Source of the DNA: Thiogranum sp.
GTDB lineage: Bacteria; Pseudomonadota; Gammaproteobacteria; DSM-19610
DNA length: 64,000 bases
Reading direction: 5' to 3'
Assembly: GCA_030148805.1 (NCBI GenBank)
Contig: JASBSS010000026.1
Coordinates: forward strand, 186,001 to 250,000
The notes below the pieces were generated by a model. The model searched no databases. It saw nothing but the letters and a program-made list of their open reading frames with translations, and was not told where the DNA came from. Below are positions 1 through 64,000 of this stretch, piece after piece. The position numbers were made by a program, and so were the translations under genes. Each line of letters opens with the position of its first letter. The first letter of the stretch is position 1.

Positions 1-2088
1 CGTCGGCGGCGGCCGCGGCGGGATGCTGACGTCATTGTCCGTAATCTCACCGACCTTAACGTCGGCGCGCCGGTGGTGCACGAGGACCACGGTGTCGGGC
101 GCTATCTCGGGTTGCAGACGTTGGCCGTCGGCGGGTTTGAAACCGAATTTCTCGCCCTGGAGTACGCCGGTGGCGACAAATTGTACGTGCCGGTCGCGTC
201 GTTGCATCTGATCAGCCGCTACACCGGCGCGGCGCCGGAAAGCGCGCCGCTGCACAAGCTGGGTAACGACCAGTGGGAGAAAGCCCGCAAAAGGGCCGCG
301 GAACGCGTGCGTGACGTGGCCGCTGAACTGCTCGACATCTACGCCCGGCGTGCCGCCCGTCAGGGCCATGCCGCCACCGTGGACAATGACGAGTACCAGG
401 CCTTCGCCGCGGCCTTTCCGTTCGAGGAGACCCCGGACCAGGCGCAGGCGATCGAAGCGGTGCTCGACGATATGCGCTCGCCGCGCCCCATGGACCGGGT
501 AGTCTGCGGCGACGTCGGTTTCGGCAAAACCGAAGTGGCCATGCGCGCGGCTTTCATCGCCGCGCAGTCCGCTCGCCAGGTGGCGGTGCTGGTGCCCACC
601 ACCCTGCTCGCCCAGCAGCACTATCAGAATTTCAGCGACCGATTCGCCGACTGGCCGGTGCGCATCGATGTGCTCTCGCGCTTTCGCAATAAAAAACAAC
701 AGGAGCGTATCGTCGAGCAGTTCCGCGCGGGGACGCTCGATATTCTGATCGGCACCCACAAGATCCTCCAGGACGATATTCAACCCAAGAACCTCGGTTT
801 GGTGATCATCGACGAGGAACATCGTTTCGGGGTTCGTCAGAAGGAGAAGTTCAAGGCGCTGCGCAGCGAGGTCGATCTGCTCACGCTCACCGCCACGCCG
901 ATTCCGCGTACGTTGAACATGTCGCTTTCCGGATTGCGCGATCTTTCGATCATCGCCACGCCGCCGGTGCAACGTCTGGCGATCAAGACCTTCATCAGTG
1001 AATGGGACAAAGGCACCATCCGCGAAGCCTGCCTGCGTGAAATAAAACGCGGAGGACAGGTTTATTTTCTCCACAACGAGGTCGAAACCATCGACAGGCT
1101 GGGACGTGAACTGCGGGAACTGTTGCCGGAAGCCAGCCTGGAGATCGGTCATGGACAGATGCGCGAGCGCGATCTCGAACGGGTGATGCTGGATTTCTAT
1201 CACCGTCGCTTCAACATCCTGTTATGCACCACCATCATTGAAAGCGGCATCGACGTGCCGACCGCCAACACCATCATCATCGACCGCGCCGATCGTCTGG
1301 GTCTGGCGCAGTTGCATCAGCTGCGCGGGCGGGTCGGACGCTCCCATCACCGCGCCTACGCCTATTTGTTGGTCCCGCCCCGAGCGGCGATGACCGCCGA
1401 TGCCATCAAGCGCATCGAGGCGATAGAGTCGCTGGAGGATCTCGGCGCGGGATTCACCTTGGCCACCCATGATCTTGAGATACGCGGGGCCGGCGAATTG
1501 CTCGGCGACGAGCAGAGCGGACAGATCCACGAAATCGGCTTCAGCCTCTACAGCGAATTGCTCGAGCGTGCGGTCGCCGCCTTGAAGGCCGGCCGTCAGC
1601 CCGAACTCGATCGCCCGCTCAACCACGGCCCCGAAGTCGATTTGCATCTGCCGGCATTGATCCCGGATGATTATCTTGCGGACGTGCACGGACGTCTGGT
1701 GCTATACAAGCGTATCGCCAGTGCGGTGGACACCGAGGAGCTGCGCGAATTGCAGGTGGAGATGATCGATCGATTCGGTCTGCTGCCGGATGCCGTCAAG
1801 CAACTGTTCGCGGTGACGGAACTCAAGCTCAAGGCGGTGCCCCTGGGCATCGCCAAGATCGATGTCGGCGCCGCCAGCGGCCGGTTGATTTTTGGTGCCC
1901 AACCCGACGCCGACCCGGCGACCATCGTACGCCTGATCCAGTCCGAACCGCAGCACTACAGCCTGGAGGGCGCTGACAAGATCCGTTTCCAGTTCGATAT
2001 GAGTGAGCGCGAACAGCGTATTGCCCGGGTGTCGCGGCTACTCGACAGCTTGAGCCCTCGCGGCGAGTCAGGCACGATAGCGTCATGA
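1..2088 (+). CDS. mfd: Transcription-repair coupling factor Mfd, C-terminal part (5' end outside window)
   Basis: The reading frame is open from base 1, so the gene starts upstream; about 695 codons of a protein usually near 1150 residues are present. Mfd is a DNA translocase that pushes RNA polymerase stalled at lesions off the template and recruits UvrA. The first residues include VVHEDHGVGRY, the start of the RNA-polymerase-interacting domain. The superfamily 2 motor follows, with Walker A GDVGFGKTE (about bases 508-534), a DEEH box (811-822), TATPIPRT (about 889-912) and the GRVGRS motif VI. The tail matches the C-terminal regulatory TRCF domain. The UvrB-like N-terminal domains lie outside the window. 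The stop overlaps the start of csiV as ATGA, so the two are probably translationally coupled. Confidence 0.97.
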   Translation, partial: RRRRPRRDADVIVRNLTDLNVGAPVVHEDHGVGRYLGLQTLAVGGFETEFLALEYAGGDKLYVPVASLHLISRYTGAAPESAPLHKLGNDQWEKARKRAAERVRDVAAELLDIYARRAARQGHAATVDNDEYQAFAAAFPFEETPDQAQAIEAVLDDMRSPRPMDRVVCGDVGFGKTEVAMRAAFIAAQSARQVAVLVPTTLLAQQHYQNFSDRFADWPVRIDVLSRFRNKKQQERIVEQFRAGTLDILIGTHKILQDDIQPKNLGLVIIDEEHRFGVRQKEKFKALRSEVDLLTLTATPIPRTLNMSLSGLRDLSIIATPPVQRLAIKTFISEWDKGTIREACLREIKRGGQVYFLHNEVETIDRLGRELRELLPEASLEIGHGQMRERDLERVMLDFYHRRFNILLCTTIIESGIDVPTANTIIIDRADRLGLAQLHQLRGRVGRSHHRAYAYLLVPPRAAMTADAIKRIEAIESLEDLGAGFTLATHDLEIRGAGELLGDEQSGQIHEIGFSLYSELLERAVAALKAGRQPELDRPLNHGPEVDLHLPALIPDDYLADVHGRLVLYKRIASAVDTEELRELQVEMIDRFGLLPDAVKQLFAVTELKLKAVPLGIAKIDVGAASGRLIFGAQPDADPATIVRLIQSEPQHYSLEGADKIRFQFDMSEREQRIARVSRLLDSLSPRGESGTIAS

Positions 2089-2690
2089 CCAATCTGCTAA
2101 AGGTTTCGTTCGTCGCTTGCTTGTGGCTGGGCGCCCTGGCGCCGGCACAGGCGGCCGAGATGCCGCGTCAATACGACGTCGAGCTGTTGATCTTCCGCAA
2201 TCTGACGGCCAGTGACAACGGCGAGCTCTGGCCCCGCGAGGCTACCGATGGTTGGGAGGATGCGGCTGCCCCGAGGCCCTCGTCACCACTGGCCACGGTG
2301 CAGTGGTTGCCGCGGGGCGGCTCCCGGTTGCAGGCCGAACGCGCCGCCCTCGACCGTTCGGGGCGATACCGGACCCTGGCCTACCTGGCGTGGCGTCAAG
2401 CGGTCACCGACAGGGCCGATGCCCGACCGGTGCCCTTGTCCGAGCGCACGGGCGATGGCGCCTGGATCGACGGCACCGCCACCGTGGCCGTCGAGCGTTA
2501 TCTGCACCTCGCCCTGGATCTGCAATTGCATCTTCCGGATACGGGCGCGCAAGCGGCGCAGATTCGTCTCACCGAGCAGCGCCGCATGCGCAGCCGCGAG
2601 CTGCACTATTTCGACAATCCGCGCTTTGGCGTCATCGCGGTGATCACGCCCTATGAGGCACCGGCGAGCGTACCCGACACCGCGCGCTGA
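2085..2690 (+). CDS. csiV: CsiV-family periplasmic protein
   Basis: 201 residues with a clear signal peptide (hydrophobic core FVACLWLGALAPAQA, cleavage probably after AQAAE) followed by the family-typical MPRQYDVELLIFRN segment and a C-terminal RSRELHYFDNPRFGVIAVITPYE segment. CsiV proteins are periplasmic and act on peptidoglycan in cell-shape control in Vibrio; here the role is by family only. The gene overlaps mfd by 4 bases (ATGA), the common mfd-csiV arrangement in Gammaproteobacteria. A strong terminator follows directly. Confidence 0.8.
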   Translation: MTNLLKVSFVACLWLGALAPAQAAEMPRQYDVELLIFRNLTASDNGELWPREATDGWEDAAAPRPSSPLATVQWLPRGGSRLQAERAALDRSGRYRTLAYLAWRQAVTDRADARPVPLSERTGDGAWIDGTATVAVERYLHLALDLQLHLPDTGAQAAQIRLTEQRRMRSRELHYFDNPRFGVIAVITPYEAPASVPDTAR

Positions 2691-2707
2691 AACCTTCAGG
2701 CAAATAA

Positions 2708-2733
2708 AAAAACCGGGCCTTGGCCCGGTTTTT
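2708..2733. terminator. Bidirectional intrinsic terminator
   Basis: The arms AAAAACCGGGCC and GGCCCGGTTTTT pair perfectly around a TT centre. An A-tract precedes and a T-tract follows, so the structure works on both strands. It ends mfd-csiV on the plus strand and the 2753-3208 gene on the minus strand. Confidence 0.93.
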
Positions 2734-2752
2734 ATGCAGAGCTGCAACTGCT

Positions 2753-3208
2753 TTACGAGGCTGTCTGGTATTTTTCTTTCGCCTCGCGGGCCGCCCGCGC
2801 CTCCTCGGCATCATAGGCCTTGCCCGACCAGAGCATTTCGTAGGCGATTTCCTCGTTGCCGTTTTCGCACAATTCGAGCACGTCCTGGAACAGCGGTTGA
2901 AAGGTCTCACTCCGGTGAGACCGCTCGTGATCTTCGAAGGTATTCCAGAAAGTCACGATAAGGGCTTCTTTCCCCTTCAGTTCACTCTCTACCGCCTTGC
3001 CAATGGTAGAGCCTTCATTGGATACGTCGCCCTTGTTCAGACAGACGAAGCCGCCGACAAATCCGGTTTCGGAGTGGTAGGTCTTGACGTTCTCGCACAG
3101 GATCGCGACCCGCTCCTGCAAATCGTCCACCGTGTAATCCGCTTTCAGAATGACACGATTCACAGTGACAATACCGTTATGCGGGAAATTCTGAATCAGT
3201 CCGGTCAT
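2753..3208 (-). CDS. Conserved hypothetical protein, possibly ABM-like alpha/beta barrel
   Basis: 151 residues with no signal peptide or membrane segment, beginning MTGLIQNFPHNGIVTVNRVI. The pattern of strands (VNRVILK, TGFVGGFVCL, EALIVTFW) followed by a SETFQPLFQDVLELC helix recalls the dimeric alpha/beta-barrel fold of antibiotic-biosynthesis-monooxygenase-like proteins, but no catalytic motif is visible and I do not recognise the family. The C-terminus is a charged helix (EEARAAREAKEKY). Start choice is firm: GAGGAG lies 6 bases upstream of ATG. The gene stands alone, with its own sigma70 promoter overlapped by an IscR-like palindrome and a terminator downstream, which suggests an iron, Fe-S or redox stress role (inference). 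Confidence 0.75.
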   Translation of the reverse strand: MTGLIQNFPHNGIVTVNRVILKADYTVDDLQERVAILCENVKTYHSETGFVGGFVCLNKGDVSNEGSTIGKAVESELKGKEALIVTFWNTFEDHERSHRSETFQPLFQDVLELCENGNEEIAYEMLWSGKAYDAEEARAAREAKEKYQTAS

Positions 3209-3248
3209 GGCTCACTCCTCATGGGTTGGTGTAGCATTAGTAAAATCT

Positions 3249-3282
3249 AATATAGTATATCCTGAGTTAATAAGTCAAGTAT
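3249..3282 (-). promoter_or_regulatory. Sigma70 promoter with overlapping IscR type 1-like operator
   Basis: Read on the minus strand, TTGACT (3278-3273) and TATATT (3254-3249) are separated by 18 bases and sit about 40 bases before the ATG of the 2753-3208 gene. Bases 3258-3282 read on the plus strand fit the enterobacterial IscR type 1 consensus as I recall it at about 19 of 25 positions; the half AGTCAAGTAT is complete. The operator covers the -35 box, so repression is the expected mode. Rrf2-family binding is inference. Confidence 0.55.
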
Positions 3283-3328
3283 TAGGGCTGACATTTGTTT
3301 ATTTTATGGAACTCTTTATAGCGATATT

Positions 3329-4105
3329 TCACAATGAGTTACAGTCGTTTGTTAACGAATCCAGGGCCGGGATCGCCGTTTCCAGCAGGTGGCGCACCGT
3401 TTCCATGCCCTGGGAAAGGTTGGCATCTATGGCCTCCAGACTGATCTCCCCGTCGTCCTCCCCGCGACCGGCGGCCCGGTTGGCCACCACGGCGCAGCAG
3501 GCGTAGTCCAGGGCCAGCTCGCGCGCCAGCGCCGCTTCCGGCATGCCGGTCATGCCCACCATGGTACAGCCGTCGCGTTCCAGCCGGTCGATTTCCGCGG
3601 CCGTCTCCAGCCGGGGGCCCTGGGTGGCGCCATAGGTTCCGTGGTCGACGAACGCGATCCCCAGTTTCTCCGCGGCGTCGATCAGCAGACGACGCAGCGA
3701 TTCGCTGTACGGATGGGTGAAATCGATATGGGTGACCTGGGAGAGATTGCTCTCGAAATAGGTATGTTTGCGTGACCAGGTGTAATCGATGATCTGATCC
3801 GGTATCGCCAGCATGGGCGGTTTGAGGCCAGGCTCGATCCCTCCTACCGCCGCCACGGCAATGACGCGGTCGACGCCGGTTTCCTTAAGCGCCCAGATGT
3901 TGGCGCGAAAATTCACCATGTGCGGCGGGATGGTGTGGCCGTGGCCATGACGCGGCAGGAATACCACGTCTTTGTCGCACAGCCGTCCATGCACCAGCGG
4001 CCCGGAGGGCTCGCCGTAGGGGGTGCGCATCACCTCGCGTTTCCTGATTTCAAGATTCTTGAGCGTCGTCAGCCCGGTACCGCCGATAATTGCCAGTTCT
4101 GCCAT
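3329..4105 (-). CDS. S-methyl-5'-thioinosine phosphorylase (MTIP type)
   Basis: 258 residues of the MTAP/PNP family 2 fold. It has the N-terminal AIIGGTGL phosphate loop, FLPRHGHGHTIPPH, NFRANIWALK, YGATQGPRLET and GMTGMPEAALARELALDYAC. These follow Pseudomonas aeruginosa MTIP closely. MTAP proper carries a different C-terminal active-site block, whereas this protein has VVANRAAGRG, close to the VVNPAAG of MTIP, so methylthioinosine is the likelier substrate. The reaction yields hypoxanthine, which the neighbouring hpt product would recycle. The stop of hpt lies 19 bases before this start, so the two are probably co-transcribed. Confidence 0.85.
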   Translation of the reverse strand: MAELAIIGGTGLTTLKNLEIRKREVMRTPYGEPSGPLVHGRLCDKDVVFLPRHGHGHTIPPHMVNFRANIWALKETGVDRVIAVAAVGGIEPGLKPPMLAIPDQIIDYTWSRKHTYFESNLSQVTHIDFTHPYSESLRRLLIDAAEKLGIAFVDHGTYGATQGPRLETAAEIDRLERDGCTMVGMTGMPEAALARELALDYACCAVVANRAAGRGEDDGEISLEAIDANLSQGMETVRHLLETAIPALDSLTNDCNSL

Positions 4106-4124
4106 AATGATAGTGTTTTCCCAG

Positions 4125-4673
4125 TCAGCCGTCTTTGACGGCGTAGATACCCTTGAGATTGCGCCAATAGCCGTGGTAATCCATGCCGTAACCGAACACG
4201 TAGCGGTCGGCGACCTGCAGGCCGACGAAATCCGGCTGCACGTCGGGGTGTTTACGATCGTGGTTTTTCTCGACCAATACGGCGCTGTAGACAGCCCGCG
4301 CCCGTTGCTCGCGACAGTAGCGCAGAATCGCCGCCAGCGTGAGCCCCTCGTCGAGGATGTCGTCGACCACGATCAGGGTGCGGTCGGTCAAGGCCTGCGA
4401 CGGCGGGGTGATCCACTTCAGCTCGTCGCCGCCGCGCGTCCCCTGATAGCGGGTGGCGTGCAGATAATCGAGTTGCACGGGACCATCCAGCCGGGTGAAC
4501 AATTCGCCGGCGGCGACCAATCCGCCGGTCATCACGCACAGCAACAACGGGTCCTGGCCGCCGACCACGGTTTCGATTTCAGCGGCCATGCGATCCAGCG
4601 CCGCGGAGACTTCCTGCGGCGTGTACAATTCGTCCGCCTCGCGGCGCACCGCCAGAATATGTTCCTTTTCCAT
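4125..4673 (-). CDS. hpt: Hypoxanthine-guanine phosphoribosyltransferase
   Basis: 182 residues. It converts hypoxanthine or guanine plus PRPP to IMP or GMP in the cytoplasm. The PRPP-binding motif TLIVVDDILDEGLTLAAIL and the upstream TGGLVAAGELF loop are intact. An upstream extension to 4736 is possible, but MEKEHILAVRREADELY matches the family start and has AAGG six bases before it, so 4673 is chosen. It lies between nagZ and the MTIP gene on the same strand; the MTIP reaction would supply its hypoxanthine. Confidence 0.88.
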   Translation of the reverse strand: MEKEHILAVRREADELYTPQEVSAALDRMAAEIETVVGGQDPLLLCVMTGGLVAAGELFTRLDGPVQLDYLHATRYQGTRGGDELKWITPPSQALTDRTLIVVDDILDEGLTLAAILRYCREQRARAVYSAVLVEKNHDRKHPDVQPDFVGLQVADRYVFGYGMDYHGYWRNLKGIYAVKDG

Positions 4674-4761
4674 TGATTGCCTTATCACTGAAGAATGTTC
4701 GGCTAGTGTATGCAACGTCCGGTGACAAATACACACCTGAGGGTTGTTTTCCGCCCGCGGC

Positions 4762-5811
4762 CTACTCCATGTCCATATCGAGCCAGCGTTCGGATTGACA
4801 GTTGTCCAGCAGCCGGGTGGCGTTCAACCAGCGCTCGTCGCGCCGCAGAGACTCGGGCGCGGGAAAGGCCTTGCCGTGCATGCGAGCCAGGCGCAACTGC
4901 GCCGCCGGATCGTGATAGGCGGCGAGCGCTTCGACCACCTCGGCGGCCCGATCGGGCTGGTTGCACACCAGCACCATGTCACAGCCGGCCTCCAGCGCGG
5001 CGCGCGCGCGTTGCGCATAGTCACCGGCCCACTGCGCACCACCCATGCTCAGGTCGTCGCTGAAAATCGCGCCCTGAAAGCCAAGCCCCTGACGTAACAC
5101 CCGTTGCAGCCAGACTTGGGAAAATCCGGCCGGCTGCGAGTCGACCAGCGGATAGAGGACATGCGCGGCCATGACGCCGTTGAGCCCGTTGCCCACCAAA
5201 CGCCGGAAGGGAACCAGATCCTCCAGCTCCAGATCGACGAACCGACGCGTGTCCTGGGGAAGACTGAGGTGGGAATCCGCCGCCACCCCGCCGTGTCCGG
5301 GGAAGTGCTTGCCGACGCTCGCCATCCCCGCCTCGTGCATGCCGCGCTGATAAGCCGACGCCAGCTCGCTGACGATCGCGGGGTCGCCGTGGAAGGCGCG
5401 ATCGCCGATCACTGCGGAAATCCCCCTATCCAGATCGAGCACCGGCGCGAAGCTCAGATCCACGCCGACCGACAGCACTTCGCTGGCCATCAGCCAACCC
5501 GCCTCGCGCGTCAGGCTCAGCGCGCGCGCTTTTTCCTGTCCGTACAATTCACCGCAGCGTCCCAGCGGCGGCAGGCGGAAAAACCCGTCGCGCAGGCGCT
5601 GCACCCGCCCCCCTTCCTGGTCGACGGCGATCAGCAGCGGCGGTTGGCGCAGCGCGTGGATACGCTGGCATAGCTCGCGTACCTGCTCGGGTGACTGATA
5701 ATTCCGGCTGAACAGAATGACGCCGCCGACCGCCGGGTGCAGCAGGATTTCGCGCTCTTCGGGCAGCAGTTCGGTGCCGCGCAGGTCGAGCATCACCGGC
5801 CCCATGCTCAT
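4762..5811 (-). CDS. nagZ: Beta-N-acetylhexosaminidase NagZ (GH3)
   Basis: 349 residues. NagZ removes N-acetylglucosamine from cytoplasmic GlcNAc-anhydroMurNAc peptides during peptidoglycan recycling. The GH3 signatures are intact: AVDQEGGRVQRL, the mobile loop KHFPGHGGVAADSH with the Asp/His catalytic pair, and the nucleophile segment IFSDDLSMGGA. No signal peptide is present, as expected for a cytosolic enzyme. The frame is open far upstream, but ATG at 5811 overlaps the permease stop as ATGA and gives the normal length. The preceding transporter and YkuD enzyme genes fit a murein-recycling module. Confidence 0.93.
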   Translation of the reverse strand: MSMGPVMLDLRGTELLPEEREILLHPAVGGVILFSRNYQSPEQVRELCQRIHALRQPPLLIAVDQEGGRVQRLRDGFFRLPPLGRCGELYGQEKARALSLTREAGWLMASEVLSVGVDLSFAPVLDLDRGISAVIGDRAFHGDPAIVSELASAYQRGMHEAGMASVGKHFPGHGGVAADSHLSLPQDTRRFVDLELEDLVPFRRLVGNGLNGVMAAHVLYPLVDSQPAGFSQVWLQRVLRQGLGFQGAIFSDDLSMGGAQWAGDYAQRARAALEAGCDMVLVCNQPDRAAEVVEALAAYHDPAAQLRLARMHGKAFPAPESLRRDERWLNATRLLDNCQSERWLDMDME

Positions 5812-6608
5812 GCGCGGGCCCCGCGGACATCCAGGCGATCGCGCAGGCGGTCGCCGAGCAGGTTGATACTGAGCACGACCAGAAACAAGGCCACGCCCGG
5901 CGCCAACACCAGGTGGGGGGCCACCAGCAGATAACGCACGCCGTCGCGGATCATGCTGCCCCAGGAGGCGGTGGGCGGCTGCACGCCAAGCCCGAGAAAG
6001 GAAAGTCCCGCTTCGGCGACAATCACCGCCGCCATGGCGAAGGTGGCCTCCACCACCAGCGGCGCGGCGATCAACGGCAGCAGGTGTCGCCGCAGGATGT
6101 AGGGGCGTGGCGAACCGAGTGCCACGGCCGCCTGGACATGCTCGCGCTGTTTGACCGACAGTACCTGGGCGCGCGCCAGCCGGGCAAAGCCGACCCAGCC
6201 GACCAGGCTCAGAGCGATCACCAGATTGCCGATTCCCGGACCGAGCAGCCCGGCCAGCGCGATGGCCAGAAGAATGCCGGGAAAGGCCATGAAAACGTCC
6301 AACAGCATTACCAGTGCCCGATCCCAGCAGCCCCCGAGGTAGGCTCCCAGGCTGCCAAGCAGCGTGCCGGCAACCAAGGACACGCCGACCACGCCCGCCG
6401 CTACCCAGCAGGAGGTACGCGCGCCGACCAGCAGGCGGTCGAGGACCGGCCGACCGAGGTCGTCGTAGCCGAGCCACGCGCCGACCTCTGGCCCGCCCAG
6501 GATCGACGCCAGCGCGATACGCTCGGGATGCAGCGGAAGGTGGGGCGCCAGCAGCGCCATCGTCACCCAGAGCGCCAGCAGCAGGCCGGCCGCAAACGGG
6601 GTTCTCAT
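5808..6608 (-). CDS. ABC transporter permease, DppC/OppC family
   Basis: 266 residues with about five to six membrane segments. It carries the typical N-terminal DppC/OppC region (LGYDDLGRPVLDRLLVGART) and the EAA-like coupling loop AAVALGSPRPYILRRHLLP. The family end is also present: VVEATFAMAAVIVAEAGLSF, then LGVQPPTASWGSMIRDG. It pairs with the DppB-type permease upstream (ATGA overlap) and overlaps nagZ downstream (ATGA). The substrate-binding lipoprotein is three genes upstream. No ATP-binding subunit is encoded in the window, so the transporter must borrow ATPases or use distant ones. The frame continues upstream, but only the 6608 start fits the family. Confidence 0.9.
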   Translation of the reverse strand: MRTPFAAGLLLALWVTMALLAPHLPLHPERIALASILGGPEVGAWLGYDDLGRPVLDRLLVGARTSCWVAAGVVGVSLVAGTLLGSLGAYLGGCWDRALVMLLDVFMAFPGILLAIALAGLLGPGIGNLVIALSLVGWVGFARLARAQVLSVKQREHVQAAVALGSPRPYILRRHLLPLIAAPLVVEATFAMAAVIVAEAGLSFLGLGVQPPTASWGSMIRDGVRYLLVAPHLVLAPGVALFLVVLSINLLGDRLRDRLDVRGARA

Positions 6609-7531
6609 GACGCTTCCAGGCGAATGCGCGGATCGATGCGCGCGGACAACAGATCCGTCAGCAGATTGATCAACACATACGACAGGCTGATGAGCAGCAC
6701 CGTACCCTGCACCACCGGATAATCGCGCCGTTGAATGGCTTCGATCAACAAGGTGCCCAGGCCCGGCCAACTGAATACACTTTCGGTGACCACCGCGCCC
6801 CCCAGAAGGGCGCCGAGCTGCATGCCCAGTACCGTCAATACCGGCAACCCCGCGTTGCGCAGACCATGGCCGACCCAGATCCGCCAGGGCGACAGCCCCT
6901 TGGCTTTGGCCGTGCGGATGAAATCCTCGCCCATGACTTCCAGCAAGCTGCCGCGAATCATGCGCGCCAGGATGGCCGCCAGCGCCGTGCCCAGGGTGAG
7001 CGCGGGCAACACCAGGGAGGCCCAGCCGTCGCGGCCGCTGACCGGAAACCAGCCCAGTCCGAGCGAAAATACCAGGACCAGCAGGGGGCCCAGCCAGAAA
7101 TTCGGAATGGAGACGCCGAGTAGCGAAAAGCCGCTGCCCAGGGTGTCCCAGACGCTGGCGCGTCGCGCCGCCGCCAGCAGGCCGAGCGGCAGGGCCAGCA
7201 GCAGCGCGACGGCCAGGGCGGCGGCGGCCAGTTCCGCGGTGGCGACCAGGCGCGGCAGCAACAGCGCGCTGACCGGCATCTGATTGTAAAGGGAGTGGCC
7301 GAGATCGCCTTGGAACAGGCCGCCGACAAAGTGCAGCCACTGTTGCCCCAAGGGTCGATCCAGACCCAGCGCGTGGCGCATGGCCTCGCGGTCGGCGCCG
7401 CTGCCCGCCTCGCCCATCATGACCTCGACGGGATCGCCCGGCACCCAGTGAATGAGACTGAAGACCAGGGTGACCACGCCCAGCGATACCCATAGCGCGG
7501 CGAAAAGACGGGCTAACAGATACCGGGGCAT
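6605..7531 (-). CDS. ABC transporter permease, DppB/OppB family
   Basis: 308 residues. The protein begins with the family-typical MPRYLLARLFAALWVSLGV and FSLIHWVPGDPVEVMMGE. The coupling loop DFIRTAKAKGLSPWRIWVGH is followed by RNAGLPVLTVLGMQLGALLGG and VTESVFSWPGLGTLLIEAI. It is one half of the membrane channel of a peptide-type importer, with the DppC-like protein as partner. It follows the MinD-like gene by 6 bases and overlaps the next permease as ATGA. Peptide specificity is by family; murein peptide is inferred from the neighbours. Confidence 0.92.
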   Translation of the reverse strand: MPRYLLARLFAALWVSLGVVTLVFSLIHWVPGDPVEVMMGEAGSGADREAMRHALGLDRPLGQQWLHFVGGLFQGDLGHSLYNQMPVSALLLPRLVATAELAAAALAVALLLALPLGLLAAARRASVWDTLGSGFSLLGVSIPNFWLGPLLVLVFSLGLGWFPVSGRDGWASLVLPALTLGTALAAILARMIRGSLLEVMGEDFIRTAKAKGLSPWRIWVGHGLRNAGLPVLTVLGMQLGALLGGAVVTESVFSWPGLGTLLIEAIQRRDYPVVQGTVLLISLSYVLINLLTDLLSARIDPRIRLEAS

Positions 7532-7537
7532 CGGCGT

Positions 7538-8665
7538 TCAGGAAAGGGATGACTGCGGTTCGGGTTCTTCAAGGTCGTCGTCGATGCTCTGATAGGCGAA
7601 GCGCAATTCGCCTTGCGCGCGCTGCACGCTGAAGACGGTGAACGTCTCGCCGGCCACGGTCACCGGCTGGCTGGCGTCGGCCAGATCGGCAATGCAGGCG
7701 ATATCGCAGCGCCGTGGCGCGCTCGGCGCCGGGTCCTGGGGCGCGGCTGGTCGCTGGCGCGCGGGCGCGTCGCCGCGCAGTCGTCCGACCTCGGCGATCA
7801 GGTCATCGACCTGCGAGGCGAGGCGGTCCAGCTCCGCTTGCAGCTCCTTATGCCGTGTGGGGACACGGAAGCGCGGGATCCCGTCCACCGGGGTCTGTTC
7901 TTCTTCGGGTTCGGCGGCGAGACCGGCGGCCACCAGAAAACGCCGGCTGAAGGTATCCATGTCCTGTTGCGGCGCCTGGGAGTCTTCCCGCAGACGGCGT
8001 TCGATCTCCGCCACCCCGCTGGCATAAGCGCCGTTGCCGGTTCCTTCGGGCGGCTCCAGTGTGGCCAGCAAGGGCAGCGGCATTTCCAGATAAAACCCGG
8101 CGAGGCTGCGGAGTTTTTCATGCGTGTGACGCCCGCTGTCCGCGCTGTCGCACTGATTCACGACGATACGGATGCTGCCGGCGAACTGCTCGGCGTACAA
8201 TAATTTGAGCAGGCCGTAGGCGGCGGCCAGGGAGTCGGGCGCGGGCGTGACGGTCAGCAGCAGCTCTGAACTGGCGAGCAACAGAGCCAGCCGATTCGGA
8301 TCGCTGCCGCGGCCGGCGTCGATGATGAGGAAGTCATAGCCGGCGAGCTGCCGCAGACGTTCCCCGAAAATCTCCAACTGCTCACCGCGCAAGGTGCTCA
8401 GCCAGCGGGCCTCACGGCAACCCACCACCAGATCGCACCCGGGTGCCAGCTGCAGTAACGAAAACCGACCGTGGCCGGTCAGGCTGTCGGCGAGCGTGGT
8501 GACATCCGGCCAGCGCTTGGCGCCATTATCGCGGTTGGCGGCACCGGCGAGGGTCACCAGGCAGACCCGTGTCCCCGCGGCGGCCATGCGGCCGGCCAGG
8601 TCGACGGCCAGACGCCGCCCTTCCTGCGTGTTCTCGCCGCCGGTGAGTGTGATGATTCTTGTCAT
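7538..8665 (-). CDS. MinD/FlhG-like protein with degenerate Walker A
   Basis: 375 residues. The N-terminal 230 residues follow the FlhG/FleN-MinD pattern. There is an ITLTGG start, then YDFLIIDAGRGSDPNRLALL (Walker B region), VTPAPDSLAAAYGLLKLLY, IRIVVNQCDSA and MPLPLLATLEPPEG. The deviant Walker A reads TGGENTQEGRRLA where the family has KGGxGKT, so the P-loop lysines are missing and ATPase activity is doubtful. A short coiled coil (HKELQAELDRLASQVDDLIA) and an acidic C-terminal domain follow. It sits between a YkuD enzyme and two peptide permeases, an odd place for a positioning ATPase. A GTG nine codons upstream (8692) is an alternative start; 8665 is preferred by alignment. Confidence 0.7.
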   Translation of the reverse strand: MTRIITLTGGENTQEGRRLAVDLAGRMAAAGTRVCLVTLAGAANRDNGAKRWPDVTTLADSLTGHGRFSLLQLAPGCDLVVGCREARWLSTLRGEQLEIFGERLRQLAGYDFLIIDAGRGSDPNRLALLLASSELLLTVTPAPDSLAAAYGLLKLLYAEQFAGSIRIVVNQCDSADSGRHTHEKLRSLAGFYLEMPLPLLATLEPPEGTGNGAYASGVAEIERRLREDSQAPQQDMDTFSRRFLVAAGLAAEPEEEQTPVDGIPRFRVPTRHKELQAELDRLASQVDDLIAEVGRLRGDAPARQRPAAPQDPAPSAPRRCDIACIADLADASQPVTVAGETFTVFSVQRAQGELRFAYQSIDDDLEEPEPQSSLS

Positions 8666-8716
8666 TGGGCTGAGGCCTGATTGGGCTTTCACTCGTCTCG
8701 GGTGCCAAGTAGCGCC

Positions 8717-9235
8717 TCATGATACCACATCGGCGCCAGGGCTTTGCCCCCCCCCTTCGATCAATACCGGCATACCCACGGGGGTCTGGGCAAACAGCGC
8801 GATGACATCGGCGTTGCGCATCCGCACACAACCGTGGGAACGCGCCACGCCCATCGGCTCGCTGTCGGGACAGCCGTGGATGTAGATATAGCGGCGCATG
8901 CTGTCGACCGGGCCCAGGCGGTTCTTGCCCGGCTCGTTGCCGCATAACCAGAGAATTCGGGTGAGAATCCAGTCGCGTTGCGGATACGCGCGGGCCAGCG
9001 CCTCGCTGTAGACCTCGCCGCTGGGCCGACGGGCGATGAAGACGGTGCCGGCGGCGCAGCCGGCGCCGATCTTGGCCCGCACCCGGTGCCAGCCCCGCGG
9101 CGTCTGTTCGCTGCCGAGGCGCTCCCCCGCTCCTTTGCGCGCGGTCGAGACCGGATATTGCGCGTACACGCGGCCGGCGCGGCGCAGTTGCAGACGTTGC
9201 CGCTCAAGGTCGATATGGATGTAGTCGCGGGGCAT
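8717..9235 (-). CDS. YkuD-family L,D-transpeptidase/carboxypeptidase without signal peptide
   Basis: 172 residues. The YkuD active site is complete: IHGCPDSEPMG, then SHGCVRMRNADV with the catalytic Cys. The N-terminus MPRDYIHIDLERQRLQL runs straight into the catalytic domain, with no signal peptide or anchor, so the product should be cytoplasmic. Signal-less YkuD proteins such as Acinetobacter ElsL have been described as cytosolic L,D-carboxypeptidases of murein recycling. That fits the nearby nagZ and peptide transporter better than wall cross-linking (inference). It starts 7 bases after the binding-protein stop. Confidence 0.85.
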   Translation of the reverse strand: MPRDYIHIDLERQRLQLRRAGRVYAQYPVSTARKGAGERLGSEQTPRGWHRVRAKIGAGCAAGTVFIARRPSGEVYSEALARAYPQRDWILTRILWLCGNEPGKNRLGPVDSMRRYIYIHGCPDSEPMGVARSHGCVRMRNADVIALFAQTPVGMPVLIEGGGQSPGADVVS

Positions 9236-9242
9236 GATGAGG

Positions 9243-10730
9243 CTAGTTTACCCGCCGGGCCGTGATCAGCCCATCGTAAGCGCCGTCGGCCGTCACCCGA
9301 TAGCCGCGCACGTGACTGGCCAGCGCCGCGTACTGGTCCTCGTACCACAGGGGCACGTAGGGCAGCCGTTCGAGCAGACGCCGTTGCACCCGGCGGTAGA
9401 GTTGCGCCTGCCGGGCCGGCGTCGGCGCCGCCTGCGCCTGGCGAATCAACTGGTCGCTGAGCGCGTCGGCATAGCGGCCCCGGTTCGCCCCAGCCGGCGG
9501 CACCGAACGACTGTCGAACGCATAGCGAAAAATGTCCGGCGACTGGATCCCCACCCACGCCAGGCTGTAGAGCTGGAAACGCCCCGCCTTGATGTCACCG
9601 AAAAAGGTTCCCCAGTCATAACTCTGGATGCGCAGGTCGACACCGATGCGCGCCAGCTGTTGCTGAAAAATCGTGGCAATGCGCAGCCGCAGCGGGTCGC
9701 TGGAGGTCTTGTAACTCAATTGCAGGGGATTGTCCGGGCCGAAACCGGCGCGCGCCAGCAGTGCTCTGGCGCGTGCCGGATCCGCTTCGATCAGGGGCAG
9801 AGCGGCGTTCGCCGCCCAGTGCTCCGGCGGCAGTAGCGCCGAGGCTGGGCGTGCCGCGCCATGGAAGACGTGGCGAATAATCGCCTGGCGGTCGATGCCC
9901 AGGGCGATGGCCTGGCGGACGTCGAGGCGCGCGCAGGCCGGATCCTGCAGCTGGAAACCCAGATAGACAAAGGTGTTGCCCGTCACGCGCTGCACCTCGA
10001 TGCCGGGCCGCCGTTGCAGATAGCCCAGCAGTTCCGGCGGCAGATCGCCCTGTAGCAGATCGATTTCGCCGCGCAGCAGTTTCAGCACCCGCATGGTCGG
10101 ATCCTGCACCGGCTCGAAGCTCACGATCTGCCCGTCGGCCTTGCGTTGCAACCGCAGACGACCGCCTTGCCGCCACGAAAGTACGCGGAACGCACCGCTG
10201 CCAATGGGGTGGCGCTGAAACGGATAGCGGGCCGCGATTTTCTCCGCCGGGAGGATGCCGACGGTCAGGTAGCCGGGGAATAGCGCCTCCGGCCGGGTGA
10301 GCAGAAAATCGACGGTGTCGGCGTCGCGCACCACGATCCGATCGATCATCGAGAGCGCGGCGGCCGCGGCCGAAGCCGTGGCCGGATCCAGCACCGAGCG
10401 ATAGGTCGCGGCGACGTCATCGGCCTCGAGCCGGGTGCCGTCGTCGAAGGTCCGCCAGCGTGTTCCCAGCCGGAAGCGATACTGCGTTGGGCTCAGCTTT
10501 TCCCAGGTGGCCAGCGAAGCGACGGGACGGGCGTGGGCGTCGTAGTCGACCAGGCGCGCGTAGATCAGCCGATTGATCCGCTCCGAGGTGGCGTCGGTGG
10601 CGCTGCGCGGGTCCAGATTGGTCGGCGCGACGGCCAGGCCGAAACGGATGGCGCTGACCTGCGCCGGCGGCCCCTGGCAGGCGCACAGCAGGCAGATCCA
10701 AAGCCACACTGACAGCCGTGCCACGCGCAT
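9243..10730 (-). CDS. Peptide ABC transporter substrate-binding lipoprotein (SBP_bac_5)
   Basis: 495 residues. The short signal ends in a lipobox (LLCAC, Cys about residue 18), so the mature protein is probably membrane-anchored in the periplasm. The body is family 5 (DppA/OppA/MppA): GLAVAPTNLDPRSATDATSE, LEADDVAATYRSVLDP, DVRQAIALGIDRQAIIRHVF and a C-terminal LPYVPLWYEDQYA. It begins directly after the ygfX stop (TGAATG). Two permeases follow two genes downstream. Ligand cannot be read from sequence; a murein peptide is suggested by nagZ and the YkuD gene in the same run. Confidence 0.88.
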   Translation of the reverse strand: MRVARLSVWLWICLLCACQGPPAQVSAIRFGLAVAPTNLDPRSATDATSERINRLIYARLVDYDAHARPVASLATWEKLSPTQYRFRLGTRWRTFDDGTRLEADDVAATYRSVLDPATASAAAAALSMIDRIVVRDADTVDFLLTRPEALFPGYLTVGILPAEKIAARYPFQRHPIGSGAFRVLSWRQGGRLRLQRKADGQIVSFEPVQDPTMRVLKLLRGEIDLLQGDLPPELLGYLQRRPGIEVQRVTGNTFVYLGFQLQDPACARLDVRQAIALGIDRQAIIRHVFHGAARPASALLPPEHWAANAALPLIEADPARARALLARAGFGPDNPLQLSYKTSSDPLRLRIATIFQQQLARIGVDLRIQSYDWGTFFGDIKAGRFQLYSLAWVGIQSPDIFRYAFDSRSVPPAGANRGRYADALSDQLIRQAQAAPTPARQAQLYRRVQRRLLERLPYVPLWYEDQYAALASHVRGYRVTADGAYDGLITARRVN

Positions 10731-11195
10731 TCAGCCCGGGGGTGTCGACGGCGTCTGTAACAGCCGCACCCGCAGGCGGCGGAAATCATCGACCGACAGG
10801 CGATCGGCGAGTATCACCGCCGTGCGCAGTTTGCGCGGCGCCAGGCGAAAACGCACCACCGCCAAGGGAAAAGTGACGAAAAACGGCGTCCGCAGCCGCG
10901 CCGCTTGCCAGGCTCCCCCGCCGACCCGAAGGCGCCAGCCGTGATGCGCGTCCCAGGCAATGCCGTCGACCGCGGGCCCAGGCAGCAGCGCGGCGTACAG
11001 GCGCAGAAAACGCAGGTAATGGAGGGCGATCGCGGCGAGCAACCATCCCGCCAGCGGAGCTGGCAGCGCTGCCCGCAGACAGGCTCCGGCGGCCACCAGG
11101 TGCGCCAGGCCGGCCAAGGCCGCCAGTCGCCGCGAGGCGTCGAGCTCAAGGCGCAGCGGCCGCTCGAATTTTGTCGACGAGTCGGACAATTTCAC
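10731..11195 (-). CDS. ygfX: YgfX/CptA family membrane protein
   Basis: 154 residues with two predicted membrane segments near residues 25-60 and the conserved cytoplasmic tail RLRVGGGAWQAARLRTPFFV. YgfX of E. coli is co-transcribed with sdhE and was proposed to be a toxin acting on cytoskeletal proteins; that function is debated. Start is GTG at 11195, inside sdhE, giving a 50-base overlap; TTG two codons later is possible. The pairing with sdhE supports the call. Confidence 0.78.
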   Translation of the reverse strand: MKLSDSSTKFERPLRLELDASRRLAALAGLAHLVAAGACLRAALPAPLAGWLLAAIALHYLRFLRLYAALLPGPAVDGIAWDAHHGWRLRVGGGAWQAARLRTPFFVTFPLAVVRFRLAPRKLRTAVILADRLSVDDFRRLRVRLLQTPSTPPG

Positions 11196-11388
11196 GCTCG
11201 GTGGGTCGGATTCTGCCGAGCAGCCATTCGAGCAGGACGGTGTCGGGATAATCCAGCAAACGGTCGAACTCGGCGCGCTGCGCGGGGTCGAGCTGGTGGT
11301 AGCCGTGGCCGACGAACTGACCGAGCAGCAGATCCAGCTCCAGCATGCCGCGGCGGCATTTCCAGCGCACGCGGGCCAGCTCGTTCAC
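11146..11388 (-). CDS. sdhE: FAD assembly factor SdhE
   Basis: 80 residues, the family length. The RG motif and helix bundle are visible: RVRWKCRRGMLELDLLLGQF, then LDYPDTVLLEWLLGR. SdhE promotes covalent attachment of FAD to SdhA. The frame is open far upstream, but GTG at 11388 overlaps the sdhB stop as GTGA and gives a full-length protein. Its place directly after sdhB, with ygfX downstream, leaves little doubt. Confidence 0.92.
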   Translation of the reverse strand: MNELARVRWKCRRGMLELDLLLGQFVGHGYHQLDPAQRAEFDRLLDYPDTVLLEWLLGRIRPTEREIVRLVDKIRAAAAP

Positions 11389-12086
11389 AACGAGCGCTTG
11401 ACCATCAGCTCTTTTATCCGGCCGATGGCGTGGGTCGGATTCAGTCCCTTGGGACAGACTTCGACGCAATTCATGATGGTATGGCAGCGAAACAGACGGA
11501 ACGGGCCCTCCAGATTGCTCAGGCGCTGCTCGGTGGCCTGGTCGCGCGAATCGGCGAGAAAACGCCAGGACTGCAGCAACGCGGCGGGCCCGAGAAATTT
11601 GTCGGGGTTCCACCAGAACGAGGGGCAGGCGGTCGAGCAGCAGGCGCAGAGGATGCACTCGTACAGCCCGTCGAGTTGTTCCCGTTGCTGCGGGCTTTGC
11701 AGGCGCTCCACCTCCGGTACCGGGTCTTCGTTGATCAGATACGGCGTGGCGTTGCGATACTGGCGATAGAACTGTTCCAGATCGACGACCAGATCGCGGA
11801 TCACCGGCATGCCCGGCAGCGGACGGATGGCCACCGGTTGTTTCAGTTCGCTCAGCCGGGTGATGCAGGCCAGACCGTTGCGCCCGTTGATGTTCATGGC
11901 GTCCGAACCGCAGACCCCCTCCTGGCAGGAGCGGCGAAAGCTCAGGCTTTCGTCCTGGGTTTTGAGCAACAACAGCGCATCGAGCAGCATCATGCCGGGG
12001 TTCAAGCGCGCGTCGTCGAGCTCGTAGTCCTGCATGTAGGCTTTGCTGTCCTTGTCCGGGTCGAAGCGATAGATGGAGAATTTCAT
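11385..12086 (-). CDS. sdhB: Succinate dehydrogenase iron-sulfur subunit
   Basis: 233 residues. It carries electrons from SdhA-FAD to quinone through three clusters. The [2Fe-2S] ligands are C54, C59, D62 (in the usual fourth-ligand place) and C74. The [4Fe-4S] and [3Fe-4S] ligands lie in ECILCACCSTACPSFWWNPD and CHTIMNCVEVCPKGLNP. The start ATG follows the sdhA stop directly (TAGATG), and the stop overlaps sdhE. Confidence 0.97.
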   Translation of the reverse strand: MKFSIYRFDPDKDSKAYMQDYELDDARLNPGMMLLDALLLLKTQDESLSFRRSCQEGVCGSDAMNINGRNGLACITRLSELKQPVAIRPLPGMPVIRDLVVDLEQFYRQYRNATPYLINEDPVPEVERLQSPQQREQLDGLYECILCACCSTACPSFWWNPDKFLGPAALLQSWRFLADSRDQATEQRLSNLEGPFRLFRCHTIMNCVEVCPKGLNPTHAIGRIKELMVKRSL

Positions 12087-13844
12087 CTAATACGTCCTTT
12101 TCTTCGGGGGAAAGCTATCCACCGTTAACGGCTGCATGCGCACCGGCTTGTAGTCCATTTTCATCGGGTCCAGGTTGAACAGGCTGTGCCTGAGCCACTG
12201 CTGGTCGTCGCGCTCGGGGTAGTCGATGCGCGAATGGGCGCCGCGGCTCTCGCGCCGCGCCAGGGCCGAGGAGACGGTCGCCAACGCCACGTCCATCAGG
12301 TTCTCCAACTCCATCGCCTCGATCCGCGCGGTGTTGAAGACCTGGCTGTGGTCGTCGATAGTGGCCTCGCGCAGCCGCTCGCGCAACGCCAGCACGGCGT
12401 TCTGTCCTTCCTGCAGCACTTCTTCGTTGCGAAACACACCGCAGTGATCTTCCATGGTTTTGGTCAGTTGCGCGCGCAACCCGGCGATCGATTCGCCCTT
12501 GCCCTGCCGGTTCCAGCGTGCCAGCCGCTGGAGCGCCGGCTCGAGCGCGTCGGCGGGGATCGGCTGATGGTAGCGTTGTTGCTTCAGGTGTTCTATGACA
12601 TGGTTGGCCGCGGCACGGCCAAACACCAGGATATCGAGCAGGGAATTCCCCCCCAGCCGATTGGCGCCATGCACCGAGACGCAGGCGCATTCGCCGACCG
12701 CGTACAGGCCCGGTACCGGTTCCTCGGCCCCCTGCTGGACCGGGACCACCACCTGCCCGTGGCGGTCGGTGGGAATCCCGCCCATGGTGTAGTGCGCGGT
12801 CGGGTAAACCGGAATCGGCGTGTCCGCGGGGTCGATATGCAAAAAGGTCCTCACCATGTCGCGGATGCCCGGCAGGCGCTTGCTCACGATGTCCGCGCCC
12901 AGGTGGTCGAGTTTGAGCAGCACATGGTCGCGATTGGCGCCCACGCCGCGCCCTTCGCGGACCTCCGTGGCGATGGCGCGGCTGACGACATCGCGGCTGG
13001 CGAGGTCCTTGGCGTTGGGCGCGTAGCGCTCCATGAAACGTTCACCGTCGCCGTTGAGCAGATACCCGCCCTCGCCGCGCGCGCCTTCGGTGATCAGCAT
13101 GCCCTTGCCGGCGACGCCGGTGGGATGAAACTGGAAGAATTCCATGTCCTGCAGCGGTATGCCGGCGCGCAGGGCCATCGCCATGCCGTCACCGGTGTTG
13201 ACCAGCGCGTTGGTATTGGTGCGAAACAGCTGACCGACGCCGCCGGTGGCGAGGATGGTGGTTTTCGCCTCGATCAGTAGCGGTTCGCCGCTGGCGATGT
13301 TCATGGCCACGGCGCCGAGAAAATAGCCGGCCTGGTTCTGGAGCAGTTCGATGGCGAAATATTCATCGAAAAAGTGGGTGCGTGCGCGGATGTTCTGCTG
13401 ATACAGCGAATGCAGGATGGCGTGACCGGTGCGATCGGCGGCGGCACAGGTGCGTACCGCCTGATCGCCGCCGAAATCCCGGCTTTGTCCGCCAAACGCG
13501 CGTTGATAGATCTTGCCCGTGTCGAGCCGGGAAAAGGGTACGCCGAAGTGTTCCAACTCGTAGACGGCCCGCGGCGCGGCGCGGCACATGTATTCGATGG
13601 CGTCCTGATCCCCAAGATAATCGCTGCCCTTGACCGTGTCGAACATGTGCCAGTGCCAGTTGTCGGGCAGGACATTGGCCAGCGCGGCGTTGACTCCGCC
13701 CTGGGCGGCCACGGTGTGCGAGCGCGTGGGAAACACCTTGGAGACCACGGCGACGCGGGCCTCCGCCTGCGCCAACTGCAGGGCGGCGCGCAAGCCTCCG
13801 CCGCCGGCGCCGATGATCAGGGTGTCGAAGCTGCGTTTCTCCAC
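12087..13844 (-). CDS. sdhA: Succinate dehydrogenase flavoprotein subunit
   Basis: 585 residues. It oxidises succinate to fumarate in complex II. The FAD Rossmann motif is LIIGAGGGGLRAA, and the covalent FAD histidine is H43 in TRSHTVAAQGG. Substrate-site blocks FHPTGVAGKGMLITEGARGE and the C-terminal HSRIDYPERDD are present. The C-terminal PLTVDSFPPKKRTY ending is typical of proteobacterial SdhA. It is preceded by sdhD with a 3-base gap. Confidence 0.98.
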   Translation of the reverse strand: MEKRSFDTLIIGAGGGGLRAALQLAQAEARVAVVSKVFPTRSHTVAAQGGVNAALANVLPDNWHWHMFDTVKGSDYLGDQDAIEYMCRAAPRAVYELEHFGVPFSRLDTGKIYQRAFGGQSRDFGGDQAVRTCAAADRTGHAILHSLYQQNIRARTHFFDEYFAIELLQNQAGYFLGAVAMNIASGEPLLIEAKTTILATGGVGQLFRTNTNALVNTGDGMAMALRAGIPLQDMEFFQFHPTGVAGKGMLITEGARGEGGYLLNGDGERFMERYAPNAKDLASRDVVSRAIATEVREGRGVGANRDHVLLKLDHLGADIVSKRLPGIRDMVRTFLHIDPADTPIPVYPTAHYTMGGIPTDRHGQVVVPVQQGAEEPVPGLYAVGECACVSVHGANRLGGNSLLDILVFGRAAANHVIEHLKQQRYHQPIPADALEPALQRLARWNRQGKGESIAGLRAQLTKTMEDHCGVFRNEEVLQEGQNAVLALRERLREATIDDHSQVFNTARIEAMELENLMDVALATVSSALARRESRGAHSRIDYPERDDQQWLRHSLFNLDPMKMDYKPVRMQPLTVDSFPPKKRTY

Positions 13845-13847
13845 GGC

Positions 13848-14198
13848 TCAGCTACCCGAGGCTACCGCCGCCAGCAGCAGCGCGCGCAACACCAACATCA
13901 GGCTGCCGAGCAGCAACAGGGCGATCAGGGACAACAGCGACAGGCGCAACCACACCCTGTGCACGTAATCGATCAATACATCGCGCATGCCGACCCAGGC
14001 GTGCAGGAGCAGCGCGAGGGCGAACAGCGCGCTCGCCACGCCCGTGCCGGGTTGGCCGAACCAGCCACGCCAGGCGGCATATCCGGAGACATCGCGGGTG
14101 AGCATCAGCACCGGCATGATCACCACGTACAAGGCCAGATAGACCGCGCTGAAACGCTGCAACAGCCAGGCGCGCAGCCCTTGTGCCGCGCGACTCAC
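13848..14198 (-). CDS. sdhD: Succinate dehydrogenase membrane anchor subunit SdhD
   Basis: 116 residues with three membrane segments and the conserved heme/quinone-side motif LLHAWVGMRDVLIDYVH. It anchors complex II with SdhC. The frame is open upstream, but GTG at 14198 overlaps the sdhC stop as GTGA and gives the expected size and an N-terminus (SRAAQGLRAWLLQRFSAVYL) like known SdhD. Confidence 0.92.
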   Translation of the reverse strand: MSRAAQGLRAWLLQRFSAVYLALYVVIMPVLMLTRDVSGYAAWRGWFGQPGTGVASALFALALLLHAWVGMRDVLIDYVHRVWLRLSLLSLIALLLLGSLMLVLRALLLAAVASGS

Positions 14199-14587
14199 AG
14201 GCGGCTGACCAGAAACAGCGCGGTCAGGGCCAGCGCGCCGAGATTGACCACCCACGCGCTGGCGCGCGCCGCCCCCCGGCGTATGCCGATGTGCAAATCC
14301 AACAGCAGGTGCCGGCAGCCGGCCAGCAGGTGGTGGGCGAGAGACCAGACCAGGAGCAGGGCCAACCAACCCAGGGCCGGGGATTGCAGCCAGTCGAGCG
14401 CGGCGCGGTAGCCCGCCTCGCTGTGTAGCGAGAGCGCGAACAGCCAGGCCGCCGGCGCCAGCGACAAGAACATGATGATTCCGGATATTCGGTGGGCGAT
14501 AGAGGCGATCCCGCCCGGAGGCAGGTCGATCTGCAGCAGGTTGAGAAATTTCGGCGCCTGTTTAGGTCTATCCATTGAATTGAACAT
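14195..14587 (-). CDS. sdhC: Succinate dehydrogenase cytochrome b556 subunit SdhC
   Basis: 130 residues with three membrane segments. The quinone-site SIAHRISG and the heme ligand region HHLLAGCRHLLLDLHIG are intact. It is the first gene of the sdhCDAB run. The ATG at 14587 is used; ATG four codons later (MDRPKQAP) is an equally plausible start because neither has a clear Shine-Dalgarno. About 115 bases separate it from divergent ygfZ; no convincing promoter pair could be fixed there. Confidence 0.93.
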   Translation of the reverse strand: MFNSMDRPKQAPKFLNLLQIDLPPGGIASIAHRISGIIMFLSLAPAAWLFALSLHSEAGYRAALDWLQSPALGWLALLLVWSLAHHLLAGCRHLLLDLHIGIRRGAARASAWVVNLGALALTALFLVSRL

Positions 14588-14702
14588 ACGCGGGTTTTCA
14601 AGGTTTATACCACCAGTGTCCGCAAACCGCCAGCTTTTGCAAGGGCTGACACGGCCCGGCGGATTGACTACTATTCGCTGCGATAATAGCAGGTCTGCTT
14701 CT

Positions 14703-15758
14703 ATGATCGACGAATGGAAAACATTTCTGGAAAAAGCCGGCGCGGAATTCGACGGCGGATGTGTCAGCAGCTACGGCAATCCAAGGCGCGAACTGAGCGT
14801 CGCGTTGACCGGTGACATTTTCGCCGATCTGTCGCACTACGGTCTGATCGCCGTCCACGGCGCTGAAGCCGAGACCTTCCTCCAGGGGCAGCTGACCAAC
14901 GACGTCAGCAAGCTCACCCCGCAACGCAGCCAGTTGAGCGGTATGTGCAACCCCAAGGGCCGCCTGCTCGCCAGTTTTCGCGTGTTCCGCCATGGTGATG
15001 GTGATGGGTTTTATCTGTCCTTGCCCGCGGAAATGCTCGACGACGTGCTCAAGCGCCTGCGGATGTATGTCTTGCGGGCAAGGGTGACGCTCGAGGATGC
15101 CAGCCAGACGTTCGTGCATCTGGGCGTGTCCGGCGAGCAGGCTGCGGCGGCGTTGCAGGCGTCGTTCGGCGTGTTGCCGGCACAGGTCGACGCGGCCGGC
15201 GCGCAGGACGACAGCATTGTCGTGCGGGTTCCCGGCGGCAGGCCCAGCTACGAGGTGTTCGTCCCCACCGAGCGGGCGAAATCCCAGTGGGACGCGCTCA
15301 ATGTACGCTGTGCGCCGGTAGGCGCCGAAGCCTGGCGCCTGCTGGACATCCAGGCCGGTATTCCGTCGATCTATCCGCAGACCCGCGAAGCCTTCGTCCC
15401 GCAGATGGTCAACTTGCAGTTGATCGACGGGGTGAGTTTCAAGAAAGGTTGTTATACCGGTCAGGAAATCGTCGCCCGCATGCAGTATCTGGGCAAGCTG
15501 AAACGGCGGATGTACCGGGCCCGGGTCGCCGCCGCCGAGCCCCCGCAGCCGGGCGACGCGTTGTTTTGCGCCGCCGATCCGGCCCAGAGCTGCGGGCAGC
15601 TGGTGTCGGTCGCCAGCCATCCCGACGGCGACTATGCGCTGCTGGCGGTGGCGCAGATCGCCCATGCCGAGGACCCCGGGCAACCGCTGCGCCTGGGTCG
15701 CGCCGATGGCCCCGCCTTGACCCTGGAAGCGCTGCCCTACCCGTTTGCGCAGGACTGA
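14703..15758 (+). CDS. ygfZ: Folate-binding protein YgfZ (Fe-S cluster maintenance)
   Basis: 351 residues of the GcvT-like fold. The family signature KKGCYTGQEIVARMQYLG is intact, with the conserved Cys. YgfZ uses folate to support Fe-S enzymes such as MiaB and, indirectly, succinate dehydrogenase. The frame extends upstream to 14472, but that part would run into sdhC; MIDEWKTFLEKAG at 14703 is the natural start. E. coli also has ygfZ divergent from sdhE-ygfX; here sdhCDAB lies between them, which fits the functional link. Confidence 0.93.
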   Translation: MIDEWKTFLEKAGAEFDGGCVSSYGNPRRELSVALTGDIFADLSHYGLIAVHGAEAETFLQGQLTNDVSKLTPQRSQLSGMCNPKGRLLASFRVFRHGDGDGFYLSLPAEMLDDVLKRLRMYVLRARVTLEDASQTFVHLGVSGEQAAAALQASFGVLPAQVDAAGAQDDSIVVRVPGGRPSYEVFVPTERAKSQWDALNVRCAPVGAEAWRLLDIQAGIPSIYPQTREAFVPQMVNLQLIDGVSFKKGCYTGQEIVARMQYLGKLKRRMYRARVAAAEPPQPGDALFCAADPAQSCGQLVSVASHPDGDYALLAVAQIAHAEDPGQPLRLGRADGPALTLEALPYPFAQD

Positions 15759-15826
15759 AGCGGTATTAAGATTTCCCCGAGGGGCCGCTAAAGAAAAGAG
15801 CTATACGGCCGAAAGGAGCCCGCCGC

Positions 15827-16663
15827 ATGGAATCGGAGAAAATTTTCGTCGAGGAACTGATCCACGATCTGGAAACGGGTCAGTTGCAACTGCCGACCTT
15901 GCCGGAAGTCGCTTTACGGGTCCGCGACGTGGTCGACGACGAAGAGGCCAACGCCCAACAGATCGCCGATATCATCGCCCAGGACGCGGCCTTGTCCGCG
16001 CGCATCATCCAGGTGGCCAACTCCCCGCTGTATCGCGGCCGTCACGAGATCGACCGTTTGCCCATGGTGGTGGCGCGGCTGGGCAACAAGCTGGTGCGCA
16101 ACCTGGTGACCAGCCAGGTGATGAAGCAGATGTTCCAGGCCACCAGCGATCTGGTCGACCAGCGGCTGCGCGAGGTCTGGGAACATAGCGTACAGGTGGC
16201 GGCGATCGCCCGCGCCCTGGCCAACCGCGTTCCCGGCGTCGTGCCCGATCAGGCGATGCTGGCGGGACTGATCCACGACGTCGGCACGCTGCCAATCCTT
16301 TATCGGGCGGAGGAGCGCGATGAACTGCTGGCCACGCCGGGACTGCTCGATCAACTGATCGATCATCTGCATACCCGCATCGGCGGTGCCATTTTGAGAC
16401 ACTGGCAGTTTCCCGACGCGCTGGTGGCCGTCGCCGCCGAGCACGAAGACCTGCAACGACACCACGAGGGCAAGGCGGATCTGGTCGATCTGGTGCAGGT
16501 GGCGAATCTGCAAAGTCACATCGACAGCGATCACCGTCTGGGTCAGGTCGATTGGAGTACGATCTCGGCCTTTCAGCGTCTGGATCTGGACGTCGATGTC
16601 CATGAAATCGAGCTGACCGACGTGGCCGGGGATATCGACGAAGTTCATAAATTACTCGAGTGA
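15827..16663 (+). CDS. HDOD-domain signalling protein
   Basis: 278 residues. The HDOD core runs from about residue 16 (LQLPTLPEVALRVRDVV) through SARIIQVANSPLYRG, LGNKLVRNLV and WEHSVQVAAIARALA to LIHDVGTLPIL. HDOD proteins lack the metal-binding His-Asp of true HD phosphohydrolases and usually act as regulatory adaptors in motility or c-di-GMP signalling. It starts with AGGAG eight bases before ATG, 68 bases after ygfZ, and precedes a GGDEF-EAL gene, so a shared signalling context is likely. Confidence 0.85.
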   Translation: MESEKIFVEELIHDLETGQLQLPTLPEVALRVRDVVDDEEANAQQIADIIAQDAALSARIIQVANSPLYRGRHEIDRLPMVVARLGNKLVRNLVTSQVMKQMFQATSDLVDQRLREVWEHSVQVAAIARALANRVPGVVPDQAMLAGLIHDVGTLPILYRAEERDELLATPGLLDQLIDHLHTRIGGAILRHWQFPDALVAVAAEHEDLQRHHEGKADLVDLVQVANLQSHIDSDHRLGQVDWSTISAFQRLDLDVDVHEIELTDVAGDIDEVHKLLE

Positions 16664-16793
16664 ATTTCTATAAGCATATATTTATACTAATTATTTTTTT
16701 GATATTTCGGTCGCAGTCAGACCCTTCGATCTCTGTGACGGGTGCAATGACGCCGGCCGGCCGAAGGCATAACGGGAACGCGAAGCACATGGG

Positions 16794-18752
16794 GTGGTTG
16801 CGGTGGCTAGGGACAGGAAGCTCATAGAACAGCTGGCGCAGCGCGAATCTGAAAACCGCCTGTTGCGGGAAATCATCCGTCTGATCGGTGGGGATCAGAA
16901 GCTCCAGGCGCTGTTCGAGAAGGTCGCCGACCGTGCCCGCGATCTGATCCACGCCTCCACCGTCACCATCCCGATCATCGCCGATGATCGCAAGTCCTAT
17001 ACCTACCGGGCGGCGGCGGGGCGCTACGCCGGAGAACTGCTCGACGAGACCCTGCCAGTGGAGGTGGGCATTTGCGGCTGGGTGTTCCGTCATCAGCGGG
17101 CCTGGTGGCGGGGGGTGCTGGAGGATCTGGCCGAGCAGGAACGCAATCAATGGGAGCAAAAAGCCGACAGCGTGATACTCGTTCCGCTCGTCGGCCGTGG
17201 CCGGATTCTGGGGGGAATTGCCGGTATCGACAAACAGGATGGTGCCGGTTTCGACCAACGGGACTTCGAACTGCTGTCGCTGTTCGCGCGCCAGGTCAGC
17301 GTGGCGATAGAGAATGCCATGTATGTGGAGGAATTGACCGCGGCGCAACAGCGCGCGCAAGTCTATCGGGAAAAGCTCGAGGCGCTGAACAACCGCCTCG
17401 TGTGCGCCAACCACGAGTTGCAGCACCTGGCGGTGCACGACCCGCTGACCGGTCTGCCCAACCGAATATTGATTCTCGATCGGCTCGAGCAGGCCATGCG
17501 CGAGGCGCGTCGGGGCGGCAGACAGATGGCTTTCGCGATGATCGATCTCGACCATTTCAAAGAGGTCAACGACACGCTCGGGCATGGCGTCGGCGACAGT
17601 CTGCTCTTGGGGGTGGCAACTAACCTGGGCACGGTGTTGCGCGAGGCCGATACCCTGGGTCGTCTCGGCGGCGACGAGTTCGCCCTGGTATTGCCGGATA
17701 CCGACCGGGAGGCCGCGCAGGAGGTCATCGCCAAGTTACAGCGTATTCTGCGCCGGCCGGTCAGCCTGGAGCAGCATAACAGCTTTTCGGTCTCCGCCAG
17801 CGTCGGGCTGGCGCTGTTTCCTGAACACGGCCAGGACGCCGGCTCCTTGATGAAGTGCGCCGACGTGGCCATGTATATCGCCAAGCGTAACCGCGACGAC
17901 TTCGTGTTCTACAATCCGAGTGACGACCAGCACCGGCCAGACCGTTTGGAGTTTCTGCAGGATCTGCGCACCGCCATCCTGCAACAGACCATGCGTATCG
18001 CCTTTCAGCCGAAGATCGATCTGAGGCTGGGCCGTTTGAGCGGTGTCGAAGTGCTTGCCCGCTGGGCACGTCCGCGCCATGGCTTGATATCGCCCTACGA
18101 ATTCATTCCGGTACTGGAACAGACCGGGATGATAAAAACCTTCACCCTGGATGTTCTGGCCAAGGCCGCGGCATTCTGCAAGTCGTGTCTGGACAAGGGG
18201 TATCGCCTGCCCATGGCGGTGAACCTTTCGGCGGTCAACCTGCGCGACGCAGAGCTGGCGCAACAGATCGCCGCCATCCTGGATTACCATCATCTGGACA
18301 AATCCCTCGTTTCCCTGGAAATCACCGAAAGCGCCATCATGCAGGAGCCCGAGCGCAGCCTGGCGGTGCTCAACGAACTGCGCCGGATGGGCATCTACTT
18401 GTCGATCGATGATTTCGGCACCGGCTACTCGTCGCTCAGCTACCTGAAACGCCTGCCGGTCAAGGAACTCAAGATAGATCGCTCCTTCGTCAGCGAGATG
18501 ATCCAGGACAGCGACGACGCGATGATCGTGCGTTCCACCATCGATCTGGCGCACAACCTGGGTTTGAACACCGTGGCCGAGGGCGTCGAAAGCGAGCAGG
18601 TACTGAAGAAGTTGCGCGAAATGGGCTGCGATTACGCCCAGGGGTTCTGGATAAGCCGCCCGCTGTCGGCGGACGATCTGCTGAGTTATCTGAAAGACGG
18701 CGAATGGGAAACGCCGACGGCGGAGGACGCCCGCCACCGCCCGGCCTCCTAG
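16794..18752 (+). CDS. GAF-GGDEF-EAL c-di-GMP cyclase/phosphodiesterase
   Basis: 652 residues, soluble. A short N-terminal helix and a GAF domain (about 30-190) are followed by a GGDEF domain. That has an intact GGDEF motif and an inhibitory site RxxD (READ) five residues before it. The EAL domain has EVL in place of [36 protein letters not shown] and AEGVES, so phosphodiesterase residues are retained. Both activities are possible, with the GAF domain as input. Start is GTG at 16794 or 16803; the latter has a G-rich run at proper spacing. The stop TAG (18750-18752) is read on the opposite strand as part of the lysS stop. Confidence 0.92.
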
Positions 18753-20233
18753 AGGCGCATATGTGGAAACAAGAGCACGTCGCGAATGGAAGCGGAATCG
18801 GTGAACAGCATCACCAGACGATCGATGCCGATCCCCTCCCCCGCCGTGGGCGGCATGCCGTGCTCAAGCGCGCGCACGTAGTCTTCGTCATAGTGCATGG
18901 CCTCATCGTCGCCGGCTTCTTTTTCCGCGACCTGACGGCGGAAACGCTCCGCCTGGTCCTCCGGATCGTTAAGCTCCGAAAAGCCGTTGGCGATCTCGCG
19001 CCCACCGACGAAGAACTCGAAACGATCGGTGACAAAAGGGTCGGCGTCATTGCGCCGCGCCAACGGTGAGACCTCGGTGGGATAAGCGGTGATGAAGGTC
19101 GGATCCATCAGCCGGTGTTCGACGGTTTTCTCGAAAATCTCTATTTGAATCTTGCCGAGACCGTAGCTGCTCTTCAATGGAATATCCAGGGCGCGCGCCA
19201 CCTCTGTGGCAGCTTCGAGTTCGTCGATCTGGGAGGCCTGCAAGTCGGGATTGAAGTGCAGGATGGAATCGCGCACGCTCATGCGCGCAAACGGCCTGGC
19301 GAAATCGAAGTGCTCTCCCTGATAGCTCACCTGCTGGCCGCCCAACAGATGCTGCGCCATTTCCCGTAACAGAGCCTCTGTGGTGTCCATCAGGTCATGG
19401 TAATCGGCGTAGGCTTCGTAGAATTCCAGCATGGTGAATTCGGGGTTGTGCCGCGTCGAAAGACCTTCGTTGCGGAAATTCCGGTTGATTTCGTACACCT
19501 TCTCGAACCCGCCGACCACCAGGCGCTTGAGATAGAGCTCCGGGGCGATACGCAGATACAGCTGCATGTCGAGGGCATTGTGAAAGGTGGCGAAGGGGCG
19601 CGCCGCCGCGCCACCCGGGATGGGCTGCATCATCGGGGTTTCGACTTCGAGAAAACCACGGCGGTTGAGGAAATCGCGGATGAACTGCACGATGCGCGAG
19701 CGCATGAGGAACGTCTGGCGCGAACTTTCGTTCATGATCAGATCCAGATAGCGTTGCCGGTAGCGCGTCTCCTGGTCGGTCAGGCCGTGGAACTTCTCGG
19801 GCAGCGGGCGCAGCGATTTGGTCAGCAGGCGGATCTCGTCGACCTTCACCGACAGCTCCCCTGTCCTGGTGACGAACAGCACGCCTTCGGCGCAGACGAT
19901 ATCGCCGAGATCCCAGGATTTGAAAGCCGCGTAGCCGCCGTCCTCAAGACTGTCGCGTTGCACGAACACCTGGATGCGTCCGCTCATATCCTGCAGGTGG
20001 GCGAAGCTGGCTTTGCCCATCACCCGCTTGCCCATCATGCGTCCGGCGACTTTCACCCTTACGGGATTGGCGTCGAACCACTCGGGCGTCTTGTCGCCGT
20101 ATTCGGCCAGCAGCTCGGCGGCCAGGGCGTTGCGGCGAAAATCGTTGGGAAAGGCCACTCCCTGTTCGCGCAGCTGCGCCAGCTTCTGCCGTCGTTGTGC
20201 AATGAGTTTATGTTCTTCTTCCTGATCGGTCAT
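18749..20233 (-). CDS. lysS: Lysyl-tRNA synthetase, class II
   Basis: 494 residues, near the E. coli length. An OB-fold anticodon domain precedes the class II core. The motifs are visible: RYLDLIMN leading to motif 1, motif 2 [20 protein letters not shown], and motif 3 [14 protein letters not shown]. The end [10 protein letters not shown] is canonical. The frame runs upstream into prfB; ATG at 20233 gives [20 protein letters not shown], the usual N-terminus, 25 bases after prfB. prfB-lysS is the standard gammaproteobacterial pair. Confidence 0.97.
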
Positions 20234-20258
20234 GGTGTGGATTCTCTGCTTCGGGCGA

Positions 20259-21354
20259 TCACAAGCCGCTCTTGAGACTCGCTTCGATGAATTCGTCCAG
20301 CTCACCGTCGAGGACCGCCTGGGTGTTGCCGCTCTCCACGCCGGTGCGCAAATCCTTGATCCGTGACTGGTCGAGGACATAGGAGCGGATCTGACTGCCC
20401 CACCCGATGTCGGATTTGCTCTCTTCCAGGGCCTGCTGATCGGCGTTGCGCTTACGCATCTCCAGCTCGTACAACTTGGCTTTCAGCTGCTTCATGGCGG
20501 TGGCTTTGTTTTTGTGCTGCGAGCGGTCGTTCTGACACTGCACCACGATACCGGTGGGCTCGTGGGTGATGCGCACCGCCGATTCGGTGCGGTTGACGTG
20601 CTGACCGCCGGCGCCGCTGGCGCGATAGACGTCGACGCGCAGGTCTGCCGGGTTGATTTCGATATCCAGATCGTCATCGATCTCCGGCGAGACGAACACC
20701 GCGGCGAACGAGGTATGGCGGCGATTGCCGGAATCGAACGGGGACTTGCGCACCAGCCGGTGCACGCCGATTTCCGTGCGTAACCAGCCGAAGGCATAAT
20801 CGCCGTCGACTTTCAGGGTCGCGCTTTTGATCCCGGCGACCTCTCCGGCCGAGACCTCGATCAGCTCGGTCTTGAAGGCATGTCGCTCGGCCCAGCGCAG
20901 GTACATGCGCAGCAGCATGTTGGCCCAGTCCTGTGCCTCGGTGCCGCCGGAGCCGGCCTGGATATCGACAAAGGCGTTGGCCGCGTCCATTTCGCCGGAA
21001 AACATGCGCCGGAATTCGAGCGCGGCGACGCGCGCTTCCATGCTTTCGACATCGGCGCTTACCGAGGCGAAAGTCTCCTCGTCGTTTTCCTCCTGCGCCA
21101 GGCTCAGCAGCTCGGCGGCCTCCTGCAGGCCGGTCTCGATGGCCTCGAGCGTGGCGACGATTTCCTCCAGCCGGACCCGTTCGCGCCCCAGGCCTTGTGC
21201 GCGTTCCGGATCGTTCCAGACGTCTGGCTGCTCCAGTTCACGGCAGACTTCGATCAGCTGTTCGCGTTTGCTGTCGTAGTCAAAGGTACCCCCTCAGGGA
21301 GTGCGAGCGCCCTTGCAGATCCTTGATGTGCTGAATGACCGGATTGACTTCCAA
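20259..21354 (-). CDS. prfB: Peptide chain release factor 2 (programmed +1 frameshift)
   Basis: The gene is read in two frames. A 24-codon leader from TTG at 21354 ([20 protein letters not shown], then RGYL) ends at in-frame TGA 21282-21280; a +1 shift continues as DYDSKREQL to the stop at 20259, giving 364 residues, the normal RF2 size. The stop-recognition motif SPF (KSPFDSGN) and the catalytic GGQ ([14 protein letters not shown]) are intact. The residue equivalent to E. coli position 246 is Ala, the fully active form, not the K-12 Thr. RF2 shortage raises frameshifting, so the gene autoregulates. ATT at 21357 aligns with the E. coli ATG, but GGGG spacing favours TTG. Confidence 0.95.
21279..21294 (-). 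other. RF2 programmed frameshift site
   Basis: On the minus strand the site reads AGGGGG, TAC, CTT, TGA, C. This is the classic arrangement of an internal Shine-Dalgarno, slippery CTT and a UGA followed by C. It controls RF2 synthesis and is not a disruption. Confidence 0.97.
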
Positions 21355-21435
21355 AATAACCCCGCTGAAGCGGCCGTGCCGTTGGTTCAACAAAGTCGCC
21401 TATCATACCGGTTTCGCCGAGGTGGTGGCAAAGTT

Positions 21436-21660
21436 TCAGTCGCCCGCGCGTCTGATCTCCACCAGGCGGTTGTCGCCATCGACGCGAATGATGAAGGTGC
21501 CGTGGATGCCGGTGTGTTGCAGGAACGGCCGCAGCGACAGGGCGGGAAAACTGACCCGGGTGCCGTGTACGTCACGCGCGAGCACGGTGCTGGCCTGCCC
21601 GCGATAAAGACGTTCGAACTGGGCCAGGTCGATGGCCAGCTCGACGGTGAATTCCCGCAT
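21436..21660 (-). CDS. DUF2835 family protein
   Basis: 74 residues, soluble. The family pattern is visible: FERLYRGQASTVLARDVHG, then FPALSLRPFLQHTGIHG and a DNRLVEIRR end. Function is unknown. Two starts compete. ATG at 21660 has GGAGG ending about 5 bases upstream, and ATG at 21678 overlaps the recJ stop as ATGA. Both give the same domain. It sits between recJ and prfB on the same strand. Confidence 0.8.
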   Translation of the reverse strand: MREFTVELAIDLAQFERLYRGQASTVLARDVHGTRVSFPALSLRPFLQHTGIHGTFIIRVDGDNRLVEIRRAGD

Positions 21661-21674
21661 ACCCCCTCCAGGAT

Positions 21675-23405
21675 TCATCGGCCCGCCGCCTCGATGTGTT
21701 CCACCACGAGTTGGACGCTGAGCGTGCCCCGGTACTCGTTGGTGTCCAGACGGAACGCCAGGCGGCAGCGTTCGCCGCAGGCGGGCGCGCGTTCGGCCTG
21801 GTTGAAGGCAATCGCCTCCAGGGTGCGCTCACCCTCGACGGGTCGCAGGCTCAGCTTGAGATGCTTGCCCCCGAGAATGCGCTGCGCCAGAACCGTGAAC
21901 TCGCCTTCGAACAGCGGCTCGGGAAAGCCCTGGCCCCAAGGGCCGGCGGCGCGCAAGCGTTCGGAGAATTCGAGGGCGAAATCCGCCTCGCTCAGACAAC
22001 CGTCGGTTTCCAGCACGCCCTGGAGGGCGTCGCCGTCCAGGCGCCGTTGCAGCTCCTCCTCGAATGCGCTGGCGAACGCCTCCAGGTCGGTCTCGGCCAA
22101 CGACAATCCGGCCGCCATGGCGTGCCCGCCGAATTTGCGCAACAGCTGCGGATGGCGCGCGGCGATGGCATCCAGGGTGTCGCGGATATGCAGGCCGGGA
22201 ATCGATCTGGCCGAGCCCTTGAGGGCGTTGTCGCCGGCTTTGGCAAAGGCGATGACCGGGCGATGAAAGCGCTCTTTGATGCGCGCGGCCAGGATCCCGA
22301 TCACGCCCTGATGCCAGTGGGGTTCATACAGACAAAGGCCGTGCGGCAGGGGGTCGTTGTCCAGGCGCAGCTGCTCGACGGCGAGCAGCGCCTGACGTTT
22401 CATGTCGTCTTCGATTTCGCGCCGCTCGCGGTTCAGCGCGTCCAATTGCTGTGCCAGTTCCCGCGCCCGCGGCGGGTCCTCGCACAACAGGCACTCGATC
22501 CCCAGGGACATGTCGTCGAGGCGGCCGGCGGCGTTCAGGCGCGGTCCGGCGGCGAAACCGAAATCGGCGGCGATTGCACGCTGCGGGTTGCGGCCGGCGA
22601 CTTCGAGCAGCGCGCGGATACCCGGGCGACATTGTCCGGCCCGGATACGTTGCAGACCCTGTTGTACCAGGATGCGGTTGTTGGCATCGAGCGGCACCAG
22701 ATCGGCGACCGTTCCCAGGGCCACCAGATCGAGATAGGCGCCGAGCTTGGGTCGGGCCAGGCGATGGCGCTCGAACCAACCCTCGCCGTCGAGTCTGGCG
22801 CGCAACGCCAAAAGCAGATAAAAGGCGACGCCGACACCCGCCAGCGCCTTGCTGGGAAAAGCGTCGCCGGGCTGGTTCGGATTGACGATGGCAGCGGCGG
22901 CGGGCAGACCCGCGCCAGGCAGATGATGATCGGTGATCAATACCGGTATGCCCCGGTGCCGTGCCGCGGCCACGCCTTCGTGGCTGGAGATGCCATTGTC
23001 GACGGTGATGATCAACTGCGGCTCGCGCTGCGCCGCCACGGCGACGATCTCCGGGGTCAGCCCGTAGCCGTAGTCGAACCGGTTGGGGACGAGATAGTCC
23101 ACCTGCGCGGCGCCGAACTCGCGCAAGGCCGCCACCACCAGCGCGCTGCTGGTGGCGCCGTCGGCATCGAAGTCGCCGATCACCAGAATGCGTTGTCGCT
23201 GCTCCAGCGCGGCGACCAACAGTGCCACCGCCCTGTCGATGTGGAGCAATCCCTCGGGGCGCAGCAGACGCTCCAGGCTGTGATCGAGTTCCTCCAGCTT
23301 GCGCACCCGGCGCGCGGCGAAAATTCGCTGCAACACCGGGTGGCCAAGGGCGGAAAGCGGCCGCAGATCGTCCGGCGAAACGGTGCGGGTGACGATGCGC
23401 ATCAT
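21675..23405 (-). CDS. recJ: Single-stranded-DNA-specific exonuclease RecJ
   Basis: 576 residues, the usual length. It degrades single-stranded DNA 5' to 3' in recombination and mismatch repair. The DHH phosphoesterase motifs are present: VIGDFDADGATSSAL, ITVDNGISS, LITDHHLPG, VALGTVADLVPL. The DHHA1 motif RKFGGHAMAAGLSL and a C-terminal OB domain follow. A GGAG element precedes the MM start. It follows the COG4255-like gene by 15 bases. Confidence 0.96.
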   Translation of the reverse strand: MMRIVTRTVSPDDLRPLSALGHPVLQRIFAARRVRKLEELDHSLERLLRPEGLLHIDRAVALLVAALEQRQRILVIGDFDADGATSSALVVAALREFGAAQVDYLVPNRFDYGYGLTPEIVAVAAQREPQLIITVDNGISSHEGVAAARHRGIPVLITDHHLPGAGLPAAAAIVNPNQPGDAFPSKALAGVGVAFYLLLALRARLDGEGWFERHRLARPKLGAYLDLVALGTVADLVPLDANNRILVQQGLQRIRAGQCRPGIRALLEVAGRNPQRAIAADFGFAAGPRLNAAGRLDDMSLGIECLLCEDPPRARELAQQLDALNRERREIEDDMKRQALLAVEQLRLDNDPLPHGLCLYEPHWHQGVIGILAARIKERFHRPVIAFAKAGDNALKGSARSIPGLHIRDTLDAIAARHPQLLRKFGGHAMAAGLSLAETDLEAFASAFEEELQRRLDGDALQGVLETDGCLSEADFALEFSERLRAAGPWGQGFPEPLFEGEFTVLAQRILGGKHLKLSLRPVEGERTLEAIAFNQAERAPACGERCRLAFRLDTNEYRGTLSVQLVVEHIEAAGR

Positions 23406-23420
23406 CTCGACTCCCGCCGG

Positions 23421-24473
23421 CTAGACACGCTCGGCACCCGCGCAGCGGAATCCGTGCACACGCCGGTAGTCGCCGCCGCCCTTCCAGAACGCCCGCAGGC
23501 CCGCGCGCGTGAGCCGATAGCAAAAGCCGTTGAGCGGATACAGATTCAGCGTATCCACCCGGCGCGCACGCAGCGCGGCGAGCAGCGGCGCGAACCAGCC
23601 GCGTTCCAGCTCGCAAAGCGCCGACTGCCAGCTGTCGAATTGCTGGTAGGCGGCGGCGTCACGGCAGGTCTGCAAATCGATCAGGCTGTGCTCCCCGGTC
23701 GCCGCCGCCGACAAAAATTCCTCTGCCCCGGCAGGCAACGGCGCTTGGGCCAGGCCCAGGTGACGCGCCACGCCCAGGGTGTAGGGGCTGTCGCTGAGTA
23801 GCCGGTCGGGGGTGCCGGCGCTCGTCGGCGCCGGGATCTCCCCGGCGCCCCACAGCCAGAGACCGTTGATCGCGGGCTGGCCCTCGCGCGCGCGTTGCTG
23901 GTTGACCGGATGGCTATGCAACAGCATCTGAATTTCGTTGCTGCGACCGGTCCAGAGGGCGGCGTCGGCACCGGTGTAGGGCGTGGCCGCCAGGCGCCGA
24001 CCGCGCACCTGCGGTAGTGCGGGTGTGTCCAGCCGCGGCGGGCGTTCGCTCACAAGATACCAACGCTTCGGGTGGCCGCGGACGATCCGGCAGCCATCGA
24101 CCGCCAGGTGTTCGTTCAGGGTGGTCGTGAGCGCTTCACTTTCCTGGTCCGTGAGCGAAAAGGCGGTGCTGTCGAACAATATCAGTCCGCTAGTGTCGGC
24201 GCGTAAATGGACCGGATCGGCGCGCAGACAACCCTGGGGCGCCGGACTGGCGAAGTCCTGAAGATAGCTCAGCGCCGCGACACCGCTGCCCGACCCCGGG
24301 TCGAGGCCGCACAGGCGGGCGGTGGCCGGCTCGCACCAGCGGTCGGCGAACGGCTGCCTGGCGGCGCGCGCCAACCAGCGCGAGAGTGCCGGCGCCGCCG
24401 GCAGCGCCGAATGCGAGTACCCGTCGAATTCGGCGGCCAGTCCGGGGATGAGCAGACTGACGCTGCGCCTCAG
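23421..24473 (-). CDS. Conserved protein of COG4255 type, probable CTG start
   Basis: 350 residues. The sequence opens LLIPGLAAEF and contains YLSERP-like WYLVSERPPRLDT and SHPVNQQRAREGQPAINGLW, then WLWGAGEIP. These resemble the family often labelled phosphoglycerate mutase-related (COG4255); no enzymatic role is established. No ATG, GTG or TTG occurs in frame near the thrC stop; the first is a TTG at about codon 34 without a ribosome site. CTG at 24473 overlaps the thrC TGA (CTGA) and has GGAG eight bases upstream, so it is taken as the start. The gene lies between thrC and recJ and is probably translationally coupled to thrC. Confidence 0.65.
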   Translation of the reverse strand: MRRSVSLLIPGLAAEFDGYSHSALPAAPALSRWLARAARQPFADRWCEPATARLCGLDPGSGSGVAALSYLQDFASPAPQGCLRADPVHLRADTSGLILFDSTAFSLTDQESEALTTTLNEHLAVDGCRIVRGHPKRWYLVSERPPRLDTPALPQVRGRRLAATPYTGADAALWTGRSNEIQMLLHSHPVNQQRAREGQPAINGLWLWGAGEIPAPTSAGTPDRLLSDSPYTLGVARHLGLAQAPLPAGAEEFLSAAATGEHSLIDLQTCRDAAAYQQFDSWQSALCELERGWFAPLLAALRARRVDTLNLYPLNGFCYRLTRAGLRAFWKGGGDYRRVHGFRCAGAERV

Positions 24474-25549
24474 GCCAGATTCTCCACAATGGCCTCGCGC
24501 ACCGGGCCCAGCGCGGCGTCGACGCTGATGACACCGCCGGCGCACTGTTTGATGGCGGTGTCGGGATCTTTCAGGCCGTGGCCGGTAAGCGTGCACACGA
24601 CCGAACTGCCGGCGGGAATCTTGCCGCTGTCGATGTCGCGCAAGGCCCCCGCCAGCGAAGTGGCCGAAGCCGGTTCGCAGAAAATGCCCTCTTTTTCGGT
24701 CAATAGTTTCTGCGCCGCCAGTATCTCCGCGTCGCTGCACTCGTCGAACCACCCGTCGGACCCCTCGCGCACTTTCCACGCCAGGTCCCAGGACTGGGGA
24801 TGACCGATGCGGATGGCGGTGGCTACCGTGTCGGGATTGTCGACCATGGCACCGCGGAGAAACGGCGCCGCGCCGCTGGCCTGGTAGCCGACCATGCGCG
24901 GTCGGTTATTGACAATGCCGTGTTCGAAATATTCGCTGTAGCCCATCCAGTGGGCGCTGATATTGCCCGCGTTGCCCACCGGCAAGCAATGAAAGTCGGG
25001 GGCGCGTTCCAGTTCCTCGATGATTTCGAAGGCCGCGGTTTTCTGCCCCTGGAGGCGGAATGGGTTGATGGAATTGACGATGGTCACGGGGGTGTTCTGC
25101 GCCACTTCCTTGACCAGACGCATGCCCTCGTCGAAGTTGCCGCGGATCTGTAATACCACCGCGCCGTGGATCATCGCCTGGGCCAATTTGCCGAGCGCGA
25201 TCTTGCCTTCAGGAATGAGCACGAAAGCCGCGATCCCAGCGCGCGCGGCGTAAGCGGCCGCCGAGGCAGAGGTGTTGCCGGTGGAGGCACAGATCACCGC
25301 TTTGCAGCCCTCCTCCACCGCCTTGGTCACGGCCATGGTCATGCCGCGGTCCTTGAAAGAACCGGTGGGGTTGAGCCCCTCGTACTTGACGTAGAGATCG
25401 ACCTCGCGGCCGCACTCGCGAGGAATGTTGTTGAGCCGGATCAGGGGCGTGTTGCCCTCCCCCAGACTGATAATGCGGGTATCGTCGTGAACCGGCAGAC
25501 GGTCACGGTATTTGTCGATCAGACCGGTATAGCGCGGACGAAACGGCAT
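24470..25549 (-). CDS. threonine synthase thrC: Threonine synthase
   Basis: 359 residues. It converts O-phosphohomoserine to threonine with PLP. The PLP lysine is in NPTGSFKDRGMTMAV, and the phosphate-binding glycine loop is in LPVGNAGNISAHWMGY. Start ATG at 25549 has AAAGG about nine bases upstream. The 65 bases between hom and thrC are strikingly AT-rich, but no promoter or terminator could be fixed. thrB is not adjacent; it must lie elsewhere. Confidence 0.95.
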   Translation of the reverse strand: MPFRPRYTGLIDKYRDRLPVHDDTRIISLGEGNTPLIRLNNIPRECGREVDLYVKYEGLNPTGSFKDRGMTMAVTKAVEEGCKAVICASTGNTSASAAAYAARAGIAAFVLIPEGKIALGKLAQAMIHGAVVLQIRGNFDEGMRLVKEVAQNTPVTIVNSINPFRLQGQKTAAFEIIEELERAPDFHCLPVGNAGNISAHWMGYSEYFEHGIVNNRPRMVGYQASGAAPFLRGAMVDNPDTVATAIRIGHPQSWDLAWKVREGSDGWFDECSDAEILAAQKLLTEKEGIFCEPASATSLAGALRDIDSGKIPAGSSVVCTLTGHGLKDPDTAIKQCAGGVISVDAALGPVREAIVENLA

Positions 25550-25614
25550 ATTTAATTACCTTTAAATACAATGCATTAAATAAATATTTTAATCTAAAAT
25601 AAAGTGTTAGAGGG

Positions 25615-26928
25615 TCAGCTGGCAAGATGTTCCACCCGAATCCGCGTCACTGTCCCGTCGATGGAGTCCAGCGACTCGATACCCCGAATGGCCGCGTCCA
25701 TCTGCCCTTCGCGCACCGCCCGCGTCAATAGGATCACGGTCACCGCCTGTTCTCCCTCCTGGGGCTCTTTCTGCAGGATCGCTTCGATACTGATGCCGGC
25801 GTCGCCGAGAATACGGGTGATTTCGGCCATGACCCCGGGCTGGTCCCTGGCGCACAGGCGTAGATAATACGCCGTTTCCACCGCCTCCATGGGCAGTATT
25901 TCCAGATCGGAGAGCGCGTCGGGCTGGAAAGCCAGGTGCGGGACGCGGTTTTCCGGATCGGCCGTCAGGGTGCGGGCCACGTCGACCAGGTCGGCGACGA
26001 CGGCCGAGGCGGTCGGCTCGGCGCCGGCGCCGGCGCCGTAATACAGGGTCGGGCCGACGGCATCGGCGTTCACCAGGACGGCGTTCATTACGCCGTCGAC
26101 ATTGGCGATCAGGCGCCGCTGCGGTATCAGCGTCGGGTGGACCCGCAGTTCCACCCCCGCGCCGCTGCGCCGGGTGATGCCCAGATGCTTGATCCGGTAG
26201 CCGAGTTCCCCCGCGTAACCGACGTCTTCCCGGGTGATGTGACTGATGCCCTCGGTATAGACCTTGTCGAACTGCAACGGGATACCGAAGGCCAGCGAAC
26301 CGAGTATGGCCAGTTTGTGTGCCGCGTCGATCCCCTCGACGTCGAAGGTGGGATCGGCCTCGGCGTAACCGAGGCGCTGCGCCTCGGCCAGCACATCGGC
26401 GAACTCGCGGCCTTTATCCCGCATCTCGGTGAGAATGAAATTGCCGGTGCCGTTGATGATGCCGGCGATCCAACGGATACGGTTGGCGCTGAGTCCTTCG
26501 CGCAGCGCCTTGATGATGGGGATGCCACCGGCCACCGCGGCCTCGAAAGCGACCATCACGCCCTGGCGTTGCGCGGCGGCGAAGATCTCGTTGCCGTGGG
26601 TGGCGATCAGCGCCTTGTTGGCGGTCACCACATGCTTGCCATTGGCGATCGCCTTGAGGACCAGTTCGCGCGCCGGCTCGTAACCACCGATCAGCTCGAC
26701 CACGATATCGACCGCGGGGTCGTCCACCACGGCGAAAGCGTCGTCGCTGACGGTGACCTGCTCGATGCCGGGCAAGCCACCGGGGTCGTAGTCGCGCGCG
26801 GCGGCGTGACTGACCTCGATGCCACGACCGGCGCGGCGCGCGATCTCCTCGGCATTACGCCGCAATACATTGAAGGTACCACCACCGACGGTACCCAGGC
26901 CCAACAAGCCCACTTTTACCGGTTTCAA
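25615..26928 (-). CDS. hom: Homoserine dehydrogenase
   Basis: 437 residues, monofunctional. It reduces aspartate semialdehyde to homoserine. The N-terminal Rossmann [16 protein letters not shown], catalytic-region [18 protein letters not shown] and [20 protein letters not shown] are present. The C-terminal 80 residues form an ACT domain ([20 protein letters not shown]) for threonine feedback. Start is TTG at 26928 overlapping the alaC stop as TTGA, with a G-run upstream. Confidence 0.95.
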
Positions 26929-28139
26929 ACGCCCCCCTCGCCCGCTTGCGCGAGTTGTTTTTTGTCGCGACGGAACATGTCGCGGATACCACGCACGGCC
27001 TGACGCGTACGGTGCTCGTTTTCAATCAGACCGAAGCGCACGAAACCATCCCCGTATTCGCCGAAGCCGACGCCGGGCGAGACCGCGACCTTGGCGTCGC
27101 GCAACAGTTTCTTGGAGAATTCCAGCGAGCCCATGGCGCGATAGTCCTCGGGGATCGGCGCCCAGACGAACATGGTCGCGCGCGGCTTCTCGATCTGCCA
27201 GCCGATGGTCTTGAGGCCGTCGCAGAGCACGTCGCGGCGGCGGCGGTAGGTCTCGGCAATTTCCCTGACACAGTCCTGCGGTCCCTCCAGGGCGGCGATG
27301 GCGGCCACCTGGATGGGCGTGAACATGCCGTAGTCGAGATAGGATTTCATCCGCGTCAGGGCCGCCACCAGTTCCCGGTTGCCGCACATGAAACCCACGC
27401 GCCAGCCCGGCATGTTGTAGCTTTTCGACAGCGAAAAGAACTCCACGGCGATGTCCTCGGCGCCCTTCACCTGCAGAATCGAGGGCGCCTGGTAGCCGTC
27501 GAACACCAGATCGGCGTAAGCCAGATCGTGTACCACCCAGATGCCGTGTTCGCGGGCGATGGCGACGACCCGCTGGAAAAAGTCCAGTTCGACGCACTGG
27601 GTGGTCGGATTGCCGGGAAAGTTCAGCACCAGCATTTTCGGTTTCGGCCAGGAGTCCTTGATCGCTTTCTCCAACTCGGCGAAAAACAGATCATCGTCGC
27701 CGATCAGCGGCACATGACGAATGTCCGCTCCGGCGATGACAAAACCGTAGGGATGTATTGGATAGGCGGGATTGGGCACCAGTACCGCGTCCCCCGGCCC
27801 CATCGTCGCCAGCGCCAGGTGCGCCAGCCCTTCCTTGGAACCGATGGTGACGATTGCCTGGGTGTCGGGGTCGAGCTCGACGGCGTAGCGGCGGCGGTAC
27901 CAGTCGCAAATGGCTTTGCGCAACCGTGGAATCCCCTTGGACATCGAGTAGCGATGCGTGTCGGGTCGGCGCACCGCCTCGACCAGCTTGTCGACGATAT
28001 GCGCGGGGGTGGGACGGTCGGGATTTCCCATACCGAAATCGATGATATCCTCGCCGCGGGCGCGCGCGGCTGCCTTCAACTCATTGACAATATTGAAGAC
28101 GTAAGGCGGTAGTCGCTTGATTCTGAGAAATTCGTCCAC
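26925..28139 (-). CDS. alaC: Alanine transaminase AlaC-type aminotransferase
   Basis: 404 residues, fold type I PLP enzyme. The PLP lysine is in [16 protein letters not shown], the conserved aspartate in [16 protein letters not shown], and the carboxylate arginine in [17 protein letters not shown]. AlaC-type enzymes make alanine from pyruvate and glutamate. GTG at 28139 ([19 protein letters not shown]) fits the family N-terminus; the frame extends to a TTG at 28214 that is not supported. The same gene order alaC-hom-thrC is common in this class. Confidence 0.9.
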
Positions 28140-28237
28140 GGAGTGCCTGCCAGGCAATGCGCCAGATAGAGAAAACAAAGCGCGTAGGGTACTGAAAATA
28201 TTGAAATGTAACAAGCTGGGGAAGTATCCTCGGCGGT

Positions 28238-28609
28238 ATGCATTTTGCCCAGGAAGATTGCCGCAGCGAACAACGCATACGCGCCTACGACGCCGGCTGC
28301 GTGCGCATCGGCGAGCGGGAGTATCACCGCAGTCTGTTGCTCACCGCCGAGCGACTGATCGCCGACTGGCGTCCCTGTCGGGTGAGCGATCTGGGTGCGC
28401 AGGACTTCGCGCCGATTCTGGACTGGCAGCCCGAAATCCTGTTGCTGGGAACCGGACAGATTCTGCAGTTTCCCGAGCAACAAGTCACCGCCGCTTTGCT
28501 GCAGCGCGGCATCGGCGTGGAAATCATGGATACCGCGGCGGCCTGCCGGACGTTCAACATCCTTTTGGCCGAGCAGCGCGAAGTGGCCGCCGCGCTGCTG
28601 CTGGAGTGA
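28238..28609 (+). CDS. Mth938-domain (DUF498) protein
   Basis: 123 residues. The domain core [20 protein letters not shown] and [20 protein letters not shown] matches the Mth938/NDUFAF3-like family, whose members have been linked to respiratory complex assembly; bacterial function is unknown. It is divergent from alaC with a gap of 98 bases, and convergent with rpoS with 27 bases between the stops. Confidence 0.82.
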
Positions 28610-28636
28610 GCCCCGCCCCGACTCGCGTCAGGTGTG

Positions 28637-29623
28637 TCAATCGAACAGGGTTTCGGAAGAGAAACCTTCGCTTTCGAGTATTTCGCGCAAGCGCTTCAAG
28701 GCATCCATCTGGATCTGGCGCACGCGTTCGCGGGTCACGCCGATTTCGTTGCCGACCTCCTCCAGGGTGGAGATCTTGTAGCCGTGCAGGCCGAAGCGTC
28801 GTTCCACCACCTCGCGTTGTTTCTCCGACAGGCGTGAGATCCATACCTCCAGGTTGGCGAGCACGTCTTCGTCCTGTAACAACGCCGACGGGTCGAGATT
28901 GTTTTCATCCGGAATGGCGTCTATCAGGGTTTTATCCGAGTCCCGGCCGATGGGCACATCCACCGAGGTCACGCGTTCGTTGAGTTTCAGCAGTCGCTTG
29001 ACGTCGGTCAGCGGCTTGTCGAGCAGCTCGGCGATTTCCTCGGCGTTGGGTTCGTGGTCCAGGGACTGAGCCAGTCGGCGCGCCGCCTGCAGGTAGCTGT
29101 TGAGCTCCTTGACCACGTGGATCGGCAGACGGATGGTGCGGGTCTGGTTCATGATGGCGCGTTCGATCGTCTGGCGGATCCACCAGGTGGCGTAGGTGGA
29201 GAAGCGAAAGCCGCGTTCCGGGTCGAATTTTTCCACCGCGCGGATCAGACCGAGATTACCCTCTTCGATCAGATCCAGCAGCGCCAGACCCCGGTTGATA
29301 TACCGCCGGGCGATCTTGACCACGAGGCGCAGATTGCTCTCGATCATGCGGCGCCGGCCGCTTTCGTCGCCGCGTTGCGCCAGACGCGCGTAGTAGACTT
29401 CTTCCTCGGCCGTCAGCAGCGGCGAGAAACCGATCTCGCTGAGATACATACGCGTCGCGTCGAAGTGCGCGTCGTTGTCCGGGGGCTCGCGGTAGCGGGT
29501 GGCCGGTTCGATGATCGCTTCGGCCTCGTCGCTCGACTCGACCTCCTCGAGTTCCAACTCCGCGCCGGCCTCGGGTTCGTCGCCGGCGATCGCGGGATTC
29601 TGATTCTGGCGTTTTCTGGCCAT
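28637..29623 (-). CDS. rpoS: RNA polymerase sigma factor RpoS
   Basis: 328 residues, the normal length. It directs stationary-phase and general stress transcription. Region 1.2 ([20 protein letters not shown]), region 2 with the core-binding and -10 helices ([37 protein letters not shown]), region 3 and the region 4 helix-turn-helix ([20 protein letters not shown]) are complete. ATG at 29623 has GAGG nine bases upstream; an earlier start at 29686 lies right after nlpD and lacks support. As in other Gammaproteobacteria it follows nlpD. Confidence 0.97.
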
Positions 29624-29686
29624 GAGCAGTGTTTCCTCAATGTCGCGCCAAGGAACCGAGGTTCTCGACGGCGCCAGGGGCAGCAA

Positions 29687-30508
29687 CTACCGCTTGGGCA
29701 GATACTGCAATGGGTCGACCGGTTTTCCGAGTTTTCGTATTTCAAAATGCAGCCGTACCCGGTCAGTACCGCTGTTACCCATCAGGGCAATTTCCTGCCC
29801 CTTGCCGACCCATTGGCCTTCACTGGCGATCAGCTTCCGATTATGCGCGTAGGCGCTCAGAAACTCCTTGTTATGTTTGATGATGATAAGTCGTCCATAG
29901 CCGCTAAGTCCACTCCCGGAATAGACGACCTTGCCCGCTGCGGCGGCCCGCACCGGCTGTCCGCTGCGCCCGCCGATATCGATACCCTTGCGCCCCTCGG
30001 TACGGGCGTTGAACCGGCTCAGCAGCGGGCCGGTGGCGGGCCACGCCCAGCTCAGGTGCTCGCTCGGTGGCATCGCGTGGGTCTGCGCCGGCGCGGGGGC
30101 GGCCGGGACAGGCTTGGCGGCGGGCGCCGTGCGCCCCGCCGTTTTCGGCTGGGACGGTGCAATCACCTGCACCTTGGGGCGACTGGCGCTGACCGGAGGC
30201 GGCAGCGGCCGCGGTTTGGGCGCGGAGACGGGCTTCCGGGCCGGTTTTGGCGGCGGCGGGCGGAGCCGCAGTCGCTGGCCTTTGTAGATGGTGTAAGGCG
30301 GCTGCAGGCGGTTCCAGCGGGCCAACTGGGAGACTTCGAAACCGTACAAAAAGGCCACAGAATACAGGGTTTCACCCTGTCGGACCTGATGCGACTGCGG
30401 GGTGTGCAGGGGGCGATCGCCGCGCTCGCCGACCGGTGCCCGCACGCTGTGGGGCGCGCAGGCGCTGAGCAGCAGGATCAGCGGCAACCAGGGCAGGATG
30501 ACGCGCAT
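29687..30508 (-). CDS. nlpD: Lipoprotein NlpD (LysM and degenerate LytM/M23)
   Basis: 273 residues. Signal with lipobox LILLLSAC gives a lipid-anchored protein. A LysM domain (HQVRQGETLYSVAFLYGFEV) precedes a Pro/Ala/Lys linker and a LytM domain. The zinc ligands are lost: KGIDIGG replaces the HxGxD site and RLHFEIR replaces HLHFE. This is the pattern of NlpD, which activates amidase AmiC rather than cutting peptidoglycan. The start overlaps the yqaA stop (TGATG). Confidence 0.93.
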   Translation of the reverse strand: MRVILPWLPLILLLSACAPHSVRAPVGERGDRPLHTPQSHQVRQGETLYSVAFLYGFEVSQLARWNRLQPPYTIYKGQRLRLRPPPPKPARKPVSAPKPRPLPPPVSASRPKVQVIAPSQPKTAGRTAPAAKPVPAAPAPAQTHAMPPSEHLSWAWPATGPLLSRFNARTEGRKGIDIGGRSGQPVRAAAAGKVVYSGSGLSGYGRLIIIKHNKEFLSAYAHNRKLIASEGQWVGKGQEIALMGNSGTDRVRLHFEIRKLGKPVDPLQYLPKR

Positions 30509-31095
30509 CAGCCGTGGAGTTTGACAGCGATGTAGACGGCCACCCCCACGCCCACCAGCCCCCACCCGATAAGCTCGACATAACGCCGCAAGCGCTCCTC
30601 CATGCCGGCCCCGCCCCAGGCGAGCAATCCCGCGACCAGATAAAAGCGGGCCCCGCGGCCAACCGCCGAAGCCAGGACGAACGGCAGGAAGGCCATCGAC
30701 AACGCACCGGCCGAGATGGTGAAGACCTTGTAGGGAATCGGCGAGAATCCGGCGATCAGCACCGCCCAAAAACCCCATTCCCGGAACCAGAGCGAGGCTT
30801 TGGCATAGGCAGCGGCCCAACGCCCGCCTTCCTCCACCAGCGGGGCGACCCAATCCAGCGCGAAATGGCCGATGGCGTAGCCGGCCACCCCGCCGAGCAC
30901 CGACGCGAAGGTGGTGATGCTGGCGAAATACAGCGCCCGCTGCGGTCGCGCCAGGCTCATCGGCATGAGCATGACGTCGGGGGGCACCGGGAAGAACGAG
31001 GATTCGGCGAAGCTCAGGCCCGCCAGATAACGCGCGGCGTGGCGATGGCGCGACCAGTGCAGGCAGGCGTCGTAGAGGCGGGTGAAAATCGCCAT
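30508..31095 (-). CDS. yqaA: YqaA-family DedA/VTT membrane protein
   Basis: 195 residues with about four membrane segments. The SNARE-associated/VTT pattern is visible: FAESSFFPVPPDVMLMPMSL, GGVAGYAIGHFALD, IAGFSPIPYKVFTISAGAL, and ASAVGRGARFYLVAGLL. DedA proteins are linked to lipid carrier or phospholipid translocation; no substrate is known for YqaA. Start ATG 31095 shares a base with the pcm stop (TGATG); TTG at 31098 is an alternative. Confidence 0.85.
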   Translation of the reverse strand: MAIFTRLYDACLHWSRHRHAARYLAGLSFAESSFFPVPPDVMLMPMSLARPQRALYFASITTFASVLGGVAGYAIGHFALDWVAPLVEEGGRWAAAYAKASLWFREWGFWAVLIAGFSPIPYKVFTISAGALSMAFLPFVLASAVGRGARFYLVAGLLAWGGAGMEERLRRYVELIGWGLVGVGVAVYIAVKLHG

Positions 31096-31751
31096 CAACC
31101 GGTGCCCCCGATCAGGGGGACGAAGATCACCGGCTCCAGGTCGACGCGCTCATAGGCGCTCGGCGTGCGGGTGACGGTCACCAGCGTCTGCCGGTTGCGG
31201 TCCCCCAACGGCATGATCAACTGCCCGCCCGGCGCCAGCTGTTCGAGCAGTGCCTGCGGGATCTCCTCGCCGCCGGCAGTCACCATGATGCCGTCAAAGG
31301 GAGCGAATTGCGGCCATCCCCAGCTGCCGTCGCTGTGCTGTACCCGGATATTGCGATAGCCCAGCTTGCGAAAGCGCTGCCGGGCCAGGGTCGCCAACGC
31401 CTCGATCCGTTCGGTCGAATACACCTTGTCGACCAGACGCGCCAGGATCGCCGCCTGATACCCAGACCCAGTGCCGACTTCCAGCACGGTCCGGGGGGCG
31501 ACCTGGAGCAGTTGTTCGGTCATGCGGGCGACGATGTAAGGCTGGGAGATCGTCTGACCGTACCCGATCGGCAGCGCCGTGTCTTCGTAGGCCCGGCTGG
31601 CCAGCGCCTCGTCCACGAACAGATGGCGCGGCGTGGAGCGTATCGCCTCCAGGACCCGGGCGTCGCGGATCCCCTCGCTGCGCAGCCGTTCGACCAGTCG
31701 GTCGCGGGTGCGTTGCGAGGTCATGCCGATGCCTTGGTCGAATGCCTTCAT
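31095..31751 (-). CDS. pcm: Protein-L-isoaspartate O-methyltransferase
   Basis: 218 residues. It repairs isoaspartyl residues using S-adenosylmethionine. The SAM motif [15 protein letters not shown], the substrate segment [19 protein letters not shown] and [13 protein letters not shown] are intact. The start overlaps surE by ATGA and the stop overlaps yqaA, the classic surE-pcm-(yqaA)-nlpD-rpoS stationary-phase survival cluster. Confidence 0.96.
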
Positions 31752-32506
31752 ACGGGCTCTGCGGCCAATCCCAGACAGTGACGCACGCTATCGAGGACAT
31801 CGTGACGCGTCAGGTCCACGTGAATGGGCGTGACCGAGACAAAACCCTGGCGGACCGCATGGAAATCGGTGCCCGGACCGGCGTCCTGTTCGCTGCCCGG
31901 CGGCCCCACCCAATAAATCGGCCGGCCCCGGGGATCCTGCTCGCGAATGACGGGTTCCGATTTATGCCGGTGTCCCAGGCGCGTGACCTGCCAACCCCGC
32001 AGCGCGGCATACGGCAGATCGGGAACGTTGACGTTCAAAATGGTATTGGGGGGCACCGGTTGACACTGGATGCGCGCCAGCAGATCCAGAATCACCTGAG
32101 CGGCGGTGTCGTTATGCTGGGGCTGAAAGGAAGCCAGTGACACGGCGATCGCCGGCAGACCGAGAAAGCGCCCCTCCATCGCCGCGGCCACGGTGCCGGA
32201 ATAGATCACGTCGTCGCCCAGGTTGGCGCCGGCGTTGATGCCGGAAACCACGATATCGGGTTCCTCGTCGAGCAGCCCGGTGATCGCCAGATGGACACAG
32301 TCGGTCGGCGTACCCTCGACATAGACGAAGCCGTTGTCGGCCTCGCGCGCGCGCAGCGGACTGTCCAGCGTCAGCGAGTTGCTGGCGCCGCTGCGGTCAC
32401 GGTCGGGCGCCACGACGGTCACCCGGGCCACGGTCTCGAGCGCCGCGGCGAGGCAGCGGATCCCCGGCGACCGGTAGCCGTCGTCGTTACTGATCAGAAT
32501 ATGCAT
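31748..32506 (-). CDS. surE: 5'/3'-nucleotidase SurE
   Basis: 252 residues. It is a metal-dependent nucleotide phosphatase for stationary-phase survival. The metal site [13 protein letters not shown] at the N-terminus and [20 protein letters not shown] are intact. The frame runs upstream to 32545, but [11 protein letters not shown] at 32506 is the family start. It is divergent from the Smr gene over 56 bases. Confidence 0.96.
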
Positions 32507-32562
32507 TGCGCTCAAATCATACCGGACTTGACCCGCCGCGCCCATTCCCGGTTAATGTCGGC

Positions 32563-33096
32563 ATGAAGAAACCGGCCCCTGAGGACAGCCGCCTGTTCCG
32601 CGACAGCGTCGGCGAAGTACGTCGGCTGCATCACGATCGCGTCATGCCGGTGCGACGCGCGCCCGGGGTGCGCCCGAAATTCCGCGACCAGGATGAAGCA
32701 CAGGTGCTGCACGATCTGCTGTCCGAGGGTTACGAAGTGGCGGACGTGGAAACCGGAGAGGAATTACTATACGCCCGCGCGGGTTTGCAACAACGGACGG
32801 TGAAGAAGTTGCGTCGCGGTCAATACGTGCTTGGCGCGGAGTTGGATTTGCACGGCATGAGCGTGGCGCAGGCGCGCGCGGCGGTGGCGCAGTTCCTCTA
32901 CACCTGTAGGCAACGGCGGGTGCAGTGCGCCCGCATCATCCACGGCAAGGGCCGGGGTTCGCGCCATCGCGCGCCGGTACTGAAGGGGAAAATAGGCCAT
33001 TGGTTGCGTCAGCGCGACGAAGTCCTGGCCTATTGTTCGGCGCGCAATTGTGACGGTGGGACCGGCGCACTGTATGTCCTGCTCAAACGCAACTAA
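32563..33096 (+). CDS. Smr-domain endonuclease-like protein
   Basis: 177 residues. The Smr domain occupies the C-terminal half, with LDLHGMSVAQARAAVAQFL, IIHGKGRGS and the end GGTGALYVLLKRN. Small stand-alone Smr proteins of this type (SmrA/SmrB class) cut nucleic acid; SmrB cleaves mRNA at collided ribosomes. Assignment to a subtype is not certain. The start at 32563 (MKKPAPEDSRLF) is chosen by family pattern although the ribosome site is weak. Confidence 0.85.
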   Translation: MKKPAPEDSRLFRDSVGEVRRLHHDRVMPVRRAPGVRPKFRDQDEAQVLHDLLSEGYEVADVETGEELLYARAGLQQRTVKKLRRGQYVLGAELDLHGMSVAQARAAVAQFLYTCRQRRVQCARIIHGKGRGSRHRAPVLKGKIGHWLRQRDEVLAYCSARNCDGGTGALYVLLKRN

Positions 33097-33121
33097 GCCG
33101 AGGGTGGGGCCGCCGGGCGTT

Positions 33122-33808
33122 TTAGGAACGCGCGCCGAACAAGGCGGTGCCCAGCCGTATCATGGTGCTGCCCTCCTCGATGGCCAAGGTGTAATCGTCG
33201 CTCATGCCCATGGACAACTCCGTGAAACCGTCGCCGAAGCGCTGGCGACAACCTTCCAGCAAACCGCGCAACGCCGCGAAGCTGGCGCGGGTACGCGCCG
33301 GGTCGGCCTGCTGGAAACCGATCGTCATCAGGCCGCGCAACTCCACACCCGGGAGCGGGAGCAACGTTTCGACCACCGCGTAGAGCTGGTCCGGATCCAG
33401 ACCGTGCTTGGCCGGGTCACGGGCCACGTTCACTTGCAGCAGCAGATTCAGCGAAATCCCTGAGCGGACGGCCGCCTCGGACAGGCGTTGCCCGAGGTGC
33501 AGGCTGTCGACGGCATGGATCCAGGCGAACCGAGCGGCTACCTGGCGTGCTTTGTTGGATTGCAGGTGACCGATAAAATGCCACTGCGGCGCACGCTCCT
33601 GCAGGGCGGCGATCTTTGGCAGGGCTTCCTGGACCCGGCTTTCGCCGAAGTCGTTCACACCGAGCGCCTGCAGGTCGCGGATTTCGTCGCTGTCACGGGT
33701 TTTGGACGCGGCGATCAGGCGCACCTCCTCCGGCTGACGATTGCAGCGCGCACAGGACTGGCGAATGCGTTCGCGCACCGTGCCCAGGCGCTGTGCCAGC
33801 GATGTCAT
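33122..33808 (-). CDS. yggS: PLP homeostasis protein YggS
   Basis: 228 residues. It is a PLP carrier of the alanine racemase-like barrel without known catalysis. The PLP lysine is in LIAASKTRDSDEIRDL, followed by FGESRVQEALPKI, WHFIGHLQSNK and the phosphate site ELSMGMSDDYTLAIEEGSTM. ATG at 33808 overlaps the truD stop as ATGA; the upstream extension of the frame is not used. Confidence 0.94.
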   Translation of the reverse strand: MTSLAQRLGTVRERIRQSCARCNRQPEEVRLIAASKTRDSDEIRDLQALGVNDFGESRVQEALPKIAALQERAPQWHFIGHLQSNKARQVAARFAWIHAVDSLHLGQRLSEAAVRSGISLNLLLQVNVARDPAKHGLDPDQLYAVVETLLPLPGVELRGLMTIGFQQADPARTRASFAALRGLLEGCRQRFGDGFTELSMGMSDDYTLAIEEGSTMIRLGTALFGARS

Positions 33809-34863
33809 GCGGCCACGGACACCGAGACCAGCTCCGCCAACAGGCTGGTGGCGTAGCTGCCGGCGGGCAGGTAAAACGACACCAGGGCGCAATCCGGGGC
33901 TTCCCAGTGCCAGTGGAGTTCGCGGGGCACGGCGCGCAACGCGCGGCGCGCGGCGTTCACGCGCGCCTCGCGCAGTCCCTTAATCCAGCCCGCGAATGCG
34001 TCCAGGCTTTCCGTCTCGCAGGCCAGGGCCGCCGCGCGCGGCAGACTTTCGCCGTCGCCGCAAAGCGGTCCGGTAGGATGGACGGCCAGCGTCTGCAACC
34101 TTTGCAAGGTCTGGGCATCCGGGGTTTCGGTGACGAAACAAGCCGATCGGCCCTCGAGTTGCAACGCCTCGCCCGCCAGGACCTGGTTCCAGGTACCGGC
34201 CTGCACCCGGACCCCGAGCACGACGTTGAACAGCGCCGAGCGTACCGCCGAGAGGTAGATGCCGCGCTTGGCACGCGCCAGGCGACGCCGCGGCCGGGAG
34301 AATATCTGCGCCGCGGCCACCAGATTCCCACCGTCGATGCCGAAACGCTGATCGCCGAAATAATTCGGCATCCCCGCCTCGCCCAGCCGCCGCAACCGCT
34401 GCGCCAGCGCCGTCGCGTCGCACTCCAGCTCCCGGATGCGGATGGCAAAACGGTTGCCGGCCAACGCGCCGGTCTTGAGCTTGCGTCCATGGCGGCGGTG
34501 TTCGAGAACCTCGAAATCGGCGTTTTCCAACCTGCTCCAGTCAGGGTCGGGTTTGCCGGGAAGGTGTAAGGAAAACCATTGTTCGGTGACCGCGCGCCGG
34601 TCTTTCATACCGGCGTAGCCGACCGCCGCCGGGGACACCTCGGCGAAAGCCGCCAGTTGTCGCGCCACCCAGGCGGTATTGCAGTCGCGCTTGCGCACCC
34701 GCAGCCAGCAGTGTTCGCCCGCCCCGTCCGGGGTGACCAGGGGGACTTCCCAGACGCGAAAGTCCTCGGCCGAAACGCGGATGCGGCCCTTGCCGACGGC
34801 TCCGCCCCAGGCGCTGGGCCGCGGTTGGAGTATCGGGGTGAAGCCTGCCGGTAGCGTATCCAA
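33805..34863 (-). CDS. truD: tRNA pseudouridine(13) synthase TruD
   Basis: 352 residues. The catalytic aspartate is in VGYAGMKDRRAVTEQWFSL, and GNRFAIRIREL and GMPNYFGDQRFG are family blocks. It makes pseudouridine 13 in tRNA-Glu. Start is TTG at 34863, 6 bases after ispF, as no ATG or GTG fits. The ispD-ispF-truD(-surE) order is standard. Confidence 0.94.
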   Translation of the reverse strand: MDTLPAGFTPILQPRPSAWGGAVGKGRIRVSAEDFRVWEVPLVTPDGAGEHCWLRVRKRDCNTAWVARQLAAFAEVSPAAVGYAGMKDRRAVTEQWFSLHLPGKPDPDWSRLENADFEVLEHRRHGRKLKTGALAGNRFAIRIRELECDATALAQRLRRLGEAGMPNYFGDQRFGIDGGNLVAAAQIFSRPRRRLARAKRGIYLSAVRSALFNVVLGVRVQAGTWNQVLAGEALQLEGRSACFVTETPDAQTLQRLQTLAVHPTGPLCGDGESLPRAAALACETESLDAFAGWIKGLREARVNAARRALRAVPRELHWHWEAPDCALVSFYLPAGSYATSLLAELVSVSVAA

Positions 34864-34869
34864 GACGGT

Positions 34870-35340
34870 TTATCGGTCGATGAGCACCACGGCCATCGCC
34901 GCGATGCCTTCCTCGCGGCCGGTGAAGCCCAAACGCTCGCTGGTGGTGGCCTTGACGTTGATCGCCTCGGGCGCGACCTCGAGGTCGCCGGCGATCGTTG
35001 CTTGCATCGCGTCGATATAGGGCGCGAGGCGCGGCACCTGGGCGATCACCGTCAGGTCGGCGTTGATCAGCCGATAACCGCGCTGGCGCAGCAGCCCGGC
35101 CACGCGGCGCAGCAGCCCGCGACTGTCGGCGTTGCGGTAAGCGGCATCCGAATCCGGAAAATGACGGCCGATATCGCCCAGCGCCACCGCGCCGAGCATG
35201 GCGTCGCAGAGCGCGTGCAACAGCACATCGCCGTCGGAGTGGGCCTTCAGTCCGTGGCTGTGGGGGATACGTACGCCGCCGAGGACGAGAACGCCGCCCG
35301 GCTCGAAGGCGTGGACGTCGAAGCCCTGGCCGATTCTCAC
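34870..35340 (-). CDS. ispF: 2-C-methyl-D-erythritol 2,4-cyclodiphosphate synthase
   Basis: 156 residues. It catalyses the fifth step of the MEP isoprenoid pathway. The metal site residues lie in [14 protein letters not shown] and [20 protein letters not shown]. The C-terminal [20 protein letters not shown] block is present. Start is GTG at 35340 overlapping the ispD stop as GTGA. Confidence 0.97.
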
Positions 35341-36044
35341 AGCCGACCCTGCTGGCGCAGATAAAATTCGGCCAGCGGCAAATCCGCCGGATGGGTGATC
35401 TTGATGTTGTCGGCGTGCCCTTGCACCAACAGCGGCCGATGGCCGGCGTGCTCCACCGCCGAGGCCTCGTCGGTGACTTCATAACCGTCGGCCAGCGCGC
35501 CTGCCAATGCCTGCTGCAGCAAGCCGTAGCGGAACATCTGCGGCGTATAGGCGTGCCACAGACCGCGGCGGTCGACGGTCGCGTAGACCTGCTGTTGCTC
35601 ATCGGCGCGCTTGATGGTGTCGCAGGCGGGGAACCCCAGCAACCCACCCACCGGATGGTCGCCGAGGTAATCCAGCAGGCGGTGCAGATCCTGCTGGCGG
35701 ACACAGGGGCGCACGGCATCGTGCACCAGAACCCAGTCGTCGGCCGCGGCCTTTGCGCTCAGGGCCTGCAAGCCGTTGAGCACCGAATGACAGCGCGCCT
35801 GGCCACCCGCGGCGCGCAGCAGGCGATAGCGGGAATGGCGCTCCTGGATCGAGGCCAGCGCGGGGTGTCCGGCACTGACCAGCACCATGCCCTTGAGATC
35901 GATACTCTGCCAGAGAATCTCCAGACTGTGTTCCAGCACGGTCTGGTTGCCGAGCGGCAAGAACTGCTTCGGCACGTCGGCGCCCATGCGCCGCCCGCTG
36001 CCCGCCGCCGGCACCACGGCCCAGTAATGTGCACTCCCGCTCAT
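35337..36044 (-). CDS. ispD: 2-C-methyl-D-erythritol 4-phosphate cytidylyltransferase
   Basis: 235 residues. It catalyses the third MEP step. The nucleotide-binding [20 protein letters not shown] and the [12 protein letters not shown] motif are intact. The start ATG overlaps the ftsB stop by ATGA. It lies in the conserved ftsB-ispD-ispF order; dxr is in the other cluster of the same window. Confidence 0.97.
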
Positions 36045-36340
36045 GGTCGCTTGGCGCCCTCCGGCGCCGGCTCCTCGATGATCTGATAGAAAGTCTCGCC
36101 GTCTTTAACCATGCCGAGTTCTTCGCGCGCGCGCTCCTCGATCGCGTCCAGCCCCTGCTTGAGGTCGGTGACTTCCGCCTCCAGGGCCTGATTGCGCTCC
36201 AGCAGGCGGTGGTTCTCCTCTCGCTGGGCCTGCACCTGTTGATACAGACCCCAGACTTCGGCCAGACTGCCATCGCCCACCCACAGCCGGTATTGCAGCA
36301 ACACCAGCAGCAGCACCAGTAACCCTATCAACCAGCGCAT
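36041..36340 (-). CDS. ftsB: Cell division protein FtsB
   Basis: 99 residues. One membrane segment (about 3-17, LIGLLVLLLVLLQYRLW) precedes a periplasmic coiled coil (YQQVQAQREENHRLLERNQA). The end segment RAREELGMVKDGETFYQII is conserved in the family. FtsB forms the FtsQBL complex that activates septal wall synthesis. It lies 71 bases after eno, as in other Gammaproteobacteria. Confidence 0.94.
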   Translation of the reverse strand: MRWLIGLLVLLLVLLQYRLWVGDGSLAEVWGLYQQVQAQREENHRLLERNQALEAEVTDLKQGLDAIEERAREELGMVKDGETFYQIIEEPAPEGAKRP

Positions 36341-36411
36341 GGCGTCGGCCGTCTCACCCGGCAGCCGGGGCGATCACCGCCCGCCTGGCCGTGCACGCGG
36401 GCGCGGCCCGT

Positions 36412-37707
<1,296 letters not shown>

Positions 37708-37766
37708 TTACAGTATGCCGTGGATTTTCCGGTTGCAACGGTGCGCATCCGGCGCGCGAGGGATAA

Positions 37767-38609
37767 TCAGCCCTCCAGTAACGCCGTCTCCGCAAAAGGA
37801 CGCGATTTTACCGTGTCGTCCAGCCGCTTCAATGTTTCCAGCAATTCCCGCATCCGTCCCAACGGCCAGGCGTTGGGACCGTCGCTCAGCGCGCTGGCCG
37901 GATCGGGGTGCGTTTCCATGAAGACCCCGGCCACCCCGGCCGCCACCGCCGCGCGCGCCAGTACCGGGACGAACTCCCGCTGTCCGCCCGAAGCGTGGCC
38001 CTGCCCCCCCGGGAGCTGCACCGAGTGGGTGGCGTCGAAGACCACGGGCGCGCCAGTGTCGCGCATCGCCGCCACCGAGCGCATGTCGGAGACCAGATTG
38101 TTATAGCCGAAGGAAACCCCGCGTTCGCAGACCAGAATCTGATCGTTGCCGGCGGCGCGGGCCTTGTCGACGACGTTTTTCATGTCCCAGGGGGCCAGAA
38201 ACTGTCCCTTCTTGATGTTCACCGGCCGCCCGGCGCGCGCCACGTTCTGGATGAAATTGGTCTGGCGGCAGAGAAAGGCCGGGGTCTGCAATACGTCGAC
38301 CACCGCCGCGACTTCATCGAGCGGGGTGTCTTCGTGTACGTCGGTCAACACCGGCACCTGGATTTCATCCTTGACCTTCTGCAGGATGCGCAAACCCGCT
38401 TCCAGGCCGGGGCCGCGGAAACTGCCCGCCGAGGAGCGGTTGGCCTTGTCGAACGAGGATTTGTAGATGAACGGGATGCCCAGCGCCGCGGTGATTTCCT
38501 TGAGCGCGGCCGACGTGGACAGCGCCAGTTCCTCGCTTTCGATGACACAGGGGCCCGCGATAAGAAAAAATGGGGCATCGAGCCCCACGGTGAATCCACA
38601 GAGTTTCAT
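37767..38609 (-). CDS. kdsA: 3-deoxy-8-phosphooctulonate (KDO8P) synthase
   Basis: 280 residues. It condenses phosphoenolpyruvate and arabinose 5-phosphate for the lipopolysaccharide inner core. Signature blocks: [50 protein letters not shown] and [13 protein letters not shown]. It sits between pyrG and eno on the same strand. The window also encodes the lipid A genes lpxA, lpxB and lpxD. Confidence 0.97.
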
Positions 38610-38658
38610 TCTGGAAGCATCCTTAGAGAATTGAAATAGGCGAAATCGTCATCCGTGC

Positions 38659-40377
<1,719 letters not shown>

Positions 40378-40443
40378 CTACCAGAATCGCCGCCCGCTCA
40401 CAATGCGCCCGCGCGCTCGGCGGCCCTCGCCCGGAGACCGAGA

Positions 40444-41802
40444 TCACTGTCCGTCGGACAAAGGACCCGTTTGCGCCGCGCCCGGTTGCAGGCTCAATTC
40501 GAACCCCGTTTCATCCTCTCTGGCGCGGAATTGTTCGGCGATACAGAAGTCTCCCACCGCGGCCAGGGCACCGTCGCAAAACAGCAGCGGTACGCGGGCG
40601 CGCGCCCAGTGCGGCACGCGCCATTCCTGGAAGAGTTTTTTCAGTCGATGGTGTCCGCGTCGCCCGGCCGGTTGTAGGCGTTCGCCGCCGCGCCGGAAAC
40701 CGACTTCGAGCACGCCCTTGCTTGGGGCACGCAGACCTCTCCCCTGCGTCGGGACGGCGCAAAGGGTATCGCCGGTGGGAAGGGACAGCGGTTGGTGCAG
40801 ATCCCAAACCCGCCGCCACCGCGGATCCGGCTCGGCCAGCGGCGCCAGCAGATAGAGGCGCTCGTCGTAGCGGCGCAGCTGTGCGCCGGCCCAGCGCACC
40901 AGCGGATTGGCGTCCTGGCGCGCGTTCAGCAGATTGTCGATCAGCTGATCGACAATCGCCAGGGGCGGCGCGGGCAGACCGTTGCCCACGATCCAGTGGC
41001 GGAGAAGATTCCGTTGCCGCGCCCGCGAGAGCCGCCCCAGCGCGGAGCCATGCAATTGTGTCGTCCGGCCGCTGACGGCGCAGTCGGCGAGATCTAGCGC
41101 GGCCAGCGCCGTCGCCAGTTCCGCCTGATCGGCCTGTACCCGGGCCGCTCGCGCCAGCACCTGGTCGATGCCGCGCCAGCGCTCGCGGATAGCCGGCAAC
41201 AGCCGTTGGCGCAGCAGGTTGCGGTCGTAGCGGGTATCGGCGTTACTGGGGTCTTCGATCCATTGCAGCTGTTGCTCGCGCGCGTAACGTAAAATCAACG
41301 GTCTGCCCAGCGCCAGAAAGGGGCGTGCGAGTCGGCCCTGACCCAAGGGCGCGAGCTCGGGCATTGCCGCCAGCCCGTGAGCGCCGGCGCCCCGAAACAG
41401 TTGCAGCAGGAGCGTCTCGGCCTGGTCATGGCGATGCTGGGCGCTGAGCAAAACCGCCTCCGCGGGCAACCATCGGGCCAGTGCCTGGTAGCGGGCTTCA
41501 CGCGCGCGGGCTTCGGGGCTCTCCCCCGGGCGCGGGCTCGCGTCGACCCGCAGCACGCTCAGCGGTAGGCCGAGCGAGCGACAAACCCCCCCGCAGTGTT
41601 CGGTCCACTCACTCGCCTGAGCCTGCAGGCCATGGTGCACGTGCACCGCGCTGAGGCGCCAGTCGTGGTGGCGCGACAAGGCCTGCATGGCGTGCAGCAG
41701 AACATGGGAGTCGACACCGCCGCTGTAGGCGATGCAGTAGTGCGAAGCCGGTGGAAGTCGTTGCGCCAGCGCGGCGATCAACTCACTTTTCGAGGTACTC
41801 AC
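40444..41802 (-). CDS. tilS: tRNA(Ile)-lysidine synthase
   Basis: 452 residues. It puts lysine on C34 of the CAU-anticodon tRNA-Ile. The PP-loop [16 protein letters not shown] and the downstream block [18 protein letters not shown] are intact; the C-terminal TilS substrate domains follow ([18 protein letters not shown]). GTG at 41802 overlaps the accA end by 20 bases; TTG at 41781, just after the accA stop, is an alternative that removes only seven residues. Confidence 0.94.
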
Positions 41803-42742
41803 CGAAAGACATCAGGCGCTGGTAGCGGGCGGCCAGTAGTTGCTCGACGGGCTGTTCTTCGAGTTGCCGCAACTGTTCGCTCAGTCTGGCTTTAAGACGT
41901 GCGGCCATCTCGTCGGGATCCCGATGCGCGCCTCCCAACGGCTCTTCAATGATTTCATCGATCAGCTCGAGTTGTTTCAGACGGCCTGACGTGACCCCCA
42001 GAGCCTCGGCGGCCTCCGCCGCCTTGTCCGCGCTCTTCCACAAAATCGAGGCACAGCCTTCGGGCGAAATGACCGAATAGATACTGTATTCCAGCATCAG
42101 CATGCGATCACCCACGCCGATCGCCAAAGCACCGCCGGAGCCGCCCTCGCCGATCACCGTACAGATGATCGGTGTTTTCAGGCTGCTCATGAGATAGAGG
42201 TTGCGCGCGATCGCTTCGCTCTGACCACGCTCCTCGGCGTCGATACCGGGGTACGCACCGGGCGTATCGATGAAGGTGAGCACCGGGAGCCGGAAACGCT
42301 CGGCGGTTTCCAGCAAGCGCTTGGCCTTGCGGTAACCCTCGGGCCTGGGCATGCCGAAGTTGCGGTGGATTTTCTCCTTGGTATCGCGTCCCTTCTGTTG
42401 CCCGATGAGCATCACTGGACGGCCGTCGAGGCGCGCCAGTCCGCCGACCACCGCGGGATCGTCGGCGAATGCCCGATCACCATGTAACTCTTCAAAATCC
42501 GTGAATATTTTATTGAAATAATCGAGTGCGTAGGGGCGCTGGGGATGGCGTGCCAGTTGCGAGATCTGCCACGCATTGAGATTGGCGAAGATGGACTCGG
42601 TCAGCGATTGGCTCTTGGCCTGGAGACGACCGATCTCTTCGTTGATGTTGATTTCGGCGTCGTCGCCGACATAGCGCAGCTCCTCGATTTTCGCTTCGAG
42701 CTCCGCGATCGGCTGTTCAAAATCCAGAAAATTCAGGTTCAT
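41783..42742 (-). CDS. accA: Acetyl-CoA carboxylase carboxyltransferase subunit alpha
   Basis: 319 residues, identical in length to the E. coli protein. With AccD it moves carboxyl from biotin to acetyl-CoA, the first step of fatty acid synthesis. [20 protein letters not shown] and the [38 protein letters not shown] blocks are diagnostic. No Shine-Dalgarno is visible; a 9-bp inverted repeat ends 2 bases before the ATG. The gene usually follows dnaE directly, but here an accessory cassette intervenes. Confidence 0.97.
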
Positions 42743-42744
42743 GA

Positions 42745-42768
42745 CCGACAATTTTACGCAATTGTCGG
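42745..42768 (-). repeat. Perfect 9-bp inverted repeat at the accA start
   Basis: CCGACAATT and AATTGTCGG flank a 6-base centre, ending 2 bases before the accA ATG. It could be an operator for a dimeric regulator or an mRNA hairpin in the ribosome-binding region. No regulator can be named. Confidence 0.75.
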
Positions 42769-42788
42769 CATCGCTGCACCCTTCCGTT

Positions 42789-42814
42789 CAGGGCCGGCTT
42801 CCCGCCGGACCCTG
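42789..42814 (-). terminator. GC-rich hairpin after the VPLPA-CTERM gene
   Basis: CAGGG-CCGGC pairs with GCCGG-CCCTG around a 5-base loop, with one bulged base. It lies about 30 bases downstream of the secreted protein's stop. There is no T-tract, so it is a weak terminator candidate or an mRNA 3' end stabiliser. Confidence 0.35.
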
Positions 42815-42845
42815 GACGGACCGCTTTGCGCCTGGAAGGCTCGTC

Positions 42846-43526
42846 TTAGCGGCGTTTGGATGGCTTTCTGACGAAACCGGCCAGGCCCGCCAACCCCGCC
42901 CCGAACAACCACACCGCGGCGGGCAGGGGAACCGGCGAAGGCTGCGCCGGCCGGAACTCGGCCCGCACCAGCATGTCTTCGAAATCGTTGTCGTCGTTGA
43001 AGATCTGGTCATCGTACCCCAGCAGGACCTGCATCAGGGAGCCGGACTGGCTGTTCGCGTAGATGCCCAGCCCCTGCAGATTGGTGGCACTGAAGTTATC
43101 CACCGGCGTGAGCGCCTGGGCGTTGTCGCTGGTGAAGTTGAAATTCACGATCTCATTGGCCGACACCGCCAGGGTGAATCCCGCATAGCCGGAAAAGTTG
43201 AAACCTTCGTTGTGCTCCGTGAGGAAACCCTTATTGTTCCCCGACAGCGCGCTGCTCTGGGCGTTGAAGCTGTTGTTGAACCCCGACTCGGCACCGATAT
43301 AGAAGAAATCGATGAATCCGTCCTGACTGACACTCAACTGCGCGCCACTGGTCATCTGATCGAAACCCAGGCCGGTGATTTCGGCGTTGAACGAATTGTC
43401 GACAATGGGCAGGCTCTGAACCGATCCGCCCGTGACCACGAAGGCTGCCTGCGCCGTCGAGGCGGCGCCGAGCGCCAGCATGAAACTGCACGTTTTCACC
43501 CAGCTTGCTCTGTTACTTTTATACAT
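42846..43526 (-). CDS. Secreted VPLPA-CTERM sorting-domain protein
   Basis: 226 residues. An N-terminal signal peptide ends near AQA (residue 27). The mature part is low in cysteine and rich in Asn, Phe, Gly and Asp (NSFNAQSSALSGNNKGF), resembling secreted beta-rich proteins, with no enzyme motif seen. The C-terminus from residue 199 is a sorting tag: VPLPAAVWLFGAGLAGL followed by a basic end KPSKRR. This is the VPLPA variant of PEP-CTERM, cut and processed by exosortase. No exosortase lies in this window. GGAGG sits nine bases before the ATG. It probably shares a transcript with the 56-residue gene upstream and is likely controlled by the SARP-like gene. Confidence 0.85.
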   Translation of the reverse strand: MYKSNRASWVKTCSFMLALGAASTAQAAFVVTGGSVQSLPIVDNSFNAEITGLGFDQMTSGAQLSVSQDGFIDFFYIGAESGFNNSFNAQSSALSGNNKGFLTEHNEGFNFSGYAGFTLAVSANEIVNFNFTSDNAQALTPVDNFSATNLQGLGIYANSQSGSLMQVLLGYDDQIFNDDNDFEDMLVRAEFRPAQPSPVPLPAAVWLFGAGLAGLAGFVRKPSKRR

Positions 43527-43588
43527 ACTCTTCTTCCTCCAATTTTTGCTTTTATGACATGGCTGAAACTAATAGCGGTTGATCTTGT

Positions 43589-43759
43589 TCAATCTTCAAT
43601 CGGGTCCCGATCGGGGCAATCCGTGGCCAGCAGCTCAACCAATGAATTCAGGTTGGTGAAGGTGTTCTCGGTCTCCTGCTCGACCGATTCGAAGACGCCT
43701 GCCACTTTGGTCGGGTCGGCGGAATCCCGCCGGTAAATGCGCACGATATAGTTCTCCAT
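43589..43759 (-). CDS. 56-residue hypothetical protein of the VPLPA cassette
   Basis: Translated by hand: MENYIVRIYRRDSADPTKVA, then GVFESVEQETENTFTNLNSL, then VELLATDCPDRDPIED. A strong GGAGGGG lies 3 bases before the ATG. No signal peptide, membrane segment or metal motif is present; the protein is small, acidic at its end, and begins with a probable strand (NYIVRIYRR). The pattern YIVRIYRRD...G..E.V may represent a small beta-alpha domain. It lies between a SARP-like activator and the secreted protein, 34 bases or so after a predicted promoter. Family is not recognised; it could be an antisigma-like partner, chaperone or unrelated factor. Confidence 0.7.
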   Translation of the reverse strand: MENYIVRIYRRDSADPTKVAGVFESVEQETENTFTNLNSLVELLATDCPDRDPIED

Positions 43760-43799
43760 TCGCCCCTCCGAATGCTGTTTTATGTTTTTCTACGGATGC

Positions 43800-43835
43800 A
43801 CTATCTCAGGCCAGAACTTACAAACAACTTACAAA
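43800..43835 (-). promoter_or_regulatory. SARP-type direct repeats and -10 element
   Basis: Two adjacent 11-base units, GAACTTACAAA (43814-43824) and CAACTTACAAA (43825-43835) on the plus strand, differ at one base. On the minus strand they are read TTTGTAAGTTG/C. Exactly 8 bases downstream is GATAGT (43805-43800), a -10-like hexamer. SARP regulators are known to bind heptamers repeated every 11 bases, 8 bases upstream of the -10. The adjacent gene is a SARP-like protein. Confidence 0.65.
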
Positions 43836-43916
43836 ACGCCACGAAAAGACGCAGATGAAAGACAAAAGCCGCGTTTGTCAGGCGAGGCTGTCGGAGAAAA
43901 GGAAGTTGAACGCAGG

Positions 43917-43935
43917 CGACGCCAGGCTGGCGTCG
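43917..43935 (-). terminator. Hairpin after the SARP-like gene
   Basis: CGACGCCA and TGGCGTCG pair perfectly around a 3-base loop, 4 bases after the stop of the activator gene. Pyrimidine-rich sequence follows on the minus strand but no clean T-run, so termination may be partial. Confidence 0.5.
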
Positions 43936-43939
43936 GATC

Positions 43940-44788
43940 TCAGGGCTTCAGGGAGGAATAAAGCGTCTGGGTAATGGGCGAAGGCTGGATGCCGAAGTGT
44001 TGCGCCAGCAGGGTCTGGCAGCGCTGGTACGCGGTCATGGCGTCCCCATGCTGCCCGGTTTCACGGCAACAGATGATCAGCCGCTGATAGAGCGCTTCGG
44101 TCAGGGGGTCGATTTCCAGTCCGCGGCGGTAATAAGAAGCCGCGCGTTCCCAATCGCCAATTTCTTCCCAGACCCGTCCGAACCCCAGAATGTGGCGCAT
44201 CAGTTTGCTGCGCAAACGTTCGCGAAAGCTCAGCGACCAGGTGCTGGTGGTCTCGCGTTCCAGGAAGTTGCCTTGATACAGGGCCATCAGCCGTTCCCCG
44301 ACGCGCACCAGTTGGCGCACCACTTCCGGGTTGCCCGCCTGTGGCAACAGACGGTCGGCATGGTTCACCAGCCGCTCGAAGCTCCACGCGTCCACCCAGC
44401 CGAGACCGCTGTTGAGGCTGAGGCGTTGGTCGTGCAGCGTGAACAGATGCTTCACCCCGAACAGCCGGCGTAGGCGATGCAACGTGACCTCGAGATTGTT
44501 GCGCGCCAGATCGCCATCGCTGTCCGGCCACAGGGCGTGGGCCAGCATGTCGATGCCGACGTCGCGGCCGCCCAGCGCGATCAACGCCTGCAGCATTTCC
44601 ACCGGACGTCGCTGACGCGCCTGTCTGCTGTACAGGGCGTGGCCGTGCAGCTGGATGCTGAAGCGGCCCAGGGTGTAGATGCGCACCGGGAGGTCCACGC
44701 GACCCGCGTCCGGGCGCCGGCTCCAGCCGCTGATCGGTTGTTGCTGGTACTGCCGGCGAAGATGACGGCTTTCGAGATTGACACCCAT
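43940..44788 (-). CDS. SARP-like transcriptional activator (OmpR-type wHTH plus BTAD)
   Basis: 282 residues. After a basic leader, residues 35-125 form an OmpR-like winged helix with VRIYTLGRFSIQLHGH, MLAHALWPDSDGDLARNNLE and VTLHRLRRLFG. The bacterial transcriptional activator domain follows (WVDAWSFERLVNHADRLLPQ, FRERLRSKLMRHILGFGRVW, ALYQRLIICCRETG, HFGIQPSPITQTLYSSL). No receiver, ATPase or TPR extension is attached, so it is a compact SARP-like form, unusual outside Actinobacteria. It precedes its probable target cassette and has its own extended -10 promoter with a long leader. Start ATG at 44788 is taken; the domain begins about 35 residues in, so a shorter form is possible. Confidence 0.85.
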   Translation of the reverse strand: MGVNLESRHLRRQYQQQPISGWSRRPDAGRVDLPVRIYTLGRFSIQLHGHALYSRQARQRRPVEMLQALIALGGRDVGIDMLAHALWPDSDGDLARNNLEVTLHRLRRLFGVKHLFTLHDQRLSLNSGLGWVDAWSFERLVNHADRLLPQAGNPEVVRQLVRVGERLMALYQGNFLERETTSTWSLSFRERLRSKLMRHILGFGRVWEEIGDWERAASYYRRGLEIDPLTEALYQRLIICCRETGQHGDAMTAYQRCQTLLAQHFGIQPSPITQTLYSSLKP

Positions 44789-44865
44789 AACTGACGTCCC
44801 TTGGCCACAACCGGGATTGCAACCGACAACGATTCCGTTTTATTTCATGGACATCAACGAATTGC

Positions 44866-44889
44866 GAGAAAAACTTACAGCTTTTTCTC
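44866..44889 (-). repeat. Hairpin in the leader of the SARP-like gene
   Basis: GAGAAAAA and TTTTTCTC pair perfectly around an 8-base loop. On the minus strand the loop contributes to CTGTAAGTTTT, which shares TGTAAGTT with the SARP repeat. It may be an attenuator-like stem or an autoregulatory site; function is not shown. Confidence 0.5.
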
Positions 44890-44906
44890 CAGATCTCGCT
44901 GCGTCC

Positions 44907-44928
44907 GTCGACCGAGCCTCCGGTCGAC
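44907..44928 (-). repeat. GTCGACCG inverted repeat in the same leader
   Basis: GTCGACCG (44907-44914) and CGGTCGAC (44921-44928) flank a 6-base centre. It lies in the untranslated leader between the promoter and the A/T stem, and could be a structural or operator element. Confidence 0.5.
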
Positions 44929-44970
44929 CCCCCATATTTCGCATCCCATGGCGGGACGCAATTGGCGGCG

Positions 44971-44979
44971 ATTATAGCA
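44971..44979 (-). promoter_or_regulatory. Extended -10 promoter of the SARP-like gene
   Basis: The minus strand reads TGCTATAAT, a perfect extended -10. A weak TGTCAC lies 17 bases upstream. Transcription would start near 44964 and give a leader of about 175 bases before the ATG at 44788. Confidence 0.7.
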
Positions 44980-45040
44980 GTTGTCTCCAGAAGGTGACAT
45001 TGGGGGTTTTATCATATGTTTATGGGAACGAGGTTTTTTT

Positions 45041-48000
45041 TCAGTTATAGACAAGGCGGACCTGTTCATCCCCGGCGAGTTCGCGCAGACGGGAAAGCAG
45101 CTCCTCGGTCGGGTGCACGCGCCATTGATCGCCCAGGGTGATGTGGGCACGCGCCGCGCCATTGTGGTACTGGATGCCGACGGGACAATTGCCCGGGCAA
45201 TAAGGTGTCAGGACGCTGGCCAGCGACTTGACGAAACCATTGCCGGCTTTCCCGGCGGCGACGGTGACGACCAACCGGCGGGCATAGACTTCCCTGGCCT
45301 GATCGATATCGTACAGATGATTGGCGTTCAACCGCATGGTACCGGAAAAGTCGTCGAACACGAGCGTTCCCTGCACCACCAGCACCTTGTCGTTGGCCAA
45401 CAACGCCCGGTGCTGCTCGAACACCCGGGAGAAGATGCGCATCTCCATTCGCGCGCTGCGGTCGTCCAGGGTGACGAACGCCATGCGCCCGCCGCTTTGG
45501 GTCGGGCGGGTGCGCAACTCGACCACCAGGCCGGCGACCACGACGCTTTTCTCCTTGCCCCGCTGACCGCCGGCCGCCGGTGCCTCCTCGCTCAGCTCCG
45601 CCAATGGCGCGCTGACGATATGGGAGAGCTCCTCGCGGTAGCGCTCGATCGGGTGACCGGTCAGATAGAGACCGAGCGTTTCCTTCTCGCCGGCCAGGCG
45701 CGTCTGCTCGTCCCATTCCGGCACCGCGCCGCCGTTGGCGCCGCCGGCCGCGGCCGGCGGCGTTATCACGTTGCCGAACAGATCGGTCTGGCCGGCGGCG
45801 CTGTCGCGCAGATGCTGTTCGGCGGATTTCAGCGCCTCCGGCAACTGCTGCATCAGCGACGCGCGGTTGTCGCCCAAGCCATCGAGGGCACCGGCGCGGA
45901 TCAGCGCTTCATAGACGCGGCGGGTGACCTTGCGCGAATCCACCCGCCGACAAAGATCCGCCAAGGAAGCATAGGGTCCATTCGCCAGCCGCTCACGGAT
46001 CATCACGTCGATGGCGCCTTCGCCCGCGCCTTTGATCGCCCCCAAGCCATACACCACCGTAGCGTCGCCCTCGACGGTGAACGCGTAGCCGGAGCGGTTG
46101 ATGTCCGGGGGCACCACCTCGAGTCGTAGGTGGCGGCATTCCTCGATCAGGATGACGACCTTGTCGGTGTTGTCCATGTCGGCCGACAGCACGGCGGCCA
46201 TGAACGGCGCCGGATAGTGCGCCTTCAGCCAGGCAGTCTGATAGGACACCAGGGCGTAGGCGGCCGAATGCGATTTATTGAACCCGTAGCCGGCGAACTT
46301 TTCCATCAGATCGAAAATATAGGTGGCGGTCTTCTCATCCACCCCGCGCGCGAGCGCTCCCTCGGTGAAAATCGCGCGCTGCTTGGCCATTTCGGCGGGC
46401 TTTTTCTTGCCCATGGCGCGGCGCAGCAGGTCGGCACCGCCCAGCGTATAGCCGGCCAGAACCTGGGCGATCTGCATCACCTGCTCCTGATACAGGATGA
46501 CACCGTAGGTCGGCTTCAGAATGTGCTCGATGTCCGGATGCGGATACTCGACTTTCTGCCGGCCGTGCTTGCGGTTGATGAAATCATCCACCATTCCCGA
46601 TTGCAGCGGCCCGGGACGGAACAAGGCCACCAAGGCGACGATGTCCTCGAAACAGTCGGGCTGGAGCCGTTTGATCAGGTCTTTCATGCCGCGCGACTCG
46701 AGCTGGAACACGGCGGTGGTCTGGTAGCGTTTGAGCAGCTCGAAGGCGGCGCGATCGTCGAGCGCGACGGCGCTGATATCCAGTGGCGCTTCACCCAGCT
46801 GAGCGCGCTGGGCGTTGACCGTCTGCAGGGCCCAGTCGATGACCGTGAGGGTGCGCAAGCCGAGAAAGTCGAACTTGACCAGACCGACCGCCTCGACGTC
46901 GTCCTTGTCGAACTGGCTGACGACGTTGATACCGCCCTGCTCGCAGTACACCGGGGTGAAATCGGTCAACTTGGTCGGTGAAATGACCACGCCGCCGGCG
47001 TGCTTGCCGGCGTTGCGCGACAGGCCTTCGAGCGAGCGCGCCATGTCGAGGATCGCGCGCACCTCTTCGTCCTGTTCGTACAGTTCCCGCAGCGCCTCCT
47101 CCTGCTCCAGCGCCTTGTCCAAGGTCATGCCGATCTCGAAGGGAATGAGCTTGGCGATGCGATCGACGAACCCATAGGGCTGGCCGAGCACCCGGCCCAC
47201 GTCGCGCACCACCGCCTTCGCCGCCATGGAGCCGTAGGTGATGATCTGGGAGACTTTCTCCCGGCCATAGTATTCGGCCACGTACTCGATCACGCGGTCG
47301 CGCCCTTCCATGCAGAAGTCGACGTCGAAATCGGGCATGGATACGCGCTCGGGATTGAGAAAACGCTCGAACAGCAGCTCGTATTTCAGCGGGTCCAGAT
47401 CGGTGATGGTGAGGGCATAGGCGACCAGCGAACCGGCGCCCGAACCGCGTCCCGGACCCACCGGCACGCCGTTGTTCTTGGCCCAACGGATGAAGTCGGC
47501 CACGATCAGGAAATAGCCGGGAAAACCCATCGAGATGATGACCTCGAGCTCGGTTTCCAGGCGCTCGTCGTAGGGCTTTCGTTGGCTGGCGAAATCCGCC
47601 GCGTGGGGATCGCACAGCGTGGCCAGACGCTGCTCCAGGCCCTCGCGGGCCTGGGCGCGGAAATACTCATCCATGCTGAGTCCGTCCGGCACGGGAAACT
47701 CGGGCAGATAGTTTTTGCCGAAAGTCAGCTCCAGATTGCAGCGTTTGGCGATCTCGACGCTGTTCTCCAGCGCCTCGGGCAGATCGGCGAACAGCGCCTG
47801 CATCTCCTGCGGGCTGCGCAGATACTGCTGATCGGAGTGGCGTCGCGGCCGCCGCGGGTCGTCCAGGGTGCGCCCGTCGTGGATGCACACCCGCACTTCG
47901 TGCGCCTCGAACTCCTCGGCGCGGATGAAGTGCACATCATTGGTGGCCACCAGCGGCACCCCGTGGTCGCCGGCCAGGGCCACCGCGGCGTACAGATAAT

Positions 48001-48535
48001 CCTCCTCGCCCTCGCGGCCGGTGCGCTGGACCTGCAGGTAGAAGTGATCGGGAAACAGTTGCCGCCAGAAATCCAGGCGCTGGGCGGCCAACGAGGTGTC
48101 GGCCGCCAGCAGGGCCTCGCCGACATCGCCCGCGCGGCCGCCGGACAGCGCGATCAGGCCCTCGCTGTGGCCGTGCAACCAGTCGCGCTCGATCATCGGC
48201 ACGGCGTTGTGCTGGCCTTCGAGATAACTGCGGGAAACCAGTTCGGTCAGATTGCGGTAGCCCGCGCGATCCTTGCACAACAACAACAGCCGCCAGGGCC
48301 GCGCCGGCTGTTCGGGATTGCGCAGCCACATGTCGACGCCGATGATCGGCTTGATGCCGGCGGCCATGGCGGCGCGATAGAATTTCACCATGGCGAACAG
48401 GTTGCTCTGGTCGGTCACCGCCACGGCCGGCATGCCCGCCGCGGCGACGGCCTTGACCAGGGGTTTGATGCGCACCGTGCCGTCTACCAGCGAGTACTCG
48501 GTATGCAAATGCAGGTGGACGAAGCTCGGTCGCAT
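45041..48535 (-). CDS. dnaE: DNA polymerase III subunit alpha
   Basis: 1164 residues, the normal size. It is the replicative polymerase. An N-terminal PHP domain (FVHLHLHTEYSLVDGTVRIK) is followed by the palm with GPGRGSGAGSLVAYAL and the catalytic aspartates in MPDFDVDFCMEGRDRVIEYV. The fingers and beta-binding region (YGFNKSHSAAYALVSYQTAW) and a C-terminal OB domain come after. The frame extends to 48580, but MRPSFVHLHLHTEYS at 48535 is the family start. It follows the hydrolase by 64 bases. Confidence 0.98.
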   Translation of the reverse strand: MRPSFVHLHLHTEYSLVDGTVRIKPLVKAVAAAGMPAVAVTDQSNLFAMVKFYRAAMAAGIKPIIGVDMWLRNPEQPARPWRLLLLCKDRAGYRNLTELVSRSYLEGQHNAVPMIERDWLHGHSEGLIALSGGRAGDVGEALLAADTSLAAQRLDFWRQLFPDHFYLQVQRTGREGEEDYLYAAVALAGDHGVPLVATNDVHFIRAEEFEAHEVRVCIHDGRTLDDPRRPRRHSDQQYLRSPQEMQALFADLPEALENSVEIAKRCNLELTFGKNYLPEFPVPDGLSMDEYFRAQAREGLEQRLATLCDPHAADFASQRKPYDERLETELEVIISMGFPGYFLIVADFIRWAKNNGVPVGPGRGSGAGSLVAYALTITDLDPLKYELLFERFLNPERVSMPDFDVDFCMEGRDRVIEYVAEYYGREKVSQIITYGSMAAKAVVRDVGRVLGQPYGFVDRIAKLIPFEIGMTLDKALEQEEALRELYEQDEEVRAILDMARSLEGLSRNAGKHAGGVVISPTKLTDFTPVYCEQGGINVVSQFDKDDVEAVGLVKFDFLGLRTLTVIDWALQTVNAQRAQLGEAPLDISAVALDDRAAFELLKRYQTTAVFQLESRGMKDLIKRLQPDCFEDIVALVALFRPGPLQSGMVDDFINRKHGRQKVEYPHPDIEHILKPTYGVILYQEQVMQIAQVLAGYTLGGADLLRRAMGKKKPAEMAKQRAIFTEGALARGVDEKTATYIFDLMEKFAGYGFNKSHSAAYALVSYQTAWLKAHYPAPFMAAVLSADMDNTDKVVILIEECRHLRLEVVPPDINRSGYAFTVEGDATVVYGLGAIKGAGEGAIDVMIRERLANGPYASLADLCRRVDSRKVTRRVYEALIRAGALDGLGDNRASLMQQLPEALKSAEQHLRDSAAGQTDLFGNVITPPAAAGGANGGAVPEWDEQTRLAGEKETLGLYLTGHPIERYREELSHIVSAPLAELSEEAPAAGGQRGKEKSVVVAGLVVELRTRPTQSGGRMAFVTLDDRSARMEMRIFSRVFEQHRALLANDKVLVVQGTLVFDDFSGTMRLNANHLYDIDQAREVYARRLVVTVAAGKAGNGFVKSLASVLTPYCPGNCPVGIQYHNGAARAHITLGDQWRVHPTEELLSRLRELAGDEQVRLVYN

Positions 48536-48599
48536 GACGCAAGTGTCCGCATTTGGCGCGGGGGTTTCAAGGCTTGACAAGCGGGCTTGTGGGTCGTGC

Positions 48600-49790
48600 T
48601 CAGTCGCCTATCGCCCGCGCCATGAATGCGCGCATTTCCTCCAGCATCTCCTCGAACAAGGGGTTGTAGGTCAGTCGGCGGATGACCCGGCACGCCTGGG
48701 TCTCATCGAATATCTCGCCCAGGCAGTCTTCCTCGCCCGCCTTGCAGCGCTGGTATCTGGCCGGATCCATGCGGTAATAGTGGGCGCACACCCGTTGCGC
48801 GCCCTGCGCGCCGTAGTGGGGGTTGGCGGGTGACTGGATCAGCGAGGTATGGGCAAAGCTGCGGATGCGCTGTTGCGGAAAGTGCGAGGCGATGCGCTTC
48901 ACTCCGGCGGGCACCGGCGGGCGACGGCGGCTGTAATACAGCATCTGTTTCGGCCCGTTCTGGCGGTGGAACCACGTCAGGATGGCCGGCGCGTTCAGGG
49001 TGGCGTCCTGTTCGCTGGCGACCACGAACAAGGGCAGCGCGCGCGGGTTGAGCGGCTCGAGTCGCGCCAGCGCCTGGCGCAGTTGCCAGACCTCGGCGAT
49101 GGCGCGCTGGGGCAGCGATTCGTATTTGAAACAATCACTGTCCGGTTGCACGTCGAACCAGGCCAGGGGCCTCCAGCATCGCCCCAGGTGCGCCAGGGGA
49201 TTGGCCAGCCAGGCCAGCGCCGGCATCCGCAGCGCCGGGGCGAACAGGAACAGTCCGCGCACCCGTGGTTCCAGCAAGGCAGTGTAGAGGCTCAGCGTGG
49301 CGCCGGCGGAAAATCCGCAGAGATAGACCTCCTCGTAGCCGGCGCATAGCAGCGTGAGCAGGTGCCGCTGGGATCTCGCCCAATCCCGCCACCCAACGGC
49401 CAGCAAATCGCCCGGTCGGGTGCCATGACCGGGCAGCTGCATGGCCAGCACATAGAACCCCTGACGGGAGAAAAAGCCGGCCAGATCGCGCATGGCGTAA
49501 GGTGAATCGGTGAGCCCGTGGGTCATGAGTATCGCCCGTCGCGGCCGACGATCCGTGTCCGGGCTCAGGGTGAAAGGGGCATTTCCTTCGATGATCCAGC
49601 TGTCGCGGCGGCCATCGAGGTCGGTGCGCGCGGCGATCACCCGTTGACGCGCCGCCTGCAGGTATTCCTCTATACTCTCGCCGGAATAGTAAAAGCTGTC
49701 GTCGCCGTCAAACGGACGGTGGCGCTGCGACCATTCCTCGGCGGCCGGCCACGAACTCAGGTAGCTGCGGATGAAACCCAGGCGATTCAG
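48600..49790 (-). CDS. Alpha/beta hydrolase, probable CTG start
   Basis: 396 residues. The hydrolase fold has the oxyanion region [20 protein letters not shown], the nucleophile in [13 protein letters not shown] (GxSxG), a candidate acid in [10 protein letters not shown] and a candidate His in [11 protein letters not shown]. Substrate is unknown; it resembles serine aminopeptidase/lysophospholipase-type enzymes. No ATG, GTG or TTG lies in frame near the rnhB stop. CTG at 49790 overlaps it as CTGA with GGAG seven bases before; the first classic codon is a GTG about 50 codons in. It lies between rnhB and dnaE, which are usually adjacent, and may be co-expressed with both. Confidence 0.75.
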
Positions 49791-50404
49791 TCCGCTTCTC
49801 CGCGCGCGCGCTCCAGCAGACGCCTGACCGGGGCATAGGTGCGCCGATGGATCGGCAACACCCCGAGATCGTGCAGCGCCAACAGGTGTTCGCGACTGGG
49901 ATAGCCCTTGTGTTGCGCCAGACCGTAACCGGGATAATGGGCGTCGAGCCTGATCATTTCCTCGTCCCGACAGACCTTGGCGATAATGGAAGCAGCGCTG
50001 ATGGCCGGCACCAGCGAATCGCCCTTGACCACCGCCAGCGAGCGGCACGCCAGCGCCGGACAGCGGTTCCCGTCCACCAGGGCGATGGCCGGCGCCAGCG
50101 ACAGCCCCTCGACGGCGCGGCGCATCGCCAACAAGCTCGCCTGGAGAATGTTGATGCGGTCGATTTCCTCGACCTCCGCCCGCCCCAGCGACCAGGCCAG
50201 CGCGCACTCGCGGATTTCGGCGGCCAGCGCCAGCCGCCGCTTTTCGTTGAGTTTTTTCGAATCGTCGAGCCCCTGGATCGGCCGCTCGGGGTCGAGGATG
50301 ACGGCGGCTGCCACCACCGGGCCGGCCAGCGGACCGCGTCCCACCTCGTCCACTCCGGCCAGTGGAGCGGGATAGTCGCCGGATCTGAAGCAGAAGGTTT
50401 GCAT
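49787..50404 (-). CDS. rnhB: Ribonuclease HII
   Basis: 205 residues. It removes ribonucleotides from DNA. The acidic active site is in [20 protein letters not shown] (Asp and Glu) and LVDGN; the block [19 protein letters not shown] is diagnostic. It follows lpxB by 30 bases. Confidence 0.96.
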
Positions 50405-50434
50405 GCTACCCTTGTCGGTCGATCTTACTTATTG

Positions 50435-51595
50435 TCAAAGCCCCCGATGCCTGAGCGCATGGTCCAAAACCCGCCGAGCCACTTGTTCGATGCTGTCGCG
50501 GCGCAGCTGCTGGTGCAACGCGGCGAAAGGCGCGATTTGTTTGCCCATCAGCGCCGGGGTTTGCAGCAACTCCAGTACCGCCGCGGCAAGCGCCGCTGGG
50601 TTGGCATCGTCTTGGAGAAACTCCGGCACTTGGCGCCTGCCCAGCAGAATATTCGGCAGCGCCACGTCCGGTACACGCAACAGTGCACGTATCAGCCGGT
50701 AGCTCAACCCGTGCATACGATAGGCCACCACCATCGGCCGGCGCAAGAGCAGGCATTCCAGCGTGGCGGTGCCGGAGGCCAGCAACACCAGGTCGGCGGC
50801 GCACATCGCCTCGCGTGCCCGACCCTCAAGCAGCTTGACGTCCAGGTGGGCGAACTGCGCTCGGCGCAACAGGTCACGGCAGTGGTCGAACAAGGCGGGA
50901 GTGGCCGCCGGCAACACCAATTGCAGGCCGGGGAGTTGGCTTGAACAGCGGCTCGCGGTGTGCAGAAACAGAGGCAACAGACGGCTTACCTCGGACGCGC
51001 GACTGCCCGGTAGCAAGGCCAGGCAGGGTTGGTGCGGCCCGAGAGCAAGTGTTTGTCGCGTCGCGTCGCGGGCGCAGTCGGGATCGATTTCGTCTGCCAG
51101 CGGGTGTCCGACGAAGCGCGCCGCGACCCCCTGTTCGTGGTAGAATTTTGTTTCGAAGGGGAACAGGGTCAGCACTTCGTCGGCGCATGCGCGTATTTTT
51201 TTCAACCGATAGCGCCGCCAGGCCCAGACCGCGGGACTGACCCAGTGCAGCGTGGGGATGGCGCGGCCACGCAGGCGTTTTTCCAGTCCCAGATTGAAAT
51301 CCGGCGCATCGATACCGACAAACACCTGCGGCGCGCGGGCGATCAGCTGCCGGGCCAGCCGTGCCCGCAGGCGCACCAGAGCGGGCAGATGCTGTAGCAC
51401 CTCGGCCAGTCCCATGACCGCCAACGCCTCGCTGGGCGCCAGCGCCTCACAACCGGCCGCGCGCATCTCGGGACCGGCGACGCCGACAAAGCAGGCCTGG
51501 GGATGTTGCTGGCGGATACGCCGGATCAGCAAGGCGCCGAGTCTGTCGCCGGAGGGTTCGCCCGCGGCAAGCGCAATACAAAGCGGCGGCGACAT
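50435..51595 (-). CDS. lpxB: Lipid-A-disaccharide synthase
   Basis: 386 residues, GT19 family. It joins UDP-2,3-diacylglucosamine and lipid X. N-terminal IALAAGEPSGDRLGALLIRR, FVGIDAPDFNLGLEKRLRGR and LLPGSRASEVSRLLPLFL are characteristic, and the C-terminal LLASGTATLECLLLRRPMVV is the nucleotide-sugar site. It starts 3 bases after lpxA. Confidence 0.96.
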   Translation of the reverse strand: MSPPLCIALAAGEPSGDRLGALLIRRIRQQHPQACFVGVAGPEMRAAGCEALAPSEALAVMGLAEVLQHLPALVRLRARLARQLIARAPQVFVGIDAPDFNLGLEKRLRGRAIPTLHWVSPAVWAWRRYRLKKIRACADEVLTLFPFETKFYHEQGVAARFVGHPLADEIDPDCARDATRQTLALGPHQPCLALLPGSRASEVSRLLPLFLHTASRCSSQLPGLQLVLPAATPALFDHCRDLLRRAQFAHLDVKLLEGRAREAMCAADLVLLASGTATLECLLLRRPMVVAYRMHGLSYRLIRALLRVPDVALPNILLGRRQVPEFLQDDANPAALAAAVLELLQTPALMGKQIAPFAALHQQLRRDSIEQVARRVLDHALRHRGL

Positions 51596-51598
51596 CGC

Positions 51599-52393
51599 CT
51601 AGCGCACGATGCTGCGCGAACAGCTTTGCAGAAACGTCAGCATCGCCGCCACATCCTCGCACGATTCGGCCAGCGGGCGCAGTTGCGCCAGCGCCTGCTC
51701 CAGGGTCAGTCCGGAGCGATACAGCAGGCGGTAGGCCTGATTCAGACGGCGAATGCGCTCGGGACTGAAACCACGCCTTTTTAGCCCCTCGCGGTTGAGC
51801 CCACGCGGGTGCGCCCGGCCCTCGCAGACGGTGACAAACGGCGGTACGCATTTGTTGATTCTGGCGCCATAGGCGGCAAACGCGTGGGCGCCGATATGGC
51901 AGTGCTGGTGAATCAGCGTCGCGCCGCCCAGGGTGACGTAATCGTCTACCTGCACGTGCCCGGCGAGGGTGACATTGTTGGCCAGGACGGTGTGACTGCC
52001 AATCCGACAATCGTGCGCGATATGCACATAGGCCATGATCCAGTTGTCGTCGCCGATACGGGTTATGCCTTGGTCCTGCGCCGTACCGCGATTGATGGTC
52101 ACATATTCGCGAATGGTGTTGTTGCTGCCGATCTCCAGGCGGGTGGCCTCGCCGGCGTATTTTTTATCCTGGGGTTCCTGCCCCAGGGAGGCGAAGGGAA
52201 AAATGCGCGTGTTCTCGCCGATGTGGGTGATCCCTTCGAGCACGGCGTGCGCGCCGATCCGGCACTGGGACTCGACTTCGACCTCGGCGCCGATGACCGC
52301 ATAGGGGCCGACGACGACGTCGGCGGCAATCCGGGCCATCGGATGAACGACGGCCGTGTCATGGATCAAGGGCTCGGAGTGCGCAGGACTCAC
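51599..52393 (-). CDS. lpxA: UDP-N-acetylglucosamine acyltransferase
   Basis: 264 residues. It catalyses the first lipid A step. The left-handed beta helix is built of hexapeptide repeats, and the catalytic histidine lies in YVHIAHDCRIGSHTVLANNV. The C-terminal helical domain includes RGLNREGLKRRGFSPERIRR. GTG start directly follows the fabZ stop. Confidence 0.97.
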   Translation of the reverse strand: MSPAHSEPLIHDTAVVHPMARIAADVVVGPYAVIGAEVEVESQCRIGAHAVLEGITHIGENTRIFPFASLGQEPQDKKYAGEATRLEIGSNNTIREYVTINRGTAQDQGITRIGDDNWIMAYVHIAHDCRIGSHTVLANNVTLAGHVQVDDYVTLGGATLIHQHCHIGAHAFAAYGARINKCVPPFVTVCEGRAHPRGLNREGLKRRGFSPERIRRLNQAYRLLYRSGLTLEQALAQLRPLAESCEDVAAMLTFLQSCSRSIVR

Positions 52394-52834
52394 TCAATCG
52401 ATCTTGCGCTCTGTGCACATAATCACGGCACTGGCGGCAGTGGCCTCGCCAACGCTGGCGAGGGTGTCGAACACCCAGATGCCCCGCTTCTGCTTGCTGA
52501 CGTTCACCGCGAGGTGTAACTGATCGCCGGGCGTTACCGGCTGCTTGAAGCGGGCATTGTCGATACCCACCAGATAATACAAGGTATCGCGCTCAGCGCC
52601 GCGTTGTTCGCTGTTGAAGGCCAGCAGACCAGTCGCCTGCGCCAAGGCCTCGAGTATCAGGACGCCGGGCATGACGGGTTTTTGCGGAAAGTGGCCCTGA
52701 AAGAACGGCTCGTTGAACGTCACGTTTTTGATCGCCCGCAAGGAGGCTCCTGGCTCGAACTCCAGCACCCTATCCACCAACAGGAACGGATAGCGGTGCG
52801 GAAGCAGATTTTTTATTGCGTTCACATCCATCAT
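52394..52834 (-). CDS. fabZ: 3-hydroxyacyl-ACP dehydratase FabZ
   Basis: 146 residues of the hotdog fold. Catalytic His is in [20 protein letters not shown] and Glu in [10 protein letters not shown]; the N-terminal [20 protein letters not shown] is typical. It dehydrates hydroxyacyl-ACP in fatty acid elongation and competes with LpxA for hydroxymyristoyl-ACP. Two ATGs in tandem begin the gene. Confidence 0.97.
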
Positions 52835-52858
52835 CTGATTATTAATTCGATTTCTCTA

Positions 52859-53890
52859 TTATTTGCTTAACTCTTTGATCGAAAATTTCTTTTCCAACTC
52901 GTCAAGTCGCCTGACCCAACGGTCGAGCTGCTTCATCCTGACTGCGTTGTGGCGCCAGGCGCGATTTTCCATCAGCGGCGTTCCCGCCGAATAGGTGCCT
53001 GCGGCGCGAATCGAATGGGTCACCATCGACATTCCGGTAATGTGCACATGATCGGCGATATCCAGATGACCGACGACCCCGACGCCGCCGGCGAGCGTAC
53101 AGTGCCGGCCGATACGGGTGCTGCCGGAAATGCCCACGCAGCCGGCGATGGCCGTGTGCGCGCCAATGAAGACATTATGCGCGACCTGAACCTGATTATC
53201 GATCTTGACGCCTTCCTCGATCACCGTGTCGCCCAGGGCGCCGCGATCGACGGTGGTGTTGGCGCCGATCTCGACGTCATCGCCGATGGAGACACTCCCG
53301 ACCTGGGGGATCTTCTCCCACCGCTGAGCGACGCGCGCCATGCCGAAGCCGTCGCTACCGATGACCACCCCTGGGTGGAGCAGCGCGCGCTGACCGACCC
53401 GGGCTCCGGCGAGCACCGTCACCCGGGCCACCAGGCGACTGCCGGCACCAATGCTGACCCCCGCTGCGAGTACACAGGCCGGGCCAATGAAAACCCCCGC
53501 GCCGACGCTGGCGCGCGCCTCCACTACCGCGCCGGGGCCCACCCATGCGCTGGCGTCGACCTCAGCGGCAGGATCGACCACTGCCTGCGGATGGATTCCA
53601 CGCGGGAGCGTGTCGGCGGGATGGAGCAACCTCGCGGCCCGCGCATAGGCCAGATAAGGGTCGTCACAGATCAATACGGCGCTCGGTGCCGCCCCCGCCT
53701 CGGCCGCGCGCAGAATCACCGCCGAGGCCCGGGTGGCGGCCAGATGACGCCGATAGCGGCCATTGGCGAGAAAACTCAGTTGTCCGGGCACGGCGTCTTT
53801 CAACGTCGCCATGCCCTCGATGAGCGTGCGGCCGTCGCCGCGCAGCTCGGCATCCAGTGCCTGCGCCAGCTGGGCGAGCGTCAGTGACAT
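52859..53890 (-). CDS. lpxD: UDP-3-O-acylglucosamine N-acyltransferase
   Basis: 343 residues. It catalyses the third lipid A step. An N-terminal uridine-binding domain (GQLSFLANGRYRRHLAATRA) precedes the hexapeptide-repeat helix with the catalytic histidine in VQVAHNVFIGAHTAIAGCVG. The C-terminal helix ends the protein. It lies between skp and fabZ in the standard order. Confidence 0.97.
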   Translation of the reverse strand: MSLTLAQLAQALDAELRGDGRTLIEGMATLKDAVPGQLSFLANGRYRRHLAATRASAVILRAAEAGAAPSAVLICDDPYLAYARAARLLHPADTLPRGIHPQAVVDPAAEVDASAWVGPGAVVEARASVGAGVFIGPACVLAAGVSIGAGSRLVARVTVLAGARVGQRALLHPGVVIGSDGFGMARVAQRWEKIPQVGSVSIGDDVEIGANTTVDRGALGDTVIEEGVKIDNQVQVAHNVFIGAHTAIAGCVGISGSTRIGRHCTLAGGVGVVGHLDIADHVHITGMSMVTHSIRAAGTYSAGTPLMENRAWRHNAVRMKQLDRWVRRLDELEKKFSIKELSK

Positions 53891-53902
53891 GCGCCGTCGC
53901 GG

Positions 53903-54424
53903 TTATTTGCCGGACTTGGCCTGGGCCTTGAGTTTATCCAGGACAAAATCGGTGATATCCACGCTCTTGTTCGAGTAGACCACGCCTTGCCCCAGAATCA
54001 CGTCGTAGTTCTTCTCCTTCGCCAGCGTCACGGTCGCTTCATACATCTGCCGTTGCAGCTTCGACAGGACTTCGTTCTTGCGGATGTTGAGGTCATCGCG
54101 GAACTCGTCCTGGGTGCGCTTGAGCTCGCGCCGCTTGGAGAGAATCTCGCGCTCGAGCTTGCTGCTTTCCTTCTCGCTCATCACGGCGCCGTCGCGCGCG
54201 GCCTTGTCTTCAAGGTCGCGAATGCTTTTTTGCAGTTTCACCAATTCCTGTTCGCGGGGCGCAAATTCGGTTTCGATGTCGGCCTGCGCCGATTTCGCCT
54301 GTGGCGCCTCTTCCATCAGCCGGACCGTGTCCACCACGCCGACGCGGGTTTCCGCCATCGCCGGAGCGCCGATCAGCGCGCTCGCCGCCAACAACGGTAC
54401 GGATATTCTCGCTAACATGTTCAC
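53903..54424 (-). CDS. skp: Periplasmic chaperone Skp/OmpH
   Basis: 173 residues. The signal peptide (LLAASALIGAPAMA) is followed by a beta core (TRVGVVDTVRLMEEAPQAKS) and long charged coiled-coil arms (ESSKLEREILSKRRELKRTQ). The C-terminal KNYDVILGQGVVYSNKSVDI is the usual ending. Skp holds unfolded outer membrane proteins for BamA, encoded next to it. Confidence 0.94.
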   Translation of the reverse strand: MNMLARISVPLLAASALIGAPAMAETRVGVVDTVRLMEEAPQAKSAQADIETEFAPREQELVKLQKSIRDLEDKAARDGAVMSEKESSKLEREILSKRRELKRTQDEFRDDLNIRKNEVLSKLQRQMYEATVTLAKEKNYDVILGQGVVYSNKSVDITDFVLDKLKAQAKSGK

Positions 54425-54465
54425 AAAGTCTCTCCTCGAAAAATTAACTGGTCGTGGCCGATCGA

Positions 54466-56766
54466 TCAGAAGCCGGCACCCAGCGTGAACTGGAACTGTT
54501 GCAGCTTGTCGCCCGATTGGTCGTTAAAGGGTTGCGCTATGCTGATAGTCAGCGGACCCACTGGAGACAACCAGGCGGCGCCCAGACCCACGGACATGCG
54601 CAGTTCGTTCGCCGACCAGTCGCCGGCACCGGCAAATACATTACCCACATCGGTGAACAGGCTCAAGCGCACGGCATTGCTTTCTGTCAAAAAGGGTGGC
54701 GGAAACAGTAGTTGAGCGGTTCCTACGGTGCGGAAGTTGCCACCAATCGGAAGATTACGGCTGTCGCGTGGGCCGAGTGAGTAATCCTCATAGCCGCGGA
54801 CAGAGCCAGACCTCACGCCACCGGCATAGAAATTCTCGAAAAACGGCATTTCACTGAAATTGCCGAAGCCGTCGCCATAGCCGATGTCGGTTTTCAACTC
54901 GAAGACAAACAGGCGCGTTAACGGAACAAACTGCTGCAGGGTCAAATTGAGTTTATAAAACTCCAGTTCCGAGCCGGGGAATTTGCTCTCTGCACTTACC
55001 CGTCGCACCCCGCCCTCGTTGGGAAAAATACGTCGGTCGCGGGTGTCATGGGTAAAGCTTGTCGATAACCCAAAGCTAAGAAATTCATTGCCATAACGGT
55101 TGATGAAATCCAATACTTCCTGCGAGGCAAGCTGTGATGTGCTCAATTTCAGGCTGTCGGCCAAGAAACTGAACTGGAAAGAATTGAATTCATTGATTGG
55201 AAACCCGTACGTGAGATTGCTGCCAAAGGTATCGGTTGAGTAGCTCGTGATATTGAGTCGATTGGCGTTGGTGCTACGGTAATAGGCGCCGAAGCCGCGG
55301 CTGATGCCATCGACACTGTAATATGGGTTGTTATAAGAAAAGCTGTAAACACTGTTGTAGCTGCTATTATTGAGCGAAACGCTGACACTACGCCCGGTAC
55401 CGAGAAAGTTGTCCTGGGAAATGCTGCCATTGAGGATGATGCCCGAGGTCTGCGAAAACCCCACGCCCAGGGAGATACTGCCCGAGGGCTGCTCGACCAC
55501 CGAGTAATTCACGTCCACCTGGTCGGTGGCGCCCGGCACCGCCGGGGTCTCGACATTCACCGTTTCAAAAAAACCCAGACGCTGCAGCCGGGTGCGGGAA
55601 CGTTCGACTTTTTCCGCGGAGAACCACCCGCCTTCCATCTGCCGCATCTCCTGGCGCAGAACCTGGTCGCGGGTTTTGCTGTTGCCGGCGAAATTGATCC
55701 GTCGGACATAGACGCGCTTGCCCGGGTCGACGAAGAAGGTCAGATCGACCTCGCGGGTCTTCTCGTCGATCTCGGGCACGGTATTGACGTTGGCGAAGGC
55801 GTAACCCTCGTTGCCGAGCGTTTTGGAGATGCGGGTGACGGTGTCGGTGACGCGCTTGCGAGAAAAAACGTCACCGGCGTTTATCTGGAAATCCGGGTAG
55901 AGTTTCTCCGGCGGCACCGCCAGTTCTCCGGACAGACGGATTTCGCGCACCTTGTACTGCTTGCCCTCGGAGATATTGATGGTGATGTAGATGTCTTTCT
56001 TATCCGGCGTGATCGACACCTGCGTTGAGTTGATGGCGAACTTGATGTATCCGCGGTCCTGATAGAACGAGCGCAGGGTTTCCAGGTCCGCCGCCAGCTC
56101 CTGCTTGGAATATTGGTCGTCCTTGGTGTAGAACGACAACCAGTTGGGGGTGCTCTGGTTGAATTTCTCCAACAGGGTTTCGTCGTCGAAGACCTTGTTG
56201 CCGACGATGTTGATCTGGCGAATCTTGGCCACCGCGCCTTCGGAAACGTCGATCAGGATATCTACCCGGTTCCGCTCCAGCGGCGTCACCGTGGTCTGAA
56301 TCTTCACGCCGTACTTGCCGCGGCTGTAATACTGCCGCTCCAGCTCCAGCTCGACTTTCTCCAGCAACGAGCGATCGAAGACCCGCCCTTTGGCCAGCCC
56401 TATATCCTTCAGCGAGTCGAGCAGCGGCTCGGTTTCCAGGTCTTCGTTGCCCTGGATCTTGATGTCGGCGATCGCCGGGCGCTCGGTCACCACCACCACC
56501 AGGACATCGCCGTCGCGCTCCAGGCGCACATTCTTGAAAAATCCCGACTTGAACAAGGCGCGAATGGTGCGCTCCGATTCATACTGGGTGAACTGATCGC
56601 CCACCTGCACCGGGAGGAAGTTGAATACCGTACCCGGTGATATACGCTGTAAACCCTCCACGCGGATGTCGCTGACGCGGAAGCTGTCGAAAGCCTGCGC
56701 GGGAAGCGATAACAGGCCGAGAACACACGACAGAACGATAAGAAGACGGCGCAGTGTCACTTCCAA
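54466..56766 (-). CDS. bamA: Outer membrane protein assembly factor BamA
   Basis: 766 residues. A signal peptide (LLIVLSCVLGLLSLPAQA) is followed by five POTRA domains and a C-terminal 16-strand barrel (Omp85), ending in GAGF with the terminal Phe needed for assembly. The barrel loop motif VRGYEDYSLGPRDSRNLPIG carries the conserved VRGY/F-type sequence. It inserts outer membrane proteins. The start codon is unclear: TTG at 56766 or GTG at 56760; GGAG lies 10 bases before the TTG. Confidence 0.97.
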   Translation of the reverse strand: MEVTLRRLLIVLSCVLGLLSLPAQAFDSFRVSDIRVEGLQRISPGTVFNFLPVQVGDQFTQYESERTIRALFKSGFFKNVRLERDGDVLVVVVTERPAIADIKIQGNEDLETEPLLDSLKDIGLAKGRVFDRSLLEKVELELERQYYSRGKYGVKIQTTVTPLERNRVDILIDVSEGAVAKIRQINIVGNKVFDDETLLEKFNQSTPNWLSFYTKDDQYSKQELAADLETLRSFYQDRGYIKFAINSTQVSITPDKKDIYITINISEGKQYKVREIRLSGELAVPPEKLYPDFQINAGDVFSRKRVTDTVTRISKTLGNEGYAFANVNTVPEIDEKTREVDLTFFVDPGKRVYVRRINFAGNSKTRDQVLRQEMRQMEGGWFSAEKVERSRTRLQRLGFFETVNVETPAVPGATDQVDVNYSVVEQPSGSISLGVGFSQTSGIILNGSISQDNFLGTGRSVSVSLNNSSYNSVYSFSYNNPYYSVDGISRGFGAYYRSTNANRLNITSYSTDTFGSNLTYGFPINEFNSFQFSFLADSLKLSTSQLASQEVLDFINRYGNEFLSFGLSTSFTHDTRDRRIFPNEGGVRRVSAESKFPGSELEFYKLNLTLQQFVPLTRLFVFELKTDIGYGDGFGNFSEMPFFENFYAGGVRSGSVRGYEDYSLGPRDSRNLPIGGNFRTVGTAQLLFPPPFLTESNAVRLSLFTDVGNVFAGAGDWSANELRMSVGLGAAWLSPVGPLTISIAQPFNDQSGDKLQQFQFTLGAGF

Positions 56767-56771
56767 GGTAC

Positions 56772-58142
56772 TCAGGCTCCAAACAGTCGGGTCAGATCAT
56801 TGTAAAAAGCGATACTCATCAGCATCAGCAACAGCACGATGCCCAGCTGCTGGCCGACCTGCTGCGCGGCCTCCGACAGCGGCCGGCCACGCAACCACTC
56901 GATCAGGTTGTAGAGCAGGTGGCCGCCGTCGAGCACCGGTATCGGCAGCAGGTTCAACACACCCAGGCTGATGCTGACAATGGCGAGAAACTTGAGGAAA
57001 CTTGCCAGGCCGATACTGGCCGAATAGCCGGCGTATTGGGCGATGCTGATCGGGCCGCTGATGTTCTCGACCGATGCCCTCCCGGCCAGCATGCCCCACA
57101 AGGTGCGTACCGTCAGCGCGCTCATCTCCCAGGTACTGCCGAGCGCCTTGGTCACCGCCTGCAGCGGTCCGTAACGCACCTGGGTGCGCAGCCCCTCCTC
57201 CACCTCAGGCGGCGGCGGGCGCACATACGCCCCGATCTGGCCGATGCTTTCGCCCCGCTCTTCGACCGTGCGCGGGATCAGCGTCAATGGCAGCCGCCGG
57301 CCGTCTCGTTCGACCTCGACCCGCAGTTGGCTGCCCGGGTGGGCGCGGATGTAATCCACCCAGTCACCCCAGCTGTCGATCCTGGTCGCGTCCACGGCCA
57401 GCACGCGGTCGCCGGGACGCAACCCGGCCTGCTCGGCCGGACCGCCCGCGACCAGGCGCTCGATGACCGGAGCCAGCACCGGGTGCCAGACGGAAAGACC
57501 CAGATTCTGCAGCAGACCTCCCTTGTCGAGCGCGTTGTCCTGGGCGGCAAAATTGAACCGCAACACCTTGTGCTCGCCATCGGGCCTTTGCACCAGGACA
57601 TCGACCGTTTCGGCCGCCAGGGCGGAGTCGAGCAGCTCCAGGGTGGCGCTGTCCCAGGTGGGCGTCGGCGTGTCTTTAACCCGCAGAATCTGATCGCCGT
57701 TGACAAAGCCGGCGACGGCGGCGGCCGAGCGTGGCGCCACCTCGCCGACTATCGGCTTGATGCCCGGCACACCGCTGACGAACATCAGCCAATAGGCGAC
57801 GATGGCGAAAAGAAAATTGAACAACGGACCGGCCAGAATCACCGCCGAGCGGGTCGCCAGCGACTGGCGATTGAAGGCGCGCGCGGCCTCCTGAGGGGGC
57901 ACTTGCGCTTCGCGCTCGTCGAGCATTTTGACGTAGCCGCCAAGCGGCAAGGCGGCGATGGCGAATTCCGTGTCGTCGGCGCCAAAGCGCCGCGACCATA
58001 GCGGCTTGCCGAAACCGATGGAGAAACGCAACACCTTGACGCCCAGTTTGCGCGCCACCCAGAAATGGCCGAATTCGTGCACCGCGACCAGAACACTGAT
58101 GGCCACGACGAATGCCAGCAATGAGGCTCCGAAGCCACTCAT
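56772..58142 (-). CDS. rseP: Site-2 metalloprotease RseP
   Basis: 456 residues with four membrane segments. The zinc site is [16 protein letters not shown] plus the C-terminal [19 protein letters not shown]. Two PDZ domains lie between. RseP cuts anti-sigma factor RseA and signal peptide remnants, linking envelope stress to sigma-E. ATG overlaps the dxr stop as ATGA; bamA follows after 5 bases. Confidence 0.96.
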
Positions 58143-59350
58143 ATCACCACCTTTCGCCCGCTGGGAGCGCCGATCAGATCGAGCGCGCAGGCACGCGCGC
58201 GCGCGTCGTCCTCGAGGATTCGCTCGACCGAATCGGCCGCTCCCGGAGTCAGTTTTTCCAGTGTGGTTTCGATCACGGCGGGAATACCGGTGAACGCCAA
58301 GCGTCGGTCGAGAAACGCCTGCACCGCCACTTCGTTGGCCGCGTTCAGAATCGCCGGCGCCGTACCGCCGGCGTGCCAGGCTTCCTGGGCCAGGCGCAAG
58401 CAGGGGAAACGGTGTGTATCGGGGGCCTCAAAGTCCAGGCGACCGACGGCGAAGATATCCAGTGGCTCGACACCGGCGTCGATGCGACGCGGCCACGCCA
58501 GGCAATGGGCGATGGGGGTGCGCATATCGGGATTGCCCAGCTGGGCGAGCACCGAGCCGTCGTGATACTGCACCATCGAGTGCACCACGCTTTGCGGGTG
58601 AATAATGACCTGCACGTCCTCTTCCGGCAAGGCGAACAACCAACAGGCTTCGATCACCTCCAGCCCTTTGTTCATCATGGTGGCGGAGTCGACTGAGATT
58701 TTGCGCCCCATTTCCCAGTTGGGATGAGCGCAAGCCTGCTCGGGCGAGAGTTTGGACATCTGCTCGGGTGCGGTAGTTCGAAACGGACCGCCGGAGGCGG
58801 TCAACAGGATGCGGGTCACGCCATCGGGGCGACCCGCGCCGGGCAGATAACCGGCCGGCATGCTCTGAAAGAGCGCGTTGTGCTCGCTGTCGACCGGTAA
58901 CAGCGTGGCCCCGCCGGCCACCACCTGTTGCATGAACAGGCCACCCGACATGACCAGCGCTTCCTTGTTGGCCAGCAGGATCCGCTTGCCGCCGCGGGCC
59001 GCTTCCAGGGTCGGCAACAGGCCGGCCGCGCCGACAATCGCGGACATCACGGTGTCGACCTGGGCCAGAGCCACCACTTCACACAGCCCCTGCGCGCCGG
59101 CCAGCACCTGGGTATCCGGCGCGCCACGGCGCAGCTCCCGCCGCAGTCGCTCGGCGGCATCCGTATCGGCCATCACCGCCCAATCCGGCCGATGGCGGCG
59201 GCACAGATCGAGCAGACCCTCGACGTCGCGGTTGGCCGTGAGCGCCACGGCCCGATAACGATCCGGATGGCGCTCGATGACATCCAGCGTGCTCAGACCG
59301 ATGGAACCGGTCGCGCCGAGGACCGCGACACCTTGCCGCGGGCCGTTCAC
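58139..59350 (-). CDS. dxr: 1-deoxy-D-xylulose 5-phosphate reductoisomerase
   Basis: 403 residues. It makes methylerythritol phosphate using NADPH. The cofactor motif [20 protein letters not shown], metal site [13 protein letters not shown], and [20 protein letters not shown] are intact. The ispD and ispF genes of the same MEP pathway are also in the window. Start is GTG at 59350 overlapping the cdsA stop as GTGA. Confidence 0.97.
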
Positions 59351-60168
59351 AGACCCACCCAGCGCAGGCCGAAAACAAATACCGGTGCCGCCGCCAGCAG
59401 GCTATCGGCGCGGTCGAGCACACCGCCGTGCCCCGGTATCAGCGAGCCCGAATCCTTGACCCCGCGCTGGCGTTTCAGCAGGCTTTCCAGCAGATCGCCG
59501 ACGATGGAGAACAGGACCGTGACCAGACAGACCAGAATGAAGCTGGTGAAAGTCGCCGCCGGCAGACCCAGGAACCAGGCGTAACCGAGCGCGAACACGC
59601 CGGTGGCGATCAGGGCGCCGTAGACGCCTTCCCAGGTCTTGCCCGGGCTGACCTGGGGCGCGAGTTTTCGCTGCCCGAAGACTTTGCCGGCGAAATAGGC
59701 GCCGCTGTCGGCCGCCCATACCAGCAGCATCACATACAATACCCAGCGTGGCCCTTCGTCCGGGCGGGCGTGCAGAATCACCAGCGCCATCCAGGTGCTG
59801 ACCAACATGCCGATGCCGAGTACGGCTTTAGCAATGCTGTGCAGGCGAGTTTCGCTGCTACCGAGCGCGGGGCGCGAGACCCAGAACAGCACGAACAACC
59901 ACCACAGCATCGCCACCCACAGGACCGTGGTGACGAACACCTCCGAGCGGACCATGAGCCAGGCCGCGGCGGTCGCGATGACGGTGGCGAGCAGGTAGAG
60001 CAGCCGCGCCCGGGTGCCGCGCAGCGGCACCAGCGCGCTCCACTCCCAGGCGCCGCCGAGCAACACCAGCGCCAGCAACAGCGCGAACGTACTCTGTCCG
60101 GTGAACAAAACGGCGACCAACACCAGCGGCACCATCACCAGGGCGCTGAGGATGCGCTGTCTAAGCAC
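59347..60168 (-). CDS. cdsA: Phosphatidate cytidylyltransferase
   Basis: 273 residues with about seven to eight membrane segments. It makes CDP-diacylglycerol. The signature [19 protein letters not shown] and the C-terminal [20 protein letters not shown] are intact. The frame extends upstream through uppS; GTG at 60168, overlapping the uppS end by 8 bases, gives the normal size. Confidence 0.95.
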
Positions 60169-60928
60169 GCCGGGACTGCTCCACCTGGTCGCCGGTGCGG
60201 CCGAAACGCCGTTGCCGGCGAGCGAAGGATTCCAGTGCCTCGGCAAACGCGGCATCGTCGAAGTCGGGCCACAACAAGTCGGTGAAATACAACTCCGTGT
60301 AAGCCAGCTGCCACAGCAGGTAATTGCTGATGCGCTGCTCGCCGCCCGTCCGGATGAACAGATCCGGTTCCGGCAGATCGGCCAGCGACAGGGACTGGCC
60401 CAGGGTGTCGCAATCGATCGACTCCACATCGAGCACTCCGGCCTGCACCCGCGCGGCCAGCGCGCGTGCGGCATGGGCGATATCCCAGCGCCCGCCATAA
60501 TTGACCGCGATCACCAGCGTCAGTCCCGCGTTCTGTGCGGTGAGCTGTTCCGCCTCGGCCATCAGGGTCTGCATTTTGGCGTCGAAAGCGCCGCGATCGC
60601 CGATAAAGCGCACCTTGACGCGGTTGCGGTGCAGCTCGTCGATTTCCTTGCGGATGGTGTGCACGAACAGCTCGATCAGCAGGCTGACCTCGGTCTTGGG
60701 GCGCCGCCAGTTTTCACTGGAAAAGGCAAACAGGGTGAGCACCTCGATACCGCGCTCACGACAGGCGACCACGGCACGACGCACCGCCTTGACACCCTCG
60801 CGGTGTCCCATCGGCCGCGGCAGATTACGGGTGCGGGCCCAGCGACCGTTGCCGTCCATGATGATGGCGACGTGGCGCGGCAGTCGGGCGAGAGACGGCG
60901 GCGTGGTTTGAGCAGGTTCCCGTGTCAT
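60161..60928 (-). CDS. uppS: Undecaprenyl diphosphate synthase
   Basis: 255 residues, cis-prenyltransferase. The catalytic aspartate is in VAIIMDGNGRWARTRNLPRP, and FAFSSENWRRPKTEV and LFIRTGGEQRISNYLLWQLA are diagnostic. It supplies the lipid carrier for peptidoglycan and lipopolysaccharide. It starts 8 bases after frr. Confidence 0.97.
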   Translation of the reverse strand: MTREPAQTTPPSLARLPRHVAIIMDGNGRWARTRNLPRPMGHREGVKAVRRAVVACRERGIEVLTLFAFSSENWRRPKTEVSLLIELFVHTIRKEIDELHRNRVKVRFIGDRGAFDAKMQTLMAEAEQLTAQNAGLTLVIAVNYGGRWDIAHAARALAARVQAGVLDVESIDCDTLGQSLSLADLPEPDLFIRTGGEQRISNYLLWQLAYTELYFTDLLWPDFDDAAFAEALESFARRQRRFGRTGDQVEQSRRA

Positions 60929-60936
60929 GCCGCCGT

Positions 60937-61494
60937 CTAGATCTCCATCAACTCCGCTTCTTTTCCGGCCAGCAGCTTGTCGGCTTCCTGGATGAACTTG
61001 TCGGTGAGCTTCTGGATAGCCTCCTGGGCGCGACGTTCGTCGTCCTCGGAAATCTCCTTTTCCTTGAGCAGGTCCTTGAAATCGCTGTTGGCGTCACGGC
61101 GGATGTTGCGAATGGCCACGCGCGCGCCTTCGGCCTCGGCGCGCACCACCCGTACCAGGTCGCGGCGGCGCTCCTCGGTCAGCGCCGGCATCGGGATGCG
61201 GATCACCGTGCCCGCGGTATTCGGATTCAGCCCCAGATCCGATGTCATGATGGCTTTTTCAATCACCTGTACCATGGGTTTCTCCCACGGCGTGACGCTC
61301 AACGTGCGGGCGTCCTCGACCGCCACGTTGGCCGCCTGGGTCAGCGGCACCTCGGAGCCGTAATAATCGACCTTGATGTGATCGAGCAGACTGGGATGCG
61401 CCCTGCCCGTGCGGATTTTGCTCAATTCGGACTTGAAGGCCTCCACGCTCTTGCCCATCCGTTCGCGCGCATCGGCGATGATCTCGTCTATCAT
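60937..61494 (-). CDS. frr: Ribosome recycling factor
   Basis: 185 residues, identical in length to the E. coli protein. The family pattern is clear: [40 protein letters not shown] and [20 protein letters not shown]. It splits post-termination ribosomes with EF-G. It follows pyrH by 6 bases. Confidence 0.98.
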
Positions 61495-61500
61495 TGCTAC

Positions 61501-62220
61501 TTACTCCACCAGGGTCCCGATATTCTCGCCGGCCACCACTTTCTCCAGATTGCCGCTCAGATTGAGGTCGAACACGCGCACCGGCATGCCCTGGTCGCGG
61601 CACAACACCAGTGCGGTGGCGTCCATCACACCCAGCTTTTTGGCGATGGCCTCGTCGTAACTCAATTTCTCGTAGCGAACCGCCGCGGGATTGTTCACCG
61701 GGTCGGCGTCGTAGACGCCATCGACCTTGGTGGCCTTGAGCATGATGTCGGCGCCGATTTCGATGGCGCGCAGACTGGCGGCCGAATCGGTGGTGAAAAA
61801 CGGGTTGCCGGTACCGGCGGCGAAAATGACCACCCGCCCCTTTTCCAGATGACGGACCGCCCGTCGGCGGATGTAGTCCTCGCACACCTGGTTGATTTTC
61901 AGCGCCGACATCACCCGGCAGCGGCTGCCGAGCTTCTCCAGCGCGTCCTGCATCGCCAGCGAGTTGATGACCGTGGCCAGCATGCCCATATGGTCGCCGG
62001 TCACCCGGTCCATGCCGGCCTGAGCCAGGCCGGCACCGCGGAAAATGTTGCCGCCCCCGAGCACCAGGCCGATCTCCACGCCGGCCTCCGAGAGGCGGTG
62101 GACCTCCTCGGCGATGCGTCCGATGACGCTCGGCTCGATGCCGTAGTCACCTTCGCCCATGAGGGCTTCGCCACTGAGTTTGAGCAAGATCCGGCGGTAG
62201 GCAAACTGGTTTTCTGGCAT
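61501..62220 (-). CDS. pyrH: Uridylate kinase
   Basis: 239 residues, amino acid kinase fold. ATP and UMP sites include [60 protein letters not shown] and [20 protein letters not shown]. It phosphorylates UMP. The upstream extension to 62268 is rejected; [20 protein letters not shown] begins at 62220 with an AGGA nearby. Confidence 0.97.
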
Positions 62221-62318
62221 GGTCCTGTCTTTGTTCGGTTGCAAAATGGGGCCGCAGCGCGACCCCATGAATCATACCGGGATGCGATCCTCGCGTCCTC
62301 CCGGTCCGGCAAACAGGC

Positions 62319-63203
62319 TCAGTTGCCCCGGGCCTGTGCCATCACCTCTTCGGCAAAGTTCTCGGTCTTCTTTTCCACGCCTTCGCCCAATTCCAGGCGG
62401 TCGAAGCCCACCACCGTCGCGCCGGCGGCCTTCAGCAGCTGGCCCACGGTCTGGTCGGGATCCTTGACGAAGGGCTGGCCCACGAGGGTGATTTCCCCAA
62501 GAAACTTGCGGATCCGGCCGCTGACCATCTTTTCGACGATCTCCGCGGGCTTGCCGCTGGCCTGGGCCTGGGCGGAAAAGATCTCCCGCTCCTTGTCCAG
62601 CATTTCCTGCGGCACCCCGCTCTCGTCGACGCACACCGGCTTGCTGGCGGCGATATGCATGGCGACATCGCGGGCCAGCTCGGCATCTCCGCCCTTGAGT
62701 TCGACCAGCACGCCGATGCGGCTGCCGTGCAAATAACTGGCGATGCTGCCGGCGTCCGCCTGGCGGCGGGAGAAGCGCCTGACGGTGATGTTTTCGCCAA
62801 TGGTGGCGATCAGCCCGCGCCGGGCCTCCTCGATGCTGGCGCCGCCGTCTTCCAGGGGCAGTCCCATCAGGGTCTCCAGATCGGCCGGGGAATCGCTCAT
62901 GATGCGCGCCGCCACCGCGCGGGCGAAATCCTGGAACTCCTGCTTGTTGGCGACGAAATCGGTTTCGGAGTTGACCTCCAGGACCACCGCCGACTTGCCC
63001 TCGCCGCTGACCTCCACCACGATGGTGCCCTCGGCGGCCACGCGGCCGGCCTTCTTGTCGGCCTTGGCCAAGCCGGATTTGCGTAATTCCTCCGCCGCCG
63101 TATCCATGTCGCCGTCGGCATCCACCAGAGCCTTCTTGCACTCCATCATGCCGCAGCCGGTACGCTGGCGCAGTTCTTTGACCTGCGCTGCACTAATAGC
63201 CAT
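62319..63203 (-). CDS. tsf: Elongation factor Ts
   Basis: 294 residues. The N-terminal [20 protein letters not shown], the [20 protein letters not shown] core and the KVSG-like C-terminal part ([20 protein letters not shown]) are typical. It recycles EF-Tu by nucleotide exchange. It follows rpsB by 45 bases and leaves a 98-base gap before pyrH. Confidence 0.98.
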
Positions 63204-63248
63204 TACTGTTACCTCTTGAATTCTGTTTTGCCGGGTTGCGGACGAAAA

Positions 63249-64000
63249 TCACTCAGCCGAGGCGCCGCCGCCGGCCACTTCGACAAATTCGTCCTCGCTG
63301 GCGCCGCCGACCTGGGCCATCGCCGTGCGGCCTTCCTGGACGGCGTCCGCCACGCCCTGGACATAGAGCTGGATGGCGCGAATCGAATCGTCGTTACCCG
63401 GGATCACATAGTCCACGTCGTCGGGGGAATTGTTGGAATCCACCACGCCGACGACCGGAATGCCCAGTTTGCGGGCCTCGGCGACGGCGATTTTTTCGTG
63501 GCCGACATCGACGATGAACATCGCGTCGGGCAGACGGTTCATATCCTTGATGCCGCCAAGGCTGCGATCGAGCTTGTCTTTTTCCCGCCGCAGCATGAGC
63601 GCCTCCTTCTTGCTCATTTTCTCGAAGGTGCCGTCCTGTTCCATGGCCTCGAGATCCTTCAGGCGCTTGATCGACTGCCGTACGGTCTTGAAATTGGTCA
63701 TCATGCCGCCCAGCCAGCGGTGATTGACATATGGCATCTTGCAGCGCGTGGCTTCGCTGCGGATGGTGTCGCGCGCCGAGCGCTTGGTGCCGACAAACAG
63801 GATGGTGCCCTTGTTGCCCACCAGCTTGCCGATGAAATTCAAGGCGTCGTTGTAGAGCGGAAGGGTCTTTTCCAGGTTAATGATATGGATTTTGCTGCGT
63901 TCGCCGAAAATGAAAGGCGCCATTTTCGGATTCCAGAAACGGGCCTGATGCCCGAAATGCACGCCAGCTTCAAGCATTTGGCGCATGCTTACGGTAGACA
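63249..64000 (-). CDS. rpsB: 30S ribosomal protein S2 (start codon cut by window edge)
   Basis: About 250 residues; the coding strand enters the window at base 64000 as TG of the start codon, so only the first A lies outside. The reading [20 protein letters not shown] then [13 protein letters not shown] is canonical for S2. [20 protein letters not shown] and [20 protein letters not shown] are further family blocks. It heads the tsf-pyrH-frr cluster; its promoter is outside the window. Confidence 0.98.

Follow-up and report, generated by a model that had tools for sequence, protein, structure and literature searches.

SARPs are known mainly as activators of Streptomyces antibiotic clusters, and the gene for the small protein AfsS adjoins afsR. 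We know of no SARP or small protein attached to the sorting of VPLPA-CTERM proteins by XrtD, and the only control of exosortase substrates known to us consists of PrsK-PrsR/RpoN and a wide effect of GSU1771. According to the available text on SARP targets, these carry direct repeats spaced by 11 or 22 bp, with the 3′ repeat 8 bp from the -10 (PMC10936776). In the AfsR-AfsS system of Streptomyces coelicolor, as far as the accessible parts of two sources describe it, the small-protein gene is driven by a SARP target promoter whose -35/-10 spacer is overlapped by two direct repeats of 11 bp (PMC10936776, PMC6988585). Deletion of GSU1771, a SARP-family gene of Geobacter sulfurreducens, raised epsH (exosortase) and lowered three PEP-motif genes in the portion of the work available (PMC10599522), and for Aquincola pepA the available text places transcription of this PEP-CTERM gene under RpoN, with PrsK-PrsR suggested (PMC9850573). 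Here we describe a locus from Thiogranum sp. in which a SARP-like gene, a small-protein gene and a VPLPA-CTERM gene lie together.

A three-gene cassette between dnaE and accA

The window analysed is a 64,000 bp stretch of contig JASBSS010000026.1, in which Rfam families gave no match at gathering scores. All three open reading frames proposed for the cassette by an initial annotation made from the sequence alone are present on the minus strand (Table 1); the span of 42846-44979 that it gave is correct but includes about 190 bp of leader. The cargo gene starts 65 bp past the stop codon of the small gene. Purifying selection is apparent on all three genes, with dN/dS values of 0.04–0.22 in 17 of 18 pairs from four orthologous loci, the value for one pair being not computable.

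Table 1. Cassette features and flanking genes, in window coordinates.
Feature	Position	Strand	Evidence
dnaE, upstream flank	45041..48580	-	Pfam DNA_pol3_alpha and others
SARP-like transcriptional activator, wHTH + BTAD, 282 aa	43940..44788	-	PF03704, AlphaFold model, dN/dS
Predicted SARP operator, 22 bp, two 11-bp direct repeats TGTAAGTTGTT-TGTAAGTTCTG	43812..43833	-	Period 11, conservation
Predicted -10 element GATAGT, 6 bp past operator	43800..43805	-	xAxxxT offset count
Ribosome-binding site GGAGGGG of small gene	43763..43769	-	Read from sequence
56-aa small protein, pattern MENYIVRIYRRD..G..E.V....F...L..LL, undescribed family	43589..43759	-	Alignment of 11 family members
Secreted cargo, 226 aa, VPLPA-CTERM sorting tail	42846..43526	-	TIGR03370
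VPLPA-CTERM sorting signal of cargo	42873..42932	-	TIGR03370
accA, downstream flank	41783..42751	-	Pfam ACCA 500 bits

The regulator has the composition of a small SARP: its BTAD domain (PF03704) scored 76.9 bits (cut-off 22.1) and extends to residue 280 of 282, and the NOD and TPR parts of a large SARP are absent. PF00486, the wHTH family, remained below its cut-off (16.6 against 26.2 bits), and an OmpR-type N-terminal DNA-binding domain is predicted from alignment of the AlphaFold model (pLDDT 75.9). The best PDB matches of this model were EmbR (2ff4) and the AfsR-afsS promoter complexes 8hvr and 8k60, with TM scores of 0.61–0.64 by query; against the AfsR SARP chains 8hvr_I and 8k60_I the alignment covered about 253 columns, with TM scores of 0.63–0.64 by query and 0.70 by target. 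The dN/dS of the regulator gene was 0.04–0.20. SARP-like proteins had been called rare in this group, which holds only in a relative sense: the regulator query matched in 29 of 95 relatives, and 28 of the 45 places matched lie in open frames of at least 405 codons. Among the homologues adjoining small genes elsewhere, some occupy much longer frames, of 1047 and 1122 codons.

The cargo has an N-terminus that looks signal-peptide-like by eye, and its tail scored 26.3 bits with TIGR03370, barely above the cut-off of 25.35, as expected of a VPLPA-CTERM sorting signal. An exosortase is encoded elsewhere in the genome, as had been supposed, and is XrtD (TIGR04152, 608 bits against a cut-off of 400), with PrsK (763 bits) and PrsT (379 bits) near it.

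Recurrence of the cassette in relatives

The regulator, the small protein and one or more PEP-CTERM genes occur together in 10 of the 11 family genomes that carry the small protein, in four at the dnaE-accA junction and in four behind ppc. The cargo differs between these sites and the regulator and small gene are constant. The small gene is a more constant companion of the regulator than of any one cargo. A mobile-element origin was considered, the same unit being found at dnaE-accA and behind ppc. The initial annotation would have been abandoned had the adjacency not recurred or had the genome lacked an exosortase, and neither proved to be the case.

The junction itself was described as usually uninterrupted, which is correct only in part. 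Among 26 accA loci from 25 genomes, four have the cassette and seven have dnaE at most 300 bp away; two have dnaE with other DNA in between, about 1.5 kb of upstream sequence gave no dnaE match at 11, and in two the upstream sequence was too short. Three genomes (G013, G017 and G018) have an empty junction of 41–149 bp, as would be expected had the three genes been inserted there by accident and had no joint function. This explanation is nevertheless extremely improbable: the same gene order at several unrelated positions, the purifying selection and the conserved repeat described below all speak against it, and the finding of the cassette in 10 of 11 family genomes already contradicts it. One observation tells against the unit proposed below: G013 has a SARP fragment with no small gene or site behind it.

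A predicted operator in the gap between regulator and small gene

The gap between the regulator and small genes contains a heptamer direct repeat, TGTAAGT-TGTT-TGTAAGT, with a period of 11; this candidate control element escaped the initial annotation and is a new result. The 22-bp box was found in all nine aligned family loci, with a T to C change in the second unit of one (G003). Repeats of period 11 were perfect in 13 of 23 SARP-adjacent upstream regions and matched at 6/7 or better in 21, counts that represent non-independent events in that the loci are kin to one another; other periods from 8 to 23 gave at most three perfect and at most ten 6/7 matches. The observed mean match at period 11 was reached by none of 300 shuffles. 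Outside the family, period 11 was perfect in 4 of 12 regions and matched at 6/7 in 10, and other periods reached at most two and four. The two remaining SARP-adjacent regions (L130 and L133) matched at only 5/7, and there was no clear site at L133. At one further locus (L140) the site used does not coincide with the best repeat.

A -10-like sequence (xAxxxT) stands at the same offset in 17 of 23 sites; four of the 23 were placed by hand, and L133 and L137 were left out (17 of 25 with these two as misses). Among the offsets 18 to 45, none of the others exceeded four. The sequence lies 6 bp past the 22-bp box and 10 bp past the heptamer, so the distance from repeat to -10 varies with the point chosen as the end of the repeat. 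Both the spacing of the direct repeats and the position of the 3′ repeat near the -10 are consistent with a SARP target. Box and -10 together reproduce the layout published for SARP promoters, and this arrangement is likely to be a control element.

The 3.78 Mb genome has a single copy of the exact motif, in the gap between regulator and small gene. Thirteen family genomes hold seven copies, six of them in SARP-small gaps and the seventh before a VPLPA-CTERM gene in a genome in which no SARP was found. The proposal of a dedicated target is upheld because the exact site is unique in the genome and the 17 other loci with VPLPA hits have no 14/14 match. A one-mismatch search that included the -10 returned two genome sites, the second of which (L179) has no PEP-CTERM gene nearby; it was rejected as a second regulon site and taken as chance because it overlaps an open reading frame and, by eye, neighbours a porin-like gene. 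Matches of 12/14 at L041 and L042 (one shared site), L047 and L052 were equalled by 2–12 of 100 shuffles and were not counted.

An 11-bp repeat spacing is equally a feature of the sites of OmpR-family regulators, PhoB being an example, and the available text reports that PhoP boxes consist of 11-nt units and that at afsS the sites of AfsR and PhoP overlap one another (PMC6988585). The repeat might then be the site of another OmpR/PhoB-type regulator, with the SARP a mere neighbour controlling something else. We consider this unlikely. The repeat is present beside SARPs, whereas none of eight small genes without an adjacent SARP has a perfect one (one of the eight matches at 6/7), and a single exact genome copy is unsuited to a global regulator. 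Moreover, base 4 of the heptamer covaries with a residue in the recognition helix of the SARP, H104 pairing with GTAAG in 13 of 13 cases and Y with GTGAG in 3 of 3, a covariation with few lineages behind it. Binding of the box by the adjacent SARP is the reading that we retain.

The small protein and the limits of the exosortase link

The small protein matched no family in Pfam, NCBIfam or PHROGs. Its gene shows a dN/dS of 0.11–0.22, and each of the four dnaE-type loci has GGAGG ahead of the start codon. A model built from four sequences only (pLDDT 60, pTM 0.29) has a beta-beta-alpha outline and is too weak to be compared by fold. The protein was found in 19 of 369 genomes of a class sample, including its own genome and G008, and in 1 of 398 genomes of a phylum sample, its own; one relative used as query (L125) had no match in plasmids.

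The claim that this system serves one surface protein, with exosortase encoded elsewhere, is borne out by the adjacency, XrtD and the single site, but not by linkage to exosortase and PEP-CTERM genes more widely. Co-occurrence with exosortase, which had been expected, is weak (a TIGR02602 match in three of 11 carrier genomes and none in eight), and outside the family a PEP-CTERM-like gene follows on the same strand in only 4 of 11 SARP-adjacent places; in Variovorax the genes behind the regulator-small pair resemble, by eye, those of an RND efflux system. The carriers without exosortase and the cargo outside the family, often not PEP-CTERM, argue against a simple exosortase module.

The small protein could instead help cargo production or export, as a chaperone-like protein or translation-coupled leader, and not be a partner of the SARP. 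Two of the eight small genes without an adjacent SARP precede a VPLPA-CTERM gene (L141 and L142), and behind three more (L128, L129 and L134) the start of the next gene is signal-peptide-like by eye. On the other side, the cargo families are unrelated while the small-protein sequence stays constant, and two SARP-adjacent places (L130 and L132) have no exported cargo on that strand. We regard a helper role as possible but less probable, and favour a partnership with the SARP.

Proposed mechanism and significance

The evidence is computational throughout. In this way it establishes the genes, the selection on them and the fact that they recur; it also establishes the box, which keeps its distance to the -10, is absent where no SARP adjoins and is unique in the genome. 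We propose that the locus is probably a self-contained activator-target unit, in which a dedicated SARP activates one operon of a small and an exported protein, organised like afsR-afsS. SARP protomers would bind side by side to the 22-bp box in the gap behind their own gene and would recruit RNA polymerase to a promoter that has a -10 and lacks a good -35. This would switch on a two-gene operon, presumably one transcript, for the 56-aa protein and for the VPLPA-CTERM protein; the latter would be exported and sorted by XrtD. The small protein may feed back on or relay SARP action, as AfsS does for AfsR; we favour this role because it is encoded by the first gene of the putative SARP-driven operon and is retained when the cargo changes.

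A broader proposal, which we advance tentatively and rate somewhat short of even, is that SARP and small protein form an undescribed two-part cassette across Gammaproteobacteria (in the broad sense), with the new-family small protein as partner or feedback subunit, the operator between the two genes and, behind them, a gene for an exported protein that can be exchanged. In that case the small protein would be a counterpart of AfsS of separate origin, and different surface proteins would come under one conserved switch. Within the open-licence PMC literature, no paper was found that joins BTAD with PEP-CTERM, and none of the titles listed described such a cassette.

The locus offers a concrete predicted SARP operator and target in Gammaproteobacteria, the target being a surface or matrix protein and not a biosynthetic cluster, and would add a local control layer to exosortase substrates. 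The cassette also gives an experimental handle on the small-protein family, and the pair of recognition-helix residue and DNA base may be used for SARP specificity.

Comparison with known systems

The cargo tail, above the TIGR03370 cut-off, and the presence of XrtD agree with known VPLPA-CTERM/XrtD sorting. Transcriptional control of PEP-CTERM genes is shared with Aquincola pepA, and PrsK and PrsT are in this genome too; according to the available text the pepA promoter is of the sigma-54 -24/-12 type (PMC9850573), whereas here a SARP-type box and a -10-like element are predicted. GSU1771 is likewise a SARP-family regulator linked to exosortase and PEP-motif genes, but it has a receiver domain and many target genes, and the portion of the work available describes no comparable local cassette (PMC10599522). 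The closest likeness is to AfsR-AfsS, where a SARP target promoter of the same layout drives a small protein of about 60 aa, AfsS having 63 aa in the accessible parts of the sources (PMC10936776, PMC6988585). Unlike AfsR, the regulator described here has 282 aa and carries no NOD or TPR sensor part; and unlike AfsR-AfsS, the small protein is a member of an undescribed family, the gene behind it encodes an exported cargo, and the host is a member of the Gammaproteobacteria.

Conservation and genomic setting of the cassette

The window corresponds to positions 186001-250000 of contig C14 in a 3.78 Mb genome (G000), and the nearest named records carrying its SARP-like regulator are two Thiogranum sp. 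MAGs (94% and 81% identity). The AlphaFold model of the regulator (pLDDT 75.9, below 50 in residues 1–31) gave EmbR and AfsR chains on the afsS promoter as top matches of the predicted structure, and no sensor domain was found in this short SARP. No Pfam, NCBIfam or PHROGs model matched the small protein, and the VPLPA-CTERM tail of the exported protein (cargo) scored only slightly above cut-off.

Features of the cassette, its flanking genes and its predicted control elements
Feature	Position	Strand	Remarks
dnaE	45041-48580	minus	upstream flank, first in order
SARP-like regulator	43940-44788	minus	BTAD 76.9 bits
Predicted 22-bp box	43833-43812	minus	direct repeat in SARP–small gene gap
Predicted -10	43805-43800	minus	6 bp behind box
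56-aa small protein	43589-43759	minus	no family match
VPLPA-CTERM protein (cargo)	42846-43526	minus	VPLPA-CTERM tail
accA	41783-42751	minus	downstream flank, last in order

Among 95 relatives the regulator query matched 45 places in 29 genomes, 28 of these places lying in open frames of at least 405 codons, and the small protein was present in 11 genomes, every one of the same family. Every one of the 11 carriers has the small gene 3′ of, and co-oriented with, a SARP-type gene; the two are 113–201 bp apart in the ten with a complete SARP. The recurrent adjacency expected from the initial annotation, which had read the three genes as one inserted cassette, was confirmed: SARP, small gene and PEP-CTERM-type cargo occur together in 10/11 carriers, with the cargo 3′ of the small gene. 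The exception is G006, where the PEP-CTERM-type gene is instead upstream and the SARP is a C-terminal piece of 119 codons; despite this reduction the locus (L065) has kept the small gene together with a variant of the repeat, CGTTAGT/CGTGAGT.

The cassette is found at the dnaE–accA junction in G000, G014, G003 and G001 (the G001 contig stops within accA), 3′ of ppc in G002 (Pfam PEPcase) and, judging from sequence similarity, in G008, G010 and G011, and at other positions in G015, G017 and G006. A SARP fragment without a small gene was found at a contig edge in a further genome, G013, which is 75% complete. The G015 locus encodes a tandem SARP pair, 54% and 50% identical to the SARP of the window, with the small gene and repeat site only behind the second; in G014, accA contains an in-frame TGA, perhaps an assembly error. 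Across the four dnaE-type loci dN/dS was 0.04–0.20 for the SARP, 0.11–0.22 for the small gene and 0.07–0.18 for the cargo (one of six cargo pairs saturated).

Cargo proteins (12, extracted by script from ten loci; a third G011 cargo, its tail outside the script pattern, was missed) were compared at E 1e-3 with sorting tails removed. Only three related sets emerged, namely G000/G014/G003/G001, the first cargo of G002 and G011, and the first cargo of G010 and G015, and the remaining four proteins had no relative among the 12. The small protein retains 14 invariant positions plus the start across 11 genomes, two GTG starts being entered as M. By eye, similar proteins ending in YLxIEAEEFD or YLSMEAESF were also seen close to the small gene at L128 and at loci of G008 and G010, although these genomes are unrelated.

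Distribution outside the family

A profile of the small protein matched 19 of 369 class-sampled genomes and, in a phylum sample of 398, only G000 itself. Outside the family a SARP lies within 2 kb upstream at 11 of 19 small-gene places. Four of these 11 have a same-strand PEP-CTERM-like cargo, with tails above the VPLPA cut-off at L124 and L127 and below it for the tails tested at L125 and L131; one L131 cargo (881-1645) resembles a peptidyl-prolyl isomerase and ends in a PEP-CTERM-like tail. One locus (L137) encodes a surface protein that is rich in repeats and has a GlyGly-like tail, another (L133) has a PEP-CTERM-like gene in the opposite orientation, and no cargo was recognised at five (L130, L132, L135, L138 and L140; L135 ends at a contig end). 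In Variovorax (L006) the gene preceding the small gene encodes a 1046-aa BTAD protein, a near-perfect 11-bp repeat lies between the two, and the downstream genes resemble, by eye, membrane and RND-efflux genes. Because cargo varies in this way outside the family, the core unit is the SARP–small gene pair, with exosortase cargo usual in this family and a minority elsewhere.

G281 carries three small-protein genes, none behind a SARP; one lies directly 5′ of a VPLPA-CTERM gene (37.4 bits), and an internal TGA is reported in one of the three.

A predicted operator and promoter

The gap between SARP and small gene contains TGTAAGy-N4-TGTAAGy in eight of nine aligned loci, the ninth (G003) having TGTAAGC-TATC-CGTAAGT. 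For each of 23 small genes that have a SARP no more than 2 kb upstream (11 from the family, the 11 class-wide places and Variovorax), we searched the preceding 200 bp for the best 7-mer repeat and scored it. At period 11 the repeat was perfect in 13/23 and matched at 6/7 or better in 21/23, all except L130 and L133; other periods from 8 to 23 gave at most 3 and 10, respectively. The observed mean of 6.48 was reached in none of 300 shuffles (mean 4.90, sd 0.15). Period-11 repeats were perfect in 9/11 family loci (11/11 at 6/7) and in 4/12 outside the family (10/12 at 6/7; other periods at most 2 and 4). Among eight small genes with no SARP within 2 kb upstream, including L126 (contig end 395 bp upstream) and L142 (BTAD gene 4.4 kb away), none had a perfect period-11 repeat and one reached 6/7.

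The exact pattern occurs once in G000, at the cassette, and seven times in 13 family genomes (reversed control: one). Six of the seven are in SARP–small gene gaps; the other, in G005, lies 64 bp upstream of a VPLPA-CTERM gene (30.9 bits), and neither SARP nor small gene was found in this 79% complete genome. Seven other genomes yielded four copies (control: one), three in G020 and one in G024, none with an evident PEP-CTERM gene on inspection. In G020 (C4:30829) an exact TGTAAG repeat lies about 340 bp behind a long BTAD gene, in the opposite orientation to it, and no small gene was found at the locus. A weak triple run at 11-bp spacing (CGTGAAT, TGTAAGT, ATTTAGT) was also noted on G000 contig C17, about 110 bp upstream of a gene for a 115-aa protein whose start resembles a signal peptide and whose end is rich in proline.

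The most conserved positions of a -10 element are -11 and -7. We aligned 23 sites, comprising 21 SARP-adjacent sites, L126 and the G005 PEP-CTERM site, with L126, L135, L140 and L006 placed by hand (the best L140 repeat is located elsewhere) and L133 and L137 left out, the 6/7 repeat of L137 thus being uncounted. A and T occupy these two positions 6 bp behind the box in 17/23; other offsets from 18 to 45 gave at most four such sites.

GTAAG heptamers pair with H in the recognition helix (LHRLR) in 13/13 cases (ten family loci, L125, L130 and L132) and GTGAG heptamers with Y in 3/3 (L124 and L127, both from one family, and L131). Other heptamers accompany H, S and R in L135, L140 and L006, respectively, and those of L133 and L137, both H, were left untyped. 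This association between helix residue and heptamer base is treated as a lead.

Exosortase and sorting signals

As the initial annotation had supposed, an exosortase is encoded elsewhere in G000: the single gene found is XrtD (TIGR04152, 608 bits against a cut-off of 400), amid polysaccharide-type genes and close to PrsT (379 bits, cut-off 312) and PrsK (763 bits, cut-off 300). The genome has 18 VPLPA matches, 12 above cut-off; five of 14 control genomes had matches, none above cut-off. With so many signals the exosortase probably has many substrates, and the regulator alone appears to be dedicated.

The anticipated co-occurrence with exosortase was weak, which counts against an exosortase link. 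TIGR02602 detected an exosortase in G000, G003 and G008 and in none of the other eight of 11 carriers, and a PF09721 search of eight carriers returned the same three. In G001, G002, G006, G010, G011, G014, G015 and G017, PEP-CTERM-type proteins adjoin the SARP or small gene without a TIGR02602 exosortase. Two of these, G002 and G017, are rated 99% complete. Gaps in the draft assemblies or a sortase that escapes recognition may account for the pattern.

Proposed mechanism and comparison with known systems

A SARP dimer would probably occupy the box and recruit polymerase to a promoter that lacks a good -35; the small protein would then probably be produced together with the cargo, and the cargo exported and sorted by XrtD. 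As the product of the first gene of this predicted operon, and one that is retained while the cargo varies, the small protein is a candidate feedback or relay partner. It might instead have a helper role, in keeping with the eight SARP-free small genes: two of them lie ahead of a VPLPA-CTERM gene and another three ahead of a gene whose product looks exported by eye.

One Aquincola PEP-CTERM gene is RpoN-dependent (PMC9850573). The AfsR box has its centre at -29.5 and spans 22 bp as two 11-bp repeats; as a general rule, SARP sites have repeats spaced by 11 or 22 bp, the 3′ one lying 8 bp from the -10 (PMC10936776). AfsS, a 63-aa target of AfsR (PMC6988585), is the analogue proposed for the small protein of the cassette in a feedback or relay role. 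GSU1771 of Geobacter (PMC10599522) is the closest precedent found for a SARP that acts on exosortase genes.
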